Part shown: positions 1-64,000 of the stretch, piece by piece
Layout: every line of letters begins with the position of its first letter
Position numbering within the stretch: the first letter of the stretch is position 1
DNA from: Ignisphaera sp.
GTDB lineage: Archaea; Thermoproteota; Thermoprotei_A; Sulfolobales; Ignisphaeraceae
Assembly: GCA_038735125.1 (NCBI GenBank)
Contig: JAVYNU010000001.1
Location: 343,672-407,671 of the forward strand
DNA: 64,000 bases
Direction of reading: 5' to 3'
Program-made: the position numbers and the translations under genes
Notes under the pieces: generated by a model
Database searches by the model: none
What the model saw: only the letters and a program-made list of their open reading frames with translations
What the model was told of the DNA's origin: nothing

Positions 1-662
1 TCTATACCCTTATCCAATATAGCTATATTCCCATCGCCATCCACAACAAGTGTAGATATTATTCTTTGCAGATCTATTATCCCATAGGTTACACCAGTAT
101 GTATAGCATCTCTTATTAGATAGTCCATTCTATCAACATCTATATCGCTAGATAAAAGCTGATTATATATAGGCTCTCTATATCTACCCTCTATCACAGC
201 CGTAATTGTTTTTGGGTCATAGCCAAAATAGTCAAGAATATCCCTAATTTCGCTCTCCAATATAATCATCCTAGTGATTTCTTCATGGCCTAGGCCAAGC
301 AAATCTTTGTAAAAGGGCTCAATAGCATGGCTAAACGGTGTATGCCCTATATCGTGGAGAAGTGCAGACAATCTAAGCATCTGAACATCGTCAAATGAAT
401 GTATATAGCCTAGTTCTGCAAGTTTTTCTGCTACTAAACCCATCAAATGAGTTGCGCCAATACTATGACTAAATCTTGTATGAGTTGCGCCAGGATAGAC
501 ATACCATGCCACTGCTAGTTGCTTTACATATCTAAGTCTCTGAAAATAGGGTGTATCAACAATTTTGAGTTCAACTTCTGTTAGATCTATGTAGCCATGA
601 ACTTCGTCGTAGATCTTCTTTGCGCCAGCGCTATTCAAAATCTTGCTTCTATACTTATGCAA
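1..662 (-). CDS. HD-domain phosphohydrolase (COG1078-type), C-terminus cut by window edge
   Basis: The translated product belongs to the HD superfamily of metal-dependent phosphohydrolases, close to dNTP triphosphohydrolase-like proteins (YwfO/COG1078). What is seen: the opening KIYDEVHGYIDL, then TRFSHSIGATHLMG, the metal-binding LLHDIGHTPFSH, and the later conserved DIDVDRMDYLIRD that supplies the last Asp ligand. About 220 codons are inside the window and the 3' end lies beyond its left edge. There is no in-frame ATG. The start is probably the TTG at 660-662 or the one at 636-638, because a stop codon belonging to the neighbouring gene sits just upstream in the same frame. Family members hydrolyse nucleotides; the substrate here is not known. 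Confidence 0.85.
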   Translation of the reverse strand, partial: MHKYRSKILNSAGAKKIYDEVHGYIDLTEVELKIVDTPYFQRLRYVKQLAVAWYVYPGATHTRFSHSIGATHLMGLVAEKLAELGYIHSFDDVQMLRLSALLHDIGHTPFSHAIEPFYKDLLGLGHEEITRMIILESEIRDILDYFGYDPKTITAVIEGRYREPIYNQLLSSDIDVDRMDYLIRDAIHTGVTYGIIDLQRIISTLVVDGDGNIAILDKGI

Positions 663-734
663 AACCTTGCACCAGCAAATATAATACTCTAGTATTACTT
701 GTATTACTTGCTCTTGCTTAACAGCTAAGTAAGC

Positions 735-1232
735 CTATATGCAAATACCATATTTCTTCACAATGCTGAATAGCTGCTTAGCTATATCTGAAGACACGTT
801 CTTTCTCCTTGCCAGCTCCTCGACAACATCATCTGGAGCTGGATAGACATCAGAACACAACATAACTAGGCTCGCAATAAGCTCTAGTGCATAGTGATCT
901 ATTGAACCTAAAGCATTTTTAACATCAGTTAGCAGATTTTCAACTCTCTGAACTGCTACAGCTTCTACCTCATTCAACGAATTAGTACAGGTAGCATTCA
1001 AATATTGCGCAACATAATGATAATAGTTTTGAAGTCCTCTTGAATAAGGGCCCCTAGACAACCATCCAAATTTGAATCCATAGTCAATGCCACCAATTCT
1101 TTGAAGTAGGTAGCCCAGTTTTTGGACAATAATCTTAAACTCCATAGAGTCAACTGATAGGTTTTTCACCAAATTAATATCATTGATTATTTTAGCAATT
1201 AATATTGCAATCCTCTTTCTATCATCATTCAT
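735..1232 (-). CDS. YwgA-like conserved protein of unknown function
   Basis: This is a 165-residue soluble alpha-helical protein. The central stretch KLGYLLQRIGG followed by FKFGWLSRGPYSRGLQ resembles the YwgA family, in which a leucine-rich helix precedes a YxFxWxxRGPYS signature. No catalytic motif is evident. It lies directly upstream of the HD phosphohydrolase on the same strand with about 70 nt between them, so co-transcription is likely. From memory, ywgA and the HD gene ywfO are also neighbours in Bacillus, which supports a functional link. The family assignment rests on motif recognition only and the molecular function is unknown. Confidence 0.55.
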   Translation of the reverse strand: MNDDRKRIAILIAKIINDINLVKNLSVDSMEFKIIVQKLGYLLQRIGGIDYGFKFGWLSRGPYSRGLQNYYHYVAQYLNATCTNSLNEVEAVAVQRVENLLTDVKNALGSIDHYALELIASLVMLCSDVYPAPDDVVEELARRKNVSSDIAKQLFSIVKKYGICI

Positions 1233-1315
1233 AAAACAGACCTTACAATACTACAAGAGAGACATTTTTCTGTGAGATTATATATGCAGTGAGGGACTAC
1301 CGAAAGAATTTTTGG

Positions 1316-1388
<73 letters not shown>

Positions 1389-1451
1389 ACCATATTACGT
1401 AATCTACTTATAATGAAATGCTGGTTAAAAAGCGTAAATGTGAATACTATG

Positions 1452-1514
1452 TAGATCAGCCAAAGGGGTCCCATCATCTTTAATCCATTAGGCCTGCGTC
1501 TATCATCATCTTTT
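1452..1514 (-). ncRNA. C/D-box guide sRNA
   Basis: Read on the minus strand, the segment has the canonical archaeal C/D layout: box C ATGATGA (1503-1509), an 11-nt guide, a D'-like CTAA, a 10-nt spacer, a C'-like ATGATGG, an 11-nt guide, and box D CTGA (1456-1459). Two equal-length guides flanked by these boxes are typical of sRNAs that direct 2'-O-methylation through Nop5, fibrillarin and L7Ae. A TATA box at 1541-1547 lies about 27 nt upstream of the predicted 5' end. Nop5 and fibrillarin are encoded elsewhere in this window. The targets were not determined; the D guide is ACCCCTTTGG. Confidence 0.75.
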
Positions 1515-1540
1515 TAACAGTATACACAATTTGCCAAGGT

Positions 1541-1547
1541 TTATATA
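1541..1547 (-). promoter_or_regulatory. TATA box for the C/D-box sRNA
   Basis: The minus strand reads GGTATATAAACC, a near-consensus archaeal BRE/TATA element. Its centre is about 27 nt upstream of the predicted 5' end of the guide RNA at about 1514. Confidence 0.65.
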
Positions 1548-1678
1548 CCTCTGCTATACAATCCCTTTTTATTTAACTAGCCTTAAATCCACTATCCTTA
1601 TAATACATCTAGCTTTTTGTGTATTCGTTTTTGAAAATTTTATAAAAATATTTTATTGGTGGTTATAGACTTAATGTA

Positions 1679-3007
1679 ATGCACTCAGGTAGCCACGCCA
1701 TGGAAACCAAATACAAGAATGTTATGTGCGGCAATATTACGAAGGAGTTCAGCGGAAAAGATGTTGTGATAGCGGGATGGGTTCACCAGATAAGGGATCT
1801 TGGAGGAAAGAAATTCATAGTTGTCAGAGATTTTAGTGGGATCGTACAGGTTACCATATCAAAGGATAGTGCATCGAAAGAATTATTGGATATCGCTGAA
1901 GAACTTACTTTTGAATCTGTTGTTCAAGTAAGGGGTCTTGTTAAAGAGGATCCTAGGGCGCCTAGAGGTGTTGAGATAGTCCCATACGAGATTAAGTTGC
2001 TAAATGTGGCAAAGAAGCCTCTACCACTTGATGTAAGTGGTAAGGTTCCTGCCGATATCGATACAAGACTTAGAGAAAGAGTTCTAGATCTGAGAAGAGC
2101 TGAGATGAGATCGATTGTTAGAATAGGTGATACAGTATTAAAGACTGTTAGAGAAGTGCTGCGAGAATATGGATTTGTAGAGGTTTTTACACCAAAAATC
2201 ATAGCTTCTGCCACAGAAGGTGGTGCAAGCCTATTTCCAGTAATATACTTCGGGAAAGAAGCTTTTCTGGCTCAAAGTCCGCAGCTTTACAAAGAGCTTT
2301 TGGCAGCATCGCTTGAAAGGGTGTTTGAAATAGCTCCTGCATGGCGAGCTGAGGAAAGTGATACCCCATATCATCTGGCAGAGTTCATAAGCATAGATAT
2401 AGAAGCTGCATTCATGAACTACGAAGATGTTATGAAAATCCTTGAAAATGTTGTTTACGAGATTGTAAAAGCTGTCAAAGAAGAGAATGAGGATGATCTC
2501 AAGATATTAAACTATGAATTGCCAAATATTTCTCTGCCTTTGCCAAGAATAAAATACGTTGATGCCATTAAAATGCTTAGAGATAAAGGAGTTTACGTGG
2601 AGCCCGGTGAAGACCTGTCAACAACTCATTTGAGAATTTTAAGCGAGTCTATAGAATCTCCGCTATATTTCATTGTAGAGTTCCCAACTAAAGTAAGAGC
2701 CTTTTACACAAAACCGAAGGATGATGACCCCATGTATAGCGAAAGTTTCGATTTGATATGGAAGCATCTAGAGCTGGCCTCTGGCAGCTCTAGAATACAT
2801 AGAAAGGACCAGTTAATAGAGGCGCTAAAAGAACGTGGATTAAATGTTGATAGCTTTAGCTTCTTCATAAAGTGGTTTGACTATGGAATGCCTCCCCACG
2901 CTGGATGGGGCCTGGGCTACTCAAGACTAATGCTTATGCTCACCGGTAGAAGTAATGTTAAGGAAGTTACGCTGTTCCCAAGAGACAAAAAGAGGTTGAC
3001 CCCCTAG
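1679..3007 (+). CDS. aspS: aspartyl-tRNA synthetase, archaeal type
   Basis: This class II aminoacyl-tRNA synthetase charges tRNA with aspartate in the cytosol. It has an N-terminal OB-fold ([14 protein letters not shown] near residues 33-46), then the class II core with [11 protein letters not shown] and the motif 3 region [13 protein letters not shown] near the C-terminus. At about 440 residues it has the usual archaeal length. Two starts are possible, ATG 1679 and ATG 1700; the second removes seven residues. An AT-rich TATA-like element lies around 1636-1650. The OB-fold carries His where discriminating archaeal enzymes such as that of Thermococcus carry Trp, which may indicate relaxed Asp/Asn tRNA specificity (inference). 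It overlaps the convergent truD gene by 4 nt. Confidence 0.97.
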
Positions 3008-4236
3008 GTATATAATAGGGGATTACATCTCATTACCTCTCTCAACAATAGTGTAGCATAAGATCCTGGAGAAAGACTAAAGCTAAGTGAAATTACATTG
3101 CTTTCTATTTTGTAGTCAAAGTCAAAAGCTTTTGTAACAGACTCTCTGTAATCTCCGTAGAAACATAGCCCCTCTAGTTTATTTTGGCAGAACATTTTCA
3201 GATCTATACCCTCTATCTCTACAATCTCATCAAAAAACCTTTTAACGTTCTCACCAACATGGACATTGTAGCCAGGCAAAGGAAGGTATCTAAATTCTCT
3301 TCTCAGTACATGCAACCCATCCCTAACATTATGTAGCTCTACAACATTAAGCCATACTTTTGAAAGCAATCTATTGAATAAATAGGCTTGATATGCATTC
3401 ACAAAAAACCTTATAATTCTGTTGTACATGGGGTCTTTTAACAAATTTTTCAACTCTTCATCAATACGATGATTATCTGCTCGGCATAGCCGATCCTCCA
3501 AACTCCTATATAACATAGCTGATTTTTTTGGAGGGCTCTTGCATAAAACTTTGAGAAACAATTCAAAATCTTCCTTGATAAGAGCCTTGCCAAGGATATG
3601 AGTAATGGGTCTTCTGGATCCGAATCTTTGATAGCCAAAAAAGTTTAGAAACTGATAATCATGATCCTTAAGAGTGTTAATGGCTCTTATTAAATCGTCT
3701 AAAGCGGCATGCGGATCTAAGGCTATCTTTATATCAAATTTATTTGAATTGTGCATTAAAAATGGTCTTGATAGGCTGCAAAACCATAGATATGCCTCTA
3801 TGATGGCAGAACTAGAAATCATTTTGACGCTACTTTCATGTTTTCTGCACCCAGATAATACCACAGCCTGATAGGCTATAGCATAGGCATCTTTTAGGCC
3901 CAGTACCTCAAAATCATTGCAATTAAGGCTAGATTTCAAAAGATACCCTAGGGACATCGAATCGATGTTCTGCTTTTTAGCTACATAAACACAGTACCTG
4001 TTATTCGCATCTCTATCAATTTGCATAGGACTTTTAGATAATCTATCGAAAACCTCCTTAAGATTGATCAGATTCACATTCTCCGTAACCACAAAACCCT
4101 CTGGCCTTTCTATCCAAACAAATATACCTCCAAGCGATTCCGAACGCGTAGATATGTTTGGATATGTGTAAACTTGTAAGCCAAGTAAAATATCCAGCAA
4201 GGAAGTTGTTAAAAAGTTCAATGAGAACGCCTCCAA
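3004..4236 (-). CDS. truD: tRNA pseudouridine synthase TruD (Pus7 family)
   Basis: TruD/Pus7 enzymes convert a uridine of tRNA to pseudouridine, classically U13. The signature [13 protein letters not shown] is clear near residue 200. The catalytic-site segment is [11 protein letters not shown], with the Asp conserved but the usual aromatic residue after it altered. At 410 residues it has normal archaeal length. The apparent start is TTG at 4236, 12 nt after the pth2 stop; this pth2-truD order is common in archaea and implies one transcript. The C-terminal end overlaps the end of convergent aspS by 4 nt. Confidence 0.92.
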
Positions 4237-4247
4237 ATATCCATTTA

Positions 4248-4610
4248 TTACAACAATGGTAGGTTTCCAGTAACCTTATCAATGATCTCAGCTGGTGCAG
4301 GCCCTAACCCCAATGCTGTTATGGTTCCTGGTGGCAACTGGGTTAATCCTGCATCAGCTATTAGAACTGTAGTTATCCCAAGTTCATCTGCAACTCTTTT
4401 CAAGTTCAGTAGCTCCTCTAGGCTTTTAACCTTGACGACTATCTTCTTCTGACCCTGTCTCCTCCATTCAGCAATTATATCTCTACAAGGTTTTTTCTCA
4501 AGACATTGCAGAACGGCTTCAACAGCGGCGTGAGCTACTTGTGTAGCCAGTTTTCCTTTCCCCATTTTTATATCAGTTCTAACAACAATGACTTGCTTTA
4601 TCTCACTCAT
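4248..4610 (-). CDS. pth2: peptidyl-tRNA hydrolase Pth2
   Basis: Pth2 cleaves peptidyl-tRNA released by stalled ribosomes so that the tRNA is recycled. The sequence shows the hallmark N-terminal KMGKGKLATQVAHAA and the C-terminal DAGLTQLPPGT followed by LGLGPAP, which form the active site of this bacterial-Pth-unrelated family. The ATG at 4610 gives about 120 residues, matching the family; an in-frame GTG at 4622 would add four. It is the first gene of a pth2-truD unit. Confidence 0.96.
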   Translation of the reverse strand: MSEIKQVIVVRTDIKMGKGKLATQVAHAAVEAVLQCLEKKPCRDIIAEWRRQGQKKIVVKVKSLEELLNLKRVADELGITTVLIADAGLTQLPPGTITALGLGPAPAEIIDKVTGNLPLL

Positions 4611-4745
4611 TTCAGTATCCACATATGGTTTGTTACTGCTACGAAAGAATTAATAGGCTTTTAAATCTGCGCTGGTCAAATTCAATTGGTAGTGAATTCC
4701 ATTAAACTAAGGTGAATAATACTGGCAGTAGCTACCACAAAAATT

Positions 4746-4928
4746 GTGCTTCATGAAATAGCCGGTATAAGAATATGCTCGAGCTGTAAAAAGCCTATAG
4801 CACCTGATGAGAAGGCTGTTAGCTTTAAATGTCCAAACTGTGGAGGTGTTGTTATATGGAGATGCTATAAGTGTAGAACAATGGCTGTCCCCTACAAATG
4901 TCCTAACTGTGGTTTCGAAGGGCCTTAG
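4746..4928 (+). CDS. small Zn-ribbon protein (COG2888), translation-associated
   Basis: This 60-residue protein carries CSSC, CPNC, CYKC and CPNC pairs, so it can bind two zinc ions. The pattern matches the COG2888/DUF1610 family of archaeal zinc-ribbon proteins predicted to bind RNA. The likely start is GTG 4746; no ATG is available and a stop codon lies about 30 nt upstream. It is followed 15 nt later by the EF-1beta gene, a pairing common in archaea that suggests a role in translation. Biochemical function is not established. Confidence 0.85.
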
Positions 4929-4943
4929 CTGGGTGAGTAGACC

Positions 4944-5225
4944 ATGCCAGGCAATGTTGTAGTTGTTGTAAGAGCTTATCCAAAAGAAGTTATGGAGGAT
5001 TTCACAAGAATCATTGAGAAAATCCAGCTGAAGATTAAAGAGACAGTATATGCTTTAATGAAGTGGGAGCCTGTTGAAATAGCTTTTGGGTATAAAGCAC
5101 TTGATCTATACTTCATATTGCCTGAAGACATTGAAGGCGGTACAGAAAATCTTGAGGAAATAATAAAAAGCGTTGATGATATAGACAACGTGGAAGTCAT
5201 ATATGTTACGAGAGTGGGTGCATAA
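4944..5225 (+). CDS. ef1b: elongation factor 1-beta (aEF-1B)
   Basis: aEF-1B is the guanine nucleotide exchange factor that returns EF-1alpha from the GDP to the GTP form. The 93-residue protein has the family length and the alpha-beta sandwich pattern, with PVEIAFGYKALDLYFI in the centre and DIDNVEVIYVTRVGA at the end. The ATG follows a GGTGAGTAG purine-rich site. It is the second gene of a three-gene run: Zn-ribbon, EF-1beta, winged helix. Confidence 0.95.
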   Translation: MPGNVVVVVRAYPKEVMEDFTRIIEKIQLKIKETVYALMKWEPVEIAFGYKALDLYFILPEDIEGGTENLEEIIKSVDDIDNVEVIYVTRVGA

Positions 5226-5241
5226 TAGGGAGTAGACATAG

Positions 5242-5475
5242 ATGTTGACAAAGAGAAGAATGCAGCAAAAAATACTAGAATTCGTAAAGGAGAATGGTAA
5301 AGCTGAAGATAAGGAATTGCTAGAGCTATTAAAAAAAGAGACTGAAATCTCATACAATGAGCTGCTGAATCTAATAATGTATCTAGAAATTGAGGGTTTT
5401 GTAGACGCCAGAAAGCAGAAGGATAGTTTAATAGTCACACCCAAACCATCCACAAGAAAGATTATATCACAATAA
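5242..5475 (+). CDS. small winged-helix protein
   Basis: This 77-residue protein is predicted to be a single winged helix-turn-helix: helix RRMQQKILEFVKENG, helix DKELLELLKKE, recognition-like helix SYNELLNLIMYLEIEGFV, then a two-strand wing. It has no ligand domain. It is encoded 16 nt behind EF-1beta, so it is probably co-transcribed with translation genes. Its target is unknown. Confidence 0.6.
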   Translation: MLTKRRMQQKILEFVKENGKAEDKELLELLKKETEISYNELLNLIMYLEIEGFVDARKQKDSLIVTPKPSTRKIISQ

Positions 5476-5517
5476 GTTTTAAATCTCTCATACACAAAAA
5501 GTTTTTGGAAATTTGAC

Positions 5518-6573
5518 ATGGGTGTTAATCTAAAAGATCTAATACCACCTAATTGCAGAACCGAAATAACTGATCTAAGGCAACTTGCAAGAAGAATTAT
5601 TGCACTTGATGCCTATAATGCTCTATATCAGTTTCTGGCTGCCATAAGACAGCCAGATGGAACACCACTAATGGATTCGAAATCGAGAATAACGAGTCAT
5701 CTAAGCGGTCTTTTCTACAGAACTATAAACCTGGTTGAAAACGGCATAAAACCTGTTTATGTATTTGATGGTAAACCTCCAGAACTTAAGAGAGCCGAGC
5801 TAGAGAGAAGGAGATTGAGAAAGGAAAAGGCACAGAGGCTAGCAGAGAAAGCATATGAAGAGGGAGCTGTTGAGGAGGCTGCAAAATATGTCATCCAATC
5901 TGTGAGTCTTGAGAGTGATATGGTTAGGGATGCAAAAGAGCTTTTAGAGGCTATGGGCATACCATATGTCCAAGCATTAGAGGAGGGAGAGGCACAGGCT
6001 GCATACTTAGCTAAGAAGGGTTTGTGTTGGGCAGCTGCAAGCCAGGACTACGACTCTCTTCTTTTTGGTAGTCCAAGGCTGGTAAGAAACCTTACAATAT
6101 CGGGTAAGAGAAAACTTCCAGGCAAAGACATATATATTGAGATAAAACCAGAGATAATAGAGTTAGACACTCTACTCAGAGCTCTAGGGATAACGAGGGA
6201 GCAGTTAATAGATATAGCTATATTGATGGGAACAGATTATAATCCAGATGGGGTTGAAGGAATAGGACCTAAGACAGCGTTACAAATGATTAGAATGCAT
6301 GGATCCCTAGAAAAAGCATTGAAATATATTCCCCAAGCAAGGTTTCCTGAAGATCCTTTGAAAATAAAGGCCTATTTCCTTAACCCCCCAGTAAACGAAA
6401 ATGTTAATATTGAGTGGAGAGAACCAGATAGAAATAGGATTATTCAGATCCTGGTCAAGGAACACGACTTTTCGCCAGATAGAGTTGAAAACGCTATTAA
6501 AAGACTTGAAAAAGGGTATAAAGAATTTATAAAATCAACTACAACAAGTTTAGATATGTGGTTTAGAAAATAA
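5518..6573 (+). CDS. fen: flap endonuclease 1
   Basis: FEN1 removes 5' flaps during Okazaki-fragment maturation and long-patch repair. The N-domain begins MGVNLKDLIP, with acidic metal ligands in ALDAYNALYQF and VFDGKPP. The I-domain has EEGEAQAAYLA, SQDYDSLLFG and MGTDYNPDGVEGIGPKTAL with the helix-hairpin-helix. The C-terminus TSLDMWFRK resembles a PCNA-interacting peptide, and PCNA is encoded at 38.4 kb. At 351 residues it is full length. A TATA-like TTTTAAAT lies about 40 nt upstream, so it has its own short-leader promoter. Confidence 0.96.
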   Translation: MGVNLKDLIPPNCRTEITDLRQLARRIIALDAYNALYQFLAAIRQPDGTPLMDSKSRITSHLSGLFYRTINLVENGIKPVYVFDGKPPELKRAELERRRLRKEKAQRLAEKAYEEGAVEEAAKYVIQSVSLESDMVRDAKELLEAMGIPYVQALEEGEAQAAYLAKKGLCWAAASQDYDSLLFGSPRLVRNLTISGKRKLPGKDIYIEIKPEIIELDTLLRALGITREQLIDIAILMGTDYNPDGVEGIGPKTALQMIRMHGSLEKALKYIPQARFPEDPLKIKAYFLNPPVNENVNIEWREPDRNRIIQILVKEHDFSPDRVENAIKRLEKGYKEFIKSTTTSLDMWFRK

Positions 6574-6600
6574 TCTGCTGAGTGTTGCTAGGTGTGCATC

Positions 6601-7545
6601 ATGTTTGTAGATAGTCTGCGTAACAGAGATTTGCTATCTATAACGGATCTTTCTGTAGAGGAGCTAAAATCATTAATAGATTTGAGCTTCAAGCTCAAAG
6701 AGCTTTACTATAATGGGTTAAGATATCTAGATATATTGAATGGAAAGATTATGGCGTTGATATTTGAGAAGCACAGTACAAGAACTAGGGTAAGTCTACA
6801 GGTTGCTGTAGAGCAGCTTGGTGGGCGATCCCTCTACCTATCATCCCAAGAACTACAACTTGCAAGAGGAGAACCCATAAAAGATATGGCAAGGGTGTTA
6901 GAAAGATATGTTGATGGCATTGCAGCCAGGGTTTATAGCCATAAATCACTTTTAGAGCTAGCAGAATACGCTAAAATCCCTGTGATAAATGCTTTAAGCG
7001 ACTTTGAACACCCACTTCAAGCACTAGCTGATGTAATGACAATACTAGAGTTCAAAAAGGATATGAGAAAGGTTAAAGTGGCTTTTGTAGGCGATGGTAG
7101 AGACAATGTTGCACACAGCCTAATGCTGGCGGTTACCATGCTTGGAGGCTCTATATACATAGCCACCCCAGTGGGATACGAACCAGATACTAGGCTATAC
7201 AGCATAGCTAAGAATTATGCTGAGAGAAGTGGTGGTTACATTGCAATAGTGAGAAACCCAGTAGAAGCTGTTAAAGATGCTGATGTGATATACACTGATG
7301 TATGGGTCAGTATGGGCCAGGAAATTGAGAGAGATAAGAGAATTAGAGACCTAAAGGAGTATCAAGTCAACAGAGAGCTTGTGTCCTATGCCAAAAAAGA
7401 TTACATATTCATGCATTGTCTTCCTGCACACAGAGGTGAGGAGGTAACTGAAGAGGTTATAGAATCCCAAAACTCTGTTGTATGGCAACAAGCAGAAAAT
7501 AGGTTGCATACAGCAAAAGCTGTTATCGCATCTATTCTAAGATAA
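6601..7545 (+). CDS. argF: ornithine carbamoyltransferase
   Basis: OTC joins carbamoyl phosphate and ornithine to make citrulline in arginine biosynthesis. The carbamoyl-phosphate loop STRTR is near residue 60. DFEHPLQALAD binds substrate and the ornithine-specific HCLPAHRGEEV is near residue 275, which separates it from aspartate transcarbamylase. The ATG at 6601 is preferred because AGGTG lies 6 nt before it. At about 314 residues it is complete. It follows fen by 27 nt. Confidence 0.95.
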   Translation: MFVDSLRNRDLLSITDLSVEELKSLIDLSFKLKELYYNGLRYLDILNGKIMALIFEKHSTRTRVSLQVAVEQLGGRSLYLSSQELQLARGEPIKDMARVLERYVDGIAARVYSHKSLLELAEYAKIPVINALSDFEHPLQALADVMTILEFKKDMRKVKVAFVGDGRDNVAHSLMLAVTMLGGSIYIATPVGYEPDTRLYSIAKNYAERSGGYIAIVRNPVEAVKDADVIYTDVWVSMGQEIERDKRIRDLKEYQVNRELVSYAKKDYIFMHCLPAHRGEEVTEEVIESQNSVVWQQAENRLHTAKAVIASILR

Positions 7546-7851
7546 CTCTTCTATCTTATCCATTAAGGTTCTAAACCTTTCTTCTCTACAGGCATAAACA
7601 CATTCTGTAAAACACTCGTTATCTCTGTAGCCATTATGGTTATGGCACTGAGTATTGCACTCATGGTTACAAGATAAAACATTGAATTCTAGTACAATAA
7701 AATCATTAATTTTATTTACTCTAAATAAATGTATCAAATTGGATTTTCTTAAGTAATCCACTATTCTATTTCCGCTTTCCATAGGTGCGATGAGGAAACC
7801 ATACTGTTTAACAGTTTTTTCAATTGCTCTAACAATTTCAACTGCACTCAC
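7537..7851 (-). CDS. hypothetical protein with cysteine/histidine cluster
   Basis: I do not recognise this 104-residue protein. The N-terminal half is alpha/beta (IVRAIEKTVKQYGFLIAPME). The C-terminal third holds a dense cluster CNHECNTQCHNHNG followed by ECFTECVYACREE, giving seven Cys and several His, which suggests a metal site or disulfides. Its start overlaps the end of the next upstream gene by 4 nt, and that gene overlaps its own upstream neighbour by 8 nt, so the three are translated as a unit. The 3' end overlaps the end of convergent argF by 9 nt. Confidence 0.6.
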   Translation of the reverse strand: MSAVEIVRAIEKTVKQYGFLIAPMESGNRIVDYLRKSNLIHLFRVNKINDFIVLEFNVLSCNHECNTQCHNHNGYRDNECFTECVYACREERFRTLMDKIEELS

Positions 7852-8234
7852 TTCAGCTCAGCCTCAATATTTTTCAGCACATTGCTAATTAAATTAATCA
7901 TATCCTTTTTTCCAGAAACATATCTTAGCTTTCCATTCACGTATTTGGTCTTAAGCAATTCCAAACCATCGTGGTTTACTATGGAAATATAGCCCCTCAC
8001 TTTCTTCCGCCAGTTTATAGTTAATTCAAGTAATACAGCAAAAAAGCCATTTTCTAAATCAATGTTAGCACATCTGCTTTCGCCTCTTGTGTACAGGCCT
8101 CTACACTTCCAAGAGTTGGTAATCTTTGGCGGCACTATATCCCCTTTATCATTAACAATAAATATTTTTGCAATCCTTCTATGCTTTCCGGTATTGCTTC
8201 GTGTGTCTTCAATTTTGAATTGAATTTTACCCAA
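7848..8234 (-). CDS. hypothetical beta-rich protein, middle gene of a three-gene unit
   Basis: This is a 128-residue protein of unknown family. The sequence alternates short hydrophobic strands (IQFKIED, RIAKIFIVND, FAVLLELTINW, GYISIVNHDG) and ends in an amphipathic helix (LISNVLKNIEAELK). Two cysteines (KCRG, RCAN) are present. No signal peptide or membrane segment is seen. It overlaps both neighbours by a few bases, so co-translation is likely. Function is unknown. Confidence 0.6.
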   Translation of the reverse strand: MGKIQFKIEDTRSNTGKHRRIAKIFIVNDKGDIVPPKITNSWKCRGLYTRGESRCANIDLENGFFAVLLELTINWRKKVRGYISIVNHDGLELLKTKYVNGKLRYVSGKKDMINLISNVLKNIEAELK

Positions 8235-8463
8235 TCTTTAATACACCTTCGGTAAAATTCCATTTTTTCACATTCTCAGCGAACATGCAGATAACATTTT
8301 TTCCCATGCCTATAGAACTTACATCAATTCTTACAATGCCGTTTATCTCAATAAACTTTACATTATTGTATGTGCCACCATCTACATAAGCTCCATCGTC
8401 ATTATATAGTTCAACACTTGCATATGAGCCGACCACATTAAAGCATATCTTTGCGTACACCAA
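8227..8463 (-). CDS. hypothetical small beta-rich protein, first gene of a three-gene unit
   Basis: This 78-residue protein looks all-beta (AKICFNVVGSYASVELYNDDG, KFIEINGIVRIDVSSIG, KNVICMFAE). It has two or three Cys and no recognisable domain. It is the promoter-proximal gene of the overlapping set at 8463-7537. The region upstream is AT-rich. I cannot assign a function; codon use looks like that of the neighbours, so it is probably a real gene. Confidence 0.5.
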   Translation of the reverse strand: MVYAKICFNVVGSYASVELYNDDGAYVDGGTYNNVKFIEINGIVRIDVSSIGMGKNVICMFAENVKKWNFTEGVLKIG

Positions 8464-8688
8464 AGCCTTACACCAATTAAGTAGCTTAATATTGGTGCTA
8501 TACTCATATTTTAGCTACACCTTTAATAGTTCTTTTGTCTATAGTTGTCAATTACTGCTTGTTCAACCACCTCTATGTCAGTAACTCAAAACACGTGATA
8601 CATCTATTTAATGCAATGCTAAGTTGAATAACTATGAACGTAAACTTTTTCAGTGTACTCTATCCATAGTATCTATAGTGAGGTTGCT

Positions 8689-9186
8689 ATGTCCTCATCC
8701 ATCAAAAAAATTGAGGTTATAGATGTTCCGATACCACATGGAGCAAATGTTATTGTAGGTCAGAGCCACTTTATTAAAACCGTGGAGGATCTATACGAGG
8801 CTTTAGTGACCTCTGTTCCTAATATAAGATTTGGGATAGCATTCAATGAGGCTAGTGGAAAGAGACTTGTTAGATATGATGGAAATGATGAAGAGCTTGT
8901 TAAACTCGCTGTAGATGTTGCCTTGAAGATAGGGGCTGGACATATATTTGTACTCTATATCAGGAACGCGTGGCCCATTAATGTATTGAATGCTCTAAAG
9001 AACGTGCAAGAGGTTGTTAGAATATATGTTGCTACGGCAAATCCTCTACAGGTAATTGTTGCAGAGACAAATCAGGGTAGAGGAGTTATTGGGGTAGTCG
9101 ATGGTTTTACACCCCTAGGCGTTGAGGATGCCAATGAGAAACGCGAGAGATATGAGTTTCTTAGGAAAATAGGTTATAAGAAATGA
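8689..9186 (+). CDS. adenosine-specific kinase family protein (PF04008)
   Basis: The protein matches the small archaeal family named adenosine-specific kinase: [19 protein letters not shown] at the N-terminus, [19 protein letters not shown] in the middle, [23 protein letters not shown], and the C-terminal [19 protein letters not shown]. The family name derives from a structural-genomics proposal and the physiological role is uncertain. The ATG at 8689 is chosen because GAGGT lies just upstream; an in-frame start at 8653 would add 12 residues not typical of the family. Its stop overlaps the start of the next gene by 4 nt. Confidence 0.85.
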
Positions 9187-9800
9187 GTAAAACGAAATCA
9201 GTTGATATAGCTGTAGAGAAATACTGCTTCCAGCCATATGAAACCCCGCTTTTTGTATTATATGTTCTAAAGAAATGTGGAGAGTCTCTAGAGGCTCTGG
9301 AAGAAGAGGAAGTAGCCTACAAGTTCGTAGAAAACGATGAAACATTTGAGTCCTGGATTAATTCAAAACTTGAAGAAGACTTTCGAGAAGGTGTTGTTAA
9401 AGCCACTATCAATTATTATGATAAGATATATTCAACAATATTTTTTAAAGAGCTCAAAACAGACCCAAGCTACTTTATCATACCTGTTCCATATCTGGCG
9501 AGGCTTCTTAAAATCGTTGTTCTAAAGGATATTGGCGAGGGCGAGACAAGTATTAAGGAAGATGATTATAGTAGTGGATTTGCAATTGATTTTTCTCATG
9601 ATAATTTATACGCCTTTTTCAATCCAATAAAAATATTGGATAGCTTTACAGGATTAATCATAGTAACTAGTATGGGTGTAGAGCATATCAAATCAAATGA
9701 CTTGGTCAAGATATTTGAAAGCACAGCAAAACGCAAGAAGAAAAGCAGGACTAGGAAAAGAAAAAGAAGAGCTAGGAAAAGAAAATCTAAAAAAGGTTAG
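9183..9800 (+). CDS. hypothetical protein with strongly basic C-terminal tail
   Basis: This 205-residue protein is not recognised. Residues 1-180 form an alpha/beta domain with many acidic residues ([26 protein letters not shown]). The last 25 residues are almost all Lys and Arg, with repeated RKRK-type blocks, like a nucleic-acid-binding or ribosome-associated tail. The ATG overlaps the stop of the adenosine-specific kinase gene (ATGA), so the two are translationally coupled. A role linked to nucleotide or RNA metabolism is a guess from context. Confidence 0.7.
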
Positions 9801-9862
9801 TGAACGTCGATTCAGAGTTGTACGTAGACAAAGAATGGCGATAAGTAGTCAATTACTTTAAA

Positions 9863-10162
9863 TCATCCTCTACCCGAAACTATAATGGAGTAGAGAACCT
9901 CTCTAAGTGTTTTTGATAAAGAGTAGCAACCATATCCCTGTTCAATCAATCCTTTCTCTATCAATTTCCTAATCACAGCCTTCGGGTCATTAATTCTATA
10001 TAAAAACTTCAATTCTCTTATAGCGACTAATGTACCCACAGAAATATTTTGAATAAAGTATTCTAGAACCTTGATCTCTTCAACAGACAACGACAATATT
10101 TTTTTCTTTAAATCATCATCCTTAATGTACTGCATAATATTAGATAAAATCTTGCTGTCCAT
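9863..10162 (-). CDS. small winged-helix protein
   Basis: This is a 99-residue, mostly helical protein. The segment GTLVAIRELKFLYRINDPKAVIRKLIEKGLIEQGYGCYSLSK reads as a helix-turn-helix plus wing. The N-terminal helices (KILSNIMQYIKDDDLKKKIL) may dimerise. It is a likely DNA-binding regulator with no ligand domain. It stands alone between convergent and divergent neighbours and has no recognised family. Confidence 0.55.
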   Translation of the reverse strand: MDSKILSNIMQYIKDDDLKKKILSLSVEEIKVLEYFIQNISVGTLVAIRELKFLYRINDPKAVIRKLIEKGLIEQGYGCYSLSKTLREVLYSIIVSGRG

Positions 10163-10336
10163 AGTACTTGTTTACCTATAACTACATTCCTAAAGGCTGT
10201 TAAATACTTTTGACATAAACTAGCTTAATATAGACTAGACCATATTTTTATAGGGGGGCTCGTAAAAATTAAGTGAGTTATTAACTAGTTTAAATAGGGT
10301 TTTTAAAGGTCTTCAATTAATTTTTGATAGAAAAGC

Positions 10337-10345
10337 TTATAAATA
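10337..10345 (+). promoter_or_regulatory. TATA box for the pyruvoyl decarboxylase gene
   Basis: TTATAAATA is centred 35 nt before ATG 10376, predicting transcription start near 10367 and a leader of about 9 nt. A GGTGA element lies at 10365-10369. Confidence 0.55.
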
Positions 10346-10375
10346 CTTCAGAGACATAGCTCTTGGTGAACAGAA

Positions 10376-10744
10376 ATGAGTGCTACAAAGAGGTTAACGC
10401 TGATACATGGCAGACACGTGGCAGGCAATCTATACAACTGTAATTCTGAAAAGCTAGCCAACATAGCATATTTAATAAATCTAGTGAAAAATGCTGCAAA
10501 AATCGGAAATATGACTCTTCTCGACATCAAGTCTTGGAAAATAGGCAATGGAGTTAGTGTTGTGGGGATTGTATTGGAAAGCCATATATCGATACACACA
10601 TGGCCTGAACACAGTTTTGCAACCGTAGATGTATATAGTTGTGGTGCGCATACAGACCCAGAAAAAGCATTCGATTATATAGCATCATCGTTAGAAGCAC
10701 AAAAAATTGAGAAAAAGGTTCTCGATAGAAGCTATGAGATATAA
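10376..10744 (+). CDS. S-adenosylmethionine or arginine decarboxylase proenzyme (SpeD/ArgDC family)
   Basis: The family makes a pyruvoyl cofactor by cutting its own chain before a serine. The site is E68-S69 in LESHISIHTWPE, with the processing His74 and Cys89 (VYSCG) both present. At 122 residues it matches the short archaeal class. In Sulfolobus one paralogue of this family is an arginine decarboxylase giving agmatine and another decarboxylates S-adenosylmethionine; the sequence alone does not let me choose. Agmatine is required by TiaS, which is encoded in this window. Confidence 0.93.
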   Translation: MSATKRLTLIHGRHVAGNLYNCNSEKLANIAYLINLVKNAAKIGNMTLLDIKSWKIGNGVSVVGIVLESHISIHTWPEHSFATVDVYSCGAHTDPEKAFDYIASSLEAQKIEKKVLDRSYEI

Positions 10745-10849
10745 CTCAATGCACTAGAACTACATTATACTGTGAACATGTTTACCCAATCTTACACAAA
10801 AGCTTTGGCCTGATGCACAAACTTAACGTTTCTGAGATCTATCGCTGTT

Positions 10850-11067
10850 CACCCGACAACGATTTTATTTTCTTTAGAGGTCATCTACAGCCATCTCGGC
10901 TCCTCGCACTCTTCTTGGATATCCTCACTATGGTTTGGCCACAAGCCGTTTACCTGAGAGCGGTTGTTCAGGATATTTTATGGTTATTTACAGCCACCCT
11001 CAGGCTCATCACGGTCTCCCTCGGGCAGGCTACGGCGGTTAGCCACCCTCACACACCCGAGGGTCAC
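10850..11067 (-). ncRNA. candidate structured non-coding RNA
   Basis: This gene-free segment is clearly richer in G+C than its surroundings. On the minus strand a TATA-like CTTTTAAATC (centre about 11092) sits about 26 nt before GGTGACCCTCGGG. The first stem pairs CCCTCGGG with CCCGAGGG and encloses a nested GGCTA/TAGCC hairpin. Further on, CCTGA/TCAGG and a GAGG-AGCC/GGCT-CCTC hairpin can form. A C-box-like GTGATGA is followed at once by CTGA, resembling a K-loop. A 100-codon open frame on the plus strand (10813-11115) has no credible protein character. It could instead be a decayed mobile element. Ends are approximate. Confidence 0.4.
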
Positions 11068-11390
11068 CAACTAGATTTGCAGTCTCCAAGATTTAAAAGC
11101 TTTCCAAACATCTAGCACCAGCCTACCCCATAGCCTCAAAAAGACTTAAACAATCCTAAAAGACCATAAACACCGTTTCTACCCCAGAAACCGAGGCAAC
11201 CACTACATTCACTAGCTTTAGAGCATACAAAAACCCATCAGCATATCTAATAGCCTTGAAAGATGGAACAGTCATAAAAATATAAACATCGTTTGCCTCG
11301 GCCAAATCATGCATCTTCCAGAGATTTAATTAAGTAGTATCGGCTTATAAAATACTTTTAAAAGAAGTTAAATAAAAGTCTATTCTTTGG
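11068..11390. other. gene-poor spacer with a weak ORF and a 9-bp inverted repeat
   Basis: The only open frame that looks at all protein-like is on the minus strand at 11156-11314 (52 codons, containing SFKAIRYADGFLYALKL). It has no start signal I trust and may be a gene remnant. A perfect 9-bp inverted repeat, CCGAGGCAA at 11191-11199 and TTGCCTCGG at 11293-11301, brackets most of it. Nothing else is seen before tRNA-Val. Confidence 0.3.
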
Positions 11391-11464
11391 TGGGCCCGCG
11401 GGGATTTGAACCCCGGACCTCCGCCTCGTCAGGGCGGCGTCCTACCAGACTAGACGACGGGCCC
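11391..11464 (-). tRNA. tRNA-Val(GAC)
   Basis: The acceptor stem GGGCCCG/CGGGCCC, anticodon loop CTGACGA (anticodon GAC), T-arm and A73 are all intact on the minus strand. There is no intron. CCA is encoded at 11388-11390. It differs from the Val(CAC) gene at 23458-23531 essentially only in the anticodon loop. Confidence 0.97.
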
Positions 11465-11549
11465 TGTACGCTATACTAATTTGAATTTTATGCGAGTATT
11501 ATAAGCTTTAATTCAAGATAGTTAAAAACCTATGTTCTTGGTTTAATGG

Positions 11550-11655
11550 AGCCGGGGCCGGGATTCGAACCCGGGGAATATCGGGTCTCGACAGGCGGTT
11601 TTTGCCGGAAAAGCCCGCTGCAGCCCGACGCCTTAGACCGCTCGGCCACCCCGGC
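11550..11655 (-). tRNA. tRNA-Cys(GCA) with intron
   Basis: The acceptor GCCGGGG/CCCCGGC with U73 and anticodon GCA identify cysteine tRNA. Exon 1 is 11655-11618, a 31-nt intron lies at 11617-11587 at the canonical 37/38 position, and exon 2 is 11586-11550. Anticodon stem TCGGG/CCCGA is restored after splicing. The intron end-points are inferred from the cloverleaf and may shift by a base. CCA is encoded at 11547-11549. Confidence 0.93.
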
Positions 11656-11752
11656 TCACATAGGCTTTGGCTGTAGAATACTTCTGTTTATTAGGAGTAA
11701 TAAGGTTATCGCTATATTACATCATTATCCTACGCTTTGAATATGTTAGAAA

Positions 11753-11873
11753 TGCCGCCGGGGGGACTTGAACCCCCGACTTCCCGGTCTTCAGCTTCGC
11801 CGAGCACCCGCTCTGAGTGTTTTGCATTATGCACGGGTGCTCACGGGCGCTCTCCCAGCTGAGCTACGGCGGC
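11753..11873 (-). tRNA. tRNA-Phe(GAA) with a non-canonical intron in the anticodon stem
   Basis: The outer arms form a standard tRNA-Phe: acceptor GCCGCCG/CGGCGGC with A73, and the uninterrupted loop CTGAAGA with anticodon GAA. The anticodon stem CCCGG/CCGGG is complete only if 48 nt (11843-11796) are removed between positions 30 and 31. The intron has a GAGCACCCG/CGGGTGCTC helix at its base, consistent with a bulge-helix-bulge splice site. Exon 1 is 11873-11844 and exon 2 is 11795-11753. CCA is not encoded. Taw3, which acts on G37 of this tRNA, is encoded at 43.5 kb. Confidence 0.92.
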
Positions 11874-11932
11874 GTTCTGCCGTTATTAGTATCATTTGTT
11901 TTTCTGGTTAAAAGTTTTATTGTACTAACACT

Positions 11933-13108
11933 CTATTCTATGAAGTCTTGTGTGTGAATCTTTGTTGGAATGTATGTGTCCATTAGGAAGTGCAGTCCCT
12001 TCCCTGTTAGAGCCTCTATTTCTAGTTTGCTTTGTTTTTGTAGGAATATGTTTATTTCTTTTGTCCATTTTTCTGTTTTGAACCATTCATAGTTCAAGAG
12101 CTCTTGCGCTCTTTTAATGTCTGTCTTCTTGGCTTTTATTATGAAGTTTCTTCTCTCAGCATCTGAGAGATATGGCTTTTTGTTTTTATCCCCAAATATA
12201 TCCGTCATGCTGACGCCTAGGAACTTTGCTTTTGGTGTTGCAAGCCTTTCGCTCTCATATGATAGCGTTATTGAGCCTATTCTGAACACGCTGTATATGT
12301 ACCATCCATATGGATCTGCATCTGTTAGTATGTAGATAGGTAGCTTAAGCTCTTCGTTTAGTCTTCTTACAAATCTTCTTGTTGCTCTATCTGGTTGCCC
12401 AGCGCTTGTGACAAGTATTGCCTTATACTTTCTCCAGAAACCTGCTCTATGTAGTTGCTGGAACACAGCATCTTTCTCCACAACAAGCACAAACTCTGCA
12501 TTAACGTCGATGAACTCTATCAGATCTGGTGTTGGCTCTATCGCATAGGCTCCGTGACCCATTTTACTAAGGTCTATAACATCATCTCCGGATCTAATCC
12601 TCATATCGCCGACAACCTTGCCCTTCTCCTTGCTTAGAATCAGCATCTCCTCTCTAAGTAGATTAACCAGAACCTCTATATCCCTTAGAACTGCATCGCT
12701 TTCTTTTTGCTCATCCCATGTATTCTCCTCTTCAATTCTCCCTTTATGATCTCTATACCTAATACTGTGCTTACCTCTGTAGAACAGATCTCTTATAGTT
12801 GGATACTCATTGTTTATAAGAGCATCGTATATTATCTTAGCCATTAGAAGTGTTTGCATAAACTTTCTCGCTTCTTTAACATCTAGGAAGCTTCTCTCAA
12901 ATGTTGCTGGGCCAAGTAGAAGCAAACCCCTCTCCTTATCATATATAGTATTTGACAGCGTCCTCTTTGGTATTACAAGCTTTGGTTCTTCCCCACCTAG
13001 AACTGCTTTAACCACATTATCAAAAACCTCGCTGAATTTCTCAGCCGCTCTTATTCTAGCCTTGATGTCTACAGAAGACATGAATTTCTTTACATGTTCT
13101 TCAGACAT
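11933..13108 (-). CDS. top6A: DNA topoisomerase VI subunit A
   Basis: The A subunit of type IIB topoisomerase cuts both DNA strands through a tyrosine (Spo11 homologue). The catalytic Tyr is Y110 in PTIRDLFYRGKH. The TOPRIM metal site is seen in VVEKDAVF (E211) and LTDADPYGW (D263, D265). At 391 residues it is complete. It begins 11 nt after the end of the B-subunit gene, so the two form an operon, B first. Confidence 0.97.
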   Translation of the reverse strand: MSEEHVKKFMSSVDIKARIRAAEKFSEVFDNVVKAVLGGEEPKLVIPKRTLSNTIYDKERGLLLLGPATFERSFLDVKEARKFMQTLLMAKIIYDALINNEYPTIRDLFYRGKHSIRYRDHKGRIEEENTWDEQKESDAVLRDIEVLVNLLREEMLILSKEKGKVVGDMRIRSGDDVIDLSKMGHGAYAIEPTPDLIEFIDVNAEFVLVVEKDAVFQQLHRAGFWRKYKAILVTSAGQPDRATRRFVRRLNEELKLPIYILTDADPYGWYIYSVFRIGSITLSYESERLATPKAKFLGVSMTDIFGDKNKKPYLSDAERRNFIIKAKKTDIKRAQELLNYEWFKTEKWTKEINIFLQKQSKLEIEALTGKGLHFLMDTYIPTKIHTQDFIE

Positions 13109-13119
13109 CTACCCTCACC

Positions 13120-14703
13120 CTACTCAAGTGACAACACTACATCTCTAGGCGATGAAATATTCTTTAGAGAGTCTCTAAACCTGTTTTTAACTAAGTCGAA
13201 AAGCTTTGACTCTAGCACTTCAGCTTTAATAGGCTCTGGATTTGCTTTTGCAAATGTTGTTAGAGCTCGCGCAATTTCTGGTATATACTTTATCAATGTT
13301 ATCGCCTTTCTAGCCATTTCCTCCTCTTTCTGTTTCTTGGCTAGATACAGTTTCAGGGATCTAGCAACATATCTAACCCCCTCCTCTATCTCGTGCTCTA
13401 GCACCGGAACCTCAGCTATGCTTTCCTTGCCAACACCTTTGTAAGGTATCTTGGTTCCACAAACATGGACTAGAATGGCTATTGGAGCTGGGAACACTAT
13501 GTCATAGTAACTCCAATCAATATTCTCTGATATGACTTTCCAAGCAACATCGCTCTTCTCATCATATAGAAGCGGTATTTTATTTGCGAACCTCAGCAAC
13601 ATTGGCTCTTCAAGAGGCTCTATAGCACCTCCATATGCTATCCCAACCTCAACTACCATAGAGTGTCCCTCATATACAACAGGCTTTCTAGTGATGGCGT
13701 CGGTGAACTCAGGCTTTAGGATGGTGTTTAGACCTATTTTGATAAGCTCAGATCCTATGGGTGAGAGATGGTCTGCTCTAGGCTTTCTAAACTCGTTGAA
13801 CTCCTTCAATGCTCTAACAAGTTTTTCTAGATCATCTTTAGAAAGATCCTTTGGATTTATATTAGGGTCGAATCCATAGGTGGAAACAAATCTCTCTGCA
13901 AGTACTCTGCCAACACCTTGGAACTCGTCTGAAAGGAACTCGATAAGCGTCTGAGCCTTTGTTTCGCTTATCATCGCCTTCAGCATTTCGAGGTCTACTC
14001 CATGTGGATGTGGCTTTGCCTCTCTTGGTGGCGGAGGCAACATGTTGGCAACTCTTTGATATATCTTTATCTCTCCATCAGGACTCCTAAAAACTATGTT
14101 AGCATACGGCGATACAATAGCTGTTCTTTTAATATACTCCAAAACCTTTTGCCTTGCCTTGCTCCAATCCCCTTCAACAGCTACTTTCACCATTGTTCCA
14201 TGCCAACCGGTTTTGTTTTGCCACCAGCTTCTCTCTAGTACGATTGGCTTGTTCTCCTTAATGTCTATCATTATTTTGTATTTATAGATCTTTTTAGAAT
14301 TGATTGTTGCTGACACAATCTCTGCAGGTTCGCCAACAGTTATCTGACCATATAGAACAACCATCTTTGCGCCAAGGCCGAAAAGCCCTCTTGTCTGCCT
14401 CAAAACATATTTTGAGCTGAACAAGACCCTGCCAAAGGCGTCGGGTATGTAGTTCTCTGGTATGCCGATCCCATTATCTTTAACGGTTATCCTATATACA
14501 TAGGCTTTATTCTGATCCCTCTCAATAGATATTGCGATGTCTGGGAAAATGCCGTGGGCATCTGTAGCGTCTAAAGCATTTTCAACAAGCTCTCTAACAG
14601 ATTGGTACAGTGCTCTAGCGGGATTTGCAAAACCAGCTATCTCCTTGTTTCGATAGAAAAATTCTGCAGGGCTTATACTCCTAAACTTCTCTGCAACACT
14701 CAT
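13120..14703 (-). CDS. top6B: DNA topoisomerase VI subunit B
   Basis: The B subunit is a GHKL ATPase that drives strand passage with subunit A. Seen: ISPAEFFYRNKEIAGFANPARALYQ, the ATP-site VRELVENALDATDA, DNGIGIPE and GLFGLGAKM glycine loops, and the transducer-domain SEIxxVLxH-type C-terminal region. The ATG at 14703 (MSVAEKF) matches the family; a GTG at 14724 would add seven basic residues. The product has about 527 residues. A TATA-like TTATAAT lies upstream. Confidence 0.97.
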   Translation of the reverse strand: MSVAEKFRSISPAEFFYRNKEIAGFANPARALYQSVRELVENALDATDAHGIFPDIAISIERDQNKAYVYRITVKDNGIGIPENYIPDAFGRVLFSSKYVLRQTRGLFGLGAKMVVLYGQITVGEPAEIVSATINSKKIYKYKIMIDIKENKPIVLERSWWQNKTGWHGTMVKVAVEGDWSKARQKVLEYIKRTAIVSPYANIVFRSPDGEIKIYQRVANMLPPPPREAKPHPHGVDLEMLKAMISETKAQTLIEFLSDEFQGVGRVLAERFVSTYGFDPNINPKDLSKDDLEKLVRALKEFNEFRKPRADHLSPIGSELIKIGLNTILKPEFTDAITRKPVVYEGHSMVVEVGIAYGGAIEPLEEPMLLRFANKIPLLYDEKSDVAWKVISENIDWSYYDIVFPAPIAILVHVCGTKIPYKGVGKESIAEVPVLEHEIEEGVRYVARSLKLYLAKKQKEEEMARKAITLIKYIPEIARALTTFAKANPEPIKAEVLESKLFDLVKNRFRDSLKNISSPRDVVLSLE

Positions 14704-14803
14704 TCTTATTCTGCGCCTCAGCACCTGCCTAAATCACTGTATTTATCTATGAGAGAAATTATAAGCAATAATATCAAAGGTACTTAGAAAAAGAATTGAA
14801 ATG

Positions 14804-15736
14804 CTACCTCATATAGAGGGCTGCATAAGCTATTATAGGCAGCACTAGCGTGGCATCAGCATATACAACAACACTTTTAGCATTCTCCTTTAGCTTCCCC
14901 CACGTAATCGCCTCTTTAGGCCTTGCACCACTTAAAGAACCATCCCACTCGGTAGCTGTTGTCACATAAACCACATAGTCTAGGCCTCCATGGAACTGCG
15001 CCCACCAAAGGGTGTGATGCTTGCTTATCCCACCGCCGATTATTAGAGCTCCAATACACTTTGCATGGAATACTATATCTGCTAGCTCCTTCTCATCTTT
15101 AAACACATCTAGGTTAAGCTTGTTGAACTGAGAATATGTTAGCAGCGCTGTCCCAAAGGCCCCATCCAGAAAACCTGGAACATATATGGGCACATTTGAA
15201 ATTGCTGCGCTTCTCAGTATAGACCTCTCATCATTTATTCTCTTCCCAATCTCATGGAGAAGTTCCCTCACGCCAAATACCCTCGATTTTTCCTGCAATG
15301 TTATCTCTTGCAAGAATCTGTGAGTAACTCTCTCAATGAGCGGGCCATAGCTATCCACAGGTATGAAAACATTGCCCAGCCTATGGATGCCCCTTCTATG
15401 AAGCTCAGAGTCGTCTGCATCGAAAAAGCCCTTTAGATACTTGCCGCCAAAACTCTTCGCAATATCGTGGTCTATGGTGCCACAGGTTGTTATTACAACA
15501 TTGAATATCTTCTCCTTGATTAGCTGAGCTATAATGCTTCTAACACCTGTAGCAACAATGTTGCCTGTAAATGATATTACTCTGACGTCGCATTTGTCCC
15601 TAATTTCCCTCACAATGTTTATCGCATCAAACAGGTGAGAAGCCATGAAGCCATGTATCTTTGCATATAGATTAATTAAATCCTCTATCTTCATATCCTT
15701 TGAAAGAAACGGTTCCTCTACCTCACCTAGTTTCAT
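14804..15736 (-). CDS. dys: deoxyhypusine synthase
   Basis: DHS transfers a butylamine group from spermidine to a lysine of aIF5A, the first step of hypusine formation, using NAD. Characteristic segments are VISFTGNIVATGVRS, TTCGTIDHDIAKSF, the metal-free GGGISKHHTLWWAQFHGG, and TTATEWDGSLSGARPKEAITWGK with the catalytic lysine. The ATG at 15736 is supported by GAGGTG 7 nt upstream, inside the end of hisS, giving a short overlap. It ends a tRNA-endonuclease-subunit/hisS/dys operon. It implies that the cell makes or imports spermidine-like polyamines. Confidence 0.95.
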   Translation of the reverse strand: MKLGEVEEPFLSKDMKIEDLINLYAKIHGFMASHLFDAINIVREIRDKCDVRVISFTGNIVATGVRSIIAQLIKEKIFNVVITTCGTIDHDIAKSFGGKYLKGFFDADDSELHRRGIHRLGNVFIPVDSYGPLIERVTHRFLQEITLQEKSRVFGVRELLHEIGKRINDERSILRSAAISNVPIYVPGFLDGAFGTALLTYSQFNKLNLDVFKDEKELADIVFHAKCIGALIIGGGISKHHTLWWAQFHGGLDYVVYVTTATEWDGSLSGARPKEAITWGKLKENAKSVVVYADATLVLPIIAYAALYMR

Positions 15737-17030
15737 GTCCAAGCACCTCTACTAGATGATTCAAATCAACTTCAGTCTGGCTCCACCTCTTTAAATCTCT
15801 CACAACTGCCATGCCCTTCTCAGCCTCTTTCCTACCTATTATAACAACATAGTCGAAGCCTGTTTTAGATGCGTATTCAAGCCATCTACTCATTTTTGCT
15901 GGTGGCGAAACCTCTAGCTGAACCACAACACCTCTACCTCTCAACTGCTTCAGTAAGGTATTCAAATTGCTGTTTCTCCTAATCGACTCATCTAGTAGCA
16001 GAAATAATGTGGATGGTCTATGCAGAAGCTTTTCCAAGTCTATTCCAAGGTTTTGCAGTGCTAGCAAAGTTCTTTCAACACCTATTGCAAAACCTGTTGA
16101 AGAGAGTTCCTCACCTCCGTAAACTGTTGTTAGATTGTCGTATCTGCCACCACCAGCTATGCTGATTGTCATGCCGGGTACCTGTACCTCGAATATGATG
16201 CTAGTATAGTATGCTATGCCTCTTGCGAAACCAGGATCCACAACAACATTGGCGCCGATTCCCTTAACCATATCTATGTATTTGGCTAGAAGCTCTATGT
16301 CTTCTCTAAGCTCGTCGTAAACCCTCAGCTCGGATAGCTTTGCTATAACACCATCTATGTTGTAGCCCTCCTTGTATGCATTTGCTAGAAACATTACAAG
16401 TTCGCTGTATTTGGGAAACCCCTTCGATTCAAACATGCCTGCAACATTTTGAAACATTCCCTTGTCGAGCAGATGCAGCATTCTCTCAGTTTCCTCGTCT
16501 GTAAACCTAGCTATTTTTGCAATCTTTTTGAATATTGCTACATTGTTTACTTTGTAGACTCTTCTGGCGAGGCCTATCCTATGGTAGAACTCCTCTAGAA
16601 GCTCTATTAGCTCAGAATCATAGTGAGTGCCGTCTCCACCCAATATCTCTACGCCAGCTTGTGTAAATTCCCTGTATCTGCCATATTGGGGCTCGTCATA
16701 TCTAAACACATTAGCTACATAGAATAGTCTTAGGGGTTTTGGCCACGATCTCAGCTCTTTAAGATAAACCCTTATAACACTTGGTGTGACTTCTGGCCTT
16801 AGAGCAACTTCCCTATCCCCCTTATCCTTGAAAACATACATAGAGTTTCTTATCTCCTCACCAGATTTCAGTGCAAAAAGCTTGAAATTCTCTACTGTTG
16901 GTGTCTTCACCTCTCTATAGCCAAACAGTCTAGCAACCTCTTTGAAGTTGTCGCAAATCCATGTTATTGCATCGCTCTCAGGTGGGACATAATCTCTAAA
17001 GCCACGTATAGGCTCTAGCAACTCCTTCAA
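15723..17030 (-). CDS. hisS: histidyl-tRNA synthetase
   Basis: This class II synthetase charges tRNA-His, whose gene is at 36.9 kb. Motif 1 and the active site are clear: GFRDYVPPES at the N-terminus, ALRPEVTPSVIR, FRYDEPQYGRYREFTQ, the HisA-type GGGRYDNL, and motif 3 STGFAIGVERTL. A C-terminal anticodon-binding domain follows (about residues 335-435). At 435 residues it is full length. It overlaps the upstream endonuclease-subunit gene by 4 nt and the downstream dys gene. Confidence 0.96.
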   Translation of the reverse strand: MKELLEPIRGFRDYVPPESDAITWICDNFKEVARLFGYREVKTPTVENFKLFALKSGEEIRNSMYVFKDKGDREVALRPEVTPSVIRVYLKELRSWPKPLRLFYVANVFRYDEPQYGRYREFTQAGVEILGGDGTHYDSELIELLEEFYHRIGLARRVYKVNNVAIFKKIAKIARFTDEETERMLHLLDKGMFQNVAGMFESKGFPKYSELVMFLANAYKEGYNIDGVIAKLSELRVYDELREDIELLAKYIDMVKGIGANVVVDPGFARGIAYYTSIIFEVQVPGMTISIAGGGRYDNLTTVYGGEELSSTGFAIGVERTLLALQNLGIDLEKLLHRPSTLFLLLDESIRRNSNLNTLLKQLRGRGVVVQLEVSPPAKMSRWLEYASKTGFDYVVIIGRKEAEKGMAVVRDLKRWSQTEVDLNHLVEVLGHETR

Positions 17031-17536
17031 ATGAATTCACCGCCTCTTTCAATCTTTGGAAAAGACATTTTTGAAACCTCATAGTACGTTACATCACCAT
17101 ACATATCAACAACAGCTATAATTAGCTTGTATCCCTGTTTAATAGCTCTATCAACACCGTTGTAAAGATCATCAACTCTGACAATAGCGTCCTCGTCAAG
17201 TACAAGAACATTCACCTTCTCGTCAACTATAACTAGCTCATTCTCAGAATGTCCAGGCAAAACCTTTTTTCCTCTCTTCAGCAAATCCATCAAAACTAGG
17301 AAAACAGAACCTTTAAGTCTGCTTTGAATTTTCTCTACGAATTCCTCGAAATCGATCTTTGTATTGCTTTCATCCACTACATCGGCCGTGCCACTGTAAA
17401 CAAGGTAGAATGCTAGGGCTGGGTCAACAAAACCTTTCTCACTGAGCATAAACTTCTCTGTCTTTAAATCACCAGAAGCTATGACTATTTCACCATTTCC
17501 TAGAATCTTTAATACAATTTTCTTTTTTGCAGACAT
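17027..17536 (-). CDS. tRNA-splicing endonuclease, probable non-catalytic structural subunit
   Basis: The C-terminal half matches the EndA fold: YxDLLKRGxxV-type helix (LMDLLKRGKKVLPG), then VDDLYNGVDRAIKQGYKLIIAVVD and GDVTYYEVS. The catalytic His/Tyr arrangement found around the HxxYLV loop in active subunits is not visible, so I infer the structural (beta) partner of the crenarchaeal heterotetramer. That enzyme form tolerates relaxed bulge-helix-bulge sites, which fits the stem intron of tRNA-Phe here. At 169 residues it is typical. It is first in an operon with hisS (4-nt overlap) and dys. The catalytic subunit is not in the window. Confidence 0.75.
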   Translation of the reverse strand: MSAKKKIVLKILGNGEIVIASGDLKTEKFMLSEKGFVDPALAFYLVYSGTADVVDESNTKIDFEEFVEKIQSRLKGSVFLVLMDLLKRGKKVLPGHSENELVIVDEKVNVLVLDEDAIVRVDDLYNGVDRAIKQGYKLIIAVVDMYGDVTYYEVSKMSFPKIERGGEFI

Positions 17537-17596
17537 TGCTTCGCTAGCCCTTTGAAAATGATCTAACAGTGTTTAGAATTGTGCTTTGTAAACAAG

Positions 17597-17605
17597 GTTT
17601 AAATA
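17597..17605 (+). promoter_or_regulatory. TATA box upstream of the MtnA-like gene
   Basis: GTTTAAATA is centred 36 nt before ATG 17637, giving a predicted leader of about 10 nt. Confidence 0.5.
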
Positions 17606-17636
17606 TGTTTTTTCATAGTGCTCATTCGGTGCATGT

Positions 17637-18680
17637 ATGTATCCGATAAAAATCAAAGCAATTGAATGGACCGGAAAAGGTGTTAGATGGCTCAACACAA
17701 ACCTTTTACCTCATCAAGAGGTATACGAAGAAAGTAGTGATTATGAGAGAATAGCAAAGGCTATAGAAACCATGGAGATCAGAGGCGCTCCAGCCATAGG
17801 CGTGGCAGCAGCGTTTGCTGTTGCAGCGACTATTGTAAATGCTAATACAAATAATGCTGAAGAGCTGAGGCTTCTGGGTCTCAGAGCTGTTGAGAGACTT
17901 GGCAGAACAAGGCCTACGGCATACAATCTCTTCTGGGCTTTGGACAGAATTAAAAAGGTGCTTCTACGAGGGTACATTAGTGTAGATGATTTGAAGAAAG
18001 CTGTTGTTGAAGAGGCTCTGAAGATATATAACGAGGATGTTGAAACAAACATTAGAATTGGCGAAGTTGGCGAGAAGCTCATAGAAGATGGAGATACTAT
18101 TCTAACACACTGCAACGCTGGTGCATTGGCAACATCAGCTTTTGGAACAGCACTAGCAGTTATCAGGGTTGCCTGGTATAAGGGAAAGAAGATCAAGGTT
18201 ATAGCAACAGAGACAAGACCTGTGCTCCAAGGTGCTCGACTCACAGTGTGGGAGCTGAAAAAAGAGGGGATCCCAGTTACACTAATAACAGATAACATGG
18301 TTGGATATGTTATGTATAAGAAAATGGTGAGCAAAGTTATTGTTGGAGCAGATAGAGTGCTTGGCGACGGCCATGTAATAAACAAGATCGGTACCTATAC
18401 CATAGCAATAGCTGCAAAAAGACATGGCATACCGTTCTATGTCGCTGCACCAACATCAACATTCGACCTAAGATCTAGGGTAGAGGATGTGAAAATCGAG
18501 GAGAGGAATCCAAATGAAGTTAGAAAAGTGTTGAACAAAGTCTACATCACGTTAGAGGATGTTGATGTGTTCAATCCCTCGTTCGACATAACGCCACCTG
18601 ACTTGGTTACAGGTATAATAACAGAAAAAGGTGTTGTTACACAGCCGTATGAGGAGAACATAAGGAAACTGTTCCTATAG
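17637..18680 (+). CDS. mtnA: S-methyl-5-thioribose-1-phosphate isomerase / aIF2B-like sugar-phosphate isomerase
   Basis: The protein belongs to the eIF2B-related isomerases. The MtnA-type signature RGAPAIGVAAAFAVA is near residue 50. The catalytic Cys is in LTHCNAGALAT, the catalytic Asp in VGADRVLGDGHVINKIGTY, and the end is PPDLVTGIITEKGV. MtnA opens 5-methylthioribose 1-phosphate in methylthioadenosine recycling; archaeal relatives isomerise ribose 1,5-bisphosphate. The 347-residue length and the RGAP motif favour MtnA. AhcY at the other end of the window serves the other S-adenosylmethionine by-product. Confidence 0.9.
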   Translation: MYPIKIKAIEWTGKGVRWLNTNLLPHQEVYEESSDYERIAKAIETMEIRGAPAIGVAAAFAVAATIVNANTNNAEELRLLGLRAVERLGRTRPTAYNLFWALDRIKKVLLRGYISVDDLKKAVVEEALKIYNEDVETNIRIGEVGEKLIEDGDTILTHCNAGALATSAFGTALAVIRVAWYKGKKIKVIATETRPVLQGARLTVWELKKEGIPVTLITDNMVGYVMYKKMVSKVIVGADRVLGDGHVINKIGTYTIAIAAKRHGIPFYVAAPTSTFDLRSRVEDVKIEERNPNEVRKVLNKVYITLEDVDVFNPSFDITPPDLVTGIITEKGVVTQPYEENIRKLFL

Positions 18681-18705
18681 CCGATTAGCCCATGAACTAA
18701 ATTGG

Positions 18706-19458
18706 CTACCTCTTTTTAATTGCACTAATGATTTTTAGCGCCTCGTCCAATTTTTCTTCGACTATAGTACCTGTAACAATTATGTCTGCCCCAGCATTTA
18801 TGATGCCAAGCGCTTTTTCAGCATCCCTTATGCCACCACCGACAATTAGTATAGTGTCGTCAATAGCTTTTTTGACCTTCTCGACAAAGTTTTGTGGCAC
18901 GGGCTGTGGAGCTCCAGACCCAGCTTCTAGATACACAAATTTCATTCCAAGGAACTTTGCTGCTAGGGCATAAGCTACACCTATTCCAGGTTTATCATAT
19001 GGTATTGGACGTGCCTTTCCAACTACACTTACAGATGTGCCCCAATTGCCAACGATTATATAGCCTGTGGGAAGAACCTCTAAACCAAGTCTTTTTATAA
19101 GTGGCGCTGCCATAACATGAGCACCTATTATATAGTAGGGGTCGTCAGAGTTCAACAATGATATAAATAGAATGGCGTCAGCATTTCTTGCAAGACCGGC
19201 TGGGCTCCCAGGGAACAGTATGGATGGCACATCGAGCTCCTCGATGACCTCTATAATTTTTTCAACATCATCCATGTATACCTGGAGACTTCCTCCAACA
19301 AGAATGGCATCTGTACCTGCATCAACAACTTTTTTCAGGATGTTTGAAAGCTCCTTGGGATTAGTTACCTTCTCTGGATCTATCAATGTAAAGTGAAGTT
19401 TCAGCCCTTTATCGACACTTCTCTTTATTGTTTCGTATACCCTACCTCTCCACTTCAC
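18706..19458 (-). CDS. geranylgeranylglyceryl phosphate synthase
   Basis: GGGP synthase forms the first ether bond of archaeal lipids, joining glycerol-1-phosphate and geranylgeranyl diphosphate. The TIM-barrel sequence has LHFTLIDPEKV, DAILVGGSL, LFPGSPAGLARNADAILF, GYIIVGNWGT, YLEAGSGAPQPV and the phosphate-binding IVGGGIRDAEKA and GADIIVTGT. At 250 residues it is complete. Its substrate is made by EgsA at 27.0 kb. It converges with the mtnA gene. Confidence 0.96.
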   Translation of the reverse strand: MKWRGRVYETIKRSVDKGLKLHFTLIDPEKVTNPKELSNILKKVVDAGTDAILVGGSLQVYMDDVEKIIEVIEELDVPSILFPGSPAGLARNADAILFISLLNSDDPYYIIGAHVMAAPLIKRLGLEVLPTGYIIVGNWGTSVSVVGKARPIPYDKPGIGVAYALAAKFLGMKFVYLEAGSGAPQPVPQNFVEKVKKAIDDTILIVGGGIRDAEKALGIINAGADIIVTGTIVEEKLDEALKIISAIKKR

Positions 19459-19518
19459 GAAGAGACACCAATTCTTGTTAAAAACTCGGATATTAAATAG
19501 CTTTACTAATTTTGTATA

Positions 19519-19830
19519 TCATCTAAGGATCTTCCTTAATGTTCTAGAGAAACCTTGCAGAGCTATCTCCAACACAATGTCCTTTATCAAATCCTTGTCA
19601 AGCTCCAATACGATTACTTTTTGCTCTTTGTAAGCTATATAGAAGCCAATGACATGATAACATGGATATCTTCTTCTACCCTGGACAAAATGAATCAAAA
19701 AATCGGTACAGGTGCACAGCCTACAAGGCGATACAAGATAGTCATTTTTAAGTCCTTTAAAAACATTGATTACAACACCAGATCCTTTATCAACAAGCGA
19801 AATAAATCTTTTGTTTCTCAAGCCCTCCAA
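19519..19830 (-). CDS. small SWIM zinc-finger protein
   Basis: The 103-residue product has CRLCTCTDFL followed about 15 residues later by YPCYHV, the CxC...CxH pattern of SWIM zinc fingers, which bind DNA or protein. In archaea small SWIM proteins are sometimes linked to recombination (Shu2-like), but no partner is seen here. The start is uncertain: TTG 19830 is the first usable codon after a stop, and no ATG lies in frame. It lies 60 nt upstream of the GGGP synthase gene on the same strand and could share its transcript. Confidence 0.65.
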   Translation of the reverse strand: MEGLRNKRFISLVDKGSGVVINVFKGLKNDYLVSPCRLCTCTDFLIHFVQGRRRYPCYHVIGFYIAYKEQKVIVLELDKDLIKDIVLEIALQGFSRTLRKILR

Positions 19831-19974
19831 TACTTTATCATAGTTTCTATATCTATTTACGTTATCTTCTGTGCATAACCCATCATCTACATTTCCTCAC
19901 CTAAGTACAGTCACTCTATAAAGCTTTTAAACAGAGCACAGTAAAGATGTTAGACGATAGAGAGGTTATAAACT

Positions 19975-20151
19975 GTGTCATCGAGAAGAAAAAGAGCAGG
20001 ACCTGGTCTAGCAAGCTATGTAGGATTGATTAGATTCTATGAAGAGGTTGAAGAACAAGTTAAATTGAATCCTTACCTCATTCTATTCCTGTCAATAGCA
20101 ACACCCATAATTGTAATATTTCTCACAAAGATTTTTCCACCACCAATATAA
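19975..20151 (+). CDS. preprotein translocase subunit Sec61-beta (SecG of archaea)
   Basis: A 58-codon gene starts with GTG 19975 (AGAGGT about 10 nt upstream) and ends TAA at 20149-20151. The N-terminal cytosolic part reads SSRRKRAGPGLASYVGLIRF, the family signature of archaeal Sec61-beta. It is followed by an acidic stretch and one C-terminal membrane helix (LILFLSIATPIIVIFL) ending KIFPPPI. The protein is a tail-anchored accessory subunit of the SecYE channel. A TATA-like TATAAAG lies near 19917. It would be missed by length-filtered gene calling. Confidence 0.9.
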   Translation: MSSRRKRAGPGLASYVGLIRFYEEVEEQVKLNPYLILFLSIATPIIVIFLTKIFPPPI

Positions 20152-20195
20152 TATAGATTTAACTCATGTTGTTATTATAATGAAAGTATAATAGC

Positions 20196-20204
20196 TATAT
20201 AAAA
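20196..20204 (+). promoter_or_regulatory. TATA box for RNase P RNA
   Basis: TATATAAAA sits 14-22 nt before the first paired base of the RNase P RNA P1 stem, so transcription probably begins within or just before that stem. Confidence 0.55.
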
Positions 20205-20217
20205 ACTACTTCTCTTT

Positions 20218-20539
20218 GGTTCCTGGCCCGCAGACTGCTACGGGGCCTACCCCCGAGGAAACACCATCCTCCGCACAGCACCAGAGCCCCGCAAGGGGCT
20301 AGGGTAACACCCTAGGCTCTGGCACAGAAACGATACAGCTACAAACCGATGAATATGAGGTGGTGAGGCCCCCCAGGTAACTAGGGGGCAGAAACCCGCC
20401 GACGAGGTTTGTAGCAGTGGTGAAACGGCCAGCCTCTGGGGAGTAAGGAAAACCCCGATGAACTGCTGTGTGAAGGGGTTGAAAACCGCTTAGCCAAATG
20501 CAGTCGAAACAGAAGATGGGTTACTGCGGGCCAGGAACC
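20218..20539 (+). ncRNA. rnpB: RNase P RNA
   Basis: About 322 nt of G+C-rich sequence is closed by a long terminal stem (GGTTCCTGGCCCGCAG with CTGCGGGCCAGGAACC, helix P1). The conserved CR-I segment CCGAGGAAAC is near 20255. A CACAGAAACGATACAGC block resembles the CR-II/III core. The 3' strand of the catalytic core, ACAGAAGATGGGTTA, lies just before P1 closes. This order and these motifs fit archaeal RNase P RNA, which trims tRNA 5' leaders. It stands alone with its own TATA box. Confidence 0.85.
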
Positions 20540-20892
20540 ACCTATACTAGGTAAGCCTTCTATAAAGGTTTATGGCTGTAAACTCTGCTCTCCACAGGAA
20601 TTCAAGGGGTTAGTAATACTTTACCTCATACTAAAAACCTCTAATTGTCCAATAATTTGATGAGAGGGAAACCCCTATACTTCATATGCAAATTTTGAAT
20701 TGCATCCATTTATTTCGATAATAGTATTCTATTAAAATATAGTTTGTATAATGAATATTCTATACATATATGTTTTTGTATAAATATTCAGTTTTTGAGT
20801 TTTTCTAGTAACAAATTCATCATAACCTGCTGTATTTTTAGTTGTTACAAAAGAAGTGCAGGGGTCTCTGGCAAGTGGGAAAATAGTGTTCT
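20540..20892. other. AT-rich spacer between RNase P RNA and tiaS, with two related short repeats
   Basis: No gene is evident. A GCTCTCCACAGGAATTCAAG block around 20588 is partly repeated as GTTCTCTACAGGAACTGCAG around 20889, where it encodes the end of tiaS. This could be a small decayed duplication. T-rich runs from 20690 on could end transcripts from either side. Confidence 0.3.
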
Positions 20893-22311
20893 CTACAGGA
20901 ACTGCAGGGGTTCAATAATTTTCGTGACATCCTTAATCTGTATTAGTGAAGCTTGTTCAAAATAGAACTTGTGCTCCTTGCCATATCTTTCAATTGGTTT
21001 AATTAAGTGTTTTTGAGAGTGTGGTGGTGGTAAATAAATTCTCTCCTCTGTTTGTCTTGGAGCCTCTGTACAAGAAAGCTTTGGGTTAAGCTGTACAAAA
21101 CCACATTTCTCACATTTGTATCCTTTTCCAAATCCTTTCTTTGACATTTTAGAGCCGCATATAAGGCATTTAGGGGCTTTACATAAATAAGTTTTTGTCT
21201 GTCTTAGTATAGAGATTTTTTCTATATGTAGAACTGTTATATCCCCCCATTTTTTCGCATGTCCTTGAATCTCTACATAGTCTCCAACTTTTAGATGCTT
21301 AGCAACCCTATTCAAATGCGAAGGTCTGAAAAACGCCAATAAAATTTCACCTGTAGCATCAAATGCCTTCAAGACTATAACGCCGCCTTTCATTGGATAT
21401 GGTTCAGAAGCTATAACAACTCTTGCTTTGCCTGTTCTAAACGGCTTAAAGTCAGAAACGTTTCTATAAATTGCATGTGCATCGGTTGCCTGATTACTTC
21501 TAAATATTGTCCAGGCTACCATGGGCTCACATGTTTTTATAATATTCAATGCCTCCTTCAGAATATTTGGATTCTCTCCCCTAACCCCATAGAGTATTGG
21601 GTCAAATCCTCTTGGTATTATCAAGGCTCTTTTCTCTTCATAGTCATAGTTATTAAATGTCATTCCCTTGGCAATGGAATCAAAAAGCTTTATGCTCTCT
21701 TCATCAACACATCTTGGAGCTTCATAGAATTTCTTCGACCTGTATGTCAAAAGCTCGTATGTATAATCACTTTCATTAACAATCCATGCTACAGCAGCTA
21801 AAGCGCCCACAACACCCCGTCCACTATACCTCTGAGAAAATATTGCACCCAGCTTCTCAAACCTCTTCTTCAAATCCTCGTCAAATATAACAATATCCGT
21901 GAGTGCTTTTTCATAGAACCATTTCAAATCGTGTATCAAGTTGTTCTGCGGAATTATTGCAAGCCCAGGTTCAAAATCTGGTGTAATAGAATCAAATTCT
22001 TTAGCCATCACATCAACATATTTATCAACTATGTTCTCTATGATGCCTAGAACTACATAGCCATTCTCTAGCATTTTTCGTTCATCACAATGAATGCAAA
22101 ACCTTATTGCTACTGCTCCATTGCCCCTCGTTTTCCATGGTATTGAAGGATTCAATCTAACTAGATTAGGATAGTCGAGTAGAGTTACATCACTTAATTT
22201 TTCTTGTAACTCATTTAGAATGTATGTCGCTAGATGGGTTGTACAGCCATATTTAAGCAAATCAAAGTCGTCTAGCCCTAGATGCCAACAACAAAAATCT
22301 TTATAGCTCAT
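20893..22311 (-). CDS. tiaS: tRNA(Ile2) 2-agmatinylcytidine synthetase
   Basis: TiaS uses ATP and agmatine to modify C34 of the AUA-reading isoleucine tRNA, an archaea-specific step essential for decoding. The N-terminal LGLDDFDLLKYGCTTH is the nucleotide-binding signature. SGRGVVGALAAVAW follows in the middle. An OB-fold region (ITVLHIEKISILRQ) is followed by a zinc ribbon with two CxxC pairs (CLICGSK and CEKCGF). At 472 residues it is slightly long for the family. Agmatine could come from the decarboxylase encoded at 10.4 kb if that enzyme acts on arginine. Confidence 0.95.
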   Translation of the reverse strand: MSYKDFCCWHLGLDDFDLLKYGCTTHLATYILNELQEKLSDVTLLDYPNLVRLNPSIPWKTRGNGAVAIRFCIHCDERKMLENGYVVLGIIENIVDKYVDVMAKEFDSITPDFEPGLAIIPQNNLIHDLKWFYEKALTDIVIFDEDLKKRFEKLGAIFSQRYSGRGVVGALAAVAWIVNESDYTYELLTYRSKKFYEAPRCVDEESIKLFDSIAKGMTFNNYDYEEKRALIIPRGFDPILYGVRGENPNILKEALNIIKTCEPMVAWTIFRSNQATDAHAIYRNVSDFKPFRTGKARVVIASEPYPMKGGVIVLKAFDATGEILLAFFRPSHLNRVAKHLKVGDYVEIQGHAKKWGDITVLHIEKISILRQTKTYLCKAPKCLICGSKMSKKGFGKGYKCEKCGFVQLNPKLSCTEAPRQTEERIYLPPPHSQKHLIKPIERYGKEHKFYFEQASLIQIKDVTKIIEPLQFL

Positions 22312-22326
22312 TTAATCATCGATGCA

Positions 22327-22587
22327 TCATTGTTTTGCATTACTCGAATTGGTTTTCGTAGACACTATAATCATTGTTATAGTTGATCTAACCTTTGGAA
22401 GCTTCCTAATTTTTGATGAGACTATATCCTTCAGCTTCTCAATACTTTCTGCCTCAATCTTTGCATAGAGATCATATATTCCATAGACTATGTAAGCCTC
22501 TTTTACACCATCTATGGTCTTTACCTGTGCCAAAACCTCGTCTTCTGCACCAACATCAGTATTGATCAGCACTAATGCTTCTGGCAT
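22327..22587 (-). CDS. stand-alone RAM (Lrp/AsnC effector) domain protein
   Basis: The protein of about 86 residues is one ferredoxin-like RAM domain: EALVLINTDVGAEDEVLAQV, KEAYIVYGIYDLYAKIEAES and KVRSTITMIIV. There is no helix-turn-helix. Such proteins bind amino acids or join hetero-oligomers with Lrp-type regulators. ATG 22587 is preferred with GTGATG upstream; ATG 22596 is possible. It lies 16 nt upstream of tiaS on the same strand. Confidence 0.8.
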   Translation of the reverse strand: MPEALVLINTDVGAEDEVLAQVKTIDGVKEAYIVYGIYDLYAKIEAESIEKLKDIVSSKIRKLPKVRSTITMIIVSTKTNSSNAKQ

Positions 22588-22710
22588 AGTGCACATCACA
22601 GTAGTATAAAGGTTTCATGTGTTAGGTATATAAATTTTATGAGTATTATGTATTACTGTAGCTTAGAGATTGCTGTGAGTAGGGCCATATATTGTAGGTA
22701 ATAATCGATT

Positions 22711-23295
22711 ATGCAGGTGGGGCAAACGATAAAAATACTTATATATTCAAAGCATGAAGACGATCCAAATCTATGTACAGCTGAGAGGCTTGTGAGGCAT
22801 GGATTAGCCGAAAGGATTAGAAGATATATTGAAATACCAGAATGCTCTGTTGTGTTAAATCCCTTTGCAAACACATACATCAAGTCATCGGATAGGGTAT
22901 ATGTGCAAACATGTGGTATTGTTGCAATAGATGTGTCTTGGAAAAGGGGTATAGACACACTGAAAAAGATTAGAAGGGGGAATCAGAGGGCTCTACCAAT
23001 CCTAATAGCCGCAAACAGTATCAACTATGGAAAGCCTTTCAAACTAAGTACAGCAGAGGCTCTAGTAGCAGCTCTAATCATAACAGGATTCCACGAAGAG
23101 GCTTTGGAAATAGCTTCACTCTTCAAATGGGGTCAACACTTCATATTGCTAAATAGAGAGCGAATAGAGAAATACCTACAAGCCCAGTCAGATGAAGAAC
23201 TAGAACAGATACAACGCACAATATTCAACATAAACACATCCTCAAACACTAGAATTCTAGACCTGTTGCATAAATATTTATTGGAGGAGCCATAA
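22711..23295 (+). CDS. tsr3: Tsr3, 16S rRNA aminocarboxypropyltransferase
   Basis: Tsr3 transfers the aminocarboxypropyl group of S-adenosylmethionine to a hypermodified pseudouridine of small-subunit rRNA (the m1-acp3-psi position in eukaryotes and archaea). Family segments seen are DDPNLCTAERLVRHG, VLNPFANTY, IVAIDVSWKRG, RALPILIAANSINYGKPFKLSTAEALVAALIITG and SLFKWGQHFI. At 194 residues it is normal. It is divergent from the RAM gene, and both have TATA-like elements in the 110-nt gap. Confidence 0.92.
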   Translation: MQVGQTIKILIYSKHEDDPNLCTAERLVRHGLAERIRRYIEIPECSVVLNPFANTYIKSSDRVYVQTCGIVAIDVSWKRGIDTLKKIRRGNQRALPILIAANSINYGKPFKLSTAEALVAALIITGFHEEALEIASLFKWGQHFILLNRERIEKYLQAQSDEELEQIQRTIFNINTSSNTRILDLLHKYLLEEP

Positions 23296-23457
23296 AATAA
23301 TATAATTGACAAATTTTTGAACATCATTCATAAAATCGCCAAATGGGGCATACACAAGGTTAATAGTTATAAACATGCTATGCGCAAACAATATTTCTCT
23401 ATATAGCTGTAGACTAGGAAAAACGCTTAATACCGCACTCTATAAAGAAAGTGTAAA

Positions 23458-23531
23458 GGGCCCGTCGTCTAGTCTGGTAGGACGCCGCCCTCACAAGGCG
23501 GAGGTCCGGGGTTCAAATCCCCGCGGGCCCA
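23458..23531 (+). tRNA. tRNA-Val(CAC)
   Basis: Acceptor GGGCCCG/CGGGCCC, anticodon loop CTCACAA (anticodon CAC) and a full T-arm are present with no intron. CCA is not encoded. A TATA-like CTTAATACC lies about 27 nt upstream. It is nearly identical to the Val(GAC) gene at 11.4 kb, which lies on the other strand. Confidence 0.97.
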
Positions 23532-23618
23532 CTAAAGGTGGTGTTGAGTAGTTAAAGCAAAAATTTAATGTTATTATGGCTTGTTCTTATATTTTTGTAA
23601 TGCCAGATAATATTATTA

Positions 23619-24317
23619 ATGGTGTTTGCTATGGATATATGTGATAGGTTACATAGATATATTGTAAACTTTAAAGAGAGTTTGAAGACTCTTAGAGTAA
23701 TTGGTTCTGGTGCTGAGAGGTTATTAGATAATGCAATGAGGTATTACAATGATTCTAAATATTACTTTGAGAAGGGTGATTGTGTAACCGGTCTTGTGGC
23801 AATATCTTATGCTGAGGGTATTCTAGATGCTTTGAGAGAGCTTGGATTTATTGAATGGTTGTGGATGAAGCCGAAGGAGATAAGGGTTCTGGTTGCAGGT
23901 TCTTTTGATATTATTCATCCTGGGCATATAGAGTTTCTCAAGTGGGCTTCTACGCTAGGCGATAAACTCTATGTCGTTGTTTCAAGAGATTCTAACTATA
24001 AAAGGATTAAGGGGTTTGATCCGATATTTAGTGATGTTGATAGGGTCTTCATTGTCAATTCTATTCGTTTTGTTTACAAGGCTTTTGTTGGTTCTGAAGA
24101 CGATTTCTTAAAGCCTGTTGAGGACATCAAGCCAGATTTAATCGCTTTAGGGCCTGATCAAATCGATGCTCGTTACCTGGAGAGGTTATTGAGAGAGAGG
24201 GGGTTGAGCCCCAAAATCGTTAAACTTGATAGCAGAGTGGGGGGCTTTTCCTCATCTAGTGTAAAAGATAAGGTATGTAGAATATGGTGCAGGGAGATGT
24301 CTAAAAATAGTGCTTAG
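23619..24317 (+). CDS. DUF357 domain fused to a cytidylyltransferase-like (FAD synthetase RibL-type) domain
   Basis: Residues 1-85 form the helical DUF357 unit (DNAMRYYNDSKYYFEKGD, VAISYAEGILDALRELG). Residues 88-225 are a nucleotidyltransferase: VAGSFDIIHPGHIEFLKWA contains the HxGH site, followed by VVSRDSNYKRIKG and a late FSSSSVKDKV that replaces the ISSTxIR motif. RibL-type enzymes make FAD from FMN, so that is the leading guess. ATG 23619 or 23631 may be used. It ends 4 nt before the convergent fttA gene ends. Confidence 0.8.
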   Translation: MVFAMDICDRLHRYIVNFKESLKTLRVIGSGAERLLDNAMRYYNDSKYYFEKGDCVTGLVAISYAEGILDALRELGFIEWLWMKPKEIRVLVAGSFDIIHPGHIEFLKWASTLGDKLYVVVSRDSNYKRIKGFDPIFSDVDRVFIVNSIRFVYKAFVGSEDDFLKPVEDIKPDLIALGPDQIDARYLERLLRERGLSPKIVKLDSRVGGFSSSSVKDKVCRIWCREMSKNSA

Positions 24318-24321
24318 TTCT

Positions 24322-26253
24322 CTACATGCTATAAGCAAGTGTATACGAATCTAGAATGTTTGGTGTGATTACTGTTACATCGCCTAGTCCAAGGAACTTT
24401 CTTCTCTTTTCGATCTCGTTAGATAGGTTTGCTATGGCGTTTTTCTCACCATGCACTAAAACAATTTTTGTTGGCTTTGGCTGTACATGTCGGATATAAT
24501 CGAGGAGCTGATGCTTATCTGAATGACCTGAGAACCCCTCTATAGAGTATATCTGCATCTTCACCCTTAGTATCTCTACCTTCCCCTTCTCATTCACAAA
24601 TGCTATTTCCCTAGCACCATCTCTTATTCTTCTGCCAAGAGTTCCCTCAACCTGGTAGTTAACAAAGATCATGCTGTTGTTTGGATTTGGAGCCATGAGT
24701 TTAAAGTACTCTACGGCAGGCCCGCCTGTGAGCATTCCAGAAGATGCTATTATTATTGCTGGTTGTGGTGATTCTACAATCTCTGTTCTGGGCTCCCTAC
24801 CCTCTAGTCTAACAAATGTTTCAAAGTCAAATGGGTTTTCACCATTTCTAAGCCTTCTTCCAAGATCCTTTGATAAGAGGTCTGGATAGGCGGTGTGTAT
24901 AGCTGTGACCTCGTGTATCATGCCCTCTATGTACACAGGTATCTTCGGTATTTTCCCCTGTTTCATGGCGTCTGCTAGAATAACCATTATCTCTTGGGCT
25001 CTGCCAACGCTTAGTGTTGGTATTAGGACTTTGCCACCCTTGTTATAGGTTTCAAGAACTATTTTCAGTAGCTCGTTTTCAGCCTCTTCTCTCTTTGGCT
25101 GGTCGGTTGCTCCGTAGGTGCTCTCCATTATTATTGTGTCGACACGTGGAAATTCATAGTCTGCTCTGTCTAGGAGTCTTGTCCTGCCAAATTTCAGGTC
25201 TCCTGTGTAGACAATGTTGTGGAATCCGTTGCCTATGTGTAGATGCGCTATTGCCGAGCCTAGTATGTGTCCTGCGTTATAGAGTGTGAGTCTTATGTCT
25301 GGAGCTATATCTGTTACGACATTGTATTTAAGTGTCACTGTGTGTAAAAGCATTTTCTCTACGTCTCTTAGGCTGAATGGAGGCTCCACACCCTCTCTTT
25401 CGGTAACCTCTAGAAAGTCTTTGAGTAGAAGTGTTGTCAGATCCCTTGTCGCCTCTGTCATATATACAGCTCCTTTGAATCCATACTTGAATAGATATGG
25501 TACAAGACCTGCGTGATCCAGGTGTGCGTGGGTCACTATAACAGCGTCTATATCGCTTGGGTCAATTCCTATGAGATCTATTCTTGGGAATGCATTTGGT
25601 GAGAGCCCTCTCCCAGGGTTTAGCCCAAAATCTAGCAGAATCTTGCTTTCAGCAGTCTCCACAAGTATGGCGGATCTTCCAACCTCTTGCGCTGCTCCAA
25701 GAAATGTTAGCCTCACATAGTTACTCCCATTCTTTGCTAGCAGAACATCTCTGTGTATAGCCTCTCCCAATTCTCTTAAAAACTTTAGTCTATAGCCACT
25801 CTCGGCTAGATATCCCCTCATAATCTCTTCATAGATTCTAGACCTCATGGGAGGGGATCTGATTATCTTTGGTCTCCAGCCTGTGTAGACAAGGATTTGA
25901 TTTGCTTTATCCTCAACAATCTGCGGGTTTCTAGCCTTTATAACAACCTCTCCAAGAACATCGTCAAGCTCGATACTCTCTATTCCAGCTTCTGCTGGGA
26001 CAATACTCTTTATGTATTCTATAACATCTTTCTGAGGCTTTCTAATAGATGGATCAGTTCTAATAACAATTCTCTTCTTTATTAGCTTAGCTATCTGCGA
26101 AACAATTTCTCCTTGCTCCAACAGAAACTGAGGGTTCTTGACGTAAACAGCTATTTCAGGCCCTTCAAACTCTAACCTTGTTAGCTGTGCTGTTGGCGGC
26201 ATCATCTTAAATATTACTGATCTTATGTAGGAAAGGTCTATGTTAAAGCTCAT
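24322..26253 (-). CDS. fttA: aCPSF1 / FttA transcription termination ribonuclease
   Basis: FttA is the archaeal beta-CASP metallo-beta-lactamase homologous to CPSF73. It cleaves nascent RNA after U-rich tracts and ends transcription. Two KH-like domains (residues 1-150) precede the lactamase core with THAHLDHAGL, YNAGHILGSA, YTGDLKFGRT and MESTYG. The beta-CASP domain has IIASSGMLTGGP, and SIEGFSGHSDK closes the site. At 643 residues it is full length. Its ATG overlaps the stop of the proteasome beta gene by 4 nt, so the two are co-translated. Confidence 0.97.
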   Translation of the reverse strand: MSFNIDLSYIRSVIFKMMPPTAQLTRLEFEGPEIAVYVKNPQFLLEQGEIVSQIAKLIKKRIVIRTDPSIRKPQKDVIEYIKSIVPAEAGIESIELDDVLGEVVIKARNPQIVEDKANQILVYTGWRPKIIRSPPMRSRIYEEIMRGYLAESGYRLKFLRELGEAIHRDVLLAKNGSNYVRLTFLGAAQEVGRSAILVETAESKILLDFGLNPGRGLSPNAFPRIDLIGIDPSDIDAVIVTHAHLDHAGLVPYLFKYGFKGAVYMTEATRDLTTLLLKDFLEVTEREGVEPPFSLRDVEKMLLHTVTLKYNVVTDIAPDIRLTLYNAGHILGSAIAHLHIGNGFHNIVYTGDLKFGRTRLLDRADYEFPRVDTIIMESTYGATDQPKREEAENELLKIVLETYNKGGKVLIPTLSVGRAQEIMVILADAMKQGKIPKIPVYIEGMIHEVTAIHTAYPDLLSKDLGRRLRNGENPFDFETFVRLEGREPRTEIVESPQPAIIIASSGMLTGGPAVEYFKLMAPNPNNSMIFVNYQVEGTLGRRIRDGAREIAFVNEKGKVEILRVKMQIYSIEGFSGHSDKHQLLDYIRHVQPKPTKIVLVHGEKNAIANLSNEIEKRRKFLGLGDVTVITPNILDSYTLAYSM

Positions 26254-26963
26254 GACATTGATCTACCGAGCAACTTTCTAATATCGTCTACAGTGTATGT
26301 GTTCTCCTTGTAGAAGTCCCTGCCTATGACAACAACATCAATGCCGATACCACCTGTAAAAACATCTCTTGCAATAGCTGTTGCAACAGCCTTGACAGCC
26401 AACTTTATTGAGTCTTCTAAATTCATATCAGGATTGTACTCAGCCTCTATAATCCCAATAGCCGTTGGGGATCCAGATCCCGTGGCTGTGAATCTCTCTT
26501 CTGTGACATCGCCATAGGGCTCTATACCAAATATTTTAGGCCCTTCGTAGTAGTCGTATCCCCCTAGAATGAGCTGCACAATAAATGGGAAGTACTTGTA
26601 CTCATTTAGTATTAAGCCCAGTAGAGATGCCATGCTCTTGAGGGGCATAGGCCTATTATTAAGTATTTGGTAGTATGTCGCCTCAGCCCTTATATAATCC
26701 GCCAATGCTTGGGCATCTGCAACAAGTCCTGCAACAGTCATGGCAACCCTATCATTTATCCTAACAATCTTCCTAACATTCTTATGCGCAACATATATCC
26801 CTGCGGTAGCCTTTTTATCAGATGCAAGCACGACACAGTCTTTGAATGCTATGCCAACAGTTGTTGTACCCTTGTATACCTTCTCTATAATCTCCTCCAG
26901 CATTTTATTGTCTTGATGTTGGCTTCTCAGACCATGATAATACATTTTCAAAACCCTTTCCAC
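26250..26963 (-). CDS. psmB: proteasome subunit beta, catalytic
   Basis: The beta subunit supplies the proteolytic sites of the 20S proteasome. A short propeptide ends at ...VYKG before the catalytic threonine (TTTVGIAF). Lys33 of the mature chain is present in HKNVRKIV, and D17 and GSGSPTAIG complete the site, so this is an active subunit. The start is uncertain: GTG 26963, ATG 26945 or ATG 26903 would give propeptides of different length. It is followed by fttA with a 4-nt overlap. Confidence 0.95.
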   Translation of the reverse strand: MERVLKMYYHGLRSQHQDNKMLEEIIEKVYKGTTTVGIAFKDCVVLASDKKATAGIYVAHKNVRKIVRINDRVAMTVAGLVADAQALADYIRAEATYYQILNNRPMPLKSMASLLGLILNEYKYFPFIVQLILGGYDYYEGPKIFGIEPYGDVTEERFTATGSGSPTAIGIIEAEYNPDMNLEDSIKLAVKAVATAIARDVFTGGIGIDVVVIGRDFYKENTYTVDDIRKLLGRSMS

Positions 26964-27046
26964 TTAGAAAGGTTTTTAGCAAGTAGCTGCACAGCATTTT
27001 TCTTATTGAAAAGCTTAATAAGTTTCTATGCGCTCAAAATATCTTG

Positions 27047-28114
27047 GTGTTTCCTCTGTCGAATCTACATGAGATAGCACTGCCTAAGAGGTTTGTCATC
27101 GGTGTTGATGTTATTGAGAAAGCCTCTGAGTATATTCTAACTATCATCTCCTGTTCAAAGGCTTTGATTGTGACAGGCTCTGGAGACACACTCAGATACG
27201 CTCGTATTGTTTCTGATGGCCTTAGAGAGGCTGGTGTAGAGACGTGGACAATCCCTGTAAGATCATCTACTATGGAGGAGGTTGATAAAGTAGCTAAGAT
27301 GGCTCAAGAGATTGGGGCAGAGGCTTTCATTGGTGTTGGCGGTGGGAAAGCTATTGATGTAGCTAAATACTCTTCGCATATAGTTGGAAAGCCTTTTGTC
27401 AGCATTCCGACAGCCCCCTCACACGATGGAATAACATCTCCCTTCGCATCTATAAAAAACTCCGGTAGAGTCACATCTGTGAAGGCGTCTACACCAGTTC
27501 TTGTAATAGCTGATGTCTCTGTAATGGCGAAGGCCCCTAGAAGAAACATTATTGCTGGTTGTGGGGACCTGATTGGGAAGTTCTCAGCGGTTTTGGATTG
27601 GAGGCTCGCCCACAGGCTGAAGGGAGAGTACTACGGCGATTATGCAGCATCTCTATCCCTTCTATCAGCAAAACATATAGTGAAGTACAGTAAGATGTTC
27701 AGCGCTAAGCAGATACCATTAGAGGCTGTAAGAGTTCTTGTAGAGGCTCTCATAAGTAGTGGTATTGCAATGGCTATAGCCGGCTCCACTAGACCTGCTA
27801 GTGGGTCAGAGCACCTCATAGCCCACGCCATAGATGTTGTAGCTAATTTCCCAGCTCTCCACGGCGAGGAGGTTGGCATCGGAAGTTTGATAGCGCTCTA
27901 CCTCCACGGAAAGAATTGGAGAGGGATCAGGAGGATACTAAGCGAAATGGGAGCGCCAACAAAAATCTCGCAGATAAACGTCTCTAGAGAGCAGATGGTG
28001 AAGGCACTTACAATAGCCCATACAATTAGGCCAGAGAGATATACTATACTAGGTGAAAAAGGGTTTAGCGAAGAGGCGGCCGAGAGAATAATAGATGCAT
28101 TGGAGCTTGACTAG
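27047..28114 (+). CDS. egsA: sn-glycerol-1-phosphate dehydrogenase
   Basis: EgsA reduces dihydroxyacetone phosphate to glycerol-1-phosphate, which sets the archaeal lipid stereochemistry. Typical segments are LPKRFVIGVDVIEKA, ALIVTGSGDTLRYA, the NAD-binding GVGGGKAIDVAKYSS, SIPTAPSHDGITSPFAS, and the zinc ligands in GCGDLIGKF and GSEHLIAHAID with the later HGEEVGIGS. GTG 27047 or TTG 27044 starts the frame. At 355 residues it is complete. It is divergent from the psmB-fttA unit. Confidence 0.96.
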   Translation: MFPLSNLHEIALPKRFVIGVDVIEKASEYILTIISCSKALIVTGSGDTLRYARIVSDGLREAGVETWTIPVRSSTMEEVDKVAKMAQEIGAEAFIGVGGGKAIDVAKYSSHIVGKPFVSIPTAPSHDGITSPFASIKNSGRVTSVKASTPVLVIADVSVMAKAPRRNIIAGCGDLIGKFSAVLDWRLAHRLKGEYYGDYAASLSLLSAKHIVKYSKMFSAKQIPLEAVRVLVEALISSGIAMAIAGSTRPASGSEHLIAHAIDVVANFPALHGEEVGIGSLIALYLHGKNWRGIRRILSEMGAPTKISQINVSREQMVKALTIAHTIRPERYTILGEKGFSEEAAERIIDALELD

Positions 28115-28162
28115 CAATGCTGTTCAAAACCTTTATTAAAGCTTTTGACTTAGAGCCCCCTA

Positions 28163-28867
28163 TTACTTTTCAGCTGACTTCTCAAACTTCTCTACATAGA
28201 CAACTGTATTGTATTTCCCTATGAATCTGTATATCTCTTCAGCAACAATAGCTTTAACCAGCTGTAGATCCCTATCAAGTAGGATCTCCTTTGGAATCTC
28301 TATGGTCACAGTGTTACTGTTTTGATCTATGGACACATTGAATCTTTCTAGCGGTACCCTTCTATACCTTCTATGCAGCAAATGTTTTATCTTCTCAGCA
28401 TCGTCTTCTACAACCTTAACTATCTTGTATGTGCATAAGAGAGTTTTCCCCGCCAACGGATGGTTAAAATCTATGAGTACCCTACCACCTGTAACAGCCT
28501 TTACAATCCCTATCTGCCCATTTAACTCAACTGTTTTCCCAACCTCTGGAACAATATTATTCTTTATCAACTCCCTCATACCAACAATCTTAACCTTTGA
28601 GGGATCTCTAATGCCATAAGCCTTCTCAGGCGGAACCTCAACCTGTAGCTCTTTTCCAACCTCTCCAAAGTTTTCAATGTGCTCCTCAAGTCCCTTGATG
28701 ATCCTGTTCTCACCAACTATAACAAGCAACGGTTCATAGATTCTATCAGCCTCGTATCTATTCTCCTTTTTAGCCAGCTCCTCAATTGTTGTCTCAATAA
28801 GTTCGCCCGTCTCCTTAGCCTTTATCACATAGTCTACCAAAATGAAACTGTTTTTGGGTATAGCCAT
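28163..28867 (-). CDS. FKBP-type peptidyl-prolyl isomerase with insert domain and C-terminal extension
   Basis: The N-terminal FKBP fold is split by an insert-in-flap chaperone domain, as in SlyD-like archaeal enzymes: SFILVDYVIKAKETGELIE, then ENRIIKGLEEHIENFGEVG, VPPEKAYGIRDPSKV and VLIDFNHPLAGKTL. A further 80-residue C-terminal domain (from KIKHLLHRRY) is found in the long archaeal class. It catalyses prolyl isomerisation and assists folding. ATG 28867 (MAIPKNS) fits the family; ATG 28879 would add four residues. Confidence 0.92.
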   Translation of the reverse strand: MAIPKNSFILVDYVIKAKETGELIETTIEELAKKENRYEADRIYEPLLVIVGENRIIKGLEEHIENFGEVGKELQVEVPPEKAYGIRDPSKVKIVGMRELIKNNIVPEVGKTVELNGQIGIVKAVTGGRVLIDFNHPLAGKTLLCTYKIVKVVEDDAEKIKHLLHRRYRRVPLERFNVSIDQNSNTVTIEIPKEILLDRDLQLVKAIVAEEIYRFIGKYNTVVYVEKFEKSAEK

Positions 28868-28956
28868 ATGGTTTAGCACCTTCCGCTCGTCTAAGCCTTT
28901 TTAACGAAAAGGTAAAAAAGCTGTTATCACACACGCTATGCGAAGGTGTTCACCAA

Positions 28957-29517
28957 TTGCTGGAAGTGGAAGTAAAACTCAGGGTGAGTAATCTAGAGGA
29001 GATAGAGAAGAAGTTATTGGCTCTTGGGGCAAAGCTTATTGACATAGTCAATGAAATTGATTATTATATTGATCTCAGACCATGCATAGATTTGAGGTCT
29101 ATGGACATGGCTTTGAGAGTCAGACAGTCAACAAGCCTTCTAAGCAATTCTACGAGATGTGAGCTTACTTTTAAGGGTAGTAGGGTGGGTAGCTATCCAA
29201 AGGCTAGAAAGGAGATCATTGTTGAGATAGATAACGCTGAAAAGTTTCTAGAGATATTCAAGGATCTGGGCTTTGCCAAGACATATATCGTTTCTAAAAG
29301 CAGAAGAATATATAGACTTGGGAACTTCAGGATATTCCTAGATGTTGTGAAAGAGCTTGGGAGCTTCATCGAGATAGAGGTAGATGATCCAGGGTCTCAA
29401 AGCCTAGCTGTTTTAGCCGATGAAATGAAAAAGCTTTTATCAATCATTGGAGTTTTTGGAGAGCTTGAAGAGAAAACCTATTTGGAGATGCTGTTAGAGA
29501 AAAAAGATTTGGATTAA
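28957..29517 (+). CDS. CYTH-domain protein (class IV adenylate cyclase / triphosphatase family)
   Basis: The ExExK triphosphate-binding motif is at the very start (EVEVKLRV). It is followed by DYYIDLRP, MALRVRQ, ELTFKGSR, RKEIIVEID, RRIYRLGNFRIFLDVVKELGSFIEIEV, and a C-terminal helix with LEEKTYLEMLLE. CYTH tunnel proteins are adenylate cyclases or inorganic or thiamine triphosphatases; the archaeal substrate is generally unknown. TTG 28957 is the probable start with GGTG 8 nt upstream. At 186 residues it is normal. Confidence 0.88.
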   Translation: MLEVEVKLRVSNLEEIEKKLLALGAKLIDIVNEIDYYIDLRPCIDLRSMDMALRVRQSTSLLSNSTRCELTFKGSRVGSYPKARKEIIVEIDNAEKFLEIFKDLGFAKTYIVSKSRRIYRLGNFRIFLDVVKELGSFIEIEVDDPGSQSLAVLADEMKKLLSIIGVFGELEEKTYLEMLLEKKDLD

Positions 29518-29557
29518 AAATATTTTGTATTAAAATTGTTTTTGTTGTTGGCTTGTC

Positions 29558-32500
29558 TTATGCGGCTAGCTTTCTACCAAGCTGTATAGCTGCGTAGATA
29601 GATGTTGCAGCTGCTATCAGTGCCAGCACAAGTGTTATTATGATGTATGTCTGCAGGGTTGATGTTGCAGAGTCTATCTTTCCAGATAGGTTGCTTAGGT
29701 TGCTGGAAACAGTGTCAATCTTACTTGATACAGCATCGACTTTGCCTGAGACTGTGTCAACCTTGCCTGAGACAGCGTCTACCTTTGAGCTAACACCATT
29801 TATAGCACTCGACAGGCTATTTGCTGCATTATCAACTTTGGAAGCCACGTTGTCAACCTTTGACGAGACGCTGTTCACAGCGCCTGTCAATGAGTCTACC
29901 TTGCTGTTAAGCGTTGATATAGCAGAGCTTATAGAGTCTACCTTGCTGCTTAAGCCAGTTAGTTGCTGTACAGCTGAGTTCACACTGTTTATAGCATCTT
30001 GTAGTTTTGATATTGCAGAGTCAAGTGTTGATACCTTGGATGATACATTGCTTACAGCCTTTGAAACGCTATCAACTTTACTGGATAGTGTATCGACCTT
30101 AGATGATACTGCATTAACGTTGCTGTTAACAGCATCTATTTTGCTACTCAATGCGCTAGTAGCAGATGCCATAACATTTGTTATAGCTGATTGTGCAGAG
30201 TCGATCTTCTTGCTAATACTGTCGAATCCAGATGCTACAGCTGAGCTCAGCTGCTGTAGAGTCGACGAGACAGCAGTTAATGTTGTCTTAACATCGCTAA
30301 CAGCTGATGAAAGGGCCTTAATACTGCTATTAACAGCTGATATCTGCTTGCTCAAACTACTCACAGCATTGTTGAAGTAGCTCTTATCAACAAGTCTGCT
30401 AACATTGTTTACCACATATACATAGCCTGGCATTGTAGAGCTCGGCTGTGTTGAGCTTGGCAACACATATAGCAAGCTAAATGCATATGCACCAGGCTCT
30501 AGCACTGGCACGTAGATTCCTGGCGTTATTTGAGGTGATAGTGTGTTTATTAAGACACCATTGCTATTTGATCCCCACCTCTGCACTTGTAGATTCATTG
30601 AGTATCCAGCATCAGTATTGTTTATGAGCATTGCCAGTACAGATGCACCTGGCGGGAACCCTGTTCCAATAACCCTCACAATACCTTGTCCAACCAGAAT
30701 AGGCACAATGCTCTTGTTAAGATCTAGCAGTAGTAGCTTCGGGACTACTTGTGGATATACAGGCGATGCGTCGCTTCCAAGGAATGCTGTTCCGTTGTAG
30801 AACATTGTAACATAGATGGTTCCGCTAACACTACCCACAGCAACTAATTGGTATGTGCCTTGTGGAACTGTTGGCACAACAAAGTCTATTGTAGCTGTTG
30901 ATGCGTTTGCTACAACGCTCTTCACTTGTGTGGTGCCGAAGTAGATTGTAACAGTTTCTCCTGGCGATAAACCAGATAGAGTAATCCTTATAATGTCTCC
31001 TAAGTAGTCACATCTTCCTCCATATGCAACACACTTGTTACAGTAGCTTAGCCCAACAACAGTCTCTGGGCATGGACATGCTACAATTCTTTGATTGTTG
31101 TAGCCTGCACTTACAACTGGACTTAGTTTAGCTGGTGGTGTAAATGGCGGTGGATAGACTATTGTCCAATAAGCCTTAGCACCTATGACTATAGCCAGCG
31201 TGTACTCGTATTCCCACTTATCAACACCCCATATATAGTGAACACCAAAGGTTGCATCGCTTGGTATAGTTACTTTGAATGTTGCATTACCATCCTTGCC
31301 TAGGGGCACCGTTGCCAGCAACCTTATCTTCTCCCAATAGACATTCAAAGTATTGTATCCTGGGTAGCCCCATGCAGAGCCAGGTCCATAGCCATAAGCA
31401 GCAATTGCTACAGTGTCGCCAGGCTTTATAATGCCAGGTGTTAACAACACCAGCAAGGGCCTTACGATATAGTAGACATTTCTAAATGTAAATGACGGTC
31501 CTGTTGTTGGCTGACCAACCACTGTCAGGCAAGCTCTTTGAGCACTTGCATTGTAGCTCCAAGACACAGTCCAGCTGATGCCAGCATCACTAAAACTCAA
31601 ACTTGCAATACTGACTACTGTTGTAGCTGAAAGGCTCATGTTAGTTGGATACACATAGAACTTCTTGATAGTTGTGCCTGTGTCAGCATTTGTATACGTT
31701 ATTGTTAGGTTGGCAGCCGATATGCTGAGACCCCACTGCTTTAGCTCTAGGAATATGTAGTTGCTGTAGTTGTAGAATGTTGCCCAATACGTGTATTGGC
31801 CAGGTGTTGTGGGTGCGGCAAGGACATAGCTTGTGGGATATATGTTGAATGATACGTTTGCGGTATATGCATTGTAGTAGCTGTTATAGGCTATGGTTGC
31901 TACACCAGTGAACATCTGTATTGGTGTGGCAGGTGTGGTATTGTATAGTGAGAATCTTACACCACCGGTTTCGAGGTTAGCTGCAAGCATATACTTCTTT
32001 CCAGCATATGTTATGTTGATTCTCAGGACATCGCTCTTTGTGTACGACATTGCCGTTGTCTGTCTCAGATAAGCCAGTGTTCCACTTACATAGGATGTTG
32101 CTGTTATAGATGCTCTTGTCCCAAGAGCATTGTAGATAGCGCTCTGGCTTATTACAACAGCTCCTTTCGAACCCAAGGCAATTGATGATGTGTTAGATAG
32201 TTTTTGTGGCAGAGGAGCCTCATAGACTATTGGCACGTATAGACCAGCAGTCATATTGGTCTTCAAATACTGTGCTAGGTTGGATAAGGTGAAGTATCCA
32301 TATCCATCTGTTGTTGTAAGACCTCCAGATTTTGTAAATGTGTATCTAACATTTGTGAAGTTAATGTTCCACAAGTCAATCTTTAATATATTTACATTGG
32401 GGTCGAAACCGTATCCCGTAATGTTTATGTTTTGCAACTCGCATACGCTACCATCGCATCTGCCATTGCCTTCTTTTGGCTTTATAACAACTTGTGGAAC

Positions 32501-33193
32501 TATTGTTAAAGTTCCATTCTTTGCAAGCCTCACATTAGTTTGAGTGGCTATGCCAGCAACAGTGTAGGTTCCTCTTGGAAGGCCCTTTCCTGTTAATGTA
32601 ACTAGGTTAACAGTTGTTGATGCTGTTCCATCGCTTGCAACAGATAGAGATGTTGTATAGGATACTGTTATCGGTCCTTTGAATTGTATTTGCGTTATTG
32701 TGTCTCCTGGTGCATAGCCATAGAATGAAACGGTTGCAGTAACGGGGTTTCCAAAGGCATCGACATTAGATGTTTGTATTGGTGACACAACAACTTTTGG
32801 CGCTATTGGAACTCTTCTGGATTGTGATACCCCAAGAGCTTGGACAACAACATATAGATTCAGCATACCATCTGTTGCATTGAAGGCAGCATTTGGTAGG
32901 CTTAGCGGAAGTGTCAGGCTTACTGTGTATTGGCCTGGTGTTGGTGGTGCAAACCATGTTGATGCCCATATCGTAGAGCAACCACTATCGGCGCATAGGT
33001 ATACATTGACTGTTGTAGCTAATGCAACGTTTATTGTTATTGTTACTGGCTCTCCTGGGTATGCTGGTGATGATACGCTGGTGATTGTTGCAGCAACAAA
33101 TTGTGCCTGTATTGGGGCTATCGATAGTATTAGTGGTATTAGGAATAGTATTGCTATTGTTGTTGAGGCTATTGTTCTAAGATTTGGTTTCAT
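29558..33193 (-). CDS. large S-layer/stalk protein with C-terminal coiled coil and membrane anchor
   Basis: A signal peptide (RTIASTTIAILFLIPLILSIAPIQAQ) leads into about 900 residues of Thr/Ser/Tyr-rich beta-sandwich repeats typical of crenarchaeal surface layers. A cysteine-rich insert (CPCPETV...CNKCVAYGGRC) lies near residue 740. From about residue 925 to 1180 the chain is an uninterrupted heptad coiled coil (SSKVDxV repeats), then a terminal membrane helix IIITLVLALIAAATSIYAAI and GRKLAA. This fuses the roles of lattice protein and membrane stalk, like Staphylothermus tetrabrachion. ATG 33193 is preferred, with GGTGA 8 nt upstream; ATG 33211 is possible. It carries its own strong TATA box. 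Confidence 0.9.
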   Translation of the reverse strand: MKPNLRTIASTTIAILFLIPLILSIAPIQAQFVAATITSVSSPAYPGEPVTITINVALATTVNVYLCADSGCSTIWASTWFAPPTPGQYTVSLTLPLSLPNAAFNATDGMLNLYVVVQALGVSQSRRVPIAPKVVVSPIQTSNVDAFGNPVTATVSFYGYAPGDTITQIQFKGPITVSYTTSLSVASDGTASTTVNLVTLTGKGLPRGTYTVAGIATQTNVRLAKNGTLTIVPQVVIKPKEGNGRCDGSVCELQNINITGYGFDPNVNILKIDLWNINFTNVRYTFTKSGGLTTTDGYGYFTLSNLAQYLKTNMTAGLYVPIVYEAPLPQKLSNTSSIALGSKGAVVISQSAIYNALGTRASITATSYVSGTLAYLRQTTAMSYTKSDVLRINITYAGKKYMLAANLETGGVRFSLYNTTPATPIQMFTGVATIAYNSYYNAYTANVSFNIYPTSYVLAAPTTPGQYTYWATFYNYSNYIFLELKQWGLSISAANLTITYTNADTGTTIKKFYVYPTNMSLSATTVVSIASLSFSDAGISWTVSWSYNASAQRACLTVVGQPTTGPSFTFRNVYYIVRPLLVLLTPGIIKPGDTVAIAAYGYGPGSAWGYPGYNTLNVYWEKIRLLATVPLGKDGNATFKVTIPSDATFGVHYIWGVDKWEYEYTLAIVIGAKAYWTIVYPPPFTPPAKLSPVVSAGYNNQRIVACPCPETVVGLSYCNKCVAYGGRCDYLGDIIRITLSGLSPGETVTIYFGTTQVKSVVANASTATIDFVVPTVPQGTYQLVAVGSVSGTIYVTMFYNGTAFLGSDASPVYPQVVPKLLLLDLNKSIVPILVGQGIVRVIGTGFPPGASVLAMLINNTDAGYSMNLQVQRWGSNSNGVLINTLSPQITPGIYVPVLEPGAYAFSLLYVLPSSTQPSSTMPGYVYVVNNVSRLVDKSYFNNAVSSLSKQISAVNSSIKALSSAVSDVKTTLTAVSSTLQQLSSAVASGFDSISKKIDSAQSAITNVMASATSALSSKIDAVNSNVNAVSSKVDTLSSKVDSVSKAVSNVSSKVSTLDSAISKLQDAINSVNSAVQQLTGLSSKVDSISSAISTLNSKVDSLTGAVNSVSSKVDNVASKVDNAANSLSSAINGVSSKVDAVSGKVDTVSGKVDAVSSKIDTVSSNLSNLSGKIDSATSTLQTYIIITLVLALIAAATSIYAAIQLGRKLAA
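29680..30380 (-). repeat. heptad-encoding 21-bp degenerate tandem repeats in the stalk coiled coil
   Basis: The DNA encoding the coiled coil consists of diverged 21-bp units for SSKVDxV-type heptads; the most regular run is at about 29690-29800. The opposite strand is also open here (29640-30380), a by-product of the repeat. Confidence 0.7.
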
Positions 33194-33235
33194 ATATAGG
33201 TTCACCCACATTCGGTAGAATATTTGTGATGGACT

Positions 33236-33247
33236 GGTTTTAAAAGG
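33236..33247 (-). promoter_or_regulatory. TATA box of the S-layer gene
   Basis: The minus strand reads CCTTTTAAAACC, centred about 49 nt before ATG 33193. It predicts a transcription start near 33215 and a 20-nt leader carrying the GGTGA ribosome site. Confidence 0.6.
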
Positions 33248-33319
33248 GTTTTGTCTACAGAGCTTTCGTGGTATTACTATTGCTGTATATAGCTGTCTTG
33301 TTTCTGTATACAGCTTTTT

Positions 33320-33934
33320 CTACTGTTTCTGCTGGGCCTTGACGGCGTATATGTCTAGAATTCCTTTGAATATGCTTCTCCTCTCAACCTTGTATCCGAA
33401 TGGTTCTAGCAGGCCCTCTATAAATGTTGATATTAGTTTCATTAGTTCTGCTGGTATTTGTGGAGAGACGCATCTAACTCTTATCCCATCCCCTTCGTTT
33501 TGTATTACAAGGTCTACAAACTCCCATCTAATCTCCTTTAGTATCCTCTCAAGGTGCTGTATAGCTGATTGGCTGTCTCTGAAGTTTTCTCTAAATCTTA
33601 TTGTTATGTATTCACCATACCATCTGCCAGACTCTCTCCAGAGCTTCTCAATCTCTTCGAGATCCTTTGGGCTGAGCTTTGAGGTCATAGCTATCAGAAC
33701 GTCTATTGGTATGAGTGTCTGCCCAGCACTTCTATTAGCCTTTAGAATCTCGTAGGCGTCTAGAACATCCCTTAGTGTGACACCCATCGACTCTGCTCTG
33801 ACGGTCTGCTCGATGATCTCGTTTGTTAGAGAATATAGGGTCGAGCCTCTCTTCCTAGCTATGAGGCTGAGAGAGTTTACAAGGTCTTCTCTTGCAACAA
33901 GAACCTTTCTCTTCTGAGATGCCTCAGAGCTCAA
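33320..33934 (-). CDS. hypothetical protein with RHH-like N-terminus, upstream of the S-layer gene
   Basis: This 204-residue protein is not recognised as a named family. Its N-terminal REDLVNSLSLIARKRGSTLYSLTNEIIEQTV looks like a ribbon-helix-helix DNA-binding unit. The rest is alpha/beta with a conserved-looking RWYGEYITIRFRENF and a C-terminal RRSIFKGILDIYAVKA. No signal or membrane segment is present. It is encoded about 110 nt upstream of the S-layer gene on the same strand, which makes a regulatory role for the surface layer possible but unproven. Confidence 0.65.
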   Translation of the reverse strand: MSSEASQKRKVLVAREDLVNSLSLIARKRGSTLYSLTNEIIEQTVRAESMGVTLRDVLDAYEILKANRSAGQTLIPIDVLIAMTSKLSPKDLEEIEKLWRESGRWYGEYITIRFRENFRDSQSAIQHLERILKEIRWEFVDLVIQNEGDGIRVRCVSPQIPAELMKLISTFIEGLLEPFGYKVERRSIFKGILDIYAVKAQQKQ

Positions 33935-34023
33935 AACTTTTCACTAACAAAAGCTGTTGTTGCGAGGGATATAAAGCCTTCTGCAAATATCTGGGCAAAT
34001 ACATGTTTATAGCTTTAACAGCC

Positions 34024-34545
34024 CTAGTCTCTCCCAGCTATCTCCCTAATCCTCTCAACACCCCTGATCTCATCTATGAATCTGGCCACCGCTTTTGGCA
34101 CCAATTCTCTCCACCTCTCATCGCCTAGAAGCATCATTGTTCTTATCTTTGTCGAGCTATAGACATCTCTGTTGTATGCTGGTGGCACAAGAACTTCGTA
34201 GCCAGCCTCCTTGAAGAGCCTCACAACAAGCGGGTTTCTGGCAATGCCATATCTGAATGGGGGTACATACATAGCTACGTACTTCACCCAAACAACATTC
34301 ATTAGAATGTCTGGCACAGGTATTATGTACACCCTCGAGAGGTCTACGCCAGCCTCTCTAAGAGCTTCTCTAGCCATGACAACCCTTTCGCCAGCTGTGA
34401 AGGGGTTTGATAGGGTGTGGCTCTCCTGGGCAGTTCCAATCACGATTATAAGCTCGTCAACCTTCTCAAGAGCCCATTTAACGACGTTTACATGGCCCCA
34501 GTGAATCGGCTGGAACCTGCCTGGGTAAACACCTCTTTCAACCAT
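34024..34545 (-). CDS. nadM: nicotinamide-nucleotide adenylyltransferase (NadM)
   Basis: NadM joins NMN and ATP to make NAD. The nucleotidyltransferase HxGH motif is [18 protein letters not shown] at the N-terminus. [29 protein letters not shown] and the C-terminal [22 protein letters not shown] carry the second (SxTxIR) motif. About 173 residues is usual for archaea. ATG 34545 is chosen over a TTG two codons upstream. It is divergent from rtcA. Confidence 0.95.
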
Positions 34546-34585
34546 TTTCAAAATCGCCTAAGAGCCTTTCTCTCAGCTTTTTTGT

Positions 34586-35668
34586 GTGGGAAGAAAAAAG
34601 CGTTTTGCTTTGGTGAAAAGATTGATTGTTGTTGATGGTAGTTTTGGCGAGGGTGGTGGGCAGATACTTAGAACAGCTATAGGATTGTCAGCTGCTCTTG
34701 GTAAGCCAGTTAGAATAGTTAATATAAGGGCTAGGAGGAGCAACCCCGGTTTGCAGCACCAGCATTTAACAGCTGTGAAGGCTCTTACCCAAATCTCTAA
34801 CGCTAGGGTCGAGGGAGCATACATAGGCTCTACACAGCTTGTTTTCGAGCCAAGGGGCTTGAGGGGAGGAGAATACGTATTCGACGTTGGGACAGCTGGT
34901 AGTGTAACACTTGTTCTACAAGCACTTACACCTGTGTTGCCATTCCTCGACAGGGAGAGCGTTATAGAGATTAGAGGGGGTACAGACGTGCCCTGGAGCC
35001 CACCAATAGACTACATAAAGTATGTGTTTATACCGATTGCAAAGAGGCTTGGGTTAGACATGGAAATCAGGCTTATTAGAAGGGGTCACTATCCTAGGGG
35101 TGGTGGAATCATAAAGGTATATGTTCGCCCATCCAAAAAGCTAAGTGCTTTAGAGCTCATCGAGAGAGGGTCTATAAAGAGGATTGGTGGGAGATCACAT
35201 TCCGTCAAGCTTCCAAAACATGTTGCTGAAAGACAGGCTAAAGCAGCTAGGGACTATCTATCGCGTCTCTCCATACCAATAAACATTGAGCTAGAGTTTT
35301 ACGAACCTGATAAAGATCCTCATCTAGGTCCTGGCAGCGGCATTGTGCTATATGCAGAAACTGATGAGAGTTTCTTGGGGGCTGATGCAATTGGTGAAAA
35401 GGGGAAGCCTGCTGAGGATGTTGGTAGAGAAGCTGCAGCAAAGCTCTTAGAAGAGATTGAAAGTAGAGCAGCGCTAGACAGCCATATGGGGGATATGATA
35501 GTCTCCCTAGCCTGCCTAGCAAATGGTGTTACAAAATACACAACATCCAAGCTAACACTACATACAGAAACCGTTCTAAAGATAGCCAAAGACATTGCTG
35601 GATGTAGCTATATGGTATCAGACTACGGTAAGGCGAAACTTATTGAGATAAAGGGTATAAAGGCTTAG
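34586..35668 (+). CDS. rtcA: RNA 3'-terminal phosphate cyclase
   Basis: RtcA converts RNA 3'-phosphate ends to 2',3'-cyclic phosphates using ATP. The family start VVDGSFGEGGGQILRTA is followed by SNPGLQHQHLTAVKAL, FDVGTAGSVTLVLQALTPVL, RRGHYPRGGGI and LGPGSGIVLYAET. The catalytic His is near SHMGDMIVSL or TLHTETVL as in relatives. The ORF opens at GTG 34586; the GTG at 34613 gives a better family length (351). Confidence 0.94.
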   Translation: MGRKKRFALVKRLIVVDGSFGEGGGQILRTAIGLSAALGKPVRIVNIRARRSNPGLQHQHLTAVKALTQISNARVEGAYIGSTQLVFEPRGLRGGEYVFDVGTAGSVTLVLQALTPVLPFLDRESVIEIRGGTDVPWSPPIDYIKYVFIPIAKRLGLDMEIRLIRRGHYPRGGGIIKVYVRPSKKLSALELIERGSIKRIGGRSHSVKLPKHVAERQAKAARDYLSRLSIPINIELEFYEPDKDPHLGPGSGIVLYAETDESFLGADAIGEKGKPAEDVGREAAAKLLEEIESRAALDSHMGDMIVSLACLANGVTKYTTSKLTLHTETVLKIAKDIAGCSYMVSDYGKAKLIEIKGIKA

Positions 35669-35784
35669 GACTGCAAGCCATTTAGGATTCATCTAACGAT
35701 GCCCTTAATTTAATCGCTTGCAACATTTTTAGATCCACAAGAAAGGAAACGCAAGTTGCATAGGTTTTACAGTTTTCCACCTTT

Positions 35785-35970
35785 CTACCTAACCCTAACT
35801 CTGTTGTACTTCTTGTTTTGCCAGCTATATCTCCTCATTTTGCTAGATCTGCCAAAGCCACAGGCGGCGCAATAGCCTTTAGAAACATTGTATGCCACTC
35901 TTCCACATCTTCTACACTTTATGTGTGTAACATTCTTGCTTTTCTTACCCATTGAAGGCGTTCCTTTCAC
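35785..35970 (-). CDS. rpl37e: ribosomal protein eL37
   Basis: This 61-residue large-subunit protein begins [12 protein letters not shown] and carries a zinc site CRRCG...CAACG, with the C-terminal [16 protein letters not shown] typical of eL37. It directly follows the LSm gene (12 nt), a conserved archaeal pair. Confidence 0.97.
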
Positions 35971-35982
35971 TGTTTACCACCT

Positions 35983-36216
35983 CTACATAGGCGATATAAC
36001 AACTATGTTCTCTCCCCTTATGAGCACAGTTCCAAGTCTCCTCCAATTGCCATCGCCAAGCTCCTCCTCAGCATCGTCAAGTACAATGTTTAGATGCAGG
36101 TCATAGCTTCTCAGCTTACCTCTTATAGACTTGCCACCTCTAAGCTTGATCAACACAAGCTGCCCTAGAGACTCAGCCAATATCTTATGCGATGTATCAA
36201 TTTGTTGGCTGCTCAT
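35983..36216 (-). CDS. LSm (Sm-like archaeal) RNA-binding protein
   Basis: Archaeal LSm proteins form heptameric rings that bind U-rich RNA. Sm1 and Sm2 motifs are seen: GQLVLIKLRGGKSIRGKLRSYDLHLNIVLDDAEE and GTVLIRGENIVVIS. ATG 36216 (MSSQQID) gives 77 residues, the family length; the frame is open further upstream but that part overlaps the divergent promoter and is not Sm-like. It is co-directional with eL37. Confidence 0.95.
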   Translation of the reverse strand: MSSQQIDTSHKILAESLGQLVLIKLRGGKSIRGKLRSYDLHLNIVLDDAEEELGDGNWRRLGTVLIRGENIVVISPM

Positions 36217-36319
36217 AGTTATTCCTCGTATCGTTAGCTTAGTCGAGGTAGAGTTATAAGCTTTATTCACCTTATTAGCTACAACATCACACACCTTATA
36301 TGCTATACAGGTAGAGACC

Positions 36320-36829
36320 ATGATAATAGGGGTTATGAGCGATTCTCATGACTATCTAAATGCTATTGCAAAGGCTCTTGAGGTATTCAGAAAAGGTGGT
36401 GTCGAGGCAATAATACACCTTGGCGATGTTATATCCCCTTTTGCGCTAATGAAAATATTGGAGTATCCAGGGAGGATAGTGATTGTTCTAGGGAACAACG
36501 ATGGAGATGTGGTTACACTTAAAGAGCTTGCCTCAAAAGCTGGGGCAACGCTAAAAAGAGAGGTTCACCAGCTGGAGGTTTCTGGAAAAAGATTCTTCTT
36601 GATGCACGGATTTGGAGACACCGAGCAAACAAAAGTTATTGCAGAGGCTATGGCCTTAACAGGCAAATACGATGTGGTGTTATATGGACATACACACAAA
36701 GTTGATGTGAGACAAATTGGAAAAACACTTATTTTGAACCCTGGGGAGGTCTGCGGCTATCTAACAAATAGAAGAACAGTTGCCATACTAAACACAGAGA
36801 CACTCGAATACAGCATAGCAGAATTTTGA
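36320..36829 (+). CDS. YfcE/MJ0936-type metallophosphoesterase
   Basis: The calcineurin-like fold is shown by MSDSHDYLNAI (metal 1), IHLGDVISPF, VLGNNDGDV, LMHGFGD, YGHTHKVDVRQ and LNPGEVCGYL. MJ0936 relatives hydrolyse phosphodiesters such as cyclic nucleotides or nucleic-acid ends with Mn or Ni. At 169 residues it is normal. It is divergent from the LSm gene and ends about 50 nt before tRNA-His. Confidence 0.92.
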   Translation: MIIGVMSDSHDYLNAIAKALEVFRKGGVEAIIHLGDVISPFALMKILEYPGRIVIVLGNNDGDVVTLKELASKAGATLKREVHQLEVSGKRFFLMHGFGDTEQTKVIAEAMALTGKYDVVLYGHTHKVDVRQIGKTLILNPGEVCGYLTNRRTVAILNTETLEYSIAEF

Positions 36830-36877
36830 TATAGAGTTTTTTAACCGCAAAACAAGTAACACAACAATGTAATGGGT

Positions 36878-36970
36878 GGCCGCGGTAGCTCAGCCTGGTT
36901 AGAGCGCGGGACTGTGGGGCTAAAATGCGCAGAGATCCCGAGGTCCCGGGTTCAAATCCCGGCCGCGGCC
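36878..36970 (+). tRNA. tRNA-His(GTG) with intron and encoded G-1
   Basis: The extra 5' G-1 (36878) opposite C73 is encoded, as expected for histidine tRNA. The acceptor is GCCGCGG/CCGCGGC and the anticodon GTG. A 17-nt intron (36918-36934) sits at the canonical 37/38 position. CCA is not encoded. HisRS is at 15.7 kb. Confidence 0.94.
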
Positions 36971-37026
36971 CTCTAAAAATGATCCACTTTCAATGCAAAA
37001 ACGTTACGTGTAGGTGGTGAATAGAC

Positions 37027-37236
37027 ATGACAAGCTATAAAAAGTATAAAGAGGCTCTAGAAAAGCTCGGATTAAGACAGCTAGATGTCTATAGATACAA
37101 GGATAAAGATGTTCTAAGGGTTCAAAGGATACAAGATGGCAAGGTGTTGCTAGTAGAGCTTCCAAGACGCAGAGACGAGATGAGCTTAGACGAGTACATA
37201 AACTATGTGAAGTCGAAGGCTATTCAAACCAAATAG
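37027..37236 (+). CDS. small conserved hypothetical protein
   Basis: This 69-residue basic protein (YKKYKEALEKLGLRQLDVYRYKDKDVLRVQRIQDGK, then VELPRRRDEMSLDEYINYVKSKA) is predicted alpha-beta-beta-alpha. GGTGG lies 8 nt before ATG 37027. The family is unknown to me. It lies between two tRNA genes and just upstream of the end of a putative H/ACA RNA on the other strand. Confidence 0.65.
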   Translation: MTSYKKYKEALEKLGLRQLDVYRYKDKDVLRVQRIQDGKVLLVELPRRRDEMSLDEYINYVKSKAIQTK

Positions 37237-37240
37237 TTTT

Positions 37241-37318
37241 TGTACCCCGCCTAACCGATCTCTCCACATCTCCATCCCCATCAACGGGTCTTTAAGAGAG
37301 ACGTGAGGTAGCGGGGCC
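37241..37318 (-). ncRNA. candidate H/ACA guide sRNA
   Basis: On the minus strand a lower stem GCCCCGC/GCGGGGT is followed at once by ACA (37241-37243). Above it is an asymmetric internal loop (TACCTCAC and GGTTAG) fit for a pseudouridylation pocket, then an upper stem GTCTCTC/GAGAGAT and an apical part with TGATG, as expected for a kink-turn bound by L7Ae. A TATA-like GTTTTATTAG (37341-37350) is about 27 nt upstream of the 5' end. Gar1 is encoded at 53 kb. The apical kink-turn is imperfect, so the call is tentative. Confidence 0.4.
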
Positions 37319-37406
37319 AAGCAAAAAACTCTTCTCATAGCTAATAAAACTTAATCAAAGTTGTTCCACTTAATTTCATTGAATAAAAACTGTTTAAGAA
37401 TTTGGT

Positions 37407-37505
37407 GGGGCCGTTTGGTAGCGGGGGGTGGATTTGAACCACCGACCTCGGGGTTATGAGCCCCGCGGGCTGCCAGGCTGCCCTACCCCGCTATTTCACG
37501 GCCCC
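37407..37505 (-). repeat. 8-bp inverted repeat bracketing initiator tRNA-Met
   Basis: GGGGCCGT (37407-37414) and ACGGCCCC (37498-37505) are perfect complements placed just outside the two ends of the tRNA. The precursor can therefore extend its acceptor stem through a 5-nt internal loop on each side. Confidence 0.85.
37419..37492 (-). tRNA. initiator tRNA-Met(CAT)
   Basis: The minus strand has A1-U72 (AGCGGGG/CCCCGCT) and three G-C pairs in the anticodon stem (CGGGG/CCCCG), the initiator hallmarks, with loop CTCATAA. There is no intron. CCA is encoded at 37416-37418. Confidence 0.96.
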
Positions 37506-37558
37506 ATTTCTCACATATTCTGTTTTTGTGCCTAAAAAGTGTTTTGTTTCGTTGAGTT

Positions 37559-38206
37559 TCAAGCTATTGAAATGAGGCGGTTTAAGCTTGTTGATTGTTT
37601 TAGCTCTAGCAGCTTTGGCTTTATATACTTTATCCTATTCTTTAGCGCTGCAACGAGTCTGTGCATGTGTATTCTACTTATAGACGCCTCTTTAGCTATT
37701 TTGTTGATGTCTGCTTCTCCGTATAGTATAATGTTCTTTAGAATGAGTGCGATGGCTACTTTGCTTCTAAAGGTTCTAGACGATAGTATGGGATCCTCAT
37801 CTATTATCTCGAGAATTCTTTTCAGCAAATGATCTCCCTCAACAATTTTTTCAAGGTTTTGGTCAGAAACATGTCTGTATACCCTAGCCTTGCCCCCAGC
37901 TAAAACAGTTCTTAGTGCGTGTAGATCAACTCTAATATCATTGTTTCGGGCTCTGCTCAGATATTTTTCATACAATCTAATCTCTTTGTTGAGTCGTCTA
38001 AGCTTTGATGCATATTGAGAGCTTCTCTTAAGGTTCAGAGCTTCTCTGGTAGTAGGCTTGGAGTACTCCCATTCATCGCTACTTGCAACACCTATGAACT
38101 GCTCTATGAATATGGATTCTATAACTGTTCCACAGTTTCTGCAAACTGTGTAACCCTTCTCGAAATCAAATGCAACATCTTGGGAGTTGCAATATGGGCA
38201 AATCAT
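37559..38206 (-). CDS. atypical TFIIB-family factor with intact zinc ribbon
   Basis: ATG 38206 opens MICPYCNSQDVAFDFEKGYTVCRNCGTVIES, a complete TFIIB zinc ribbon (CPYC and CRNCG). A B-reader-like segment EWEYSKPTTREALNLKRSS follows. The remaining 140 residues are helical and contain a helix-turn-helix-like ADINKIAKEASISRIHMHRLVAAL, but I cannot see the two standard cyclin repeats, and at 215 residues the protein is about 80 shorter than TFB. It may be a special initiation factor in the manner of Sulfolobus TFB paralogues. A longer in-frame start (38275) is unlikely. Confidence 0.75.
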   Translation of the reverse strand: MICPYCNSQDVAFDFEKGYTVCRNCGTVIESIFIEQFIGVASSDEWEYSKPTTREALNLKRSSQYASKLRRLNKEIRLYEKYLSRARNNDIRVDLHALRTVLAGGKARVYRHVSDQNLEKIVEGDHLLKRILEIIDEDPILSSRTFRSKVAIALILKNIILYGEADINKIAKEASISRIHMHRLVAALKNRIKYIKPKLLELKQSTSLNRLISIA

Positions 38207-38310
38207 TTTCTTATACCAATTTTTGGAGAAGCTGTACAAGTTTATAAAATGGTATGTAAAGGTCAATTCATACACAGTGTCTGTAGACCGAAACTATTCA
38301 TATCCGATTA

Positions 38311-38368
38311 AAATCAGTATTCATATGCATCATCACAAATACAGTAGGAGACCCCTCATCATCTAGTT
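38311..38368 (-). ncRNA. C/D-box guide sRNA
   Basis: On the minus strand: box C ATGATGA (38356-38362), an 11-nt guide, D'-like CTGT, spacer ATTT, C' GTGATGA (38330-38336), a 12-nt guide and box D CTGA (38314-38317). The 4-nt D'-C' spacer and guide lengths are those of archaeal methylation guides. A TATA-like ACTTTTAA at 38391-38398 is about 27 nt upstream. The targets were not identified. Confidence 0.8.
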
Positions 38369-38390
38369 GAAATCCTATGAATAAAACCAC

Positions 38391-38398
38391 TTAAAAGT
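38391..38398. promoter_or_regulatory. symmetric TATA element shared by the C/D RNA and the pcn gene
   Basis: TTAAAAGT/ACTTTTAA reads as a TATA box in both directions: about 27 nt from the sRNA 5' end on the minus strand, and about 30 nt before the GTG of the PCNA gene on the plus strand. Confidence 0.5.
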
Positions 38399-38425
38399 TT
38401 TGGTAGCAACATATCCAGAACCTGG

Positions 38426-39196
38426 GTGAAGAGCGTGAGCTTGTCTTTTACAATACAGCCAGCAGTAGTCTTTTCGTATCCTAGCGCAAAAGATTTTACA
38501 AATATCCTGAAAACGCTTTCGGAAATAGTTGACGAGGTTCTCTTCAAAGTCAGCGAAAAGGGTGTAAATGTGAAGGCTCTTGACCCAAGCAGGGTGGCCA
38601 TGATATCCATCACACTTCCTGCAGAGTCTTTCCAAGAATTTAGAGCTGAAAAAGAGTTGAGCATAGGTTTGGCAGTCGGAAATCTAACAAAGATTTTGAA
38701 GCAGTTGAAGAAAGGCGACAAGCTTACTATAGGGGCTAATGAGGAGAGCGTCGAAATATTGGTTGAGGGGACTTCGATGAGGAGATACAAGTTTAGAAAT
38801 ATTGAGGTTGTGGAAGAGGAGATACCCGAGCTCTCACCCCAGTATGATGTAGAGGCATCGGTACTATCATCACCATTTAGAACAGCTTTATCGGAACTAG
38901 CATCAGTTACAAGCACAATAGGAATCACAGCAACGCAAGATGCTTTGACCCTGCTGGACTTCGACTCAAAGAGAAGCACATACAAGCTAACCACAGCCTC
39001 GGGAAACGTTATATCGTTGAATGTGAAAAAAGAGAATGTTGTGGGTGCTTACGATAGTGAGTATGTAGCAAAAATCGAGGATATTCTAAGACTCAGCAAC
39101 ATTATTGATGTAAAGTTTGGTTCTGAAGCACCTCTCTACATATCAGCAGAGTTTTCTGGTGGAAAAGCAGAGTACTATCTAGCTGCAAAGATCTAG
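38426..39196 (+). CDS. pcn: DNA polymerase sliding clamp (PCNA)
   Basis: PCNA encircles DNA and tethers polymerase, FEN1 and ligase. The fold pattern is clear: FSYPSAKDFTNILKTLSEIVDEVLFKV, ALDPSRVAMISITLPAESF, LTKILKQLKKGDKLTI, the inter-domain linker region ELSPQYDVEA, and the C-terminal GSEAPLYISAEF with EYYLAAKI. GTG 38426 opens the frame; PCNA normally begins nearer VVFSYPS, so the first dozen residues are unsure. Crenarchaea often have three PCNA paralogues; only one is seen here. Confidence 0.95.
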   Translation: MKSVSLSFTIQPAVVFSYPSAKDFTNILKTLSEIVDEVLFKVSEKGVNVKALDPSRVAMISITLPAESFQEFRAEKELSIGLAVGNLTKILKQLKKGDKLTIGANEESVEILVEGTSMRRYKFRNIEVVEEEIPELSPQYDVEASVLSSPFRTALSELASVTSTIGITATQDALTLLDFDSKRSTYKLTTASGNVISLNVKKENVVGAYDSEYVAKIEDILRLSNIIDVKFGSEAPLYISAEFSGGKAEYYLAAKI

Positions 39197-39229
39197 CACA
39201 AAACAGGATACATTTGTATTGCACCCCTC

Positions 39230-40456
39230 CTACTGCTGTGTGTTTGAATCCATGCTTTCCTTAGCTACCAAATCCTTATCGATTGTAGCGACCCTTTTGC
39301 CAATACCCATAGCAGCTCTATAAGGATACTGAACAGGGTTTCTAATACCGCATTCCCATCTGCACATACCCAAAGTTTTCATAGTGTTGCAACTATAGGT
39401 TAGATACCTCTTTTTCGAACCTCTCAAACCAGCTAAATGCTCTATCTGATACTTTGTTATCCTTTCGTTGAAGTCTGGACTACGTCTAAAGAGATCGATT
39501 AAAATTTCTTGAGGAACACCAATGTTTATTAAGAATGTTGCTAAAGCAAATCGTTGATGATGCGACAAATTCTCTCCTCTGCTCAAATATTCCATAATAT
39601 CTCTTACACATGGTGGGAAGAACTTCTGCGCAATTCTATACAAATCTTCAACACTATTAATATTCTCGAAATGGTATCTAGTTGAAGATGCCATCAAATT
39701 AGATTGGCTATCAACAGTCTTTTCCTCAGCACCAAATCCACCTGCTTTTACTATGTCTTTAATTTTTTCACTAATTTGTGTTGAGTCAAGTAAACTCTTT
39801 ATTTGTTGGCAAGAGTCTGAAAGCAGACGTAGTTTAGCTGTTAGGGAGCCCCTCAAATACTCTATTATTAGGCGTATAACCCTGTCTCTTCTATCAATAT
39901 ACACATAACCTTTTGAAATGGGGTAGGATATTATTCTCCAGCTCTCCTCCGTTAGAAGGTTTCTAGCCATTCTAATATAGTCAACAAAATGGATTCTATA
40001 TCTATAGCAAAGCTTTGTAATAACATATTTACCTCTCCTCATGGTCACATACGTAGAACTGGCGAAGCACTTATCATTAAAATCTGCGTTAATTCCAAGT
40101 GACTTGACAAAGTCTATAAGTGCATCGTCACTATAGCTACTCAACTCGTTAGCGACAGTGCCAAGAACCTTGTGAACAGCCTTGCTAATGTGAATACCAC
40201 TACCATATAGCGAGATGGCTATTAGCGAGGCAGCCAAATGGTGTTCCTTCACATTTTCAGAAATACTGCGATTCTCATTGTCTTCCGCAAGTCCATTGAG
40301 AAGACCATTCCCTAAAGCTTCTTCAACACTATCCACGAAAATCTTTGTATCGTCTAAGAACAGACTTTTCAAGATCTCTTTACATGAGTTGGCGTTTATC
40401 AGCATTAAAATAAGTTTAGCTATGCTCATTATATTCCTCAAACCTCTTTGACACAC
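39230..40456 (-). CDS. priL: DNA primase large subunit PriL
   Basis: PriL partners the catalytic PriS in making RNA/DNA primers. The C-terminal domain carries the four iron-sulfur cysteines: FFPPCVRDIM, YSCNTMKTLGMCRWECGI. The HHQRFALATFLINIGVPQE helix pair of the family precedes them. The N-terminal 200 residues are divergent, as is usual. At 408 residues it is a little long. Its start overlaps the end of the upstream gene by 41 nt. Confidence 0.9.
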   Translation of the reverse strand: MCQRGLRNIMSIAKLILMLINANSCKEILKSLFLDDTKIFVDSVEEALGNGLLNGLAEDNENRSISENVKEHHLAASLIAISLYGSGIHISKAVHKVLGTVANELSSYSDDALIDFVKSLGINADFNDKCFASSTYVTMRRGKYVITKLCYRYRIHFVDYIRMARNLLTEESWRIISYPISKGYVYIDRRDRVIRLIIEYLRGSLTAKLRLLSDSCQQIKSLLDSTQISEKIKDIVKAGGFGAEEKTVDSQSNLMASSTRYHFENINSVEDLYRIAQKFFPPCVRDIMEYLSRGENLSHHQRFALATFLINIGVPQEILIDLFRRSPDFNERITKYQIEHLAGLRGSKKRYLTYSCNTMKTLGMCRWECGIRNPVQYPYRAAMGIGKRVATIDKDLVAKESMDSNTQQ

Positions 40457-40931
40457 ATGCTATTATCTCTTCTTCAGAAGCTCTATCTAAATTCTTGCAA
40501 CACACAGAAAAGGCACTGACTATTCGGCTGATCTGTTCAGAGAGCTCAGCAAAACTTTCGTTGTGGATACAAACTGTTTTAGCGTTGGCATCGCTTTTTT
40601 CAATACTAATTAAGAGTATGGGATTTATGGGAGGATCTGGAATATTCTCAAACGGTTTTCTACTGCCTAAATAGATCCATTTCACTCTCGAGTTCACAGT
40701 CTCTATCCTATACCAATATCTACCAAAATAGTAGTATGTCTTCAAACCAGTGGCACTCTTCTTCACAACGATGTGCATAGGCTTTAGATAAACCCCATAG
40801 TTTTTAATCATCCTATTATACTCATACAGCTGGATTCTATATAGATCGAGAAGATAGTTTACCATTAAAGACACGCAGTCTCTATCGAGGCATAGCCTAG
40901 GCGAAGAAATTGAGGCCAAGATTAACCACAC
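40416..40931 (-). CDS. hypothetical protein overlapping priL
   Basis: I do not recognise this 171-residue protein. The central KKSATGLKTYYYFGRYWYRIE...KWIYLGSRKPF resembles the G-x-YYY...R-YLG beta-hairpin pattern found in some DNA-associated small proteins. The N-terminal third is helical and basic and the C-terminal third is helical and acidic. Its end overlaps the start of priL by 41 nt, so translation is likely coupled and a replication role is possible. I saw no convincing match to the PriX primase subunit. Confidence 0.55.
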   Translation of the reverse strand: MWLILASISSPRLCLDRDCVSLMVNYLLDLYRIQLYEYNRMIKNYGVYLKPMHIVVKKSATGLKTYYYFGRYWYRIETVNSRVKWIYLGSRKPFENIPDPPINPILLISIEKSDANAKTVCIHNESFAELSEQISRIVSAFSVCCKNLDRASEEEIIACVSKRFEEYNEHS

Positions 40932-41057
40932 AATCAGAGTGCTTATACTTCAGAAAAATAATAAGGTGTGCCTCGGGTTGCTTAACAATACTCAAACATG
41001 TTAAACTTTATACAAATCAAAGGCTTGAGCAGAATCAAAATCCGCGTAATATTCGTT

Positions 41058-42206
41058 TTATTTAGAGATCTCCAACATCTTTTTGCTGAGCTCATTTATT
41101 ATCGTACCAGCTCTCTTTATCTTCTCTTCTCCGACAAATAGATGAAGACCATTGTCGAGAACTATCTCACCTCCTACAATAACGGTTTTCACTGCGTAGA
41201 AAGCATTGCTTATAGCGTGAACAATCGTCTTATTAGATATTGGTAAAGGGCCGTAGGGAGGCTCTCTAAAACTCAGCACTATAATGTCTGCTTGTTCGGA
41301 TTCTCTTATGGATGAAGCGCCAATTTTATTGTTTAGAGAATTGGTATGAGACAGCGCACTCACTGTTGTATATGCATCTTTGCACACTGAGTATAGAATT
41401 GATAGAGATCTCTTTGGATTGAGAAACCCGGTTTCATAGCTCATTATCCCGCAACCAGCCCTCCAGCTGTCTATTGATGTGTAGATACATGGTGATGCAA
41501 CATTGTTCTTCGGATTCAGCAAAATCACATTATTTATTTCTCTTACTATGGGCAAGGCTTTTTCAAATACTTCGCTATCTACATAAACATAGGTTCTATC
41601 CTCATTTACAACATCTATGAACTCCTTCGATAGCTTAGCTAAATCACCTTCGCTTTCAAGTAGAAGAGCCATTGAAATCATTTTCTTAGCCATTGCATCC
41701 TGATCCTTAACACCCTTTAGCAAGGTCTTTTTGAGATACTCATAATCGTCTACTGTAGATATCAGAGAAGCTGGCAAAACAAATCTAGCTCTAGTCCAGC
41801 TATTTGAAGAAGCCTCTGCAAGAGCTTGCACAATCTTTTCATTAGCCTCTCTAACCAAGGTAACAACAGATGTTGCGCCATGAAACGCCAGAGAGGCTAA
41901 TGAAACCTCTAAAAGCGTTTCAAGCTCTAATCTAGTAAGTGTTGAGATTGCATTGGATAGGTTGTCGCTGTTGTCGTTGAATTGAAATAGGTAATGGAGG
42001 ATATTCCCCATCCCAACAACAAAGCCTGGCAACACAACAGCGAAACTATCATTGATGACGTAATCAGCGAACTCGAGTTCTATTGGCGGGGCACCCTCGC
42101 CATAGGTTACTATGACCCCTTTGTCTATAAACAGATATCCGTTTTGTACGAAAGGTTTTTGGCTATTCATTGTCAATATGGTTGCATTCTCAATTAAGAT
42201 TTTCAT
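41058..42206 (-). CDS. amidohydrolase-superfamily homologue lacking metal ligands
   Basis: Overall organisation follows cytosine/atrazine-type amidohydrolases: N-terminal composite beta domain (ILIENATILTMN, LFIDKGVIVTYGEG), a strand leading to PGFV, a barrel, and a C-terminal domain (SEQADIIVLSF, VIVGGEIVLDNG). The metal-binding HxH that should follow PGFV is replaced by PGFVVGMGNILHY, and the later His and Asp ligands are not seen either. It is therefore probably not a metal-dependent hydrolase. ATG 42206 is preferred. Function is unknown; it lies 64 nt upstream of no co-directional partner except priL's cluster. Confidence 0.75.
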   Translation of the reverse strand: MKILIENATILTMNSQKPFVQNGYLFIDKGVIVTYGEGAPPIELEFADYVINDSFAVVLPGFVVGMGNILHYLFQFNDNSDNLSNAISTLTRLELETLLEVSLASLAFHGATSVVTLVREANEKIVQALAEASSNSWTRARFVLPASLISTVDDYEYLKKTLLKGVKDQDAMAKKMISMALLLESEGDLAKLSKEFIDVVNEDRTYVYVDSEVFEKALPIVREINNVILLNPKNNVASPCIYTSIDSWRAGCGIMSYETGFLNPKRSLSILYSVCKDAYTTVSALSHTNSLNNKIGASSIRESEQADIIVLSFREPPYGPLPISNKTIVHAISNAFYAVKTVIVGGEIVLDNGLHLFVGEEKIKRAGTIINELSKKMLEISK

Positions 42207-42282
42207 GGATTTGACCACAAGAAAGTGCTGCTCTGATATACAATATTGTATTGGATAATAAGGTTTTTGATTTTAGTTTATG

Positions 42283-43449
42283 CTATCCTTTCTTCTCTCT
42301 TTTTGTCTTCGGTCTTTCAATAGCTATTATTCTGACCCCAACACCTATAAGCCTTCTCATTACAGCATCTAAGAATCTTACGTAGGAGCCTCTCTGACCC
42401 ACAGCTGCACCAACAGCATCCTCATATATCTTTATCTGCAGATTGGGACCCGCAAAATCCACCTCTTCTATGTGTTTCCATATCCATGCTGTGGGATGAA
42501 GAGCTCTAACAAAGTCCTTAAAGTCTAGGTTAAGTTCCGCTGCCCTCAGCTTCTTATTTAGCTCTTTTTCAGCAGAATTTATCCTTTCACCACCTCTTCC
42601 AACAACTCTTCCAAGATGCCCCTGCTTAGCAATTATCAAAGCATCTGGGACGTGTTCTGAGGATATTTCATACCTTTGCTTATCTTGAGCAACATCAACA
42701 ACTGTTATTATGTCTGCGTCAGGTGCCTTGGTTTTAATAACGTCAAAAACCTTCTTCTCTTCTTCTGTCATTGTCCTAGACCTTAACTTGTACTCCAATA
42801 AAAATCTCAGCCCTCTTTTAGCCCCCTCTCTAACAATGTCTTTTACCCCAAGATCTACGACACGCGATTTTTCTTCACTCAATAAAACCTCTCTGATTAA
42901 TGCAGCTGGATCGCTTTGAACTTCTCTCAAAGCTTGGAAAACTGGATCCCCCGCAACAATTAGTCTACTGTTTTGTCCTACCCTAATGATGGCCTCTATA
43001 ATTGTCTCAGACTTCATTAACTGGATATCATCTATAAATATGATAGAGCTGTCGAATGTTCTACCCCTAAGATAATGAGGGTCTGCAATAATAATTTTGC
43101 TGCCTATCAATGGCTCTATCTGGCTCCAGTCAACAATTTCTCCAATAACATCCTGCATATAGCTCTTGACTATACCCATGAATGCTTCTGGTGCTTTGGC
43201 AACGGTTATCTCCTCACCTGTGGTCACGTCAACCACTGGCTTTATAATAATGAACCTCTTGTAGTTGCCTGTAAAGACGCTGTGTATTCCGTAAGCTAAG
43301 CTAAATAGAGACTTGCCTGTACCTGTAGGTCCAAAAAATCCCAGCACCTCATAACCTTTGTCGTTGAGGGCATTATACATCTCCTCCTGCCCTGGTGTTA
43401 GGGGTTTTATCTTATCCCAGATACCGATGCTCATAGCCATCACTAGCAA
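42283..43449 (-). CDS. PhoH-like ATPase with C-terminal KH domains
   Basis: The N-terminal 220 residues are a PhoH-type P-loop ATPase: GFFGPTGTGKSLFSLAYG (Walker A), KPVVDVTTGEEITV, and SSIIFIDDIQLMKSE (Walker B), with VAGDPVFQAL as sensor. The C-terminal part has two KH units, with GHLGRVVGRGGERINSAEKEL and GAAVGQRGSYVRFLDAVMRRL. This combination is archaeal and suggests an RNA-dependent ATPase or helicase-like role in RNA processing. ATG 43449 or 43434 may be the start. It is followed by the amidohydrolase-like gene and preceded by taw3 (17-nt gap). Confidence 0.9.
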   Translation of the reverse strand: MLVMAMSIGIWDKIKPLTPGQEEMYNALNDKGYEVLGFFGPTGTGKSLFSLAYGIHSVFTGNYKRFIIIKPVVDVTTGEEITVAKAPEAFMGIVKSYMQDVIGEIVDWSQIEPLIGSKIIIADPHYLRGRTFDSSIIFIDDIQLMKSETIIEAIIRVGQNSRLIVAGDPVFQALREVQSDPAALIREVLLSEEKSRVVDLGVKDIVREGAKRGLRFLLEYKLRSRTMTEEEKKVFDVIKTKAPDADIITVVDVAQDKQRYEISSEHVPDALIIAKQGHLGRVVGRGGERINSAEKELNKKLRAAELNLDFKDFVRALHPTAWIWKHIEEVDFAGPNLQIKIYEDAVGAAVGQRGSYVRFLDAVMRRLIGVGVRIIAIERPKTKREKKG

Positions 43450-43466
43450 ACCATACCATATTCTCT

Positions 43467-44069
43467 TTAAATATCAGCATCCCTTAAAAACTTAAATAGC
43501 TTTTCAAGTCTTTGCTTCCCCTCTATAAGCATTTCATTAGCAATGCTTACTACACGTGGCAAATCGCTTACAACAAAGCCATCTCTATCTTTAAGGAGAA
43601 ATGGTACCCATATACCGCTTACAACCTCTACAACAATACCCCCACTACTAACGGATAAGATACCGCTATGTTTAAATCCGGCAGACCTTGCTATATTCAA
43701 TAACTTGCTTGCTGCAGTCAAATTAACTGTATTGAAATGTATTATGGGTCCGCTTACAATAAGCCATAATCTATACATATGTCTTTGCTCAACAATACTA
43801 GTCAATTCGTTGAGTTGCACCGGCTCATGCTTCTTAAATATTACGAATGCCTCGTCTCTTTGCCATGGATATAAAGAGTCGACAACAGTTATTCTACCGC
43901 TGCACGAACTTGTGGTAAATATGTTCTTCTTGCTAAAGACTAATAAAATGAGTTCCTTCACATCCTTATCAACATAGCCTATTTCAATATCTTCTAAGAA
44001 CCTCTTATATGCTTCCTCTCGTCTACTTCTCCAAATCTTTTCATCTACTTGCTCTTCCAACCCGATCAC
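43467..44069 (-). CDS. taw3: wybutosine-type tRNA-Phe methyltransferase Taw3
   Basis: Taw3/TYW3 methylates N4 of the tricyclic base made from G37 of tRNA-Phe. The family signature FTTSSCSGRITVVD is near residue 55, followed by YRLWLIVSGPIIHFNTVNLTAASKLLNIARSAGFKHSGI and VEVVSGIWVPFLL. At 200 residues it is full length. It is encoded between gatE and the PhoH-KH gene, all on the minus strand with gaps of 17-23 nt, so probably in one operon. Its substrate tRNA-Phe is at 11.8 kb. Confidence 0.92.
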   Translation of the reverse strand: MIGLEEQVDEKIWRSRREEAYKRFLEDIEIGYVDKDVKELILLVFSKKNIFTTSSCSGRITVVDSLYPWQRDEAFVIFKKHEPVQLNELTSIVEQRHMYRLWLIVSGPIIHFNTVNLTAASKLLNIARSAGFKHSGILSVSSGGIVVEVVSGIWVPFLLKDRDGFVVSDLPRVVSIANEMLIEGKQRLEKLFKFLRDADI

Positions 44070-44092
44070 GATTCGTTAAATGGGGGGTGTTG

Positions 44093-46024
44093 CTATTTAG
44101 AGAGGAATTTTTCGAGCTCATCTCTAACAATCATAGCAACGGTTTTACCATCAGCACGACCCCTAACCTCTGCCATTACCTTCCCCATCAGATACTGGAA
44201 GGATTTATCCCCCCTCCTCTTAATCTCATCAGCTAGCTCATTTATCTTTGTTCTAACAAGGTTTCTCAGTTCATCATAGCTCATCCTCTGCAAGCTCAAG
44301 CTCTTTACAATCTCGTCGATGGGTGTATCAGGCTTTTGATATAGTGTTGTGACTATGGTTATCAAATCCTCCTTACTAACATCGCCTAGGCGCATTATGG
44401 CTGTTGCAATTTTGTGGAAGAAGGGGTCATCAACAGCATCTAAATCAACGCCATTCTTCTTTAGTTCTCCATAAACAGTTGTAAAAAGTGTTGCTAAAGT
44501 TTTTGGATTTGCACTATATGCTTTGACAAGTTCTTCATATAGTGTTAGATAATCGCTGTAGACAAGCTGTTTAGCTAACTCGAAACTGAGATTGTATTGC
44601 TGAACAAACTGCTTTATCTTATCATCAACTGTTGGTGGTACGAGTCTCTTAGCTTCTTCAAGTAACTCAGATGTTATCCTTATTGGCGGTATATCTGTTT
44701 CTGGATACATTCTAGCAGCACCCGGCTGCGGTCTCATATACCTTGTGGTACCATCTTCATTAGCAGCTCTAGTCTCTTTTGGTATCCCCTCAATAGCCTC
44801 AGCACACCTATTCTTAACAACTTCCAAAGCTTTCACAGCCTTTTCGGGTTTGTCGAGAACAACAACAAATGCATCCATAGAACCCAGTTCCAATGCATAT
44901 CGAAGTTCTTTTAAGATATCCTCATCTATTCCATAGCCTGGAAGCTCATCACTATGGATAATCCCCTTTACACCTGCCCATTGCTTTGCATAATCAGCAA
45001 GCTCTGTACCAAATCTTCTTCCATGCTGCAACTCAACACCAAGAATTCCATCAAATTTTGGCAATTTTATCGCATATGCCTTACCGCCACTCTTTATACT
45101 ACTTAACACTAATTTGCTTGAACTGCGAAGCAGTATATCGGTTACATCAATAGGTTTCTGAGTCACTATCTCAGCTTGGGTTGCCCCCCTATTTCTGAGC
45201 TCATCTCTAATCATTTTTAAGCCTATTAAACGTCTAGCCTCTTCTTCTATAACCTTCGGAATTAGCTCTAGTCTTTGAACCCCCTTGATTTCTATCTTTG
45301 GACTTCCACTAATAGAGAGGTTCAGATCCTGTCTAATGGTTCCAAGACCTCTTCTCGCCTTTCCTGTAAATCTTAGCATCAAGCCGATCTTCTCAGCAAC
45401 ACGTCTTGCTTGCATAGGCGATTTGATGTCTGGTGCTGTTGATATCTCTATTAATGGTATTCCTAGCCTATCTAGGCTGTAGGTTACAACATTTGCTTCT
45501 TCAGCTATTTTCCTGGCGGCATCCTCTTCAATAGCTATACTTTGGATACCGATAGACCCCTCTTCATCGCTAATATAGCCGCCCAAAGCTACTATAGCTG
45601 TTCTCTGAAACCCTGTGGTATTGGAGCCGTCTATAACAATTTTTCTCATGACATGGACTTCATCAACAATAAATGAGTTAAATGATATTGCAAGTGCTAA
45701 AGCAACTGTGAGAGCCTCCTTATTTAGCGGATGAGGAGGCTCTTCATCGAGTTCAACAAGACATGACGCATCTAATGGGGCGAGATATTTATAGAGGCGT
45801 CTTCTTTGGAATTCAAATGCTGCAGCTGCATCCACCTCTCCAAGTTCACTCCTTGTAACCCGCAGAAATCTCGCAAAAGAAGCTGCCTTAGACAGCTTTT
45901 CATCATCGATAAGTTTGACAGGACAATTACAAAATAGTTTCGTATGTGTATTCAATTGTTGGTGTATCTCGAGACCCACCTTTAAACCAACTTCTCTATA
46001 ATTAATGTTTGTGGGTACAGCCAA
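44093..46024 (-). CDS. gatE: Glu-tRNA(Gln) amidotransferase subunit E
   Basis: GatE is the kinase/transamidase subunit of the archaeal GatDE complex that turns Glu-tRNA(Gln) into Gln-tRNA(Gln). The N-terminal VGLEIHQQLNTHTKLFCNCP is the GatB/E signature. IKSGGKAYAIKLPKFDGILGVELQHGRRFG, ARMYPETDIPPI and a C-terminal YqeY-like tail domain follow. At 643 residues it is full length. GatD is not in the window. The presence of GatE implies that glutamine is charged indirectly. Confidence 0.97.
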   Translation of the reverse strand: MAVPTNINYREVGLKVGLEIHQQLNTHTKLFCNCPVKLIDDEKLSKAASFARFLRVTRSELGEVDAAAAFEFQRRRLYKYLAPLDASCLVELDEEPPHPLNKEALTVALALAISFNSFIVDEVHVMRKIVIDGSNTTGFQRTAIVALGGYISDEEGSIGIQSIAIEEDAARKIAEEANVVTYSLDRLGIPLIEISTAPDIKSPMQARRVAEKIGLMLRFTGKARRGLGTIRQDLNLSISGSPKIEIKGVQRLELIPKVIEEEARRLIGLKMIRDELRNRGATQAEIVTQKPIDVTDILLRSSSKLVLSSIKSGGKAYAIKLPKFDGILGVELQHGRRFGTELADYAKQWAGVKGIIHSDELPGYGIDEDILKELRYALELGSMDAFVVVLDKPEKAVKALEVVKNRCAEAIEGIPKETRAANEDGTTRYMRPQPGAARMYPETDIPPIRITSELLEEAKRLVPPTVDDKIKQFVQQYNLSFELAKQLVYSDYLTLYEELVKAYSANPKTLATLFTTVYGELKKNGVDLDAVDDPFFHKIATAIMRLGDVSKEDLITIVTTLYQKPDTPIDEIVKSLSLQRMSYDELRNLVRTKINELADEIKRRGDKSFQYLMGKVMAEVRGRADGKTVAMIVRDELEKFLSK

Positions 46025-46154
46025 AGCCGCTTTTACTATAGATACTCACCCAATACAAGATTGTTCTATGCAGAGTTTAATGCTTTTTGCCAGCCATAAA
46101 TCATAGTAAAAATAATTTAACTCCTCTATGATTCAAAATAACGTTAAAAGACCT

Positions 46155-46364
46155 CTATTTTTGGGCAGTAGAAGCGGCTTTCCTCGGAACAGATGATGGT
46201 GGAACTACCGTGGGTACCGGGAGCCCTTGAACCTTTCTCTGTCTTATCCAATATTCCCGCCTATTTCTAATTCTGGGTACAAGATTTCTCTTAGGTTTTG
46301 GCGGTATCTTCGGTGTTTGACTTCTTACTTTACCAGCCTTTGTGAGGGATCCGTGGGATGGCAT
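46155..46364 (-). CDS. rps30e: ribosomal protein eS30
   Basis: The protein begins [20 protein letters not shown] and continues [18 protein letters not shown], the eS30 signature, a small basic protein of the 30S subunit. The C-terminal 20 residues ([16 protein letters not shown]) are a species-specific extension. It is transcribed alone. Confidence 0.94.
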
Positions 46365-46523
46365 TAGATAGCACCTGCTTTAGATATGTCAGTCCAGATT
46401 AATTTATAAGGTTTTATGCACACGAATATGGGCTTGGCATAGATGCTAGGTAAGATAGGCTCTTTCAATATAATTTATATATCTTCTACAACATATAGAA
46501 AAATGCTGAAGTAAGGTGCATAT

Positions 46524-47759
46524 ATGATGAGTGAAAGAATATACATTGTTGATACACCAATAGGGGTGTTTGCACTAAATCCAAGTGGCGAAGTTGTAGA
46601 TAGTTTAGTTTATCCTAGAGATGTAGGTAAGGTTGTTGAGGAGATGTTGTTAATAAGCGAGAGTAAGGCTAGTAATACATTGTTTCAGCTGTTGGAGTCT
46701 CTGAAGAGCAAAATTGATGTGAGCAGTATTGTTCTAGTCTTTGAGGACTCTGAAATCGCTAGACAAGTGGGTGAAAGAGGATTTAAAACAGCTGTTGAAT
46801 CTTCAAATGCTGTGGCTAGGAATTTGCGAAGAGAATTACCAGTTATAGCTGTGAAGCTTGGAATATTCAAGACAGAAGATGATTATAGGGAATATGTGCA
46901 TCAGATATCCCTTGAGCTTACCAGGAGAAAGCTCAGGAGGTTTGCTCAGAAGAGGGATTTACTTGCTATCCAAGCTATTCGAGCCATTGATGATATTGAC
47001 AAGACCCTAAATCTGCTTGCAGCAAGACTGAGAGAATGGTATAGCATTCATTTCCCAGAATTAGACGATATATCCAAGGAGCACGAAGAGTATATAAGAA
47101 TTGTTGCAGAACTTGGCTTTAGAGACAACATAGTGCCAGAGGCTCTTATTAAGCTAGGCATTTCTGAAGGTAGGGCGAAGAAGATAGCGGAGGCATCTAA
47201 GCAAAGTATAGGAGCAGATCTTTCCGAAATGGATATGAGCATTATTCAGACAGTTGCAAACATATGGCTTGAACTATTCGAGCTTAGACAAAAGCTCACA
47301 GACTACATAACACAAGTAATGAAAGAGGTAGCCCCGAATGTAACAGCATTGGTTGGCCCACTGTTAGGCGCAAGGTTGCTCAGCCTAGCTGGAAGCCTGG
47401 AGGAATTGGCTAAGCTACCAGCTAGCACAGTTCAAGTTCTTGGTGCAGAAAAAGCGTTGTTCAGGGCTCTAAGAACAGGTGGCAAACCTCCAAAGCATGG
47501 CGTAATATTCCAGTTTCCAGAGATTAGAAAGGCGCCAAAGTGGCAGAGAGGTAAAATTTCAAGGGCCTTGGCGACAAAACTTAGCATAGCAGCTAGAATA
47601 GACTTCTTCACAGGTAGATATGTTGGTGAAGAATTGAAACAGAAATTGATGGAGAGAATAGAGGAGATAAAGAAGCTATATCCAAAACCGCCGAAGAAGG
47701 AAGCTAAAGAGGCTAGACCACGGCCACGCAGGGAGGGTAGAAGAGAAGGACGGAAATAG
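46524..47759 (+). CDS. nop5: C/D RNP core protein Nop5 (Nop56/58 family)
   Basis: Nop5 bridges fibrillarin and L7Ae on C/D guide RNAs. An N-terminal fibrillarin-binding domain (to about residue 120), a coiled coil (RRFAQKRDLLAIQAIRAIDDIDK) and the Nop domain with EVAPNVTALVGPLLGARLLSLAGSLEELAKLPASTVQVLGAEKALF are seen. GVIFQFPEIRKAPKWQRGKISRALATKLS follows, and a Lys/Arg-rich tail ends it. At 411 residues it is normal. The next gene is fibrillarin, the usual archaeal order. Confidence 0.97.
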   Translation: MMSERIYIVDTPIGVFALNPSGEVVDSLVYPRDVGKVVEEMLLISESKASNTLFQLLESLKSKIDVSSIVLVFEDSEIARQVGERGFKTAVESSNAVARNLRRELPVIAVKLGIFKTEDDYREYVHQISLELTRRKLRRFAQKRDLLAIQAIRAIDDIDKTLNLLAARLREWYSIHFPELDDISKEHEEYIRIVAELGFRDNIVPEALIKLGISEGRAKKIAEASKQSIGADLSEMDMSIIQTVANIWLELFELRQKLTDYITQVMKEVAPNVTALVGPLLGARLLSLAGSLEELAKLPASTVQVLGAEKALFRALRTGGKPPKHGVIFQFPEIRKAPKWQRGKISRALATKLSIAARIDFFTGRYVGEELKQKLMERIEEIKKLYPKPPKKEAKEARPRPRREGRREGRK

Positions 47760-47771
47760 ATGGCTGAACGG

Positions 47772-47780
47772 TTTATATAA
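47772..47780 (+). promoter_or_regulatory. TATA box for the fibrillarin gene
   Basis: TTTATATAA about 50 nt before ATG 47828 suggests that flpA has its own promoter besides read-through from nop5. A GGTGA ribosome site is at 47818-47822. Confidence 0.5.
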
Positions 47781-47827
47781 ACTAAAATTTTGATTTAGAT
47801 AATAAGTATGAGGGAAAGGTGAACATC

Positions 47828-48535
47828 ATGTCACATTTAATAGCATCAAACATTTATGAGCATCCTAAATACCCTAAGGTGTATATTGTAGAGCTTGAAG
47901 ATGGTAGTAGCAGGCTAGCTACAAAGAACCTCGTTCCCGGAAAGAAGGTGTATGGAGAACATCTATTCAAATGGAAAGATGGAGAATACAGAGAGTGGAA
48001 TGCCTATAGAAGCAAGTTGGCTGGAGCTCTTGTAAAGGGATTGAAAGAGCTACCTATAAAGGAAGGGCAGAAAATACTTTACCTCGGAGCAGGATCCGGC
48101 ACGACGGCCAGTCATATATCTGATATAATAGGTTTAAAGGGAGTTATTTATGCAGTCGAATTTGCTCCAAGAGTAATGAGAGAACTGATTGTGGTAGCAG
48201 ATGACAGGCCAAATATTGTGCCAATCCTAGAAGATGCAAGGTTTCCAACAAGATACAGAATAATTGTCGAGGAAGTTGATGGACTTTATGCAGATGTGGC
48301 TCAGCCAGAGCAAGCAAGTATTGTTGCTGATAATGCAGATATGTTTTTGAAGAGCGGTGGGTGGCTGCTATTAGCCATAAAGGCGAGAAGCATTGATGTT
48401 ACAGCAGAACCTAGCGAGGTCTACAAAAAAGAGATTGAAACATTAAATAGAAGAGGATTTGAAATCGTTGATGTTGTTCATTTGGAGCCTTTCGATAAGG
48501 ACCATGCCATGGTCTATGCCATTTATAAGAAATAG
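47828..48535 (+). CDS. flpA: fibrillarin-like rRNA/tRNA 2'-O-methyltransferase
   Basis: Fibrillarin is the catalytic subunit of C/D RNPs and uses S-adenosylmethionine to methylate ribose 2'-OH at guide-selected sites. Motif I is [20 protein letters not shown], followed by VYAVEF-type strand [19 protein letters not shown] and [13 protein letters not shown], then [13 protein letters not shown] with the catalytic lysine. ATG 47828 has GGTGA 5 nt upstream; an earlier GTG at 47819 is less likely. Guide RNAs at 1.5 and 38.3 kb are likely substrates of the complex. Confidence 0.97.
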
Positions 48536-48616
48536 CACAGTAATTTTTATGAACGATTTAAAATAATACATTTTTGATGCAATACACCTAGTTAATACCG
48601 TAACTGGGTAAATGAT

Positions 48617-49621
48617 GTGAGTGGATATAACGAAAATAGTGCCATAGGATATACAAGTCTTAAGGGGGATGTGGATAAAATACTATCTGATTTAGCGAAA
48701 ACTAGAGGAACAAACATTTTGCATAGGGTGACATATCCTAGAGACAGGTCGGTTGATCATATAATTGAATATAAGAATTGTAAGACATTAATAAAGTTCT
48801 CAAACAATATATCTTCTCGGAGCAGGTTATATCAGGAGCTTAAAAAACTATCAAAAGAGCTTAATGTAAACTCTCTTATAGTAGCCAATAAACTGAATGA
48901 CGAAATGTTAATGCACGAGGTTTTGTATATAAGGGGGCGCTTGGGCATAGTATCAATGTATACGATTAAGCACTATGCTACAGGAGATAAGGTCTTTGTG
49001 TATGAATACAATGGAATGCTATATGTAAAAATTGATGGAAAGAAACTTAAAACCTTAAGGGAAAAGAAAGGATTTAGAGTGCATGAGCTAGCAAATGCCG
49101 TGGGTGTTTCAGCTAGAGCTTTGAAGGATTATGAAGATGGCAAAATTGATATGACTATAGAAAGAGCATATAGATTTTTAGAGATTTTTGGAAATGAATT
49201 TGAAGATGTTATTGAGGAGGTTGATATTTTTAGGGATAGAATAATCCAAAAAGAAACCGAAGGTCATTCATATAATAGAAAAGTCTCTACAGACAAAAGA
49301 ACTAAGATCGTAGACAAATTGAGAAGCTATGGACTAGAGGCAAATGTATACAACTCCATTCCATCAGATATCATTACAAGTGATGAAAGCATCAGATTTT
49401 TCATATCCTACATAGAGAGGAACCTAAGCGAAGACGATATAAGGTCGAAGTGCGAAAATAACTACTTTTTTGCGAAGACATTCAGAGGAACTCCACTTGT
49501 TGTCGTAGACGATGACATTGATAAAAGCAACATTTTATCAGTTGAAGAATATGGCTATGTAAGCAAGGTTTCAAATATTGAGCAATTAGCTAGGGAAATT
49601 GTAGAGGAGACCAAGAGATGA
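48617..49621 (+). CDS. archaeal HTH-type regulator (COG1395-like)
   Basis: The 334-residue protein has an N-terminal 130-residue domain of restriction-endonuclease-like alpha/beta type (LHRVTYPRDRSVDHIIEYKNCKTLIKFS). A clear XRE-type helix-turn-helix follows at about residues 155-205 (LKTLREKKGFRVHELANAVGVSARALKDYEDGKIDMT), then a C-terminal alpha/beta domain. This layout matches the predicted transcription regulators grouped as COG1395. The start is a GTG. Seven nt later begins the THEP1 gene. Confidence 0.75.
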   Translation: MSGYNENSAIGYTSLKGDVDKILSDLAKTRGTNILHRVTYPRDRSVDHIIEYKNCKTLIKFSNNISSRSRLYQELKKLSKELNVNSLIVANKLNDEMLMHEVLYIRGRLGIVSMYTIKHYATGDKVFVYEYNGMLYVKIDGKKLKTLREKKGFRVHELANAVGVSARALKDYEDGKIDMTIERAYRFLEIFGNEFEDVIEEVDIFRDRIIQKETEGHSYNRKVSTDKRTKIVDKLRSYGLEANVYNSIPSDIITSDESIRFFISYIERNLSEDDIRSKCENNYFFAKTFRGTPLVVVDDDIDKSNILSVEEYGYVSKVSNIEQLAREIVEETKR

Positions 49622-49627
49622 TGACAT

Positions 49628-50197
49628 ATGCTTAAGCTTGCAATAACTGGGGATCCAGGTGTTGGAAAAACAACATTGTTACTGAAGCTAGTAAAATACA
49701 TTAGCTCTGCAGGCGTTCCTGTCTATGGATTTTACTGTCCCGAGGTCAGAGAAGAGGGGAGAAGGATAGGATTTAAAATAGTAGACATAGCAAAAAACAG
49801 TGAAGGATGGCTAGCCTTAGTACCCGAAAAGGCTATTGAAATGGGTTATAACATCAGTGCTCGTAAGAAGATCGGTAGGTATGTTCTAATACATGATGAA
49901 GCAGAGAAGATAGGTAAAGAAGCACTAGCATTGCATAACAGAGATGCTGTTCTAGCAATAGATGAAATTGGTCCCATGGAACTTTCAATAAGTGGTTTGC
50001 GTGAGGCAATAATAAAAGCAATAGGGTTGAGCAACAATTTGATGGTAACAATTCATAGAAATATGAAAGATAAGGAGATATGGGATTTATTACACAATAA
50101 AGGGGTAGAGATTATGGTGTTGACTAAGATGAATAGAGATGAAATGTTTAGCACAATAATCAATAAATTGAGATACACGTTATTGAAGATAGCATGA
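49628..50197 (+). CDS. THEP1-family nucleoside-triphosphatase
   Basis: The P-loop is at the N-terminus (LAITGDPGVGKTTLLLKLV) and the Walker B is AVLAIDEIGPMELS. VYGFYCPEVREEGRRIGFKIVDIA and TIHRNMKD complete the THEP1 (COG1618) pattern. These enzymes hydrolyse NTPs broadly; the in vivo role is unclear. At 189 residues it is normal. It is the second gene of a pair with the HTH regulator. Confidence 0.9.
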   Translation: MLKLAITGDPGVGKTTLLLKLVKYISSAGVPVYGFYCPEVREEGRRIGFKIVDIAKNSEGWLALVPEKAIEMGYNISARKKIGRYVLIHDEAEKIGKEALALHNRDAVLAIDEIGPMELSISGLREAIIKAIGLSNNLMVTIHRNMKDKEIWDLLHNKGVEIMVLTKMNRDEMFSTIINKLRYTLLKIA

Positions 50198-50293
50198 GAC
50201 AGGTTTAGGTCACCTTATCTGCTGGCTGCAACAATATTTCAACACTAACTCAATAATGTTAACCCACTCATTCTTTGCTACATAGTGATAACA

Positions 50294-51550
50294 ATGTCAA
50301 ATGAGTGTCCTATAAACTATGACCTGGTATTTGAAGGTTTAGCGAAGATTTGTGTACCAAGCATTGATTTGTATAAGAGATTTGACGGTGTATATGAACC
50401 TTCATGGGCTCCCATATTTTACAATCCCGAAATGGTTGAAAATAGGGATATCACAATAGCAATTCTATATACAATTATGACTCAACCCACTAGAAACGAG
50501 AAGAGTTTTGTTTTTGTTGATCCTATGGCCGCAACTGGTGTGAGGAGCATCAGATTTGTTTTAGAGGTGGGAAAACAATTAAAGAAATCACTGCATATTT
50601 ACATGGGCGATATATCAGCAGTTGCCGTCGATATTATCAAGCATAATTTGCGTATTAATAGAATCAATGATTTTTCTAATGCAGATCTATCAATTAATTT
50701 GATGGATGCAAATGAATATGTATACCATCTAAAAAGAAACCATGTAGTAATAGACTACATTGATGTTGATCCCTTTGGCTCTCCAGCTCCATATATACAC
50801 TCGGCAATTTCATCAATAAAAAGAGGAGGAATAGTAGGAATTACGGCAACAGATGTTGCTGTTCTAGAAGGAAAGTATAGCAATACTTTGCTTAGAAGAT
50901 ATGGTATAAGAGGAATTAAAACACAAATATCGAAGGAGATTGCCACAAGAGCTTTGCTATCATTTTTATTAAGAGTTGCTACAATTTATGATAGATTTAT
51001 CGAACCCTTGGTTTCATATCAGTTCAAACACTATGTCAGAATCTTTATAAGGGTTCTCGAAAGCGCCTCTAAAGCCAATTACTACATATCCAGATGTATT
51101 GGTAAAGTACGGTATTGCCCATCCTGTGGCTATAGCCTTTTTGAAGCAATTGATGAAAAATCCGCACAGAGAACTTGCCCCATTTGCGGAGGCACTATGA
51201 TTTCTATAGAGCCTTTATGGATTTGCAACCTTAATAATAAACACTATGTGAAATCTGCATATGTCAATGCCACTAAAATGCCGTGGCTGAAAAAGACCTC
51301 TTTAAATATTCTTGGCATCTTAAGTGAATCAGAGTATGAGTCTCCAACTATAAGAATAAGCCAATTGGCAAAGAAATTTAGAATAAACATTCCTTCCATA
51401 TCGCTAGTTATCAATTGTTTGAAAGAACATGGTAACGAAGCCTATAGAAGTATTTTTTACGACGATGGGATTATAACAAACGCGTCAATAGAACTAGTTA
51501 TAAAATGCATAAACAGAACTTCTAAAACAGGCTCAGATTCTAATTCTTAA
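50294..51550 (+). CDS. trm1: tRNA (guanine26-N2)-dimethyltransferase Trm1
   Basis: Trm1 dimethylates G26 at the hinge between the D and anticodon stems. The AdoMet site is DPMAATGVRSIRF, and the catalytic segment IDVDPFGSPAPYIHSAI followed by GITATDVAVLEG. A zinc site (CPSCGYSLFEA...CPICGG) lies in the C-terminal domain. ATG 50294 (MSNECPINY) fits the family better than GTG 50285. At about 418 residues it is slightly longer than other archaeal Trm1. Confidence 0.94.
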   Translation: MSNECPINYDLVFEGLAKICVPSIDLYKRFDGVYEPSWAPIFYNPEMVENRDITIAILYTIMTQPTRNEKSFVFVDPMAATGVRSIRFVLEVGKQLKKSLHIYMGDISAVAVDIIKHNLRINRINDFSNADLSINLMDANEYVYHLKRNHVVIDYIDVDPFGSPAPYIHSAISSIKRGGIVGITATDVAVLEGKYSNTLLRRYGIRGIKTQISKEIATRALLSFLLRVATIYDRFIEPLVSYQFKHYVRIFIRVLESASKANYYISRCIGKVRYCPSCGYSLFEAIDEKSAQRTCPICGGTMISIEPLWICNLNNKHYVKSAYVNATKMPWLKKTSLNILGILSESEYESPTIRISQLAKKFRINIPSISLVINCLKEHGNEAYRSIFYDDGIITNASIELVIKCINRTSKTGSDSNS

Positions 51551-51585
51551 TATACTAATATTTAGCACACTTATATTGCGAGTGT

Positions 51586-52023
51586 CTAAGCCATGTTGAT
51601 GTGTTTATTTGTATTGCTTGATATCTTTGCATAGAGATATCGAGATAATATTACGCATCTACTTGGAGCATGAACTTTGTCAATTCCACATACAGTTAGG
51701 TATTTGCATGTTATGCATGGAATTTCGAATAAATCCTTGGGCAAAGTTTCTATACCTTCGCTCTTTCTTTGAGTATCTTCAATAACTGCTTTTAGAAAGT
51801 ATGCAGTCTTGCCATTGTTTTCTATTTTCAGTCTTTTAACCAACTTTAGCTTAATTAGTTTTTTTACTATATGTTGCAGGGTTCTTGGCTTTATATTTCT
51901 AAGTTCGGGTACCTCTTTTAACTTTCTCTGCCATATACCTCCTGAATTATATGTCTCTTTTTTGATAACATCATACACAATTTTCTCTACGTCACTAAGA
52001 TTATCGAACGATATTTTTCTCAC
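51586..52023 (-). CDS. TFE-beta (hRPC39/TFIIE-beta homologue)
   Basis: A winged helix (SDVEKIVYDVIKKETYNSGGIWQRKLKE, RTLQHIVKKLIKLKLVKRLKIENNGKTAYFL) is followed by a C-terminal cysteine cluster IPCITCKYLTVCG...SRCVIL. This is the layout of crenarchaeal TFE-beta, which binds an iron-sulfur cluster and helps TFE-alpha load RNA polymerase at promoters. The 145-residue length fits. It is encoded next to a TFB gene on the same strand, about 125 nt downstream of it. Confidence 0.85.
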   Translation of the reverse strand: MRKISFDNLSDVEKIVYDVIKKETYNSGGIWQRKLKEVPELRNIKPRTLQHIVKKLIKLKLVKRLKIENNGKTAYFLKAVIEDTQRKSEGIETLPKDLFEIPCITCKYLTVCGIDKVHAPSRCVILSRYLYAKISSNTNKHINMA

Positions 52024-52148
52024 CTTGTGTAGAACCTTCTAACAAGATATGGTGTGCTATAAAGTCTAATAAATTCATCATAAAATCTTGTATTATATTG
52101 TAATAGAATGGTTGTTAAATATCTTCATTATTGGTTTTTGAGATAATT

Positions 52149-53012
52149 CTATACATATACTATTATGTTTAGTTTATCAATTATATCTCTATACCTATTT
52201 CTAATAGTGACCTCTGTAACATTAGCAGCTTCTGCAACTTGTTTTTGTGTTTTCTTTTCATCTACAAGAATAGATGCTATGTAGACAGTTGCAGCAGCTA
52301 TACCGGCTGGGTCTTTTCCTTCAGTAAAGCCCTCTTTCTTTAGTATATCTATTATCTTGGCTGCCAACATATACGCTTTTTGACTTAACTTCAAATTCGT
52401 TACTATATACGGTAAATACTTACGGGGGTCTATATATGCCTTAAACTCATTTATATCGACTTTAAAGTAGATATCAGAGATGAATTTCCAGTATTCCTCT
52501 TCATCAATGCCAAACCTTGTCAGCATCTCTCTAACTCTTATTGGTATACCATGTTTTCTAGAGGCTATAACTATCGAGGCTAGAGCCAATATTTTTAGTT
52601 TGTCAACTCTTGGTTGAATAACATTGAATATTTTGCGTAGGAGCATAGCGGCTGTCTCAGAAACTTGATCAGGCAAGTTAATTAAGGCGCACATCTGATT
52701 CAAATGAGTAAGAGCCTCCACAATTTTTCTCTCATTTTTATCTACACGCGTTTTTCTCTGAAGTAATGCAAGTTTTCTATTTTTAACAGATTCCCTATAT
52801 CTTTTTACCGAGAGATCTATTTCTGTGGCAAGTCCAGAGTCGTGAACCTTATAGGTTATGCTCCCCATATGTGCTCTTCTAAGCCACTCCTCTGATGTAT
52901 AAGCTCGCCAATCTGGACTAATCAATATCTGCTCTTCTTCAATAACCTCTCCAGTATCTAAGCATACAAGAGATCCTCTTTCACTATCAACAATAACATT
53001 TGTACAATTCAA
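52149..53012 (-). CDS. tfb: transcription factor TFB with a degenerate zinc ribbon
   Basis: The two cyclin folds that grip TBP and BRE DNA are complete: ALTHLNQMCALINLPDQVSETAAMLLRKIF and LAAKIIDILKKEGFTEGKDPAGIAAATVYIASIL with a C-terminal helix-turn-helix TQKQVAEAANVTEVTIRNRY. The B-finger region is abnormal. The N-terminus LNCTNVIVDSERGSLVCLDTGEVIEEE keeps only two of the four zinc cysteines, and TTG 53012 follows an in-frame stop, so no hidden CPxC can be added. It overlaps gar1 by 4 nt, the usual archaeal gar1-tfb order. Confidence 0.92.
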   Translation of the reverse strand: MNCTNVIVDSERGSLVCLDTGEVIEEEQILISPDWRAYTSEEWLRRAHMGSITYKVHDSGLATEIDLSVKRYRESVKNRKLALLQRKTRVDKNERKIVEALTHLNQMCALINLPDQVSETAAMLLRKIFNVIQPRVDKLKILALASIVIASRKHGIPIRVREMLTRFGIDEEEYWKFISDIYFKVDINEFKAYIDPRKYLPYIVTNLKLSQKAYMLAAKIIDILKKEGFTEGKDPAGIAAATVYIASILVDEKKTQKQVAEAANVTEVTIRNRYRDIIDKLNIIVYV

Positions 53013-53281
53013 TGCTTCTTACCCCTCCCTATCTTTTTTGTTCTATAAAATAAGAATGTTGATGGCTTTAGAAATGACACTATACCAGGCTTAACCGCCT
53101 TGACAACAGCAAATGGCTTATCAATAGGCCCGATTACGTCAATGACCTTGCCTATAATCTCATTGTTGGGATCCACAACATCGGATCCCAGTATTGGTAA
53201 ACTTTTTTTATCATGTATCTTTACAATGATGTATCTTGACCTCGTGATATGGAGTACGCTTCCCAAAGGCCGCACAGCCAA
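53009..53281 (-). CDS. gar1: H/ACA RNP component Gar1
   Basis: Gar1 binds Cbf5 and promotes substrate turnover in H/ACA pseudouridylation. The 90-residue reductase-like beta barrel has PLGSVLHITRSRYIIVKI, LGSDVVDPNNEIIGKVIDVIGPIDKPFAVVKA and a lysine-rich end. It is co-translated with tfb (4-nt overlap). A candidate H/ACA RNA is at 37.2 kb. Confidence 0.93.
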   Translation of the reverse strand: MAVRPLGSVLHITRSRYIIVKIHDKKSLPILGSDVVDPNNEIIGKVIDVIGPIDKPFAVVKAVKPGIVSFLKPSTFLFYRTKKIGRGKKH

Positions 53282-53455
53282 TTAAGTAACACCAAATAGT
53301 AACTTTTCATCAGCTAATTTTAAAAACATTAGACAGATAGTACTTTACTATACTTAATGTAACGAAATTGTATTGAAAAACATGGAAGGTTGTATTGCAA
53401 GGAAGAGTACAATTTCATGGAAATATTGAAAAGCGTACTAGCAAAATGTTTTTAA

Positions 53456-53740
53456 CTAAGTTTTATACATCTTTCTTTTACTAATGATCCGTTCAGCCAA
53501 TAGTTTAATTACCTGGTATTTACTTAAATTGCTCTCTACTAGAATTATACCACCTTGCCTATACCAAATTCTTGGGTATTTTTTATCTAGATACTCACAC
53601 CTGATACCGAGCTCCGAACAAGCATCTAAAAATTCTTCAGGTCTTGGATTGTCTACACATAGCTGTCTAGAAACCTTTCGCCCTAATCTTCTAGGTAATG
53701 AGCAATTTAAGCTGTGGATCCATATACGCTTTAATGGCAT
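53456..53740 (-). CDS. srp19: signal recognition particle protein SRP19
   Basis: SRP19 binds the tips of SRP RNA helices 6 and 8 and prepares the site for SRP54. The N-terminal KRIWIHSLNCSLPRRLGRKVSRQL and VDNPRPEEFLDACSELGI match the family, followed by DKKYPRIWYRQGGIILVE. At 94 residues it is normal. It follows eS8 by 34 nt on the same strand. Confidence 0.92.
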   Translation of the reverse strand: MPLKRIWIHSLNCSLPRRLGRKVSRQLCVDNPRPEEFLDACSELGIRCEYLDKKYPRIWYRQGGIILVESNLSKYQVIKLLAERIISKRKMYKT

Positions 53741-53774
53741 TGAACTGCACGTTAAAAGAATTAATTATACTTCG

Positions 53775-54176
53775 CTAGGCCATTTTCTTTGCTTCCTCAA
53801 TTAATACAGCATTTACAATACCTTCTTGAGATGGTCTTGAAACCACCTTTGCTTTTCCAACTTCTGTATTTATTATACTGCCTTTCACAATTATGCCACG
53901 TCTTGCAAGTTCCCTATTTGCAGGAGTCTCCACAACCTCAATTATCCTAGCTTTTACAAATTTCTTCTCAGATGGATTATAGACATTTGCAAAAGCTGCA
54001 TATTTTAATCTAACCTTTGAATTGCCACCATATACCCTTTCTACTACTCTTACATCGGATTGACCCACTTTCGTCTCTATTGGGTAACCTCCAATTTCAT
54101 ATTTCCTAGGTTTTCTATGTCTTCTCTTCAGTCCTCCTGTAATCTTTTTAAGATCATTACCTTGGTAAAAACCCAT
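53775..54176 (-). CDS. rps8e: ribosomal protein eS8
   Basis: The 30S protein eS8 is recognised by GFYQGNDLKKITGGLKRRHRKPRKYEIGG and by RRGIIVKGSIINTEVGKAKVVSRPSQEGIVNAVLIE at its end. At 133 residues it is complete. It is the first gene of an eS8-SRP19 pair. Confidence 0.96.
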   Translation of the reverse strand: MGFYQGNDLKKITGGLKRRHRKPRKYEIGGYPIETKVGQSDVRVVERVYGGNSKVRLKYAAFANVYNPSEKKFVKARIIEVVETPANRELARRGIIVKGSIINTEVGKAKVVSRPSQEGIVNAVLIEEAKKMA

Positions 54177-54429
54177 TATACACAGCCTCTGTTCTGTACC
54201 TAGACAAGCATATTAGTCTGTATTGATATTGACTTTTAAACTTTTATCCCCTATATTGATATACAGATTTTAGTAGTTAAAACAATATATGCATAAATAT
54301 TTGAATATTGGCACATCATAGAGTGGGGGAGAAGGAACGTCAAAAAAACTTAGTGTTGCGTTAGTAGATAAGCTCTTTGATCTACTTCTGAAGCCACGGA
54401 TCCAAAAATTTCTTCAACCATTTCTAGAT

Positions 54430-55191
54430 GTGGTGTACTCCGTTTATGAGCAATACCTATATAAACAAATAATAGCTGGACCCATGCCTCAACATGTGGC
54501 TATAATTCCAGATGGTAATAGAAGGTGGGCAAGAGAACGTGGATTGGATCCTAAAGAAGGCCATAGATATGGCTATGAAAAATTAAAAGAAGTTTTGCAA
54601 GTTCTATATGATTTGGGGGTACGGGTCGTAACAGTGTATGCAATGTCTTATGAAAACTGTGTTTATAGGAATGAAGATGAAAAGAACAATCTATTCAATT
54701 TAATTAAATCGGGGTTAAATACATTATTGAATGAGGGCATGGTACACAAATATAAAGTGAATGTAAAGGTCTTTGGAAAGCTAGAATTGGTACACAAAGA
54801 TCTACTAGAAACTATATCAAATATTGAGAAAGTCTCATCTCAATATAGGGATAGATTTTTGAACATTGCTTTATGTTATGGGGGTAGACAAGAAATTGTT
54901 GATGCTATTAAAAACATAGCCATAGATGTGGTAGCCGGAAAAGTTAAGATAGAGAACATATCTGAGGAATTGATAAAAAAATATATCTCAACCTCTCATT
55001 TGAAAGATCTTTCAGAGCCAGATTTAGTTATCAGAACATCAGGTGAGATGAGGATAAGCAATTTTTTATTATGGCAAATAGCATATAGCGAACTCTATTT
55101 CTGTGATGTTTATTGGCCCGATTTCAGAAAAATAGATTTACTTAGGGCTATAAGATCTTATCAAAGAAGAGAACGCAGGTTTGGGAGATAA
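54430..55191 (+). CDS. uppS: cis-prenyltransferase (UPP synthase family)
   Basis: The enzyme makes the long polyprenyl diphosphate used as a sugar carrier for glycosylation. Region I is HVAIIPDGNRRWARERG, then GVRVVTVYAMSYENCVYRNEDE, ALCYGGRQEIVDAI, PDLVIRTSGEMRISNFLLWQIAYSELYF and RSYQRRERRFG. The annotated start is GTG 54430. The same frame remains open for about 40 codons upstream (ending FLDVV) with no ATG/GTG/TTG, so an unusual start is possible. Its product may serve S-layer glycosylation. Confidence 0.94.
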   Translation: MVYSVYEQYLYKQIIAGPMPQHVAIIPDGNRRWARERGLDPKEGHRYGYEKLKEVLQVLYDLGVRVVTVYAMSYENCVYRNEDEKNNLFNLIKSGLNTLLNEGMVHKYKVNVKVFGKLELVHKDLLETISNIEKVSSQYRDRFLNIALCYGGRQEIVDAIKNIAIDVVAGKVKIENISEELIKKYISTSHLKDLSEPDLVIRTSGEMRISNFLLWQIAYSELYFCDVYWPDFRKIDLLRAIRSYQRRERRFGR

Positions 55192-55232
55192 AAGCTGATG
55201 ATCATGGCAAGATAATTGAATTATTGATATCG

Positions 55233-56141
55233 TCACTTATTTTCATCTCCTTGACTATACACTATGTAGAGATCGTATATAGTTACCCTTTCCCCTCTAT
55301 TAATCTTATCCAAAACCTTTGCTTTTTTCTCTTGAACAATTTTCTGTTGCCTGCTTTTCTCATATTCCTCTTTTAGTTTCTTTAATTCTTTCACTAATTC
55401 ATTATATCGCTTTTTCTTTTCTTGGATCTCATTGTTTATTGCTACAAGTCTATTCTTTATATTGTCGCGCTGACCCTTCAACATCTTTATATCCTCTATG
55501 ATACTGCTGACTTCATTTTTTATCTTATCTCGCATTGCTTTAAGATCGTTGAGCTGTTTCACATAGTTGTTTAACTCTGTTCTCTTTTTCGCAAGCTCAT
55601 TCCTAACCTCTGAAATCCTTCTCTTAATGTCTTCATACTTGTTAGCAATCTCGCCATATCTCGAATGGAAAGAAACTAGGGTCTTTAATTTGTGTTCTAA
55701 CCTAGAAATCTCATTTACAATCTCCTTCTCTTTTTCAAGATCTAAATAAGGTGTGGTAATCAATGTCCACTCTAATTGCTCTATCTTAGTTCTTAGTTCA
55801 TCTATTGCAGTAGGCGATTCTCTTCCTCTGGATAATTGTCTAAATTCTGAGGATGCTTGCCTAAAGTCTTTGAAAAGGTTCTCTAGATTTGTTTTTAGGG
55901 TCTGAATCTCATTTCTTAGTGATGCTATCTTTTCTCTTATCTTAGCAATTTCACTTCTTGTATTAGCAAGTTCCTCTCTTTTCTTCTTAAGCTCTTCTCT
56001 TCTCGCATTAAGCTTCTCTCTAACTTCACTAAGTTGTTTTCTCAAATCATCTCTTTGTATTATCAAATTCTGTAGTTCTTCCCTTATTGAACCCAGTTCT
56101 ATGTTAATTCTCTCTTCAAGATCTTTTGACAAGATTAACAT
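55233..56141 (-). CDS. archaeal coiled-coil protein (COG1340-like)
   Basis: Almost the whole 300-residue chain is predicted coiled coil, rich in Glu, Lys, Arg and Leu (EELKKKREELANTRSEIAKI, EIQEKKKRYNELVKELKKLK). It ends with a small globular tail KAKVLDKINRGERVTIYDLYIVYSQGD. This layout matches uncharacterised archaeal coiled-coil proteins grouped as COG1340. It is encoded 18 nt after a GPN-loop GTPase gene and so may work with it. The function is unknown. Confidence 0.8.
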   Translation of the reverse strand: MLILSKDLEERINIELGSIREELQNLIIQRDDLRKQLSEVREKLNARREELKKKREELANTRSEIAKIREKIASLRNEIQTLKTNLENLFKDFRQASSEFRQLSRGRESPTAIDELRTKIEQLEWTLITTPYLDLEKEKEIVNEISRLEHKLKTLVSFHSRYGEIANKYEDIKRRISEVRNELAKKRTELNNYVKQLNDLKAMRDKIKNEVSSIIEDIKMLKGQRDNIKNRLVAINNEIQEKKKRYNELVKELKKLKEEYEKSRQQKIVQEKKAKVLDKINRGERVTIYDLYIVYSQGDENK

Positions 56142-56159
56142 CACTCATTTTCGTTTGTG

Positions 56160-56954
56160 CTATAGAATCTCACTTGGCTCCTCAGTATAAAAATCTTCAC
56201 CTCCCGCTAGAATTCTTTGAATACCTGCATACAAATTGTCTAAGCCATCTCCTGTTATGGCTGAAACCATAACGGCGTTTTCTAGATTACTTCTAACAAT
56301 TCTTTCAATAAATGAATATGCGTCCTCGAAAGGAAACTCGCTTATAATGTTTAGCTCTGGACTTTTCAAAGATATTATAAAGTCAGATGGATTTTCAATT
56401 ATTTTTGAGATCTGAATGTATTCTTCTTTGGAAAGTATGTCGCTTTTTGTTATAACTGGTATTTGTGGCTTTCTATGCGAAAACGCTGTTGCAAGTGATA
56501 GTATGAGGAGGGGTAGCAGTGTTGTGGGTTTTAAAACCATCTGAGATTCTATTAAGAATAGTGCAACACTCTTAGATTCCCTGGACAGAGAGTCTATTAT
56601 TATAGATCCTGCTTTTCTAAATGCAAATACCTCTAATTGGCCGGGCGTATCAACAATGACATAATTTGGCTTTTCCTCGTTTATCTCCTCTACAAGTTCA
56701 TTAACATAGTTTACAGTGAGATCTATTGATGCTATCAGCGCCCCATTGGGTCCAAGATTATATCTTTTCATAACATCGTCTGTTGTTATATAGTTTCTAA
56801 TGTCAACATCTGGATTGTATGGCATCCAATCAGCAGCTGGATCCAGATTTACTATGGTTGTATCCATTCCATGTTCTTCTAGCCAATCATTCAGAGCCTT
56901 GGCAAGAAAGCTTTTTCCAGATCCTGCAGGCCCCATTATAAATATGTAGTACAT
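56160..56954 (-). CDS. GPN-loop GTPase
   Basis: The P-loop FIMGPAGSGKSFLAKAL is followed by NLDPAADWMPYNPDVDIRNYIT, the diagnostic GPN insertion in RYNLGPNGALIAS, then IVDTPGQLEVFAFRKAG (switch II) and PVITKSDIL (G4). GPN GTPases are homodimers; the eukaryotic members assemble RNA polymerases and the archaeal role is less clear. ATG 56954 has GGAGTG 6 nt upstream. It lies between a radical-SAM gene and a coiled-coil gene on the same strand. Confidence 0.93.
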   Translation of the reverse strand: MYYIFIMGPAGSGKSFLAKALNDWLEEHGMDTTIVNLDPAADWMPYNPDVDIRNYITTDDVMKRYNLGPNGALIASIDLTVNYVNELVEEINEEKPNYVIVDTPGQLEVFAFRKAGSIIIDSLSRESKSVALFLIESQMVLKPTTLLPLLILSLATAFSHRKPQIPVITKSDILSKEEYIQISKIIENPSDFIISLKSPELNIISEFPFEDAYSFIERIVRSNLENAVMVSAITGDGLDNLYAGIQRILAGGEDFYTEEPSEIL

Positions 56955-56999
56955 GTTTTTCACTCCTACTTGTTTAATCAATGTGGTTAAGCTACTTAT

Positions 57000-57863
57000 C
57001 TACATTAGCTGTATTGTTAATGGTATACTAGCTACTCTCTTTGGGAACTTAAAAACATTATATTTATATCCACAGTACTTACATGTCTTATCAGATTTTA
57101 TGTTTAGTCTGAGCATGTAGCCTCCTTGTCTTACTATGATTGGATTCCGGCAAGAGATGCAAAACGTTGAAGCCAATTCAGCAACACTTTCTAGAGGTGC
57201 TTGTACTATGATATTCTCATTTCTATACTTGTCAACAATGCTTAGCTTCTCATTAACTGAAAAACCATTACTGGCAAACAGAATATTTAATGGAATTTTT
57301 TGGGTTATTAAAAGATCCTTCATTGATGTAATGAACATATTAATAGGGTATCTATTTGATGTTATAACAAATACTATTTCGATGTGTTTTCCCTCTCGAA
57401 TTAAGGAGCTCAGAAACGAAGATAGCTCTTCGTGATCGACAATATTGCTATGATAATCGATTAACTCTATCAGCACTATATCAACATACTCACTAATTTG
57501 ATTAATACGAATTTTCTCATCTTTGAGGAAAATTCCGTTAATCTTCATTCCTATATGCAATGTATGTAGATTGTTCAATTCCTTTACTAATTCATTGACT
57601 TCACTCTTCTTATAAGGTTCTCCTCCATGTAACATAACCAAATCCGGATTATATTTATTAACTAATTCAATAATGTCATGCAAGCCGATATTGAGCACTT
57701 GAGAGCTTTTATGATCAAGGTTGGCTTCCCATGGACAAATAGTGCATGAAAGAGGGCACTCAATAAAGTTTATGGCCATAGCAATACCTCCACTACAACA
57801 AAATGAGAGGGGTATTTTCTCAACATTGACCAGAGAAATTGATGCCACAGAACTCAATGCCAT
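57000..57863 (-). CDS. radical SAM protein with C-terminal zinc-ribbon-like domain
   Basis: The iron-sulfur motif is CPLSCTICPW (CxxxCxxC) near residue 35, followed by VMLHGGEPYKKSEV, the SAM-binding GGE. The C-terminal part has CISCRNP and CKYCGYKYN, which can hold zinc or a second cluster. It resembles the pyruvate formate-lyase-activating-enzyme branch (COG1180-like) but the substrate is unknown. ATG 57863 has GAGGT 8 nt upstream. The co-directional GPN GTPase gene follows after about 45 nt. Confidence 0.85.
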   Translation of the reverse strand: MALSSVASISLVNVEKIPLSFCCSGGIAMAINFIECPLSCTICPWEANLDHKSSQVLNIGLHDIIELVNKYNPDLVMLHGGEPYKKSEVNELVKELNNLHTLHIGMKINGIFLKDEKIRINQISEYVDIVLIELIDYHSNIVDHEELSSFLSSLIREGKHIEIVFVITSNRYPINMFITSMKDLLITQKIPLNILFASNGFSVNEKLSIVDKYRNENIIVQAPLESVAELASTFCISCRNPIIVRQGGYMLRLNIKSDKTCKYCGYKYNVFKFPKRVASIPLTIQLM

Positions 57864-58178
57864 GTCTTCGACCTCTTGTCGAATTCTCAAACATGATAGT
57901 ACTTACAAAGCTTTAAAATCGATGATTCGGTTTTAGTAGATTCTTATACTCATTTCTTTGATGCTTTTAACAGCTTTAAAGAATTTGCAATAGATTCCTT
58001 AACTTAAACATTGATTATCTGCTAGCTGTATATCGAAGTAAAATTAGCGTTTCTTCCTACATCGATTCATTACTGATAAAAATTCATTTAAATCATCTGG
58101 GGAATTTTTCCAAGATTATTGATCCAAGATTCATCAAGTTTATATTTTGTTTTAAATTTCATTGTTATGTGATCTAAA
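57864..58178. other. AT-rich divergent spacer before prs
   Basis: No gene is seen. The minus strand has an isolated TTGATGA near 58130 but no matching D box, so I do not call a guide RNA. A short direct repeat of CCAAGATT occurs around 58110-58135. Confidence 0.3.
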
Positions 58179-59066
58179 TTGTTGCTACCGCTTTCAGGTG
58201 TTGCCGGGTCTCTGTTACATGGTTTGCAGAGATCGTGTGGTCTAGAAATTGTTAGTAGTCATCACAAGCTGTTTCCAGATGGCGAGCAGTATATCAGAAT
58301 ACTATCAGAGGTTAGAGACAAAGATGTTATTGTTGTTCAGTCAATGTATCCAAACCAAGATAGCAAAGTTGTGGAGCTTTATCTTGCTATTGAAGCTTTG
58401 CAAGGGCTACAAGCATCTGTGTCCACAGTTTTAATCCCCTATATGGCTTATGCTAGGCAAGACAAAAGGTTTCTAAGTGGGGAACCTATAAGTATAAAAG
58501 CCATTTATGCTCCACTACATCTATTCAATGTCAGGAGATTGGTTGCTGTAGATACACATTCACAGGATGTGTCAACGCTGGTGGGGATTGAGGTAATAAA
58601 TATTTTGCCACATGCATATATGATTAAAAGAGCTGGTATCAATGTAGATTTTGTGTTATCCCCAGATAGAGGAGCTCTTCATAGGGCAGAAAATGTAGCA
58701 AAAGCTTTTGGCATTGGTTTTGATTATTTGGATAAATTCAGGGATAGGGTCACGGGTGAAATAAAGGTGTCGCCTAAAGATCTTGATGTAAAGAATGCAA
58801 ATGTTGCAATAGTTGATGATATAATCAGTACAGGGGGCACTATAGCGAAGGCATGCCAAATACTCTATGGTCTTGGGGCAAACAAAGTTTATGCAGTAGT
58901 ATCACATGCGTTACTAACTGAAAAGTCTATAGAGGTTTTAAGTAAGGCCGGCTTAACCAAATTGGTAATCACAAATAGTATCAAACGTCAAAGCAGTTTG
59001 CCGGAGTGGGTTCTTGAAGTAGACTTGAGCGAGTTAATATGCAATGAGCTTAGAAGGGTATTATAG
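58179..59066 (+). CDS. prs: ribose-phosphate pyrophosphokinase
   Basis: PRPP synthetase makes phosphoribosyl pyrophosphate for nucleotide, His and Trp synthesis. Seen: HKLFPDGEQYIRI, IPYMAYARQDKRFLSGEPISIKAI, AVDTHSQD, SPDRGALHRAE and the PRPP-binding VAIVDDIISTGGTIAKA. At 295 residues it is of the archaeal short type. The start is a TTG (58179 or the codon before). Confidence 0.95.
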   Translation: MLLPLSGVAGSLLHGLQRSCGLEIVSSHHKLFPDGEQYIRILSEVRDKDVIVVQSMYPNQDSKVVELYLAIEALQGLQASVSTVLIPYMAYARQDKRFLSGEPISIKAIYAPLHLFNVRRLVAVDTHSQDVSTLVGIEVINILPHAYMIKRAGINVDFVLSPDRGALHRAENVAKAFGIGFDYLDKFRDRVTGEIKVSPKDLDVKNANVAIVDDIISTGGTIAKACQILYGLGANKVYAVVSHALLTEKSIEVLSKAGLTKLVITNSIKRQSSLPEWVLEVDLSELICNELRRVL

Positions 59067-59105
59067 ACACATATTACATAAGAATCCTTAGCTAGTGATG
59101 TATTT

Positions 59106-60122
59106 GTGCATGAAAAAATCTTTGTTTTTAAGCTTAGTAATGAGCTTCTCTCAATAGCTCTATCAGAATTCGGCTCCATTATAGTAGCAGATAACCTACC
59201 TGCTAAAACCATTCAACAAATTGATGAATTTCTCATAGTTGAGACAGATGAAAAAACGGCTATGCATCTAAGTAGCAGAGCCTCATTGTTACTGGAATCG
59301 GGGCGCATAATCGATGTCTTTGATGAAGACGACTTGAGAGGTCTTGGCAATTTAATGATTGATTATTTGAAAAGGCCTGGTACATGTATACACTTTGATG
59401 CTATTAGAGGTTTTGGGAAAGAATCAATAAAAAATTTGATGACTCTTCTCAGCGGTTTGAGCTGGAGCAGATGTAGAGAAATTGTTAAGGTGGCTTTTGT
59501 TAGTGGTATAGCAGTAATATATGAAGTTATGTATAGAAGAAAAGAGTCGAAATTCCTTGATAGAGAACCTCATAAAAGACCTTGTTACAGGCCAGGAACT
59601 ATGAAGCCCCAGCTAGCTAGGGCACTTGTAAACTTGGCTAGGCTTTCATCGGTAAGAAAACAAATAATGTTGGATCCCTTTTGTGGTGTTGGTGGTATAG
59701 TGCTAGAGGCCTGTTCTATGGGCATACACTCAATATGTAGTGACATAGACATTAAAATGTGTATGTGTGCTAGGGAGAACATAAAGCATTTTAAATGCGA
59801 TGAAAGAGCTGATGTGATTCTAGGTGATGCTGGTAGAGAGACTATCAGAGGATGCTCGGTAGATGCTGTTGTAACTGATCCTCCATATGGTATACAGAGC
59901 TCTCCAAAGGGTTTCGGGATATTGGATCTCCTAAAAAATTTCATCGTTGTTTCATCTGATATTATAAAGAGCGGCGGATACATGGTCTTTGCAATACCGA
60001 TACAATATGAGTCTGCCATTGATATACATTTGCAGGATCATGGCTTCGAGATAAAGGAGAAACATATTAATAGGGTTCATGGCTCTCTAACGAGACTTAT
60101 TTATGTGGTGCACAAAATTTGA
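59106..60122 (+). CDS. tRNA (guanine10-N2)-methyltransferase
   Basis: The C-terminal half is a Rossmann methyltransferase with PQLARALVNLARL, MLDPFCGVGGIVLEA, CSDIDIKMC and the catalytic DPPYGIQS, as in Trm-G10 (Trm11 family). The N-terminal 150 residues would hold the THUMP/ferredoxin-like tRNA-binding part. The enzyme methylates G10 of tRNA. The start is a GTG; its stop overlaps the start of rnz by 4 nt, so the two tRNA-processing genes are coupled. Confidence 0.92.
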   Translation: MHEKIFVFKLSNELLSIALSEFGSIIVADNLPAKTIQQIDEFLIVETDEKTAMHLSSRASLLLESGRIIDVFDEDDLRGLGNLMIDYLKRPGTCIHFDAIRGFGKESIKNLMTLLSGLSWSRCREIVKVAFVSGIAVIYEVMYRRKESKFLDREPHKRPCYRPGTMKPQLARALVNLARLSSVRKQIMLDPFCGVGGIVLEACSMGIHSICSDIDIKMCMCARENIKHFKCDERADVILGDAGRETIRGCSVDAVVTDPPYGIQSSPKGFGILDLLKNFIVVSSDIIKSGGYMVFAIPIQYESAIDIHLQDHGFEIKEKHINRVHGSLTRLIYVVHKI

Positions 60123-60928
60123 GACTGATACTTCTAGGCACAGGTGCAACGATTCCTTCTTCCAACAGATTTCTGTCCAGCATACTTTTGTGTAGTGTTA
60201 GGGATTGTATGTTGCTTGACTGTGGAGAAGGAACTCAAGTGCGGTTAATAGAAGCAGGCATCGATTTATCTAAAATAGCTTATATCGTAATTACACATTT
60301 ACATGGCGACCACTTCTACGGTGTCTATCCACTAATTGACAGCTATGTAATGAAGATAAAATCTCAGAGATTAAAGAATAAAAAGCTCGTGATCTATGCT
60401 CCAATAGGTTTTTGTAGTGAATTTGGTAACCATTTCAATGATTTAATTGCATGCGTCGAAATATCTAAAAATACTGTAGCAAGCGCTGGTCTTGTTCAAA
60501 TGGGAGATTTTAAAGTCAAATGGCTTCCAATGGATCATGGAGATATAGAGGCTTTTGGCATCTTCATAGCCATCAAATACAGAGAGAAGGAGGTAAGTAT
60601 ATTCTATTCAGGGGATGGCATATGTAAGGATGAGTGCTTAGAGTTTTTGAGAAGTGCAAAACCTTGTATCATAATACATGAAGCATCATTCCTCGACTAT
60701 AAAGATGATGCTAAAAAAGCCAGGGAGAGGTTCCATGCAACTGTTGCAGATGCAGCTAATTTAGCTAGAGAGTCCGAAGCAAAAATGTTGATACTTACGC
60801 ATATAAGTAGCAGGTATCGCAATGGAGAGATAAGCGATTTTGTTTCGCGGGCTAAGAGATTATTTGGAGGAGATATTTATGTAGCTTCCGATCTCTCGCA
60901 AGTTCAATTAGATAGGGTTATTTGTTAA
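60119..60928 (+). CDS. rnz: ribonuclease Z
   Basis: RNase Z cuts the 3' trailer from tRNA precursors. The metallo-beta-lactamase motif is THLHGDHFYG; GTGATIPSSNRFLSSILL, DCGEGTQVRLIEAG, YSGDG, IHEASF and LTHISSRY complete the zinc site and phosphate pocket. At 269 residues it is slightly short, as for other archaea. TTG 60119 overlaps the preceding stop. Several tRNA genes here lack an encoded CCA and need this enzyme. Confidence 0.93.
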   Translation: MRLILLGTGATIPSSNRFLSSILLCSVRDCMLLDCGEGTQVRLIEAGIDLSKIAYIVITHLHGDHFYGVYPLIDSYVMKIKSQRLKNKKLVIYAPIGFCSEFGNHFNDLIACVEISKNTVASAGLVQMGDFKVKWLPMDHGDIEAFGIFIAIKYREKEVSIFYSGDGICKDECLEFLRSAKPCIIIHEASFLDYKDDAKKARERFHATVADAANLARESEAKMLILTHISSRYRNGEISDFVSRAKRLFGGDIYVASDLSQVQLDRVIC

Positions 60929-60929
60929 G

Positions 60930-61400
60930 CGTGGTTGCCCGCGCCCGTTATTTTAGCTTCTTTTAATGACTTCGGCTACTCTGGTTTTTCTGGGCGCGGG
61001 CTTCCCCCTCAACACCCACTCACAGTTCGTGGGGTCATCGGGGGCAGAAATATTTATTAGGGTGGTTTGGTCTAGTTTAGTATGGGTTAGAGTCTGCCTA
61101 GGTAATGGGAGCTACGCTCCAAGCCTAGGCGGGTCTGTCGTAGATGGGAGGTGCGTTCCGTTCACCTCGACAGCCGCCCATGACTCCACGGGGGCAGGCA
61201 AGTCCCTGTGGGCGAGGTGGAAGTCCCTAGAGGACAAACCAAACTGTCCCAAACAACCATAATCAGTCCTCTAGGGACAAACGGCTTCATAGACGGGCAC
61301 CACTTGGCCCGCCTCGCGGGTTCTGAGGACTGTTCTCCCGCCACTGGTGGCAACAAAGCCGTCATTGTGGCGGGAGAACAGGTTTAGGCAAGCAACGTAT
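60930..61400 (-). other. GC-rich structured block; possible decayed IS605/TnpB 3' end or non-coding RNA
   Basis: Nearly 500 nt between rnz and the UPF0201 gene hold no credible gene but many strong hairpins: GCCCGCGCCC/GGGCGCGGGC (60937-61000), CCCCC...GGGGG (about 61004-61045), GCCTAGG/CCTAGGC (61097-61130), CTAGAGGAC/GTCCTCTAG (61227-61275) and a 14-bp TGTTCTCCCGCCAC/GTGGCGGGAGAACA (61331-61380). On the minus strand, GTTGAGGGGGAAGCCCGCGCCC resembles the right-end hairpin of IS200/IS605 elements, and a degenerate reading frame upstream may be a tnpB tail. A TATA-like element near 61411-61420 could instead serve a minus-strand RNA. Both readings are open. Confidence 0.4.
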
Positions 61401-61433
61401 AGTAGCTAAAATACTTAAATGCCTTTCGTCTGG

Positions 61434-61874
61434 TCAACAGTCTGTAGGTGTTGGCAAATCCCATATTGGTTTGCCGTGAGACGTTTTTGGTGTTAGCCAG
61501 TCTATTATCAGCTCTATCTTATCACTTGAGATAACCATGTTTATCGGGCCTAGAGGGCTTTCATTATCTGAATCCACAAAACTTACAATTCCTTGATAAG
61601 CTGCTTGTTTATTCAGCTTAACTTCGATAACATTTCCTTTATAGTTCTTTAGAAGAATATTGCGTGCAGTGTCAAGAATTCTTTGTCTTCTTAGTATATC
61701 ACGTAACTTTGTCAAGGCCTCTACGTTATTTTCTTCTATGATTATCAATTTTCTTTCATTACCCAGTTCTTCTACTTTAATATTTCTAAAATTGAAAATA
61801 TTCTTAATCGCTTTGATGACTTTATTCAAATCCTCTGTTGGTCTAACCTCAGCCTCTATTCTTATGTACACCAA
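61434..61874 (-). CDS. UPF0201 family RNA-binding protein
   Basis: The 146-residue protein matches the archaeal UPF0201/COG1325-type family: VRPTEDLNKVIKAIKNIFNF, LRDILRRQRILDTARNILL, KLNKQAAYQGIVSF, PLGPINMVI and IDWLTPKTSHGKP. The family is predicted to bind RNA. Its start overlaps the end of the UPF0200 kinase gene by 13 nt, the customary archaeal pairing. Confidence 0.9.
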   Translation of the reverse strand: MVYIRIEAEVRPTEDLNKVIKAIKNIFNFRNIKVEELGNERKLIIIEENNVEALTKLRDILRRQRILDTARNILLKNYKGNVIEVKLNKQAAYQGIVSFVDSDNESPLGPINMVISSDKIELIIDWLTPKTSHGKPIWDLPTPTDC

Positions 61875-62449
61875 CTTTTAAGCACCTCAATAAAAAAGTT
61901 CCTTGTTTCACTTATAAGCTCTTCAATTCTACCCTCATTAATTATGATTTTATCAGCCAAGGCTATAACATTTCCAAGACCCCACGAAAGCTCTTCAAGA
62001 TCTCGTCTTCTAAAATCTTCTAATGTTCTTGGATCTCCTTGTCTTCCCCTAGCTAATATCCTTTCAAATCTCGTTTTCTGCGATGAGTGGATAGCTAAGA
62101 TAAAAACTTTTTTATCGACTTGCTTGCCTATGGTTTCAATTTCGTCTAAGCTTCTGACACCATCTACTATGACTATACAGCTAGAACTGCATGCACGAGC
62201 TATTCTATCTAAAGCAAGTTTTGCAATAGCATCTTTTCCGAATTTTCTTCTCAATTCATTTGCAATATTAAGTATATTCTCTAAGGTTGGTTCCAACCCT
62301 CTTTGCGCAACCTCCTCTCTTACTACATCACCTAGGGATACTACTGGCAAACCTAGTTCCCTAGCTACATTAGCTACAACGCTTTTTCCAGCACCTGGTA
62401 ACCCAGCTAGCACTATAACTACCTTGCATAGGGTTCCATAACTCAACAT
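61862..62449 (-). CDS. UPF0200 P-loop nucleotide kinase
   Basis: A dephospho-CoA-kinase-like P-loop protein: VIVLAGLPGAGKSVVANVARELGLPVVSLGDVVREE, then IVDGVRSLDEIE and the lid RGRQGDPRTLEDFRRRD. The true substrate of UPF0200 proteins is not established. At 195 residues it is normal. It forms an overlapping pair with UPF0201. Confidence 0.88.
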   Translation of the reverse strand: MLSYGTLCKVVIVLAGLPGAGKSVVANVARELGLPVVSLGDVVREEVAQRGLEPTLENILNIANELRRKFGKDAIAKLALDRIARACSSSCIVIVDGVRSLDEIETIGKQVDKKVFILAIHSSQKTRFERILARGRQGDPRTLEDFRRRDLEELSWGLGNVIALADKIIINEGRIEELISETRNFFIEVLKSWCT

Positions 62450-62658
62450 ATTAACATCGCCTTTGGATAAACATTCTCTGTATTTTTTTATAAATCAAGA
62501 GTATGCCGTTCTTCAATAAAAATAGTCTTTAGCTCAATATTTATTTTTACATATTTCTAAATTCATTTGCAAATGCAAAATTGAAAGTCAGCAATCGCGA
62601 AGCTGTTTTTATCTCTATGGATCTAAGCTATATGAGTTTCATCTGTGGAGACGTTTAA

Positions 62659-62667
62659 CTTAAATAC
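62659..62667 (+). promoter_or_regulatory. TATA box for ahcY
   Basis: CTTAAATAC predicts transcription start near 62690. A GAGGTG site at 62699-62704 then precedes GTG 62712 by 7 nt and decides that start. Confidence 0.5.
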
Positions 62668-62711
62668 TTAAGGCGAAAGATAAGATACTGAAGCTGTTGA
62701 GGTGCAAGTCT

Positions 62712-63956
62712 GTGAGCTATAAAGTAAAGGATATGAGTCTTGCTGAGAAGGGTAGAAAGCAGATTGAATGGGCTCGTATGCATATGCCTGTTTTAAGGAT
62801 TATTGCAGATGAGTTTAGTAGAGAAAAGCCTTTAGATGGTATAAGGATCGCTGCTGTTCTGCATGTGACCAAGGAGACAGCAGTTTTGGCTGAGACATTA
62901 ATGGCCGGGGGTGCAGAGGTCTGGCTTGCCGCCAGCAACCCCCTCTCTACACAGGACGATGTTGCAGCTGCGCTAGCCTCTGAGGGCGTTCATGTATATG
63001 CTTGGAGAGGTGAAACAGAGGAAGAGTACTTTGGCGCAATAAAAACTGTTGCTAGTGCAGAGCCACAGATAGTAATTGATGATGGCGGGGATCTGCATGC
63101 ATATCTTCATAGTACTGCCCAAGAAATTGCAAAGAAGGTGTTTGGAGGCACCGAAGAAACTACAACAGGAGTTCTTAGGCTAAAGGCCATGGAGAAGCAA
63201 GGGATTCTGAAGTACCCTGTGATAGCAGTTAACAACGCGTTGACGAAATTCATGTTCGATAATAGGTATGGAACTGGTCAAAGCACAATTGATGGTATAC
63301 TAAGAGCTACGAACATTCTCATAGCTGGTAAAATAGTTGTTGTTGCTGGTTATGGCTGGGTTGGAAGAGGTATTGCATGGAAAGCCAGGGGAATGGGAGC
63401 AAGGGTAATAGTGGCAGAAGTCGACCCCATTAGAGCTCTAGAAGCTGTTATGGATGGGTTCGAGGTTATGAAAATGGATGAAGCTGCTGAAATAGGTGAT
63501 GTATTTATAACTGCTACCGGAAACATTAATGTTATAACAAAAACCCATTTTGAGAAAATGAAAGATGGGGCAATACTGGCAAACGCTGGTCACTTTGATG
63601 TGGAGGTCAGCGTAAAAGACTTAGAGTCAATGGCTATTTCAAAAAGAGAAATTAGAGATTGCGTGACGGAGTATATGCTATATAACAGGAAAAGACTTTA
63701 TATTCTCGGAAGAGGGAGGCTTGTGAACCTTGTTTGTGCAGAGGGGCACTCAAGTGAGGTTATGGATATGAGTTTTGCGAACCAAGCTCTGGCAGCTAGA
63801 TACATTGTTAAGAATAGAGAAGTTTTAGAGAAAAAGGTCTATAATGTGCCATTAGAAATAGATCGGAGAGTTGCAGAGCTAAAGCTACGGTCCATGGGCA
63901 TAGAAATAGATGTGTTAACAGATGAGCAGAGGAAATACTTAGAAAGTTGGTTATAA
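62712..63956 (+). CDS. ahcY: S-adenosylhomocysteine hydrolase
   Basis: AhcY splits S-adenosylhomocysteine, the product of all SAM-dependent methylations, into adenosine and homocysteine using bound NAD. Seen: [57 protein letters not shown], the NAD site [57 protein letters not shown] and the C-terminal [13 protein letters not shown] 62712 (SYKVKDMSL) is chosen over TTG 62697. The many methyltransferases in this window feed it. Confidence 0.97.
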
Positions 63957-64000
63957 TCTCTAAATAGTTTTTCGTCAATCAAATTCCTTGAAATATAATC

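What the first reader, a model, noticed from the sequence alone, without database searches (positions are those of the whole stretch)
37407..37505. Initiator tRNA bracketed by a perfect 8-bp inverted repeat
GGGGCCGT and ACGGCCCC sit five to six nt outside the mature ends, so the precursor can form an extended acceptor stem with a symmetric internal loop at both processing sites. The structure resembles a bulge-helix-bulge placed around the tRNA ends. This could mean processing by the splicing endonuclease, precursor circularisation, or control of initiator maturation. The other tRNAs here lack such a repeat.
Basis: partly seen in the sequence, partly recalled or inferred. Interest (0 to 1): 0.65.

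Follow-up and report, generated by a model that had tools for sequence, protein, structure and literature searches.

The report
Nested second acceptor stem on initiator tRNA
In a whole order of heat-loving archaea, the precursor of the tRNA that starts every protein is wrapped in a second helix that looks like another tRNA end, CCA included; no other tRNA checked has it, and no description of it was found.

Summary
On the minus strand the iMet precursor has an outer 7-bp helix (GGGGCCG/CGGCCCC, plus one U-A pair) followed by A-CCA. That copies the end of a tRNA: 7 bp, discriminator, CCA. It is unique among the 46 tRNA genes of this genome.

The same design recurs across the order: an exact outer complement in 60 of 89 iMet loci, 34 of 44 genera and all 11 families sampled, with NCCA in 48 of those 60. 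The helix covaries (nine different sequences). The 5' spacer is almost always 6 nt; the 3' spacer varies. TATA boxes place the transcription start at or just above the outer G1. It is absent from other archaeal classes sampled and lost in several lineages. In Sulfolobaceae-like genomes, where tRNA genes rarely encode CCA, the outer NCCA is still encoded.

No locus fits bulge-helix-bulge geometry (0 of 62), so splicing-endonuclease excision or circularisation is not supported.

Best explanation: a nested, tRNA-like outer end that sets the precursor's 3' end, probably for RNase Z, and orders maturation. The structure is well supported; the function is inferred. No prior description turned up in the open papers searched.

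The parts
37419..37492 (-). initiator tRNA-Met (CAU), positions 1-73, A1:U72 initiator pair
   Evidence: ARAGORN and Rfam RF00005; sequence AGCGGGG...CCCCGCUA
37416..37418 (-). inner encoded CCA
37499..37505 (-). outer helix 5' strand GGGGCCG (U37498 pairs with A37414 as an 8th bp)
   Evidence: fold; conserved and covarying in relatives
37493..37498 (-). 6-nt 5' spacer UGAAAU; length nearly invariant in relatives; RNase P site at its 3' edge (inferred)
37407..37413 (-). outer helix 3' strand CGGCCCC
37403..37406 (-). outer discriminator-like A plus CCA (outer NCCA)
   Evidence: NCCA in 48 of 60 outer-stem loci
37533..37538 (-). TATA-box-like TTTTTA about 30 nt before the outer G1; predicts a start at or just above 37505
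   Evidence: TATA centres cluster at -27 to -30 from outer G1 in relatives
37380..37402 (-). T-rich stretch after the outer CCA (likely termination region)
   Evidence: pyrimidine-rich after outer CCA across 53 loci

Best explanation
The iMet precursor carries a second, outer end built like a tRNA acceptor end: a G1-starting 7-bp helix, a purine discriminator-like base and CCA. Shown: the helix exists, covaries, is confined to iMet in the genomes checked and to one archaeal clade, mostly keeps NCCA, and starts near the predicted transcription start. Inferred: because the outer helix has no 5' extension, archaeal RNase Z (cuts right after an encoded CCA, needs an acceptor stem and a near-mature 5' end) can trim the 3' end at the outer CCA before RNase P acts. 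The outer NCCA end protects this intermediate. RNase P then cuts in the open internal loop, removing the 13-nt leader and so the outer helix, and RNase Z (plus CCA addition where CCA is not encoded) finishes the inner end. The outer stem thus fixes the order and timing of initiator maturation.
For: Covariation: 19 cells with changes on both sides vs 3.8 in shuffles, score 0.250 vs 0.078, and sliding the partners destroys it; 34 of 43 loci fully paired vs at most 27 in 10,000 permutations, and 11 of 12 loci whose leader is not GGCGGGG fully paired. NCCA in 48 of 60, N = A/G in 44 of those 48. In a Sulfolobaceae-like genome only 1 of 30 tRNA genes encodes CCA and iMet has no inner CCA, yet the outer ACCA is encoded. 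TATA position puts the start at or just above outer G1. The outer CCA is followed at once by a pyrimidine-rich tract. Of 16 loci with a 3' spacer of 14 nt or more, 11 carry a GC hairpin that ends at or within 1 nt of the outer 3' strand, like a T arm next to an acceptor strand. Published archaeal RNase Z: cuts just 3' of an encoded CCA, needs the acceptor stem, can act without D, T or anticodon arm (Co2+), and 5' extensions of 10 nt or more suppress it (PMC7479834).
Against: No RNA data: start site, precursor ends and enzyme use are all inferred. 12 of 60 outer stems lack NCCA, and the stem is lost in some lineages (G009 of the same genus; genera g13 and g39), so it is not essential. The RNase Z facts come from two methanogen enzymes in vitro, where CCA was not required for cleavage. 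Why only iMet has it is not explained.
Confidence: 0.38

Rival explanations
1. Leader-trailer clamp: the outer helix only holds the two ends of the precursor together, helping iMet fold at high temperature and keeping the parts together where the gene has long introns or is split.
For: Several relatives have iMet with 176-1,568 nt between the parts, some with their own TATA box before the 3' part, long complementary joining stems, and the outer helix kept on both parts (L032, L041, L042, L161, L165, L211). An unpaired outer 3' strand would mis-pair with the acceptor stem; the 5' strand restores it.
Against: Predicted acceptor-stem formation is no better with the outer stem than with both strands made neutral (0.997 vs 0.997 in f1; 0.50 vs 0.55 elsewhere, 37 C). 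A pure clamp does not need NCCA. Most outer-stem loci, this one included, are unsplit.
Confidence: 0.3
2. Historical remnant: an ancestral duplication of iMet's acceptor ends (GGCGGGGUA... resembles AGCGGGGUA...) kept mainly by the needs of transcription initiation and end stability.
For: The commonest outer stem differs from iMet's own acceptor stem by one pair (G1-C72 for A1-U72), and some relatives read as a near-tandem 13-mer (GGCGGGGUAGGGC AGCGGGGUAGGGC). Several lineages have lost the 3' strand.
Against: Covariation and repeated replacement of the helix sequence need selection on pairing.
Confidence: 0.17
3. One reading: a bulge-helix-bulge-like element cut by the splicing endonuclease, with circular or excised iMet precursors.
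For: Archaeal pre-rRNAs are processed this way (literature); splicing endonuclease is present; iMet is permuted in Thermofilum pendens (PMC3218864).
Against: 0 of 62 loci allow the geometry; the 3' spacer varies from 0 to 28 nt; RNase P RNA is present.
Confidence: 0.05

Closest known systems
Archaeal pre-rRNA processing stems (leader-trailer helices with bulge-helix-bulge)
   Same: Complementary leader and trailer enclose a mature RNA and bring its ends together.
   Different: No bulge-helix-bulge, 7 bp only, ends in NCCA, encloses one tRNA.
Extended acceptor stems of bacterial pre-tRNAs (leader pairing with 3' RCCA; PMC9433436)
   Same: Leader and trailer extend the acceptor stem and can slow RNase P.
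   Different: There positions -1/-2 pair with RCCA directly; here a loop of 4 nt or more leaves the cut site open, and the helix lies outside it and is conserved across an order.
Split and permuted tRNAs of archaea (Nanoarchaeum, Caldivirga, Staphylothermus, Aeropyrum tRNA-Asp, Thermofilum iMet)
   Same: GC-rich complementary flanks outside tRNA parts; iMet is among the affected tRNAs.
   Different: Their helices sit at internal splice junctions and form BHB; this one sits outside the true ends of an intact gene.
Nanoarchaeum equitans leaderless tRNAs (PMC3491384)
   Same: Promoter placed to fix the RNA 5' end at a purine on an acceptor-like helix.
   Different: There the start is the mature end; here it is the outer pseudo-acceptor end and RNase P is present.

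Membership tests
Bulge-helix-bulge splicing-endonuclease substrate | 3-nt bulge, 4-bp helix, 3-nt bulge between two flanking helices | tested here: not met
   0 of 62 loci
Bulge-helix-bulge splicing-endonuclease substrate | Ligated or circular product | not testable with these tools
   needs RNA sequencing
Permuted tRNA gene | 3' part encoded before the 5' part | tested here: not met
   iMet is in normal order, 74 nt without intron
Split (trans-spliced) tRNA gene | Parts in separate transcripts | tested here: not met
   contiguous in this genome; interrupted in several relatives
Conserved RNA helix (leader-trailer stem) | Compensatory changes across relatives | tested here: met
   5 of 7 pairs show two-sided changes; covariation score above all 500 shuffles and all slides
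tRNA-acceptor-like end | 7 bp, one discriminator-like base, CCA | tested here: met
   window 37505-37499/37413-37407 plus 37406-37403; NCCA in 48 of 60 loci
tRNA-acceptor-like end | Recognised by RNase Z, CCA-adding enzyme or other tRNA enzymes | not testable with these tools
   needs in vitro assay
Mobile-element attachment site or DNA inverted repeat | DNA-level repeat without RNA-register constraint | tested here: inconclusive
   near-fixed 13-nt leader, start position and NCCA argue for RNA; DNA roles not directly tested

The most novel reading that the evidence does not exclude
Initiator tRNA in this order is made through a dedicated pathway: a primary transcript that begins and ends as a pseudo-tRNA acceptor end, is trimmed by tRNA 3'-end enzymes at the outer CCA first, and is held as a stable precursor from which iMet is released by RNase P, giving the cell a control point on translation initiation.
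Probability: 0.2. Interest if true: 0.85.

Novelty: new variant of a known kind. Interest (0 to 1): 0.62.

Why it matters
Pre-tRNA flanks are usually treated as featureless. Here one tRNA, the initiator, has a covarying outer helix with its own NCCA kept across an archaeal order, including where tRNA genes otherwise do not encode CCA. It marks initiator biogenesis as special, gives a directly testable substrate for RNase P and RNase Z, and may bear on why iMet in these archaea so often carries long introns or separated parts.

Tried and rejected
BHB geometry search in all outer-stem loci: none. Folding benefit: no gain over neutral flanks. An outer helix on other tRNAs: not in the 46 own tRNAs. 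In 30 tRNAs each of two relatives, iMet alone has it with NCCA; one other tRNA in G041 has an 8-bp flank match (ACCGGGAA/TTCCCGGT) without NCCA and at another spacing. Outer stem as a mimic of another tRNA's acceptor stem (here identical to two tRNA genes beginning GGGGCCG, probably Pro): other families have different helices, so judged coincidence. First anchoring of the outer 3' strand for covariation slipped by 3 nt in many rows and was redone independently of the 5' strand. A first folding control replaced the leader by a strand that could itself mis-pair, so it was replaced by neutral flanks. Danan et al. 2012 (archaeal circular RNAs) is not held. Literature searches gave no description of this element; closed journals were not searched.

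Full report
Observation. The iMet gene lies on the minus strand, A1 at 37492 and A73 at 37419, with CCA encoded at 37418-37416. GGGGCCGT (37505-37498) and ACGGCCCC (37414-37407) pair perfectly; the strand folds as the cloverleaf plus an 8-bp outer helix across a 4x4 loop. Among 46 tRNA genes of the genome this is the best leader-trailer stem; none of 2,070 mispaired flanks equals it, and 9 of 20,000 shuffles do.

The outer 3' strand is followed by A-CCA (37406-37403). The outer element is therefore 7 bp, one base, CCA: the anatomy of a tRNA acceptor end, nested outside the real one.

Relatives. In a sample of the same order (11 families) the design recurs: 7 nt, 6-nt spacer, iMet, variable 3' spacer, complementary 7 nt, NCCA. 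Of 89 loci with both ends read, 60 have the exact Watson-Crick complement of the leader 7-mer in their own trailer; these cover 34 of 44 genera and all 11 families. NCCA follows in 48 of 60, with A or G as the first base in 44. Helices include GGGGCCG (this family), GGCGGGG (most), GGCGGGA, GGCGGGT, GGCGGAG, GGAGGGT, GGGGGGT, GGTAGGG and GGTGGGG, each with its complement. With the 3' strand anchored independently of the 5' strand, 34 of 43 non-redundant loci pair at all 7 positions, against at most 27 in 10,000 permutations; 11 of 12 loci whose leader is not GGCGGGG pair fully. The pair-count tool gives 89.7% paired cells, 5 of 7 pairs with two-sided changes, covariation score 0.250 against 0.078, all slides lower.

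Distribution. In 111 further iMet-like loci from a pattern scan of named genomes, a GC-rich helix in this register occurs only in members of the same group (Desulfurococcales MAGs L227, L246, L253, L254; Acidilobaceae L211; Thermosphaera L261; Pyrodictiaceae L274), not in Nitrososphaeria, Bathyarchaeota, Euryarchaeota, DPANN or Thermoproteus. Elsewhere in the class it is absent in family f12 (and in f15, read by eye) and present in f13 (one short contig, which could be a binning error) and f14. It is lost in some members: G009 in the window's own genus, and genera g13 and g39.

Clues to function. TATA-like boxes centre 27-30 nt before the outer G1 in 35 of the 50 loci with a box, so transcripts should begin at or just above the outer helix. 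A pyrimidine-rich tract begins right after the outer CCA. Of 16 loci with a 3' spacer of 14 nt or more, 11 hold a GC hairpin ending at or within 1 nt of the outer 3' strand, like a T arm next to an acceptor strand. In G046 only 1 of 30 tRNA genes encodes CCA, its iMet has no inner CCA, yet the outer ACCA is encoded; all six outer-stem loci of that family have outer NCCA and no inner CCA. So the outer NCCA is not a by-product of a habit of encoding CCA.

Against BHB. In 62 outer-stem loci no 3-nt bulge / 4-bp / 3-nt bulge arrangement is possible even when base pairs are borrowed from either stem. RNase P RNA is in this window (20222-20535). Splicing endonuclease exists, as expected for intron-bearing tRNAs.

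Mechanism. Two methanogen RNase Z enzymes cut just after an encoded CCA, need the acceptor stem, can act without D, T or anticodon arms (with Co2+), and one is markedly suppressed by 5' extensions of 10 nt or more, the other by 5 nt (PMC7479834). The outer helix starts at the predicted transcript start and offers such a substrate; the inner tRNA, with its 13-nt leader, does not until RNase P has acted. I therefore prefer an ordered scheme: trim at the outer CCA, RNase P in the open loop, then the inner 3' cut. Bacterial work shows leader pairing close to the cut site slows RNase P (PMC9433436); the open loop here would avoid a full block. All of this is inference. A plain clamp is the main rival: relatives with interrupted iMet keep the outer strands on both parts, but thermodynamic predictions show no folding gain over neutral flanks.

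Interrupted iMet in relatives. Gaps of 176-1,568 nt occur at 37/38, about 29/30 or 59/60, with 12-24 nt complementary joining stems. Three of the long gaps hold open frames with LAGLIDADG similarity, one strong and two weak, so these are probably homing-endonuclease introns. Short gaps with a TATA box before the 3' part may be true split genes. RNA data are needed.

Novelty. Searches of 5.39 million open papers found no description of this element. It is a leader-trailer helix, a known kind of thing, in a form (acceptor-like, NCCA-ended, initiator-only, order-wide) that I could not find reported.

Noticed in passing
window 37240-37316, minus strand: Conserved GC-closed hairpin with a K-turn-like middle and a 3' ACA (CCCCGCUACCUCACGUCUCUC...GAGAGAUCGGUUAGGCGGGGUACA), found downstream of iMet in 11 of 13 family loci checked; looks like an unannotated H/ACA guide RNA (no Rfam match).
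   Followed up: partly
L042, L044, L130, L161, L162, L165, L211: iMet genes whose two parts lie 176-295 nt apart with long complementary joining stems and, in several, a TATA box before the 3' part: candidate split (trans-spliced) initiator tRNAs or unusual long introns.
   Followed up: partly
L032, L041, L163 (also L045, L128 with 300+ aa frames, no Pfam match or not tested): iMet interrupted by 0.7-1.6 kb with frames similar to LAGLIDADG homing endonucleases.
   Followed up: partly
L221, Sigynarchaeota contig: iMet flanked by an unrelated 12-bp perfect helix CTGAGCACCCCG/CGGGGTGCTCAG, without NCCA; a single case outside the order.
   Followed up: no
window 34586-35668, plus strand; 35983-36321, minus strand: RNA 3'-terminal phosphate cyclase and an Lsm-domain protein lie near the iMet gene; no link tested.
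   Followed up: no
window 11550-11655, 11753-11873, 36879-36970: Three longer tRNA genes (probably intron-bearing) found by Rfam but missed by ARAGORN.
   Followed up: no
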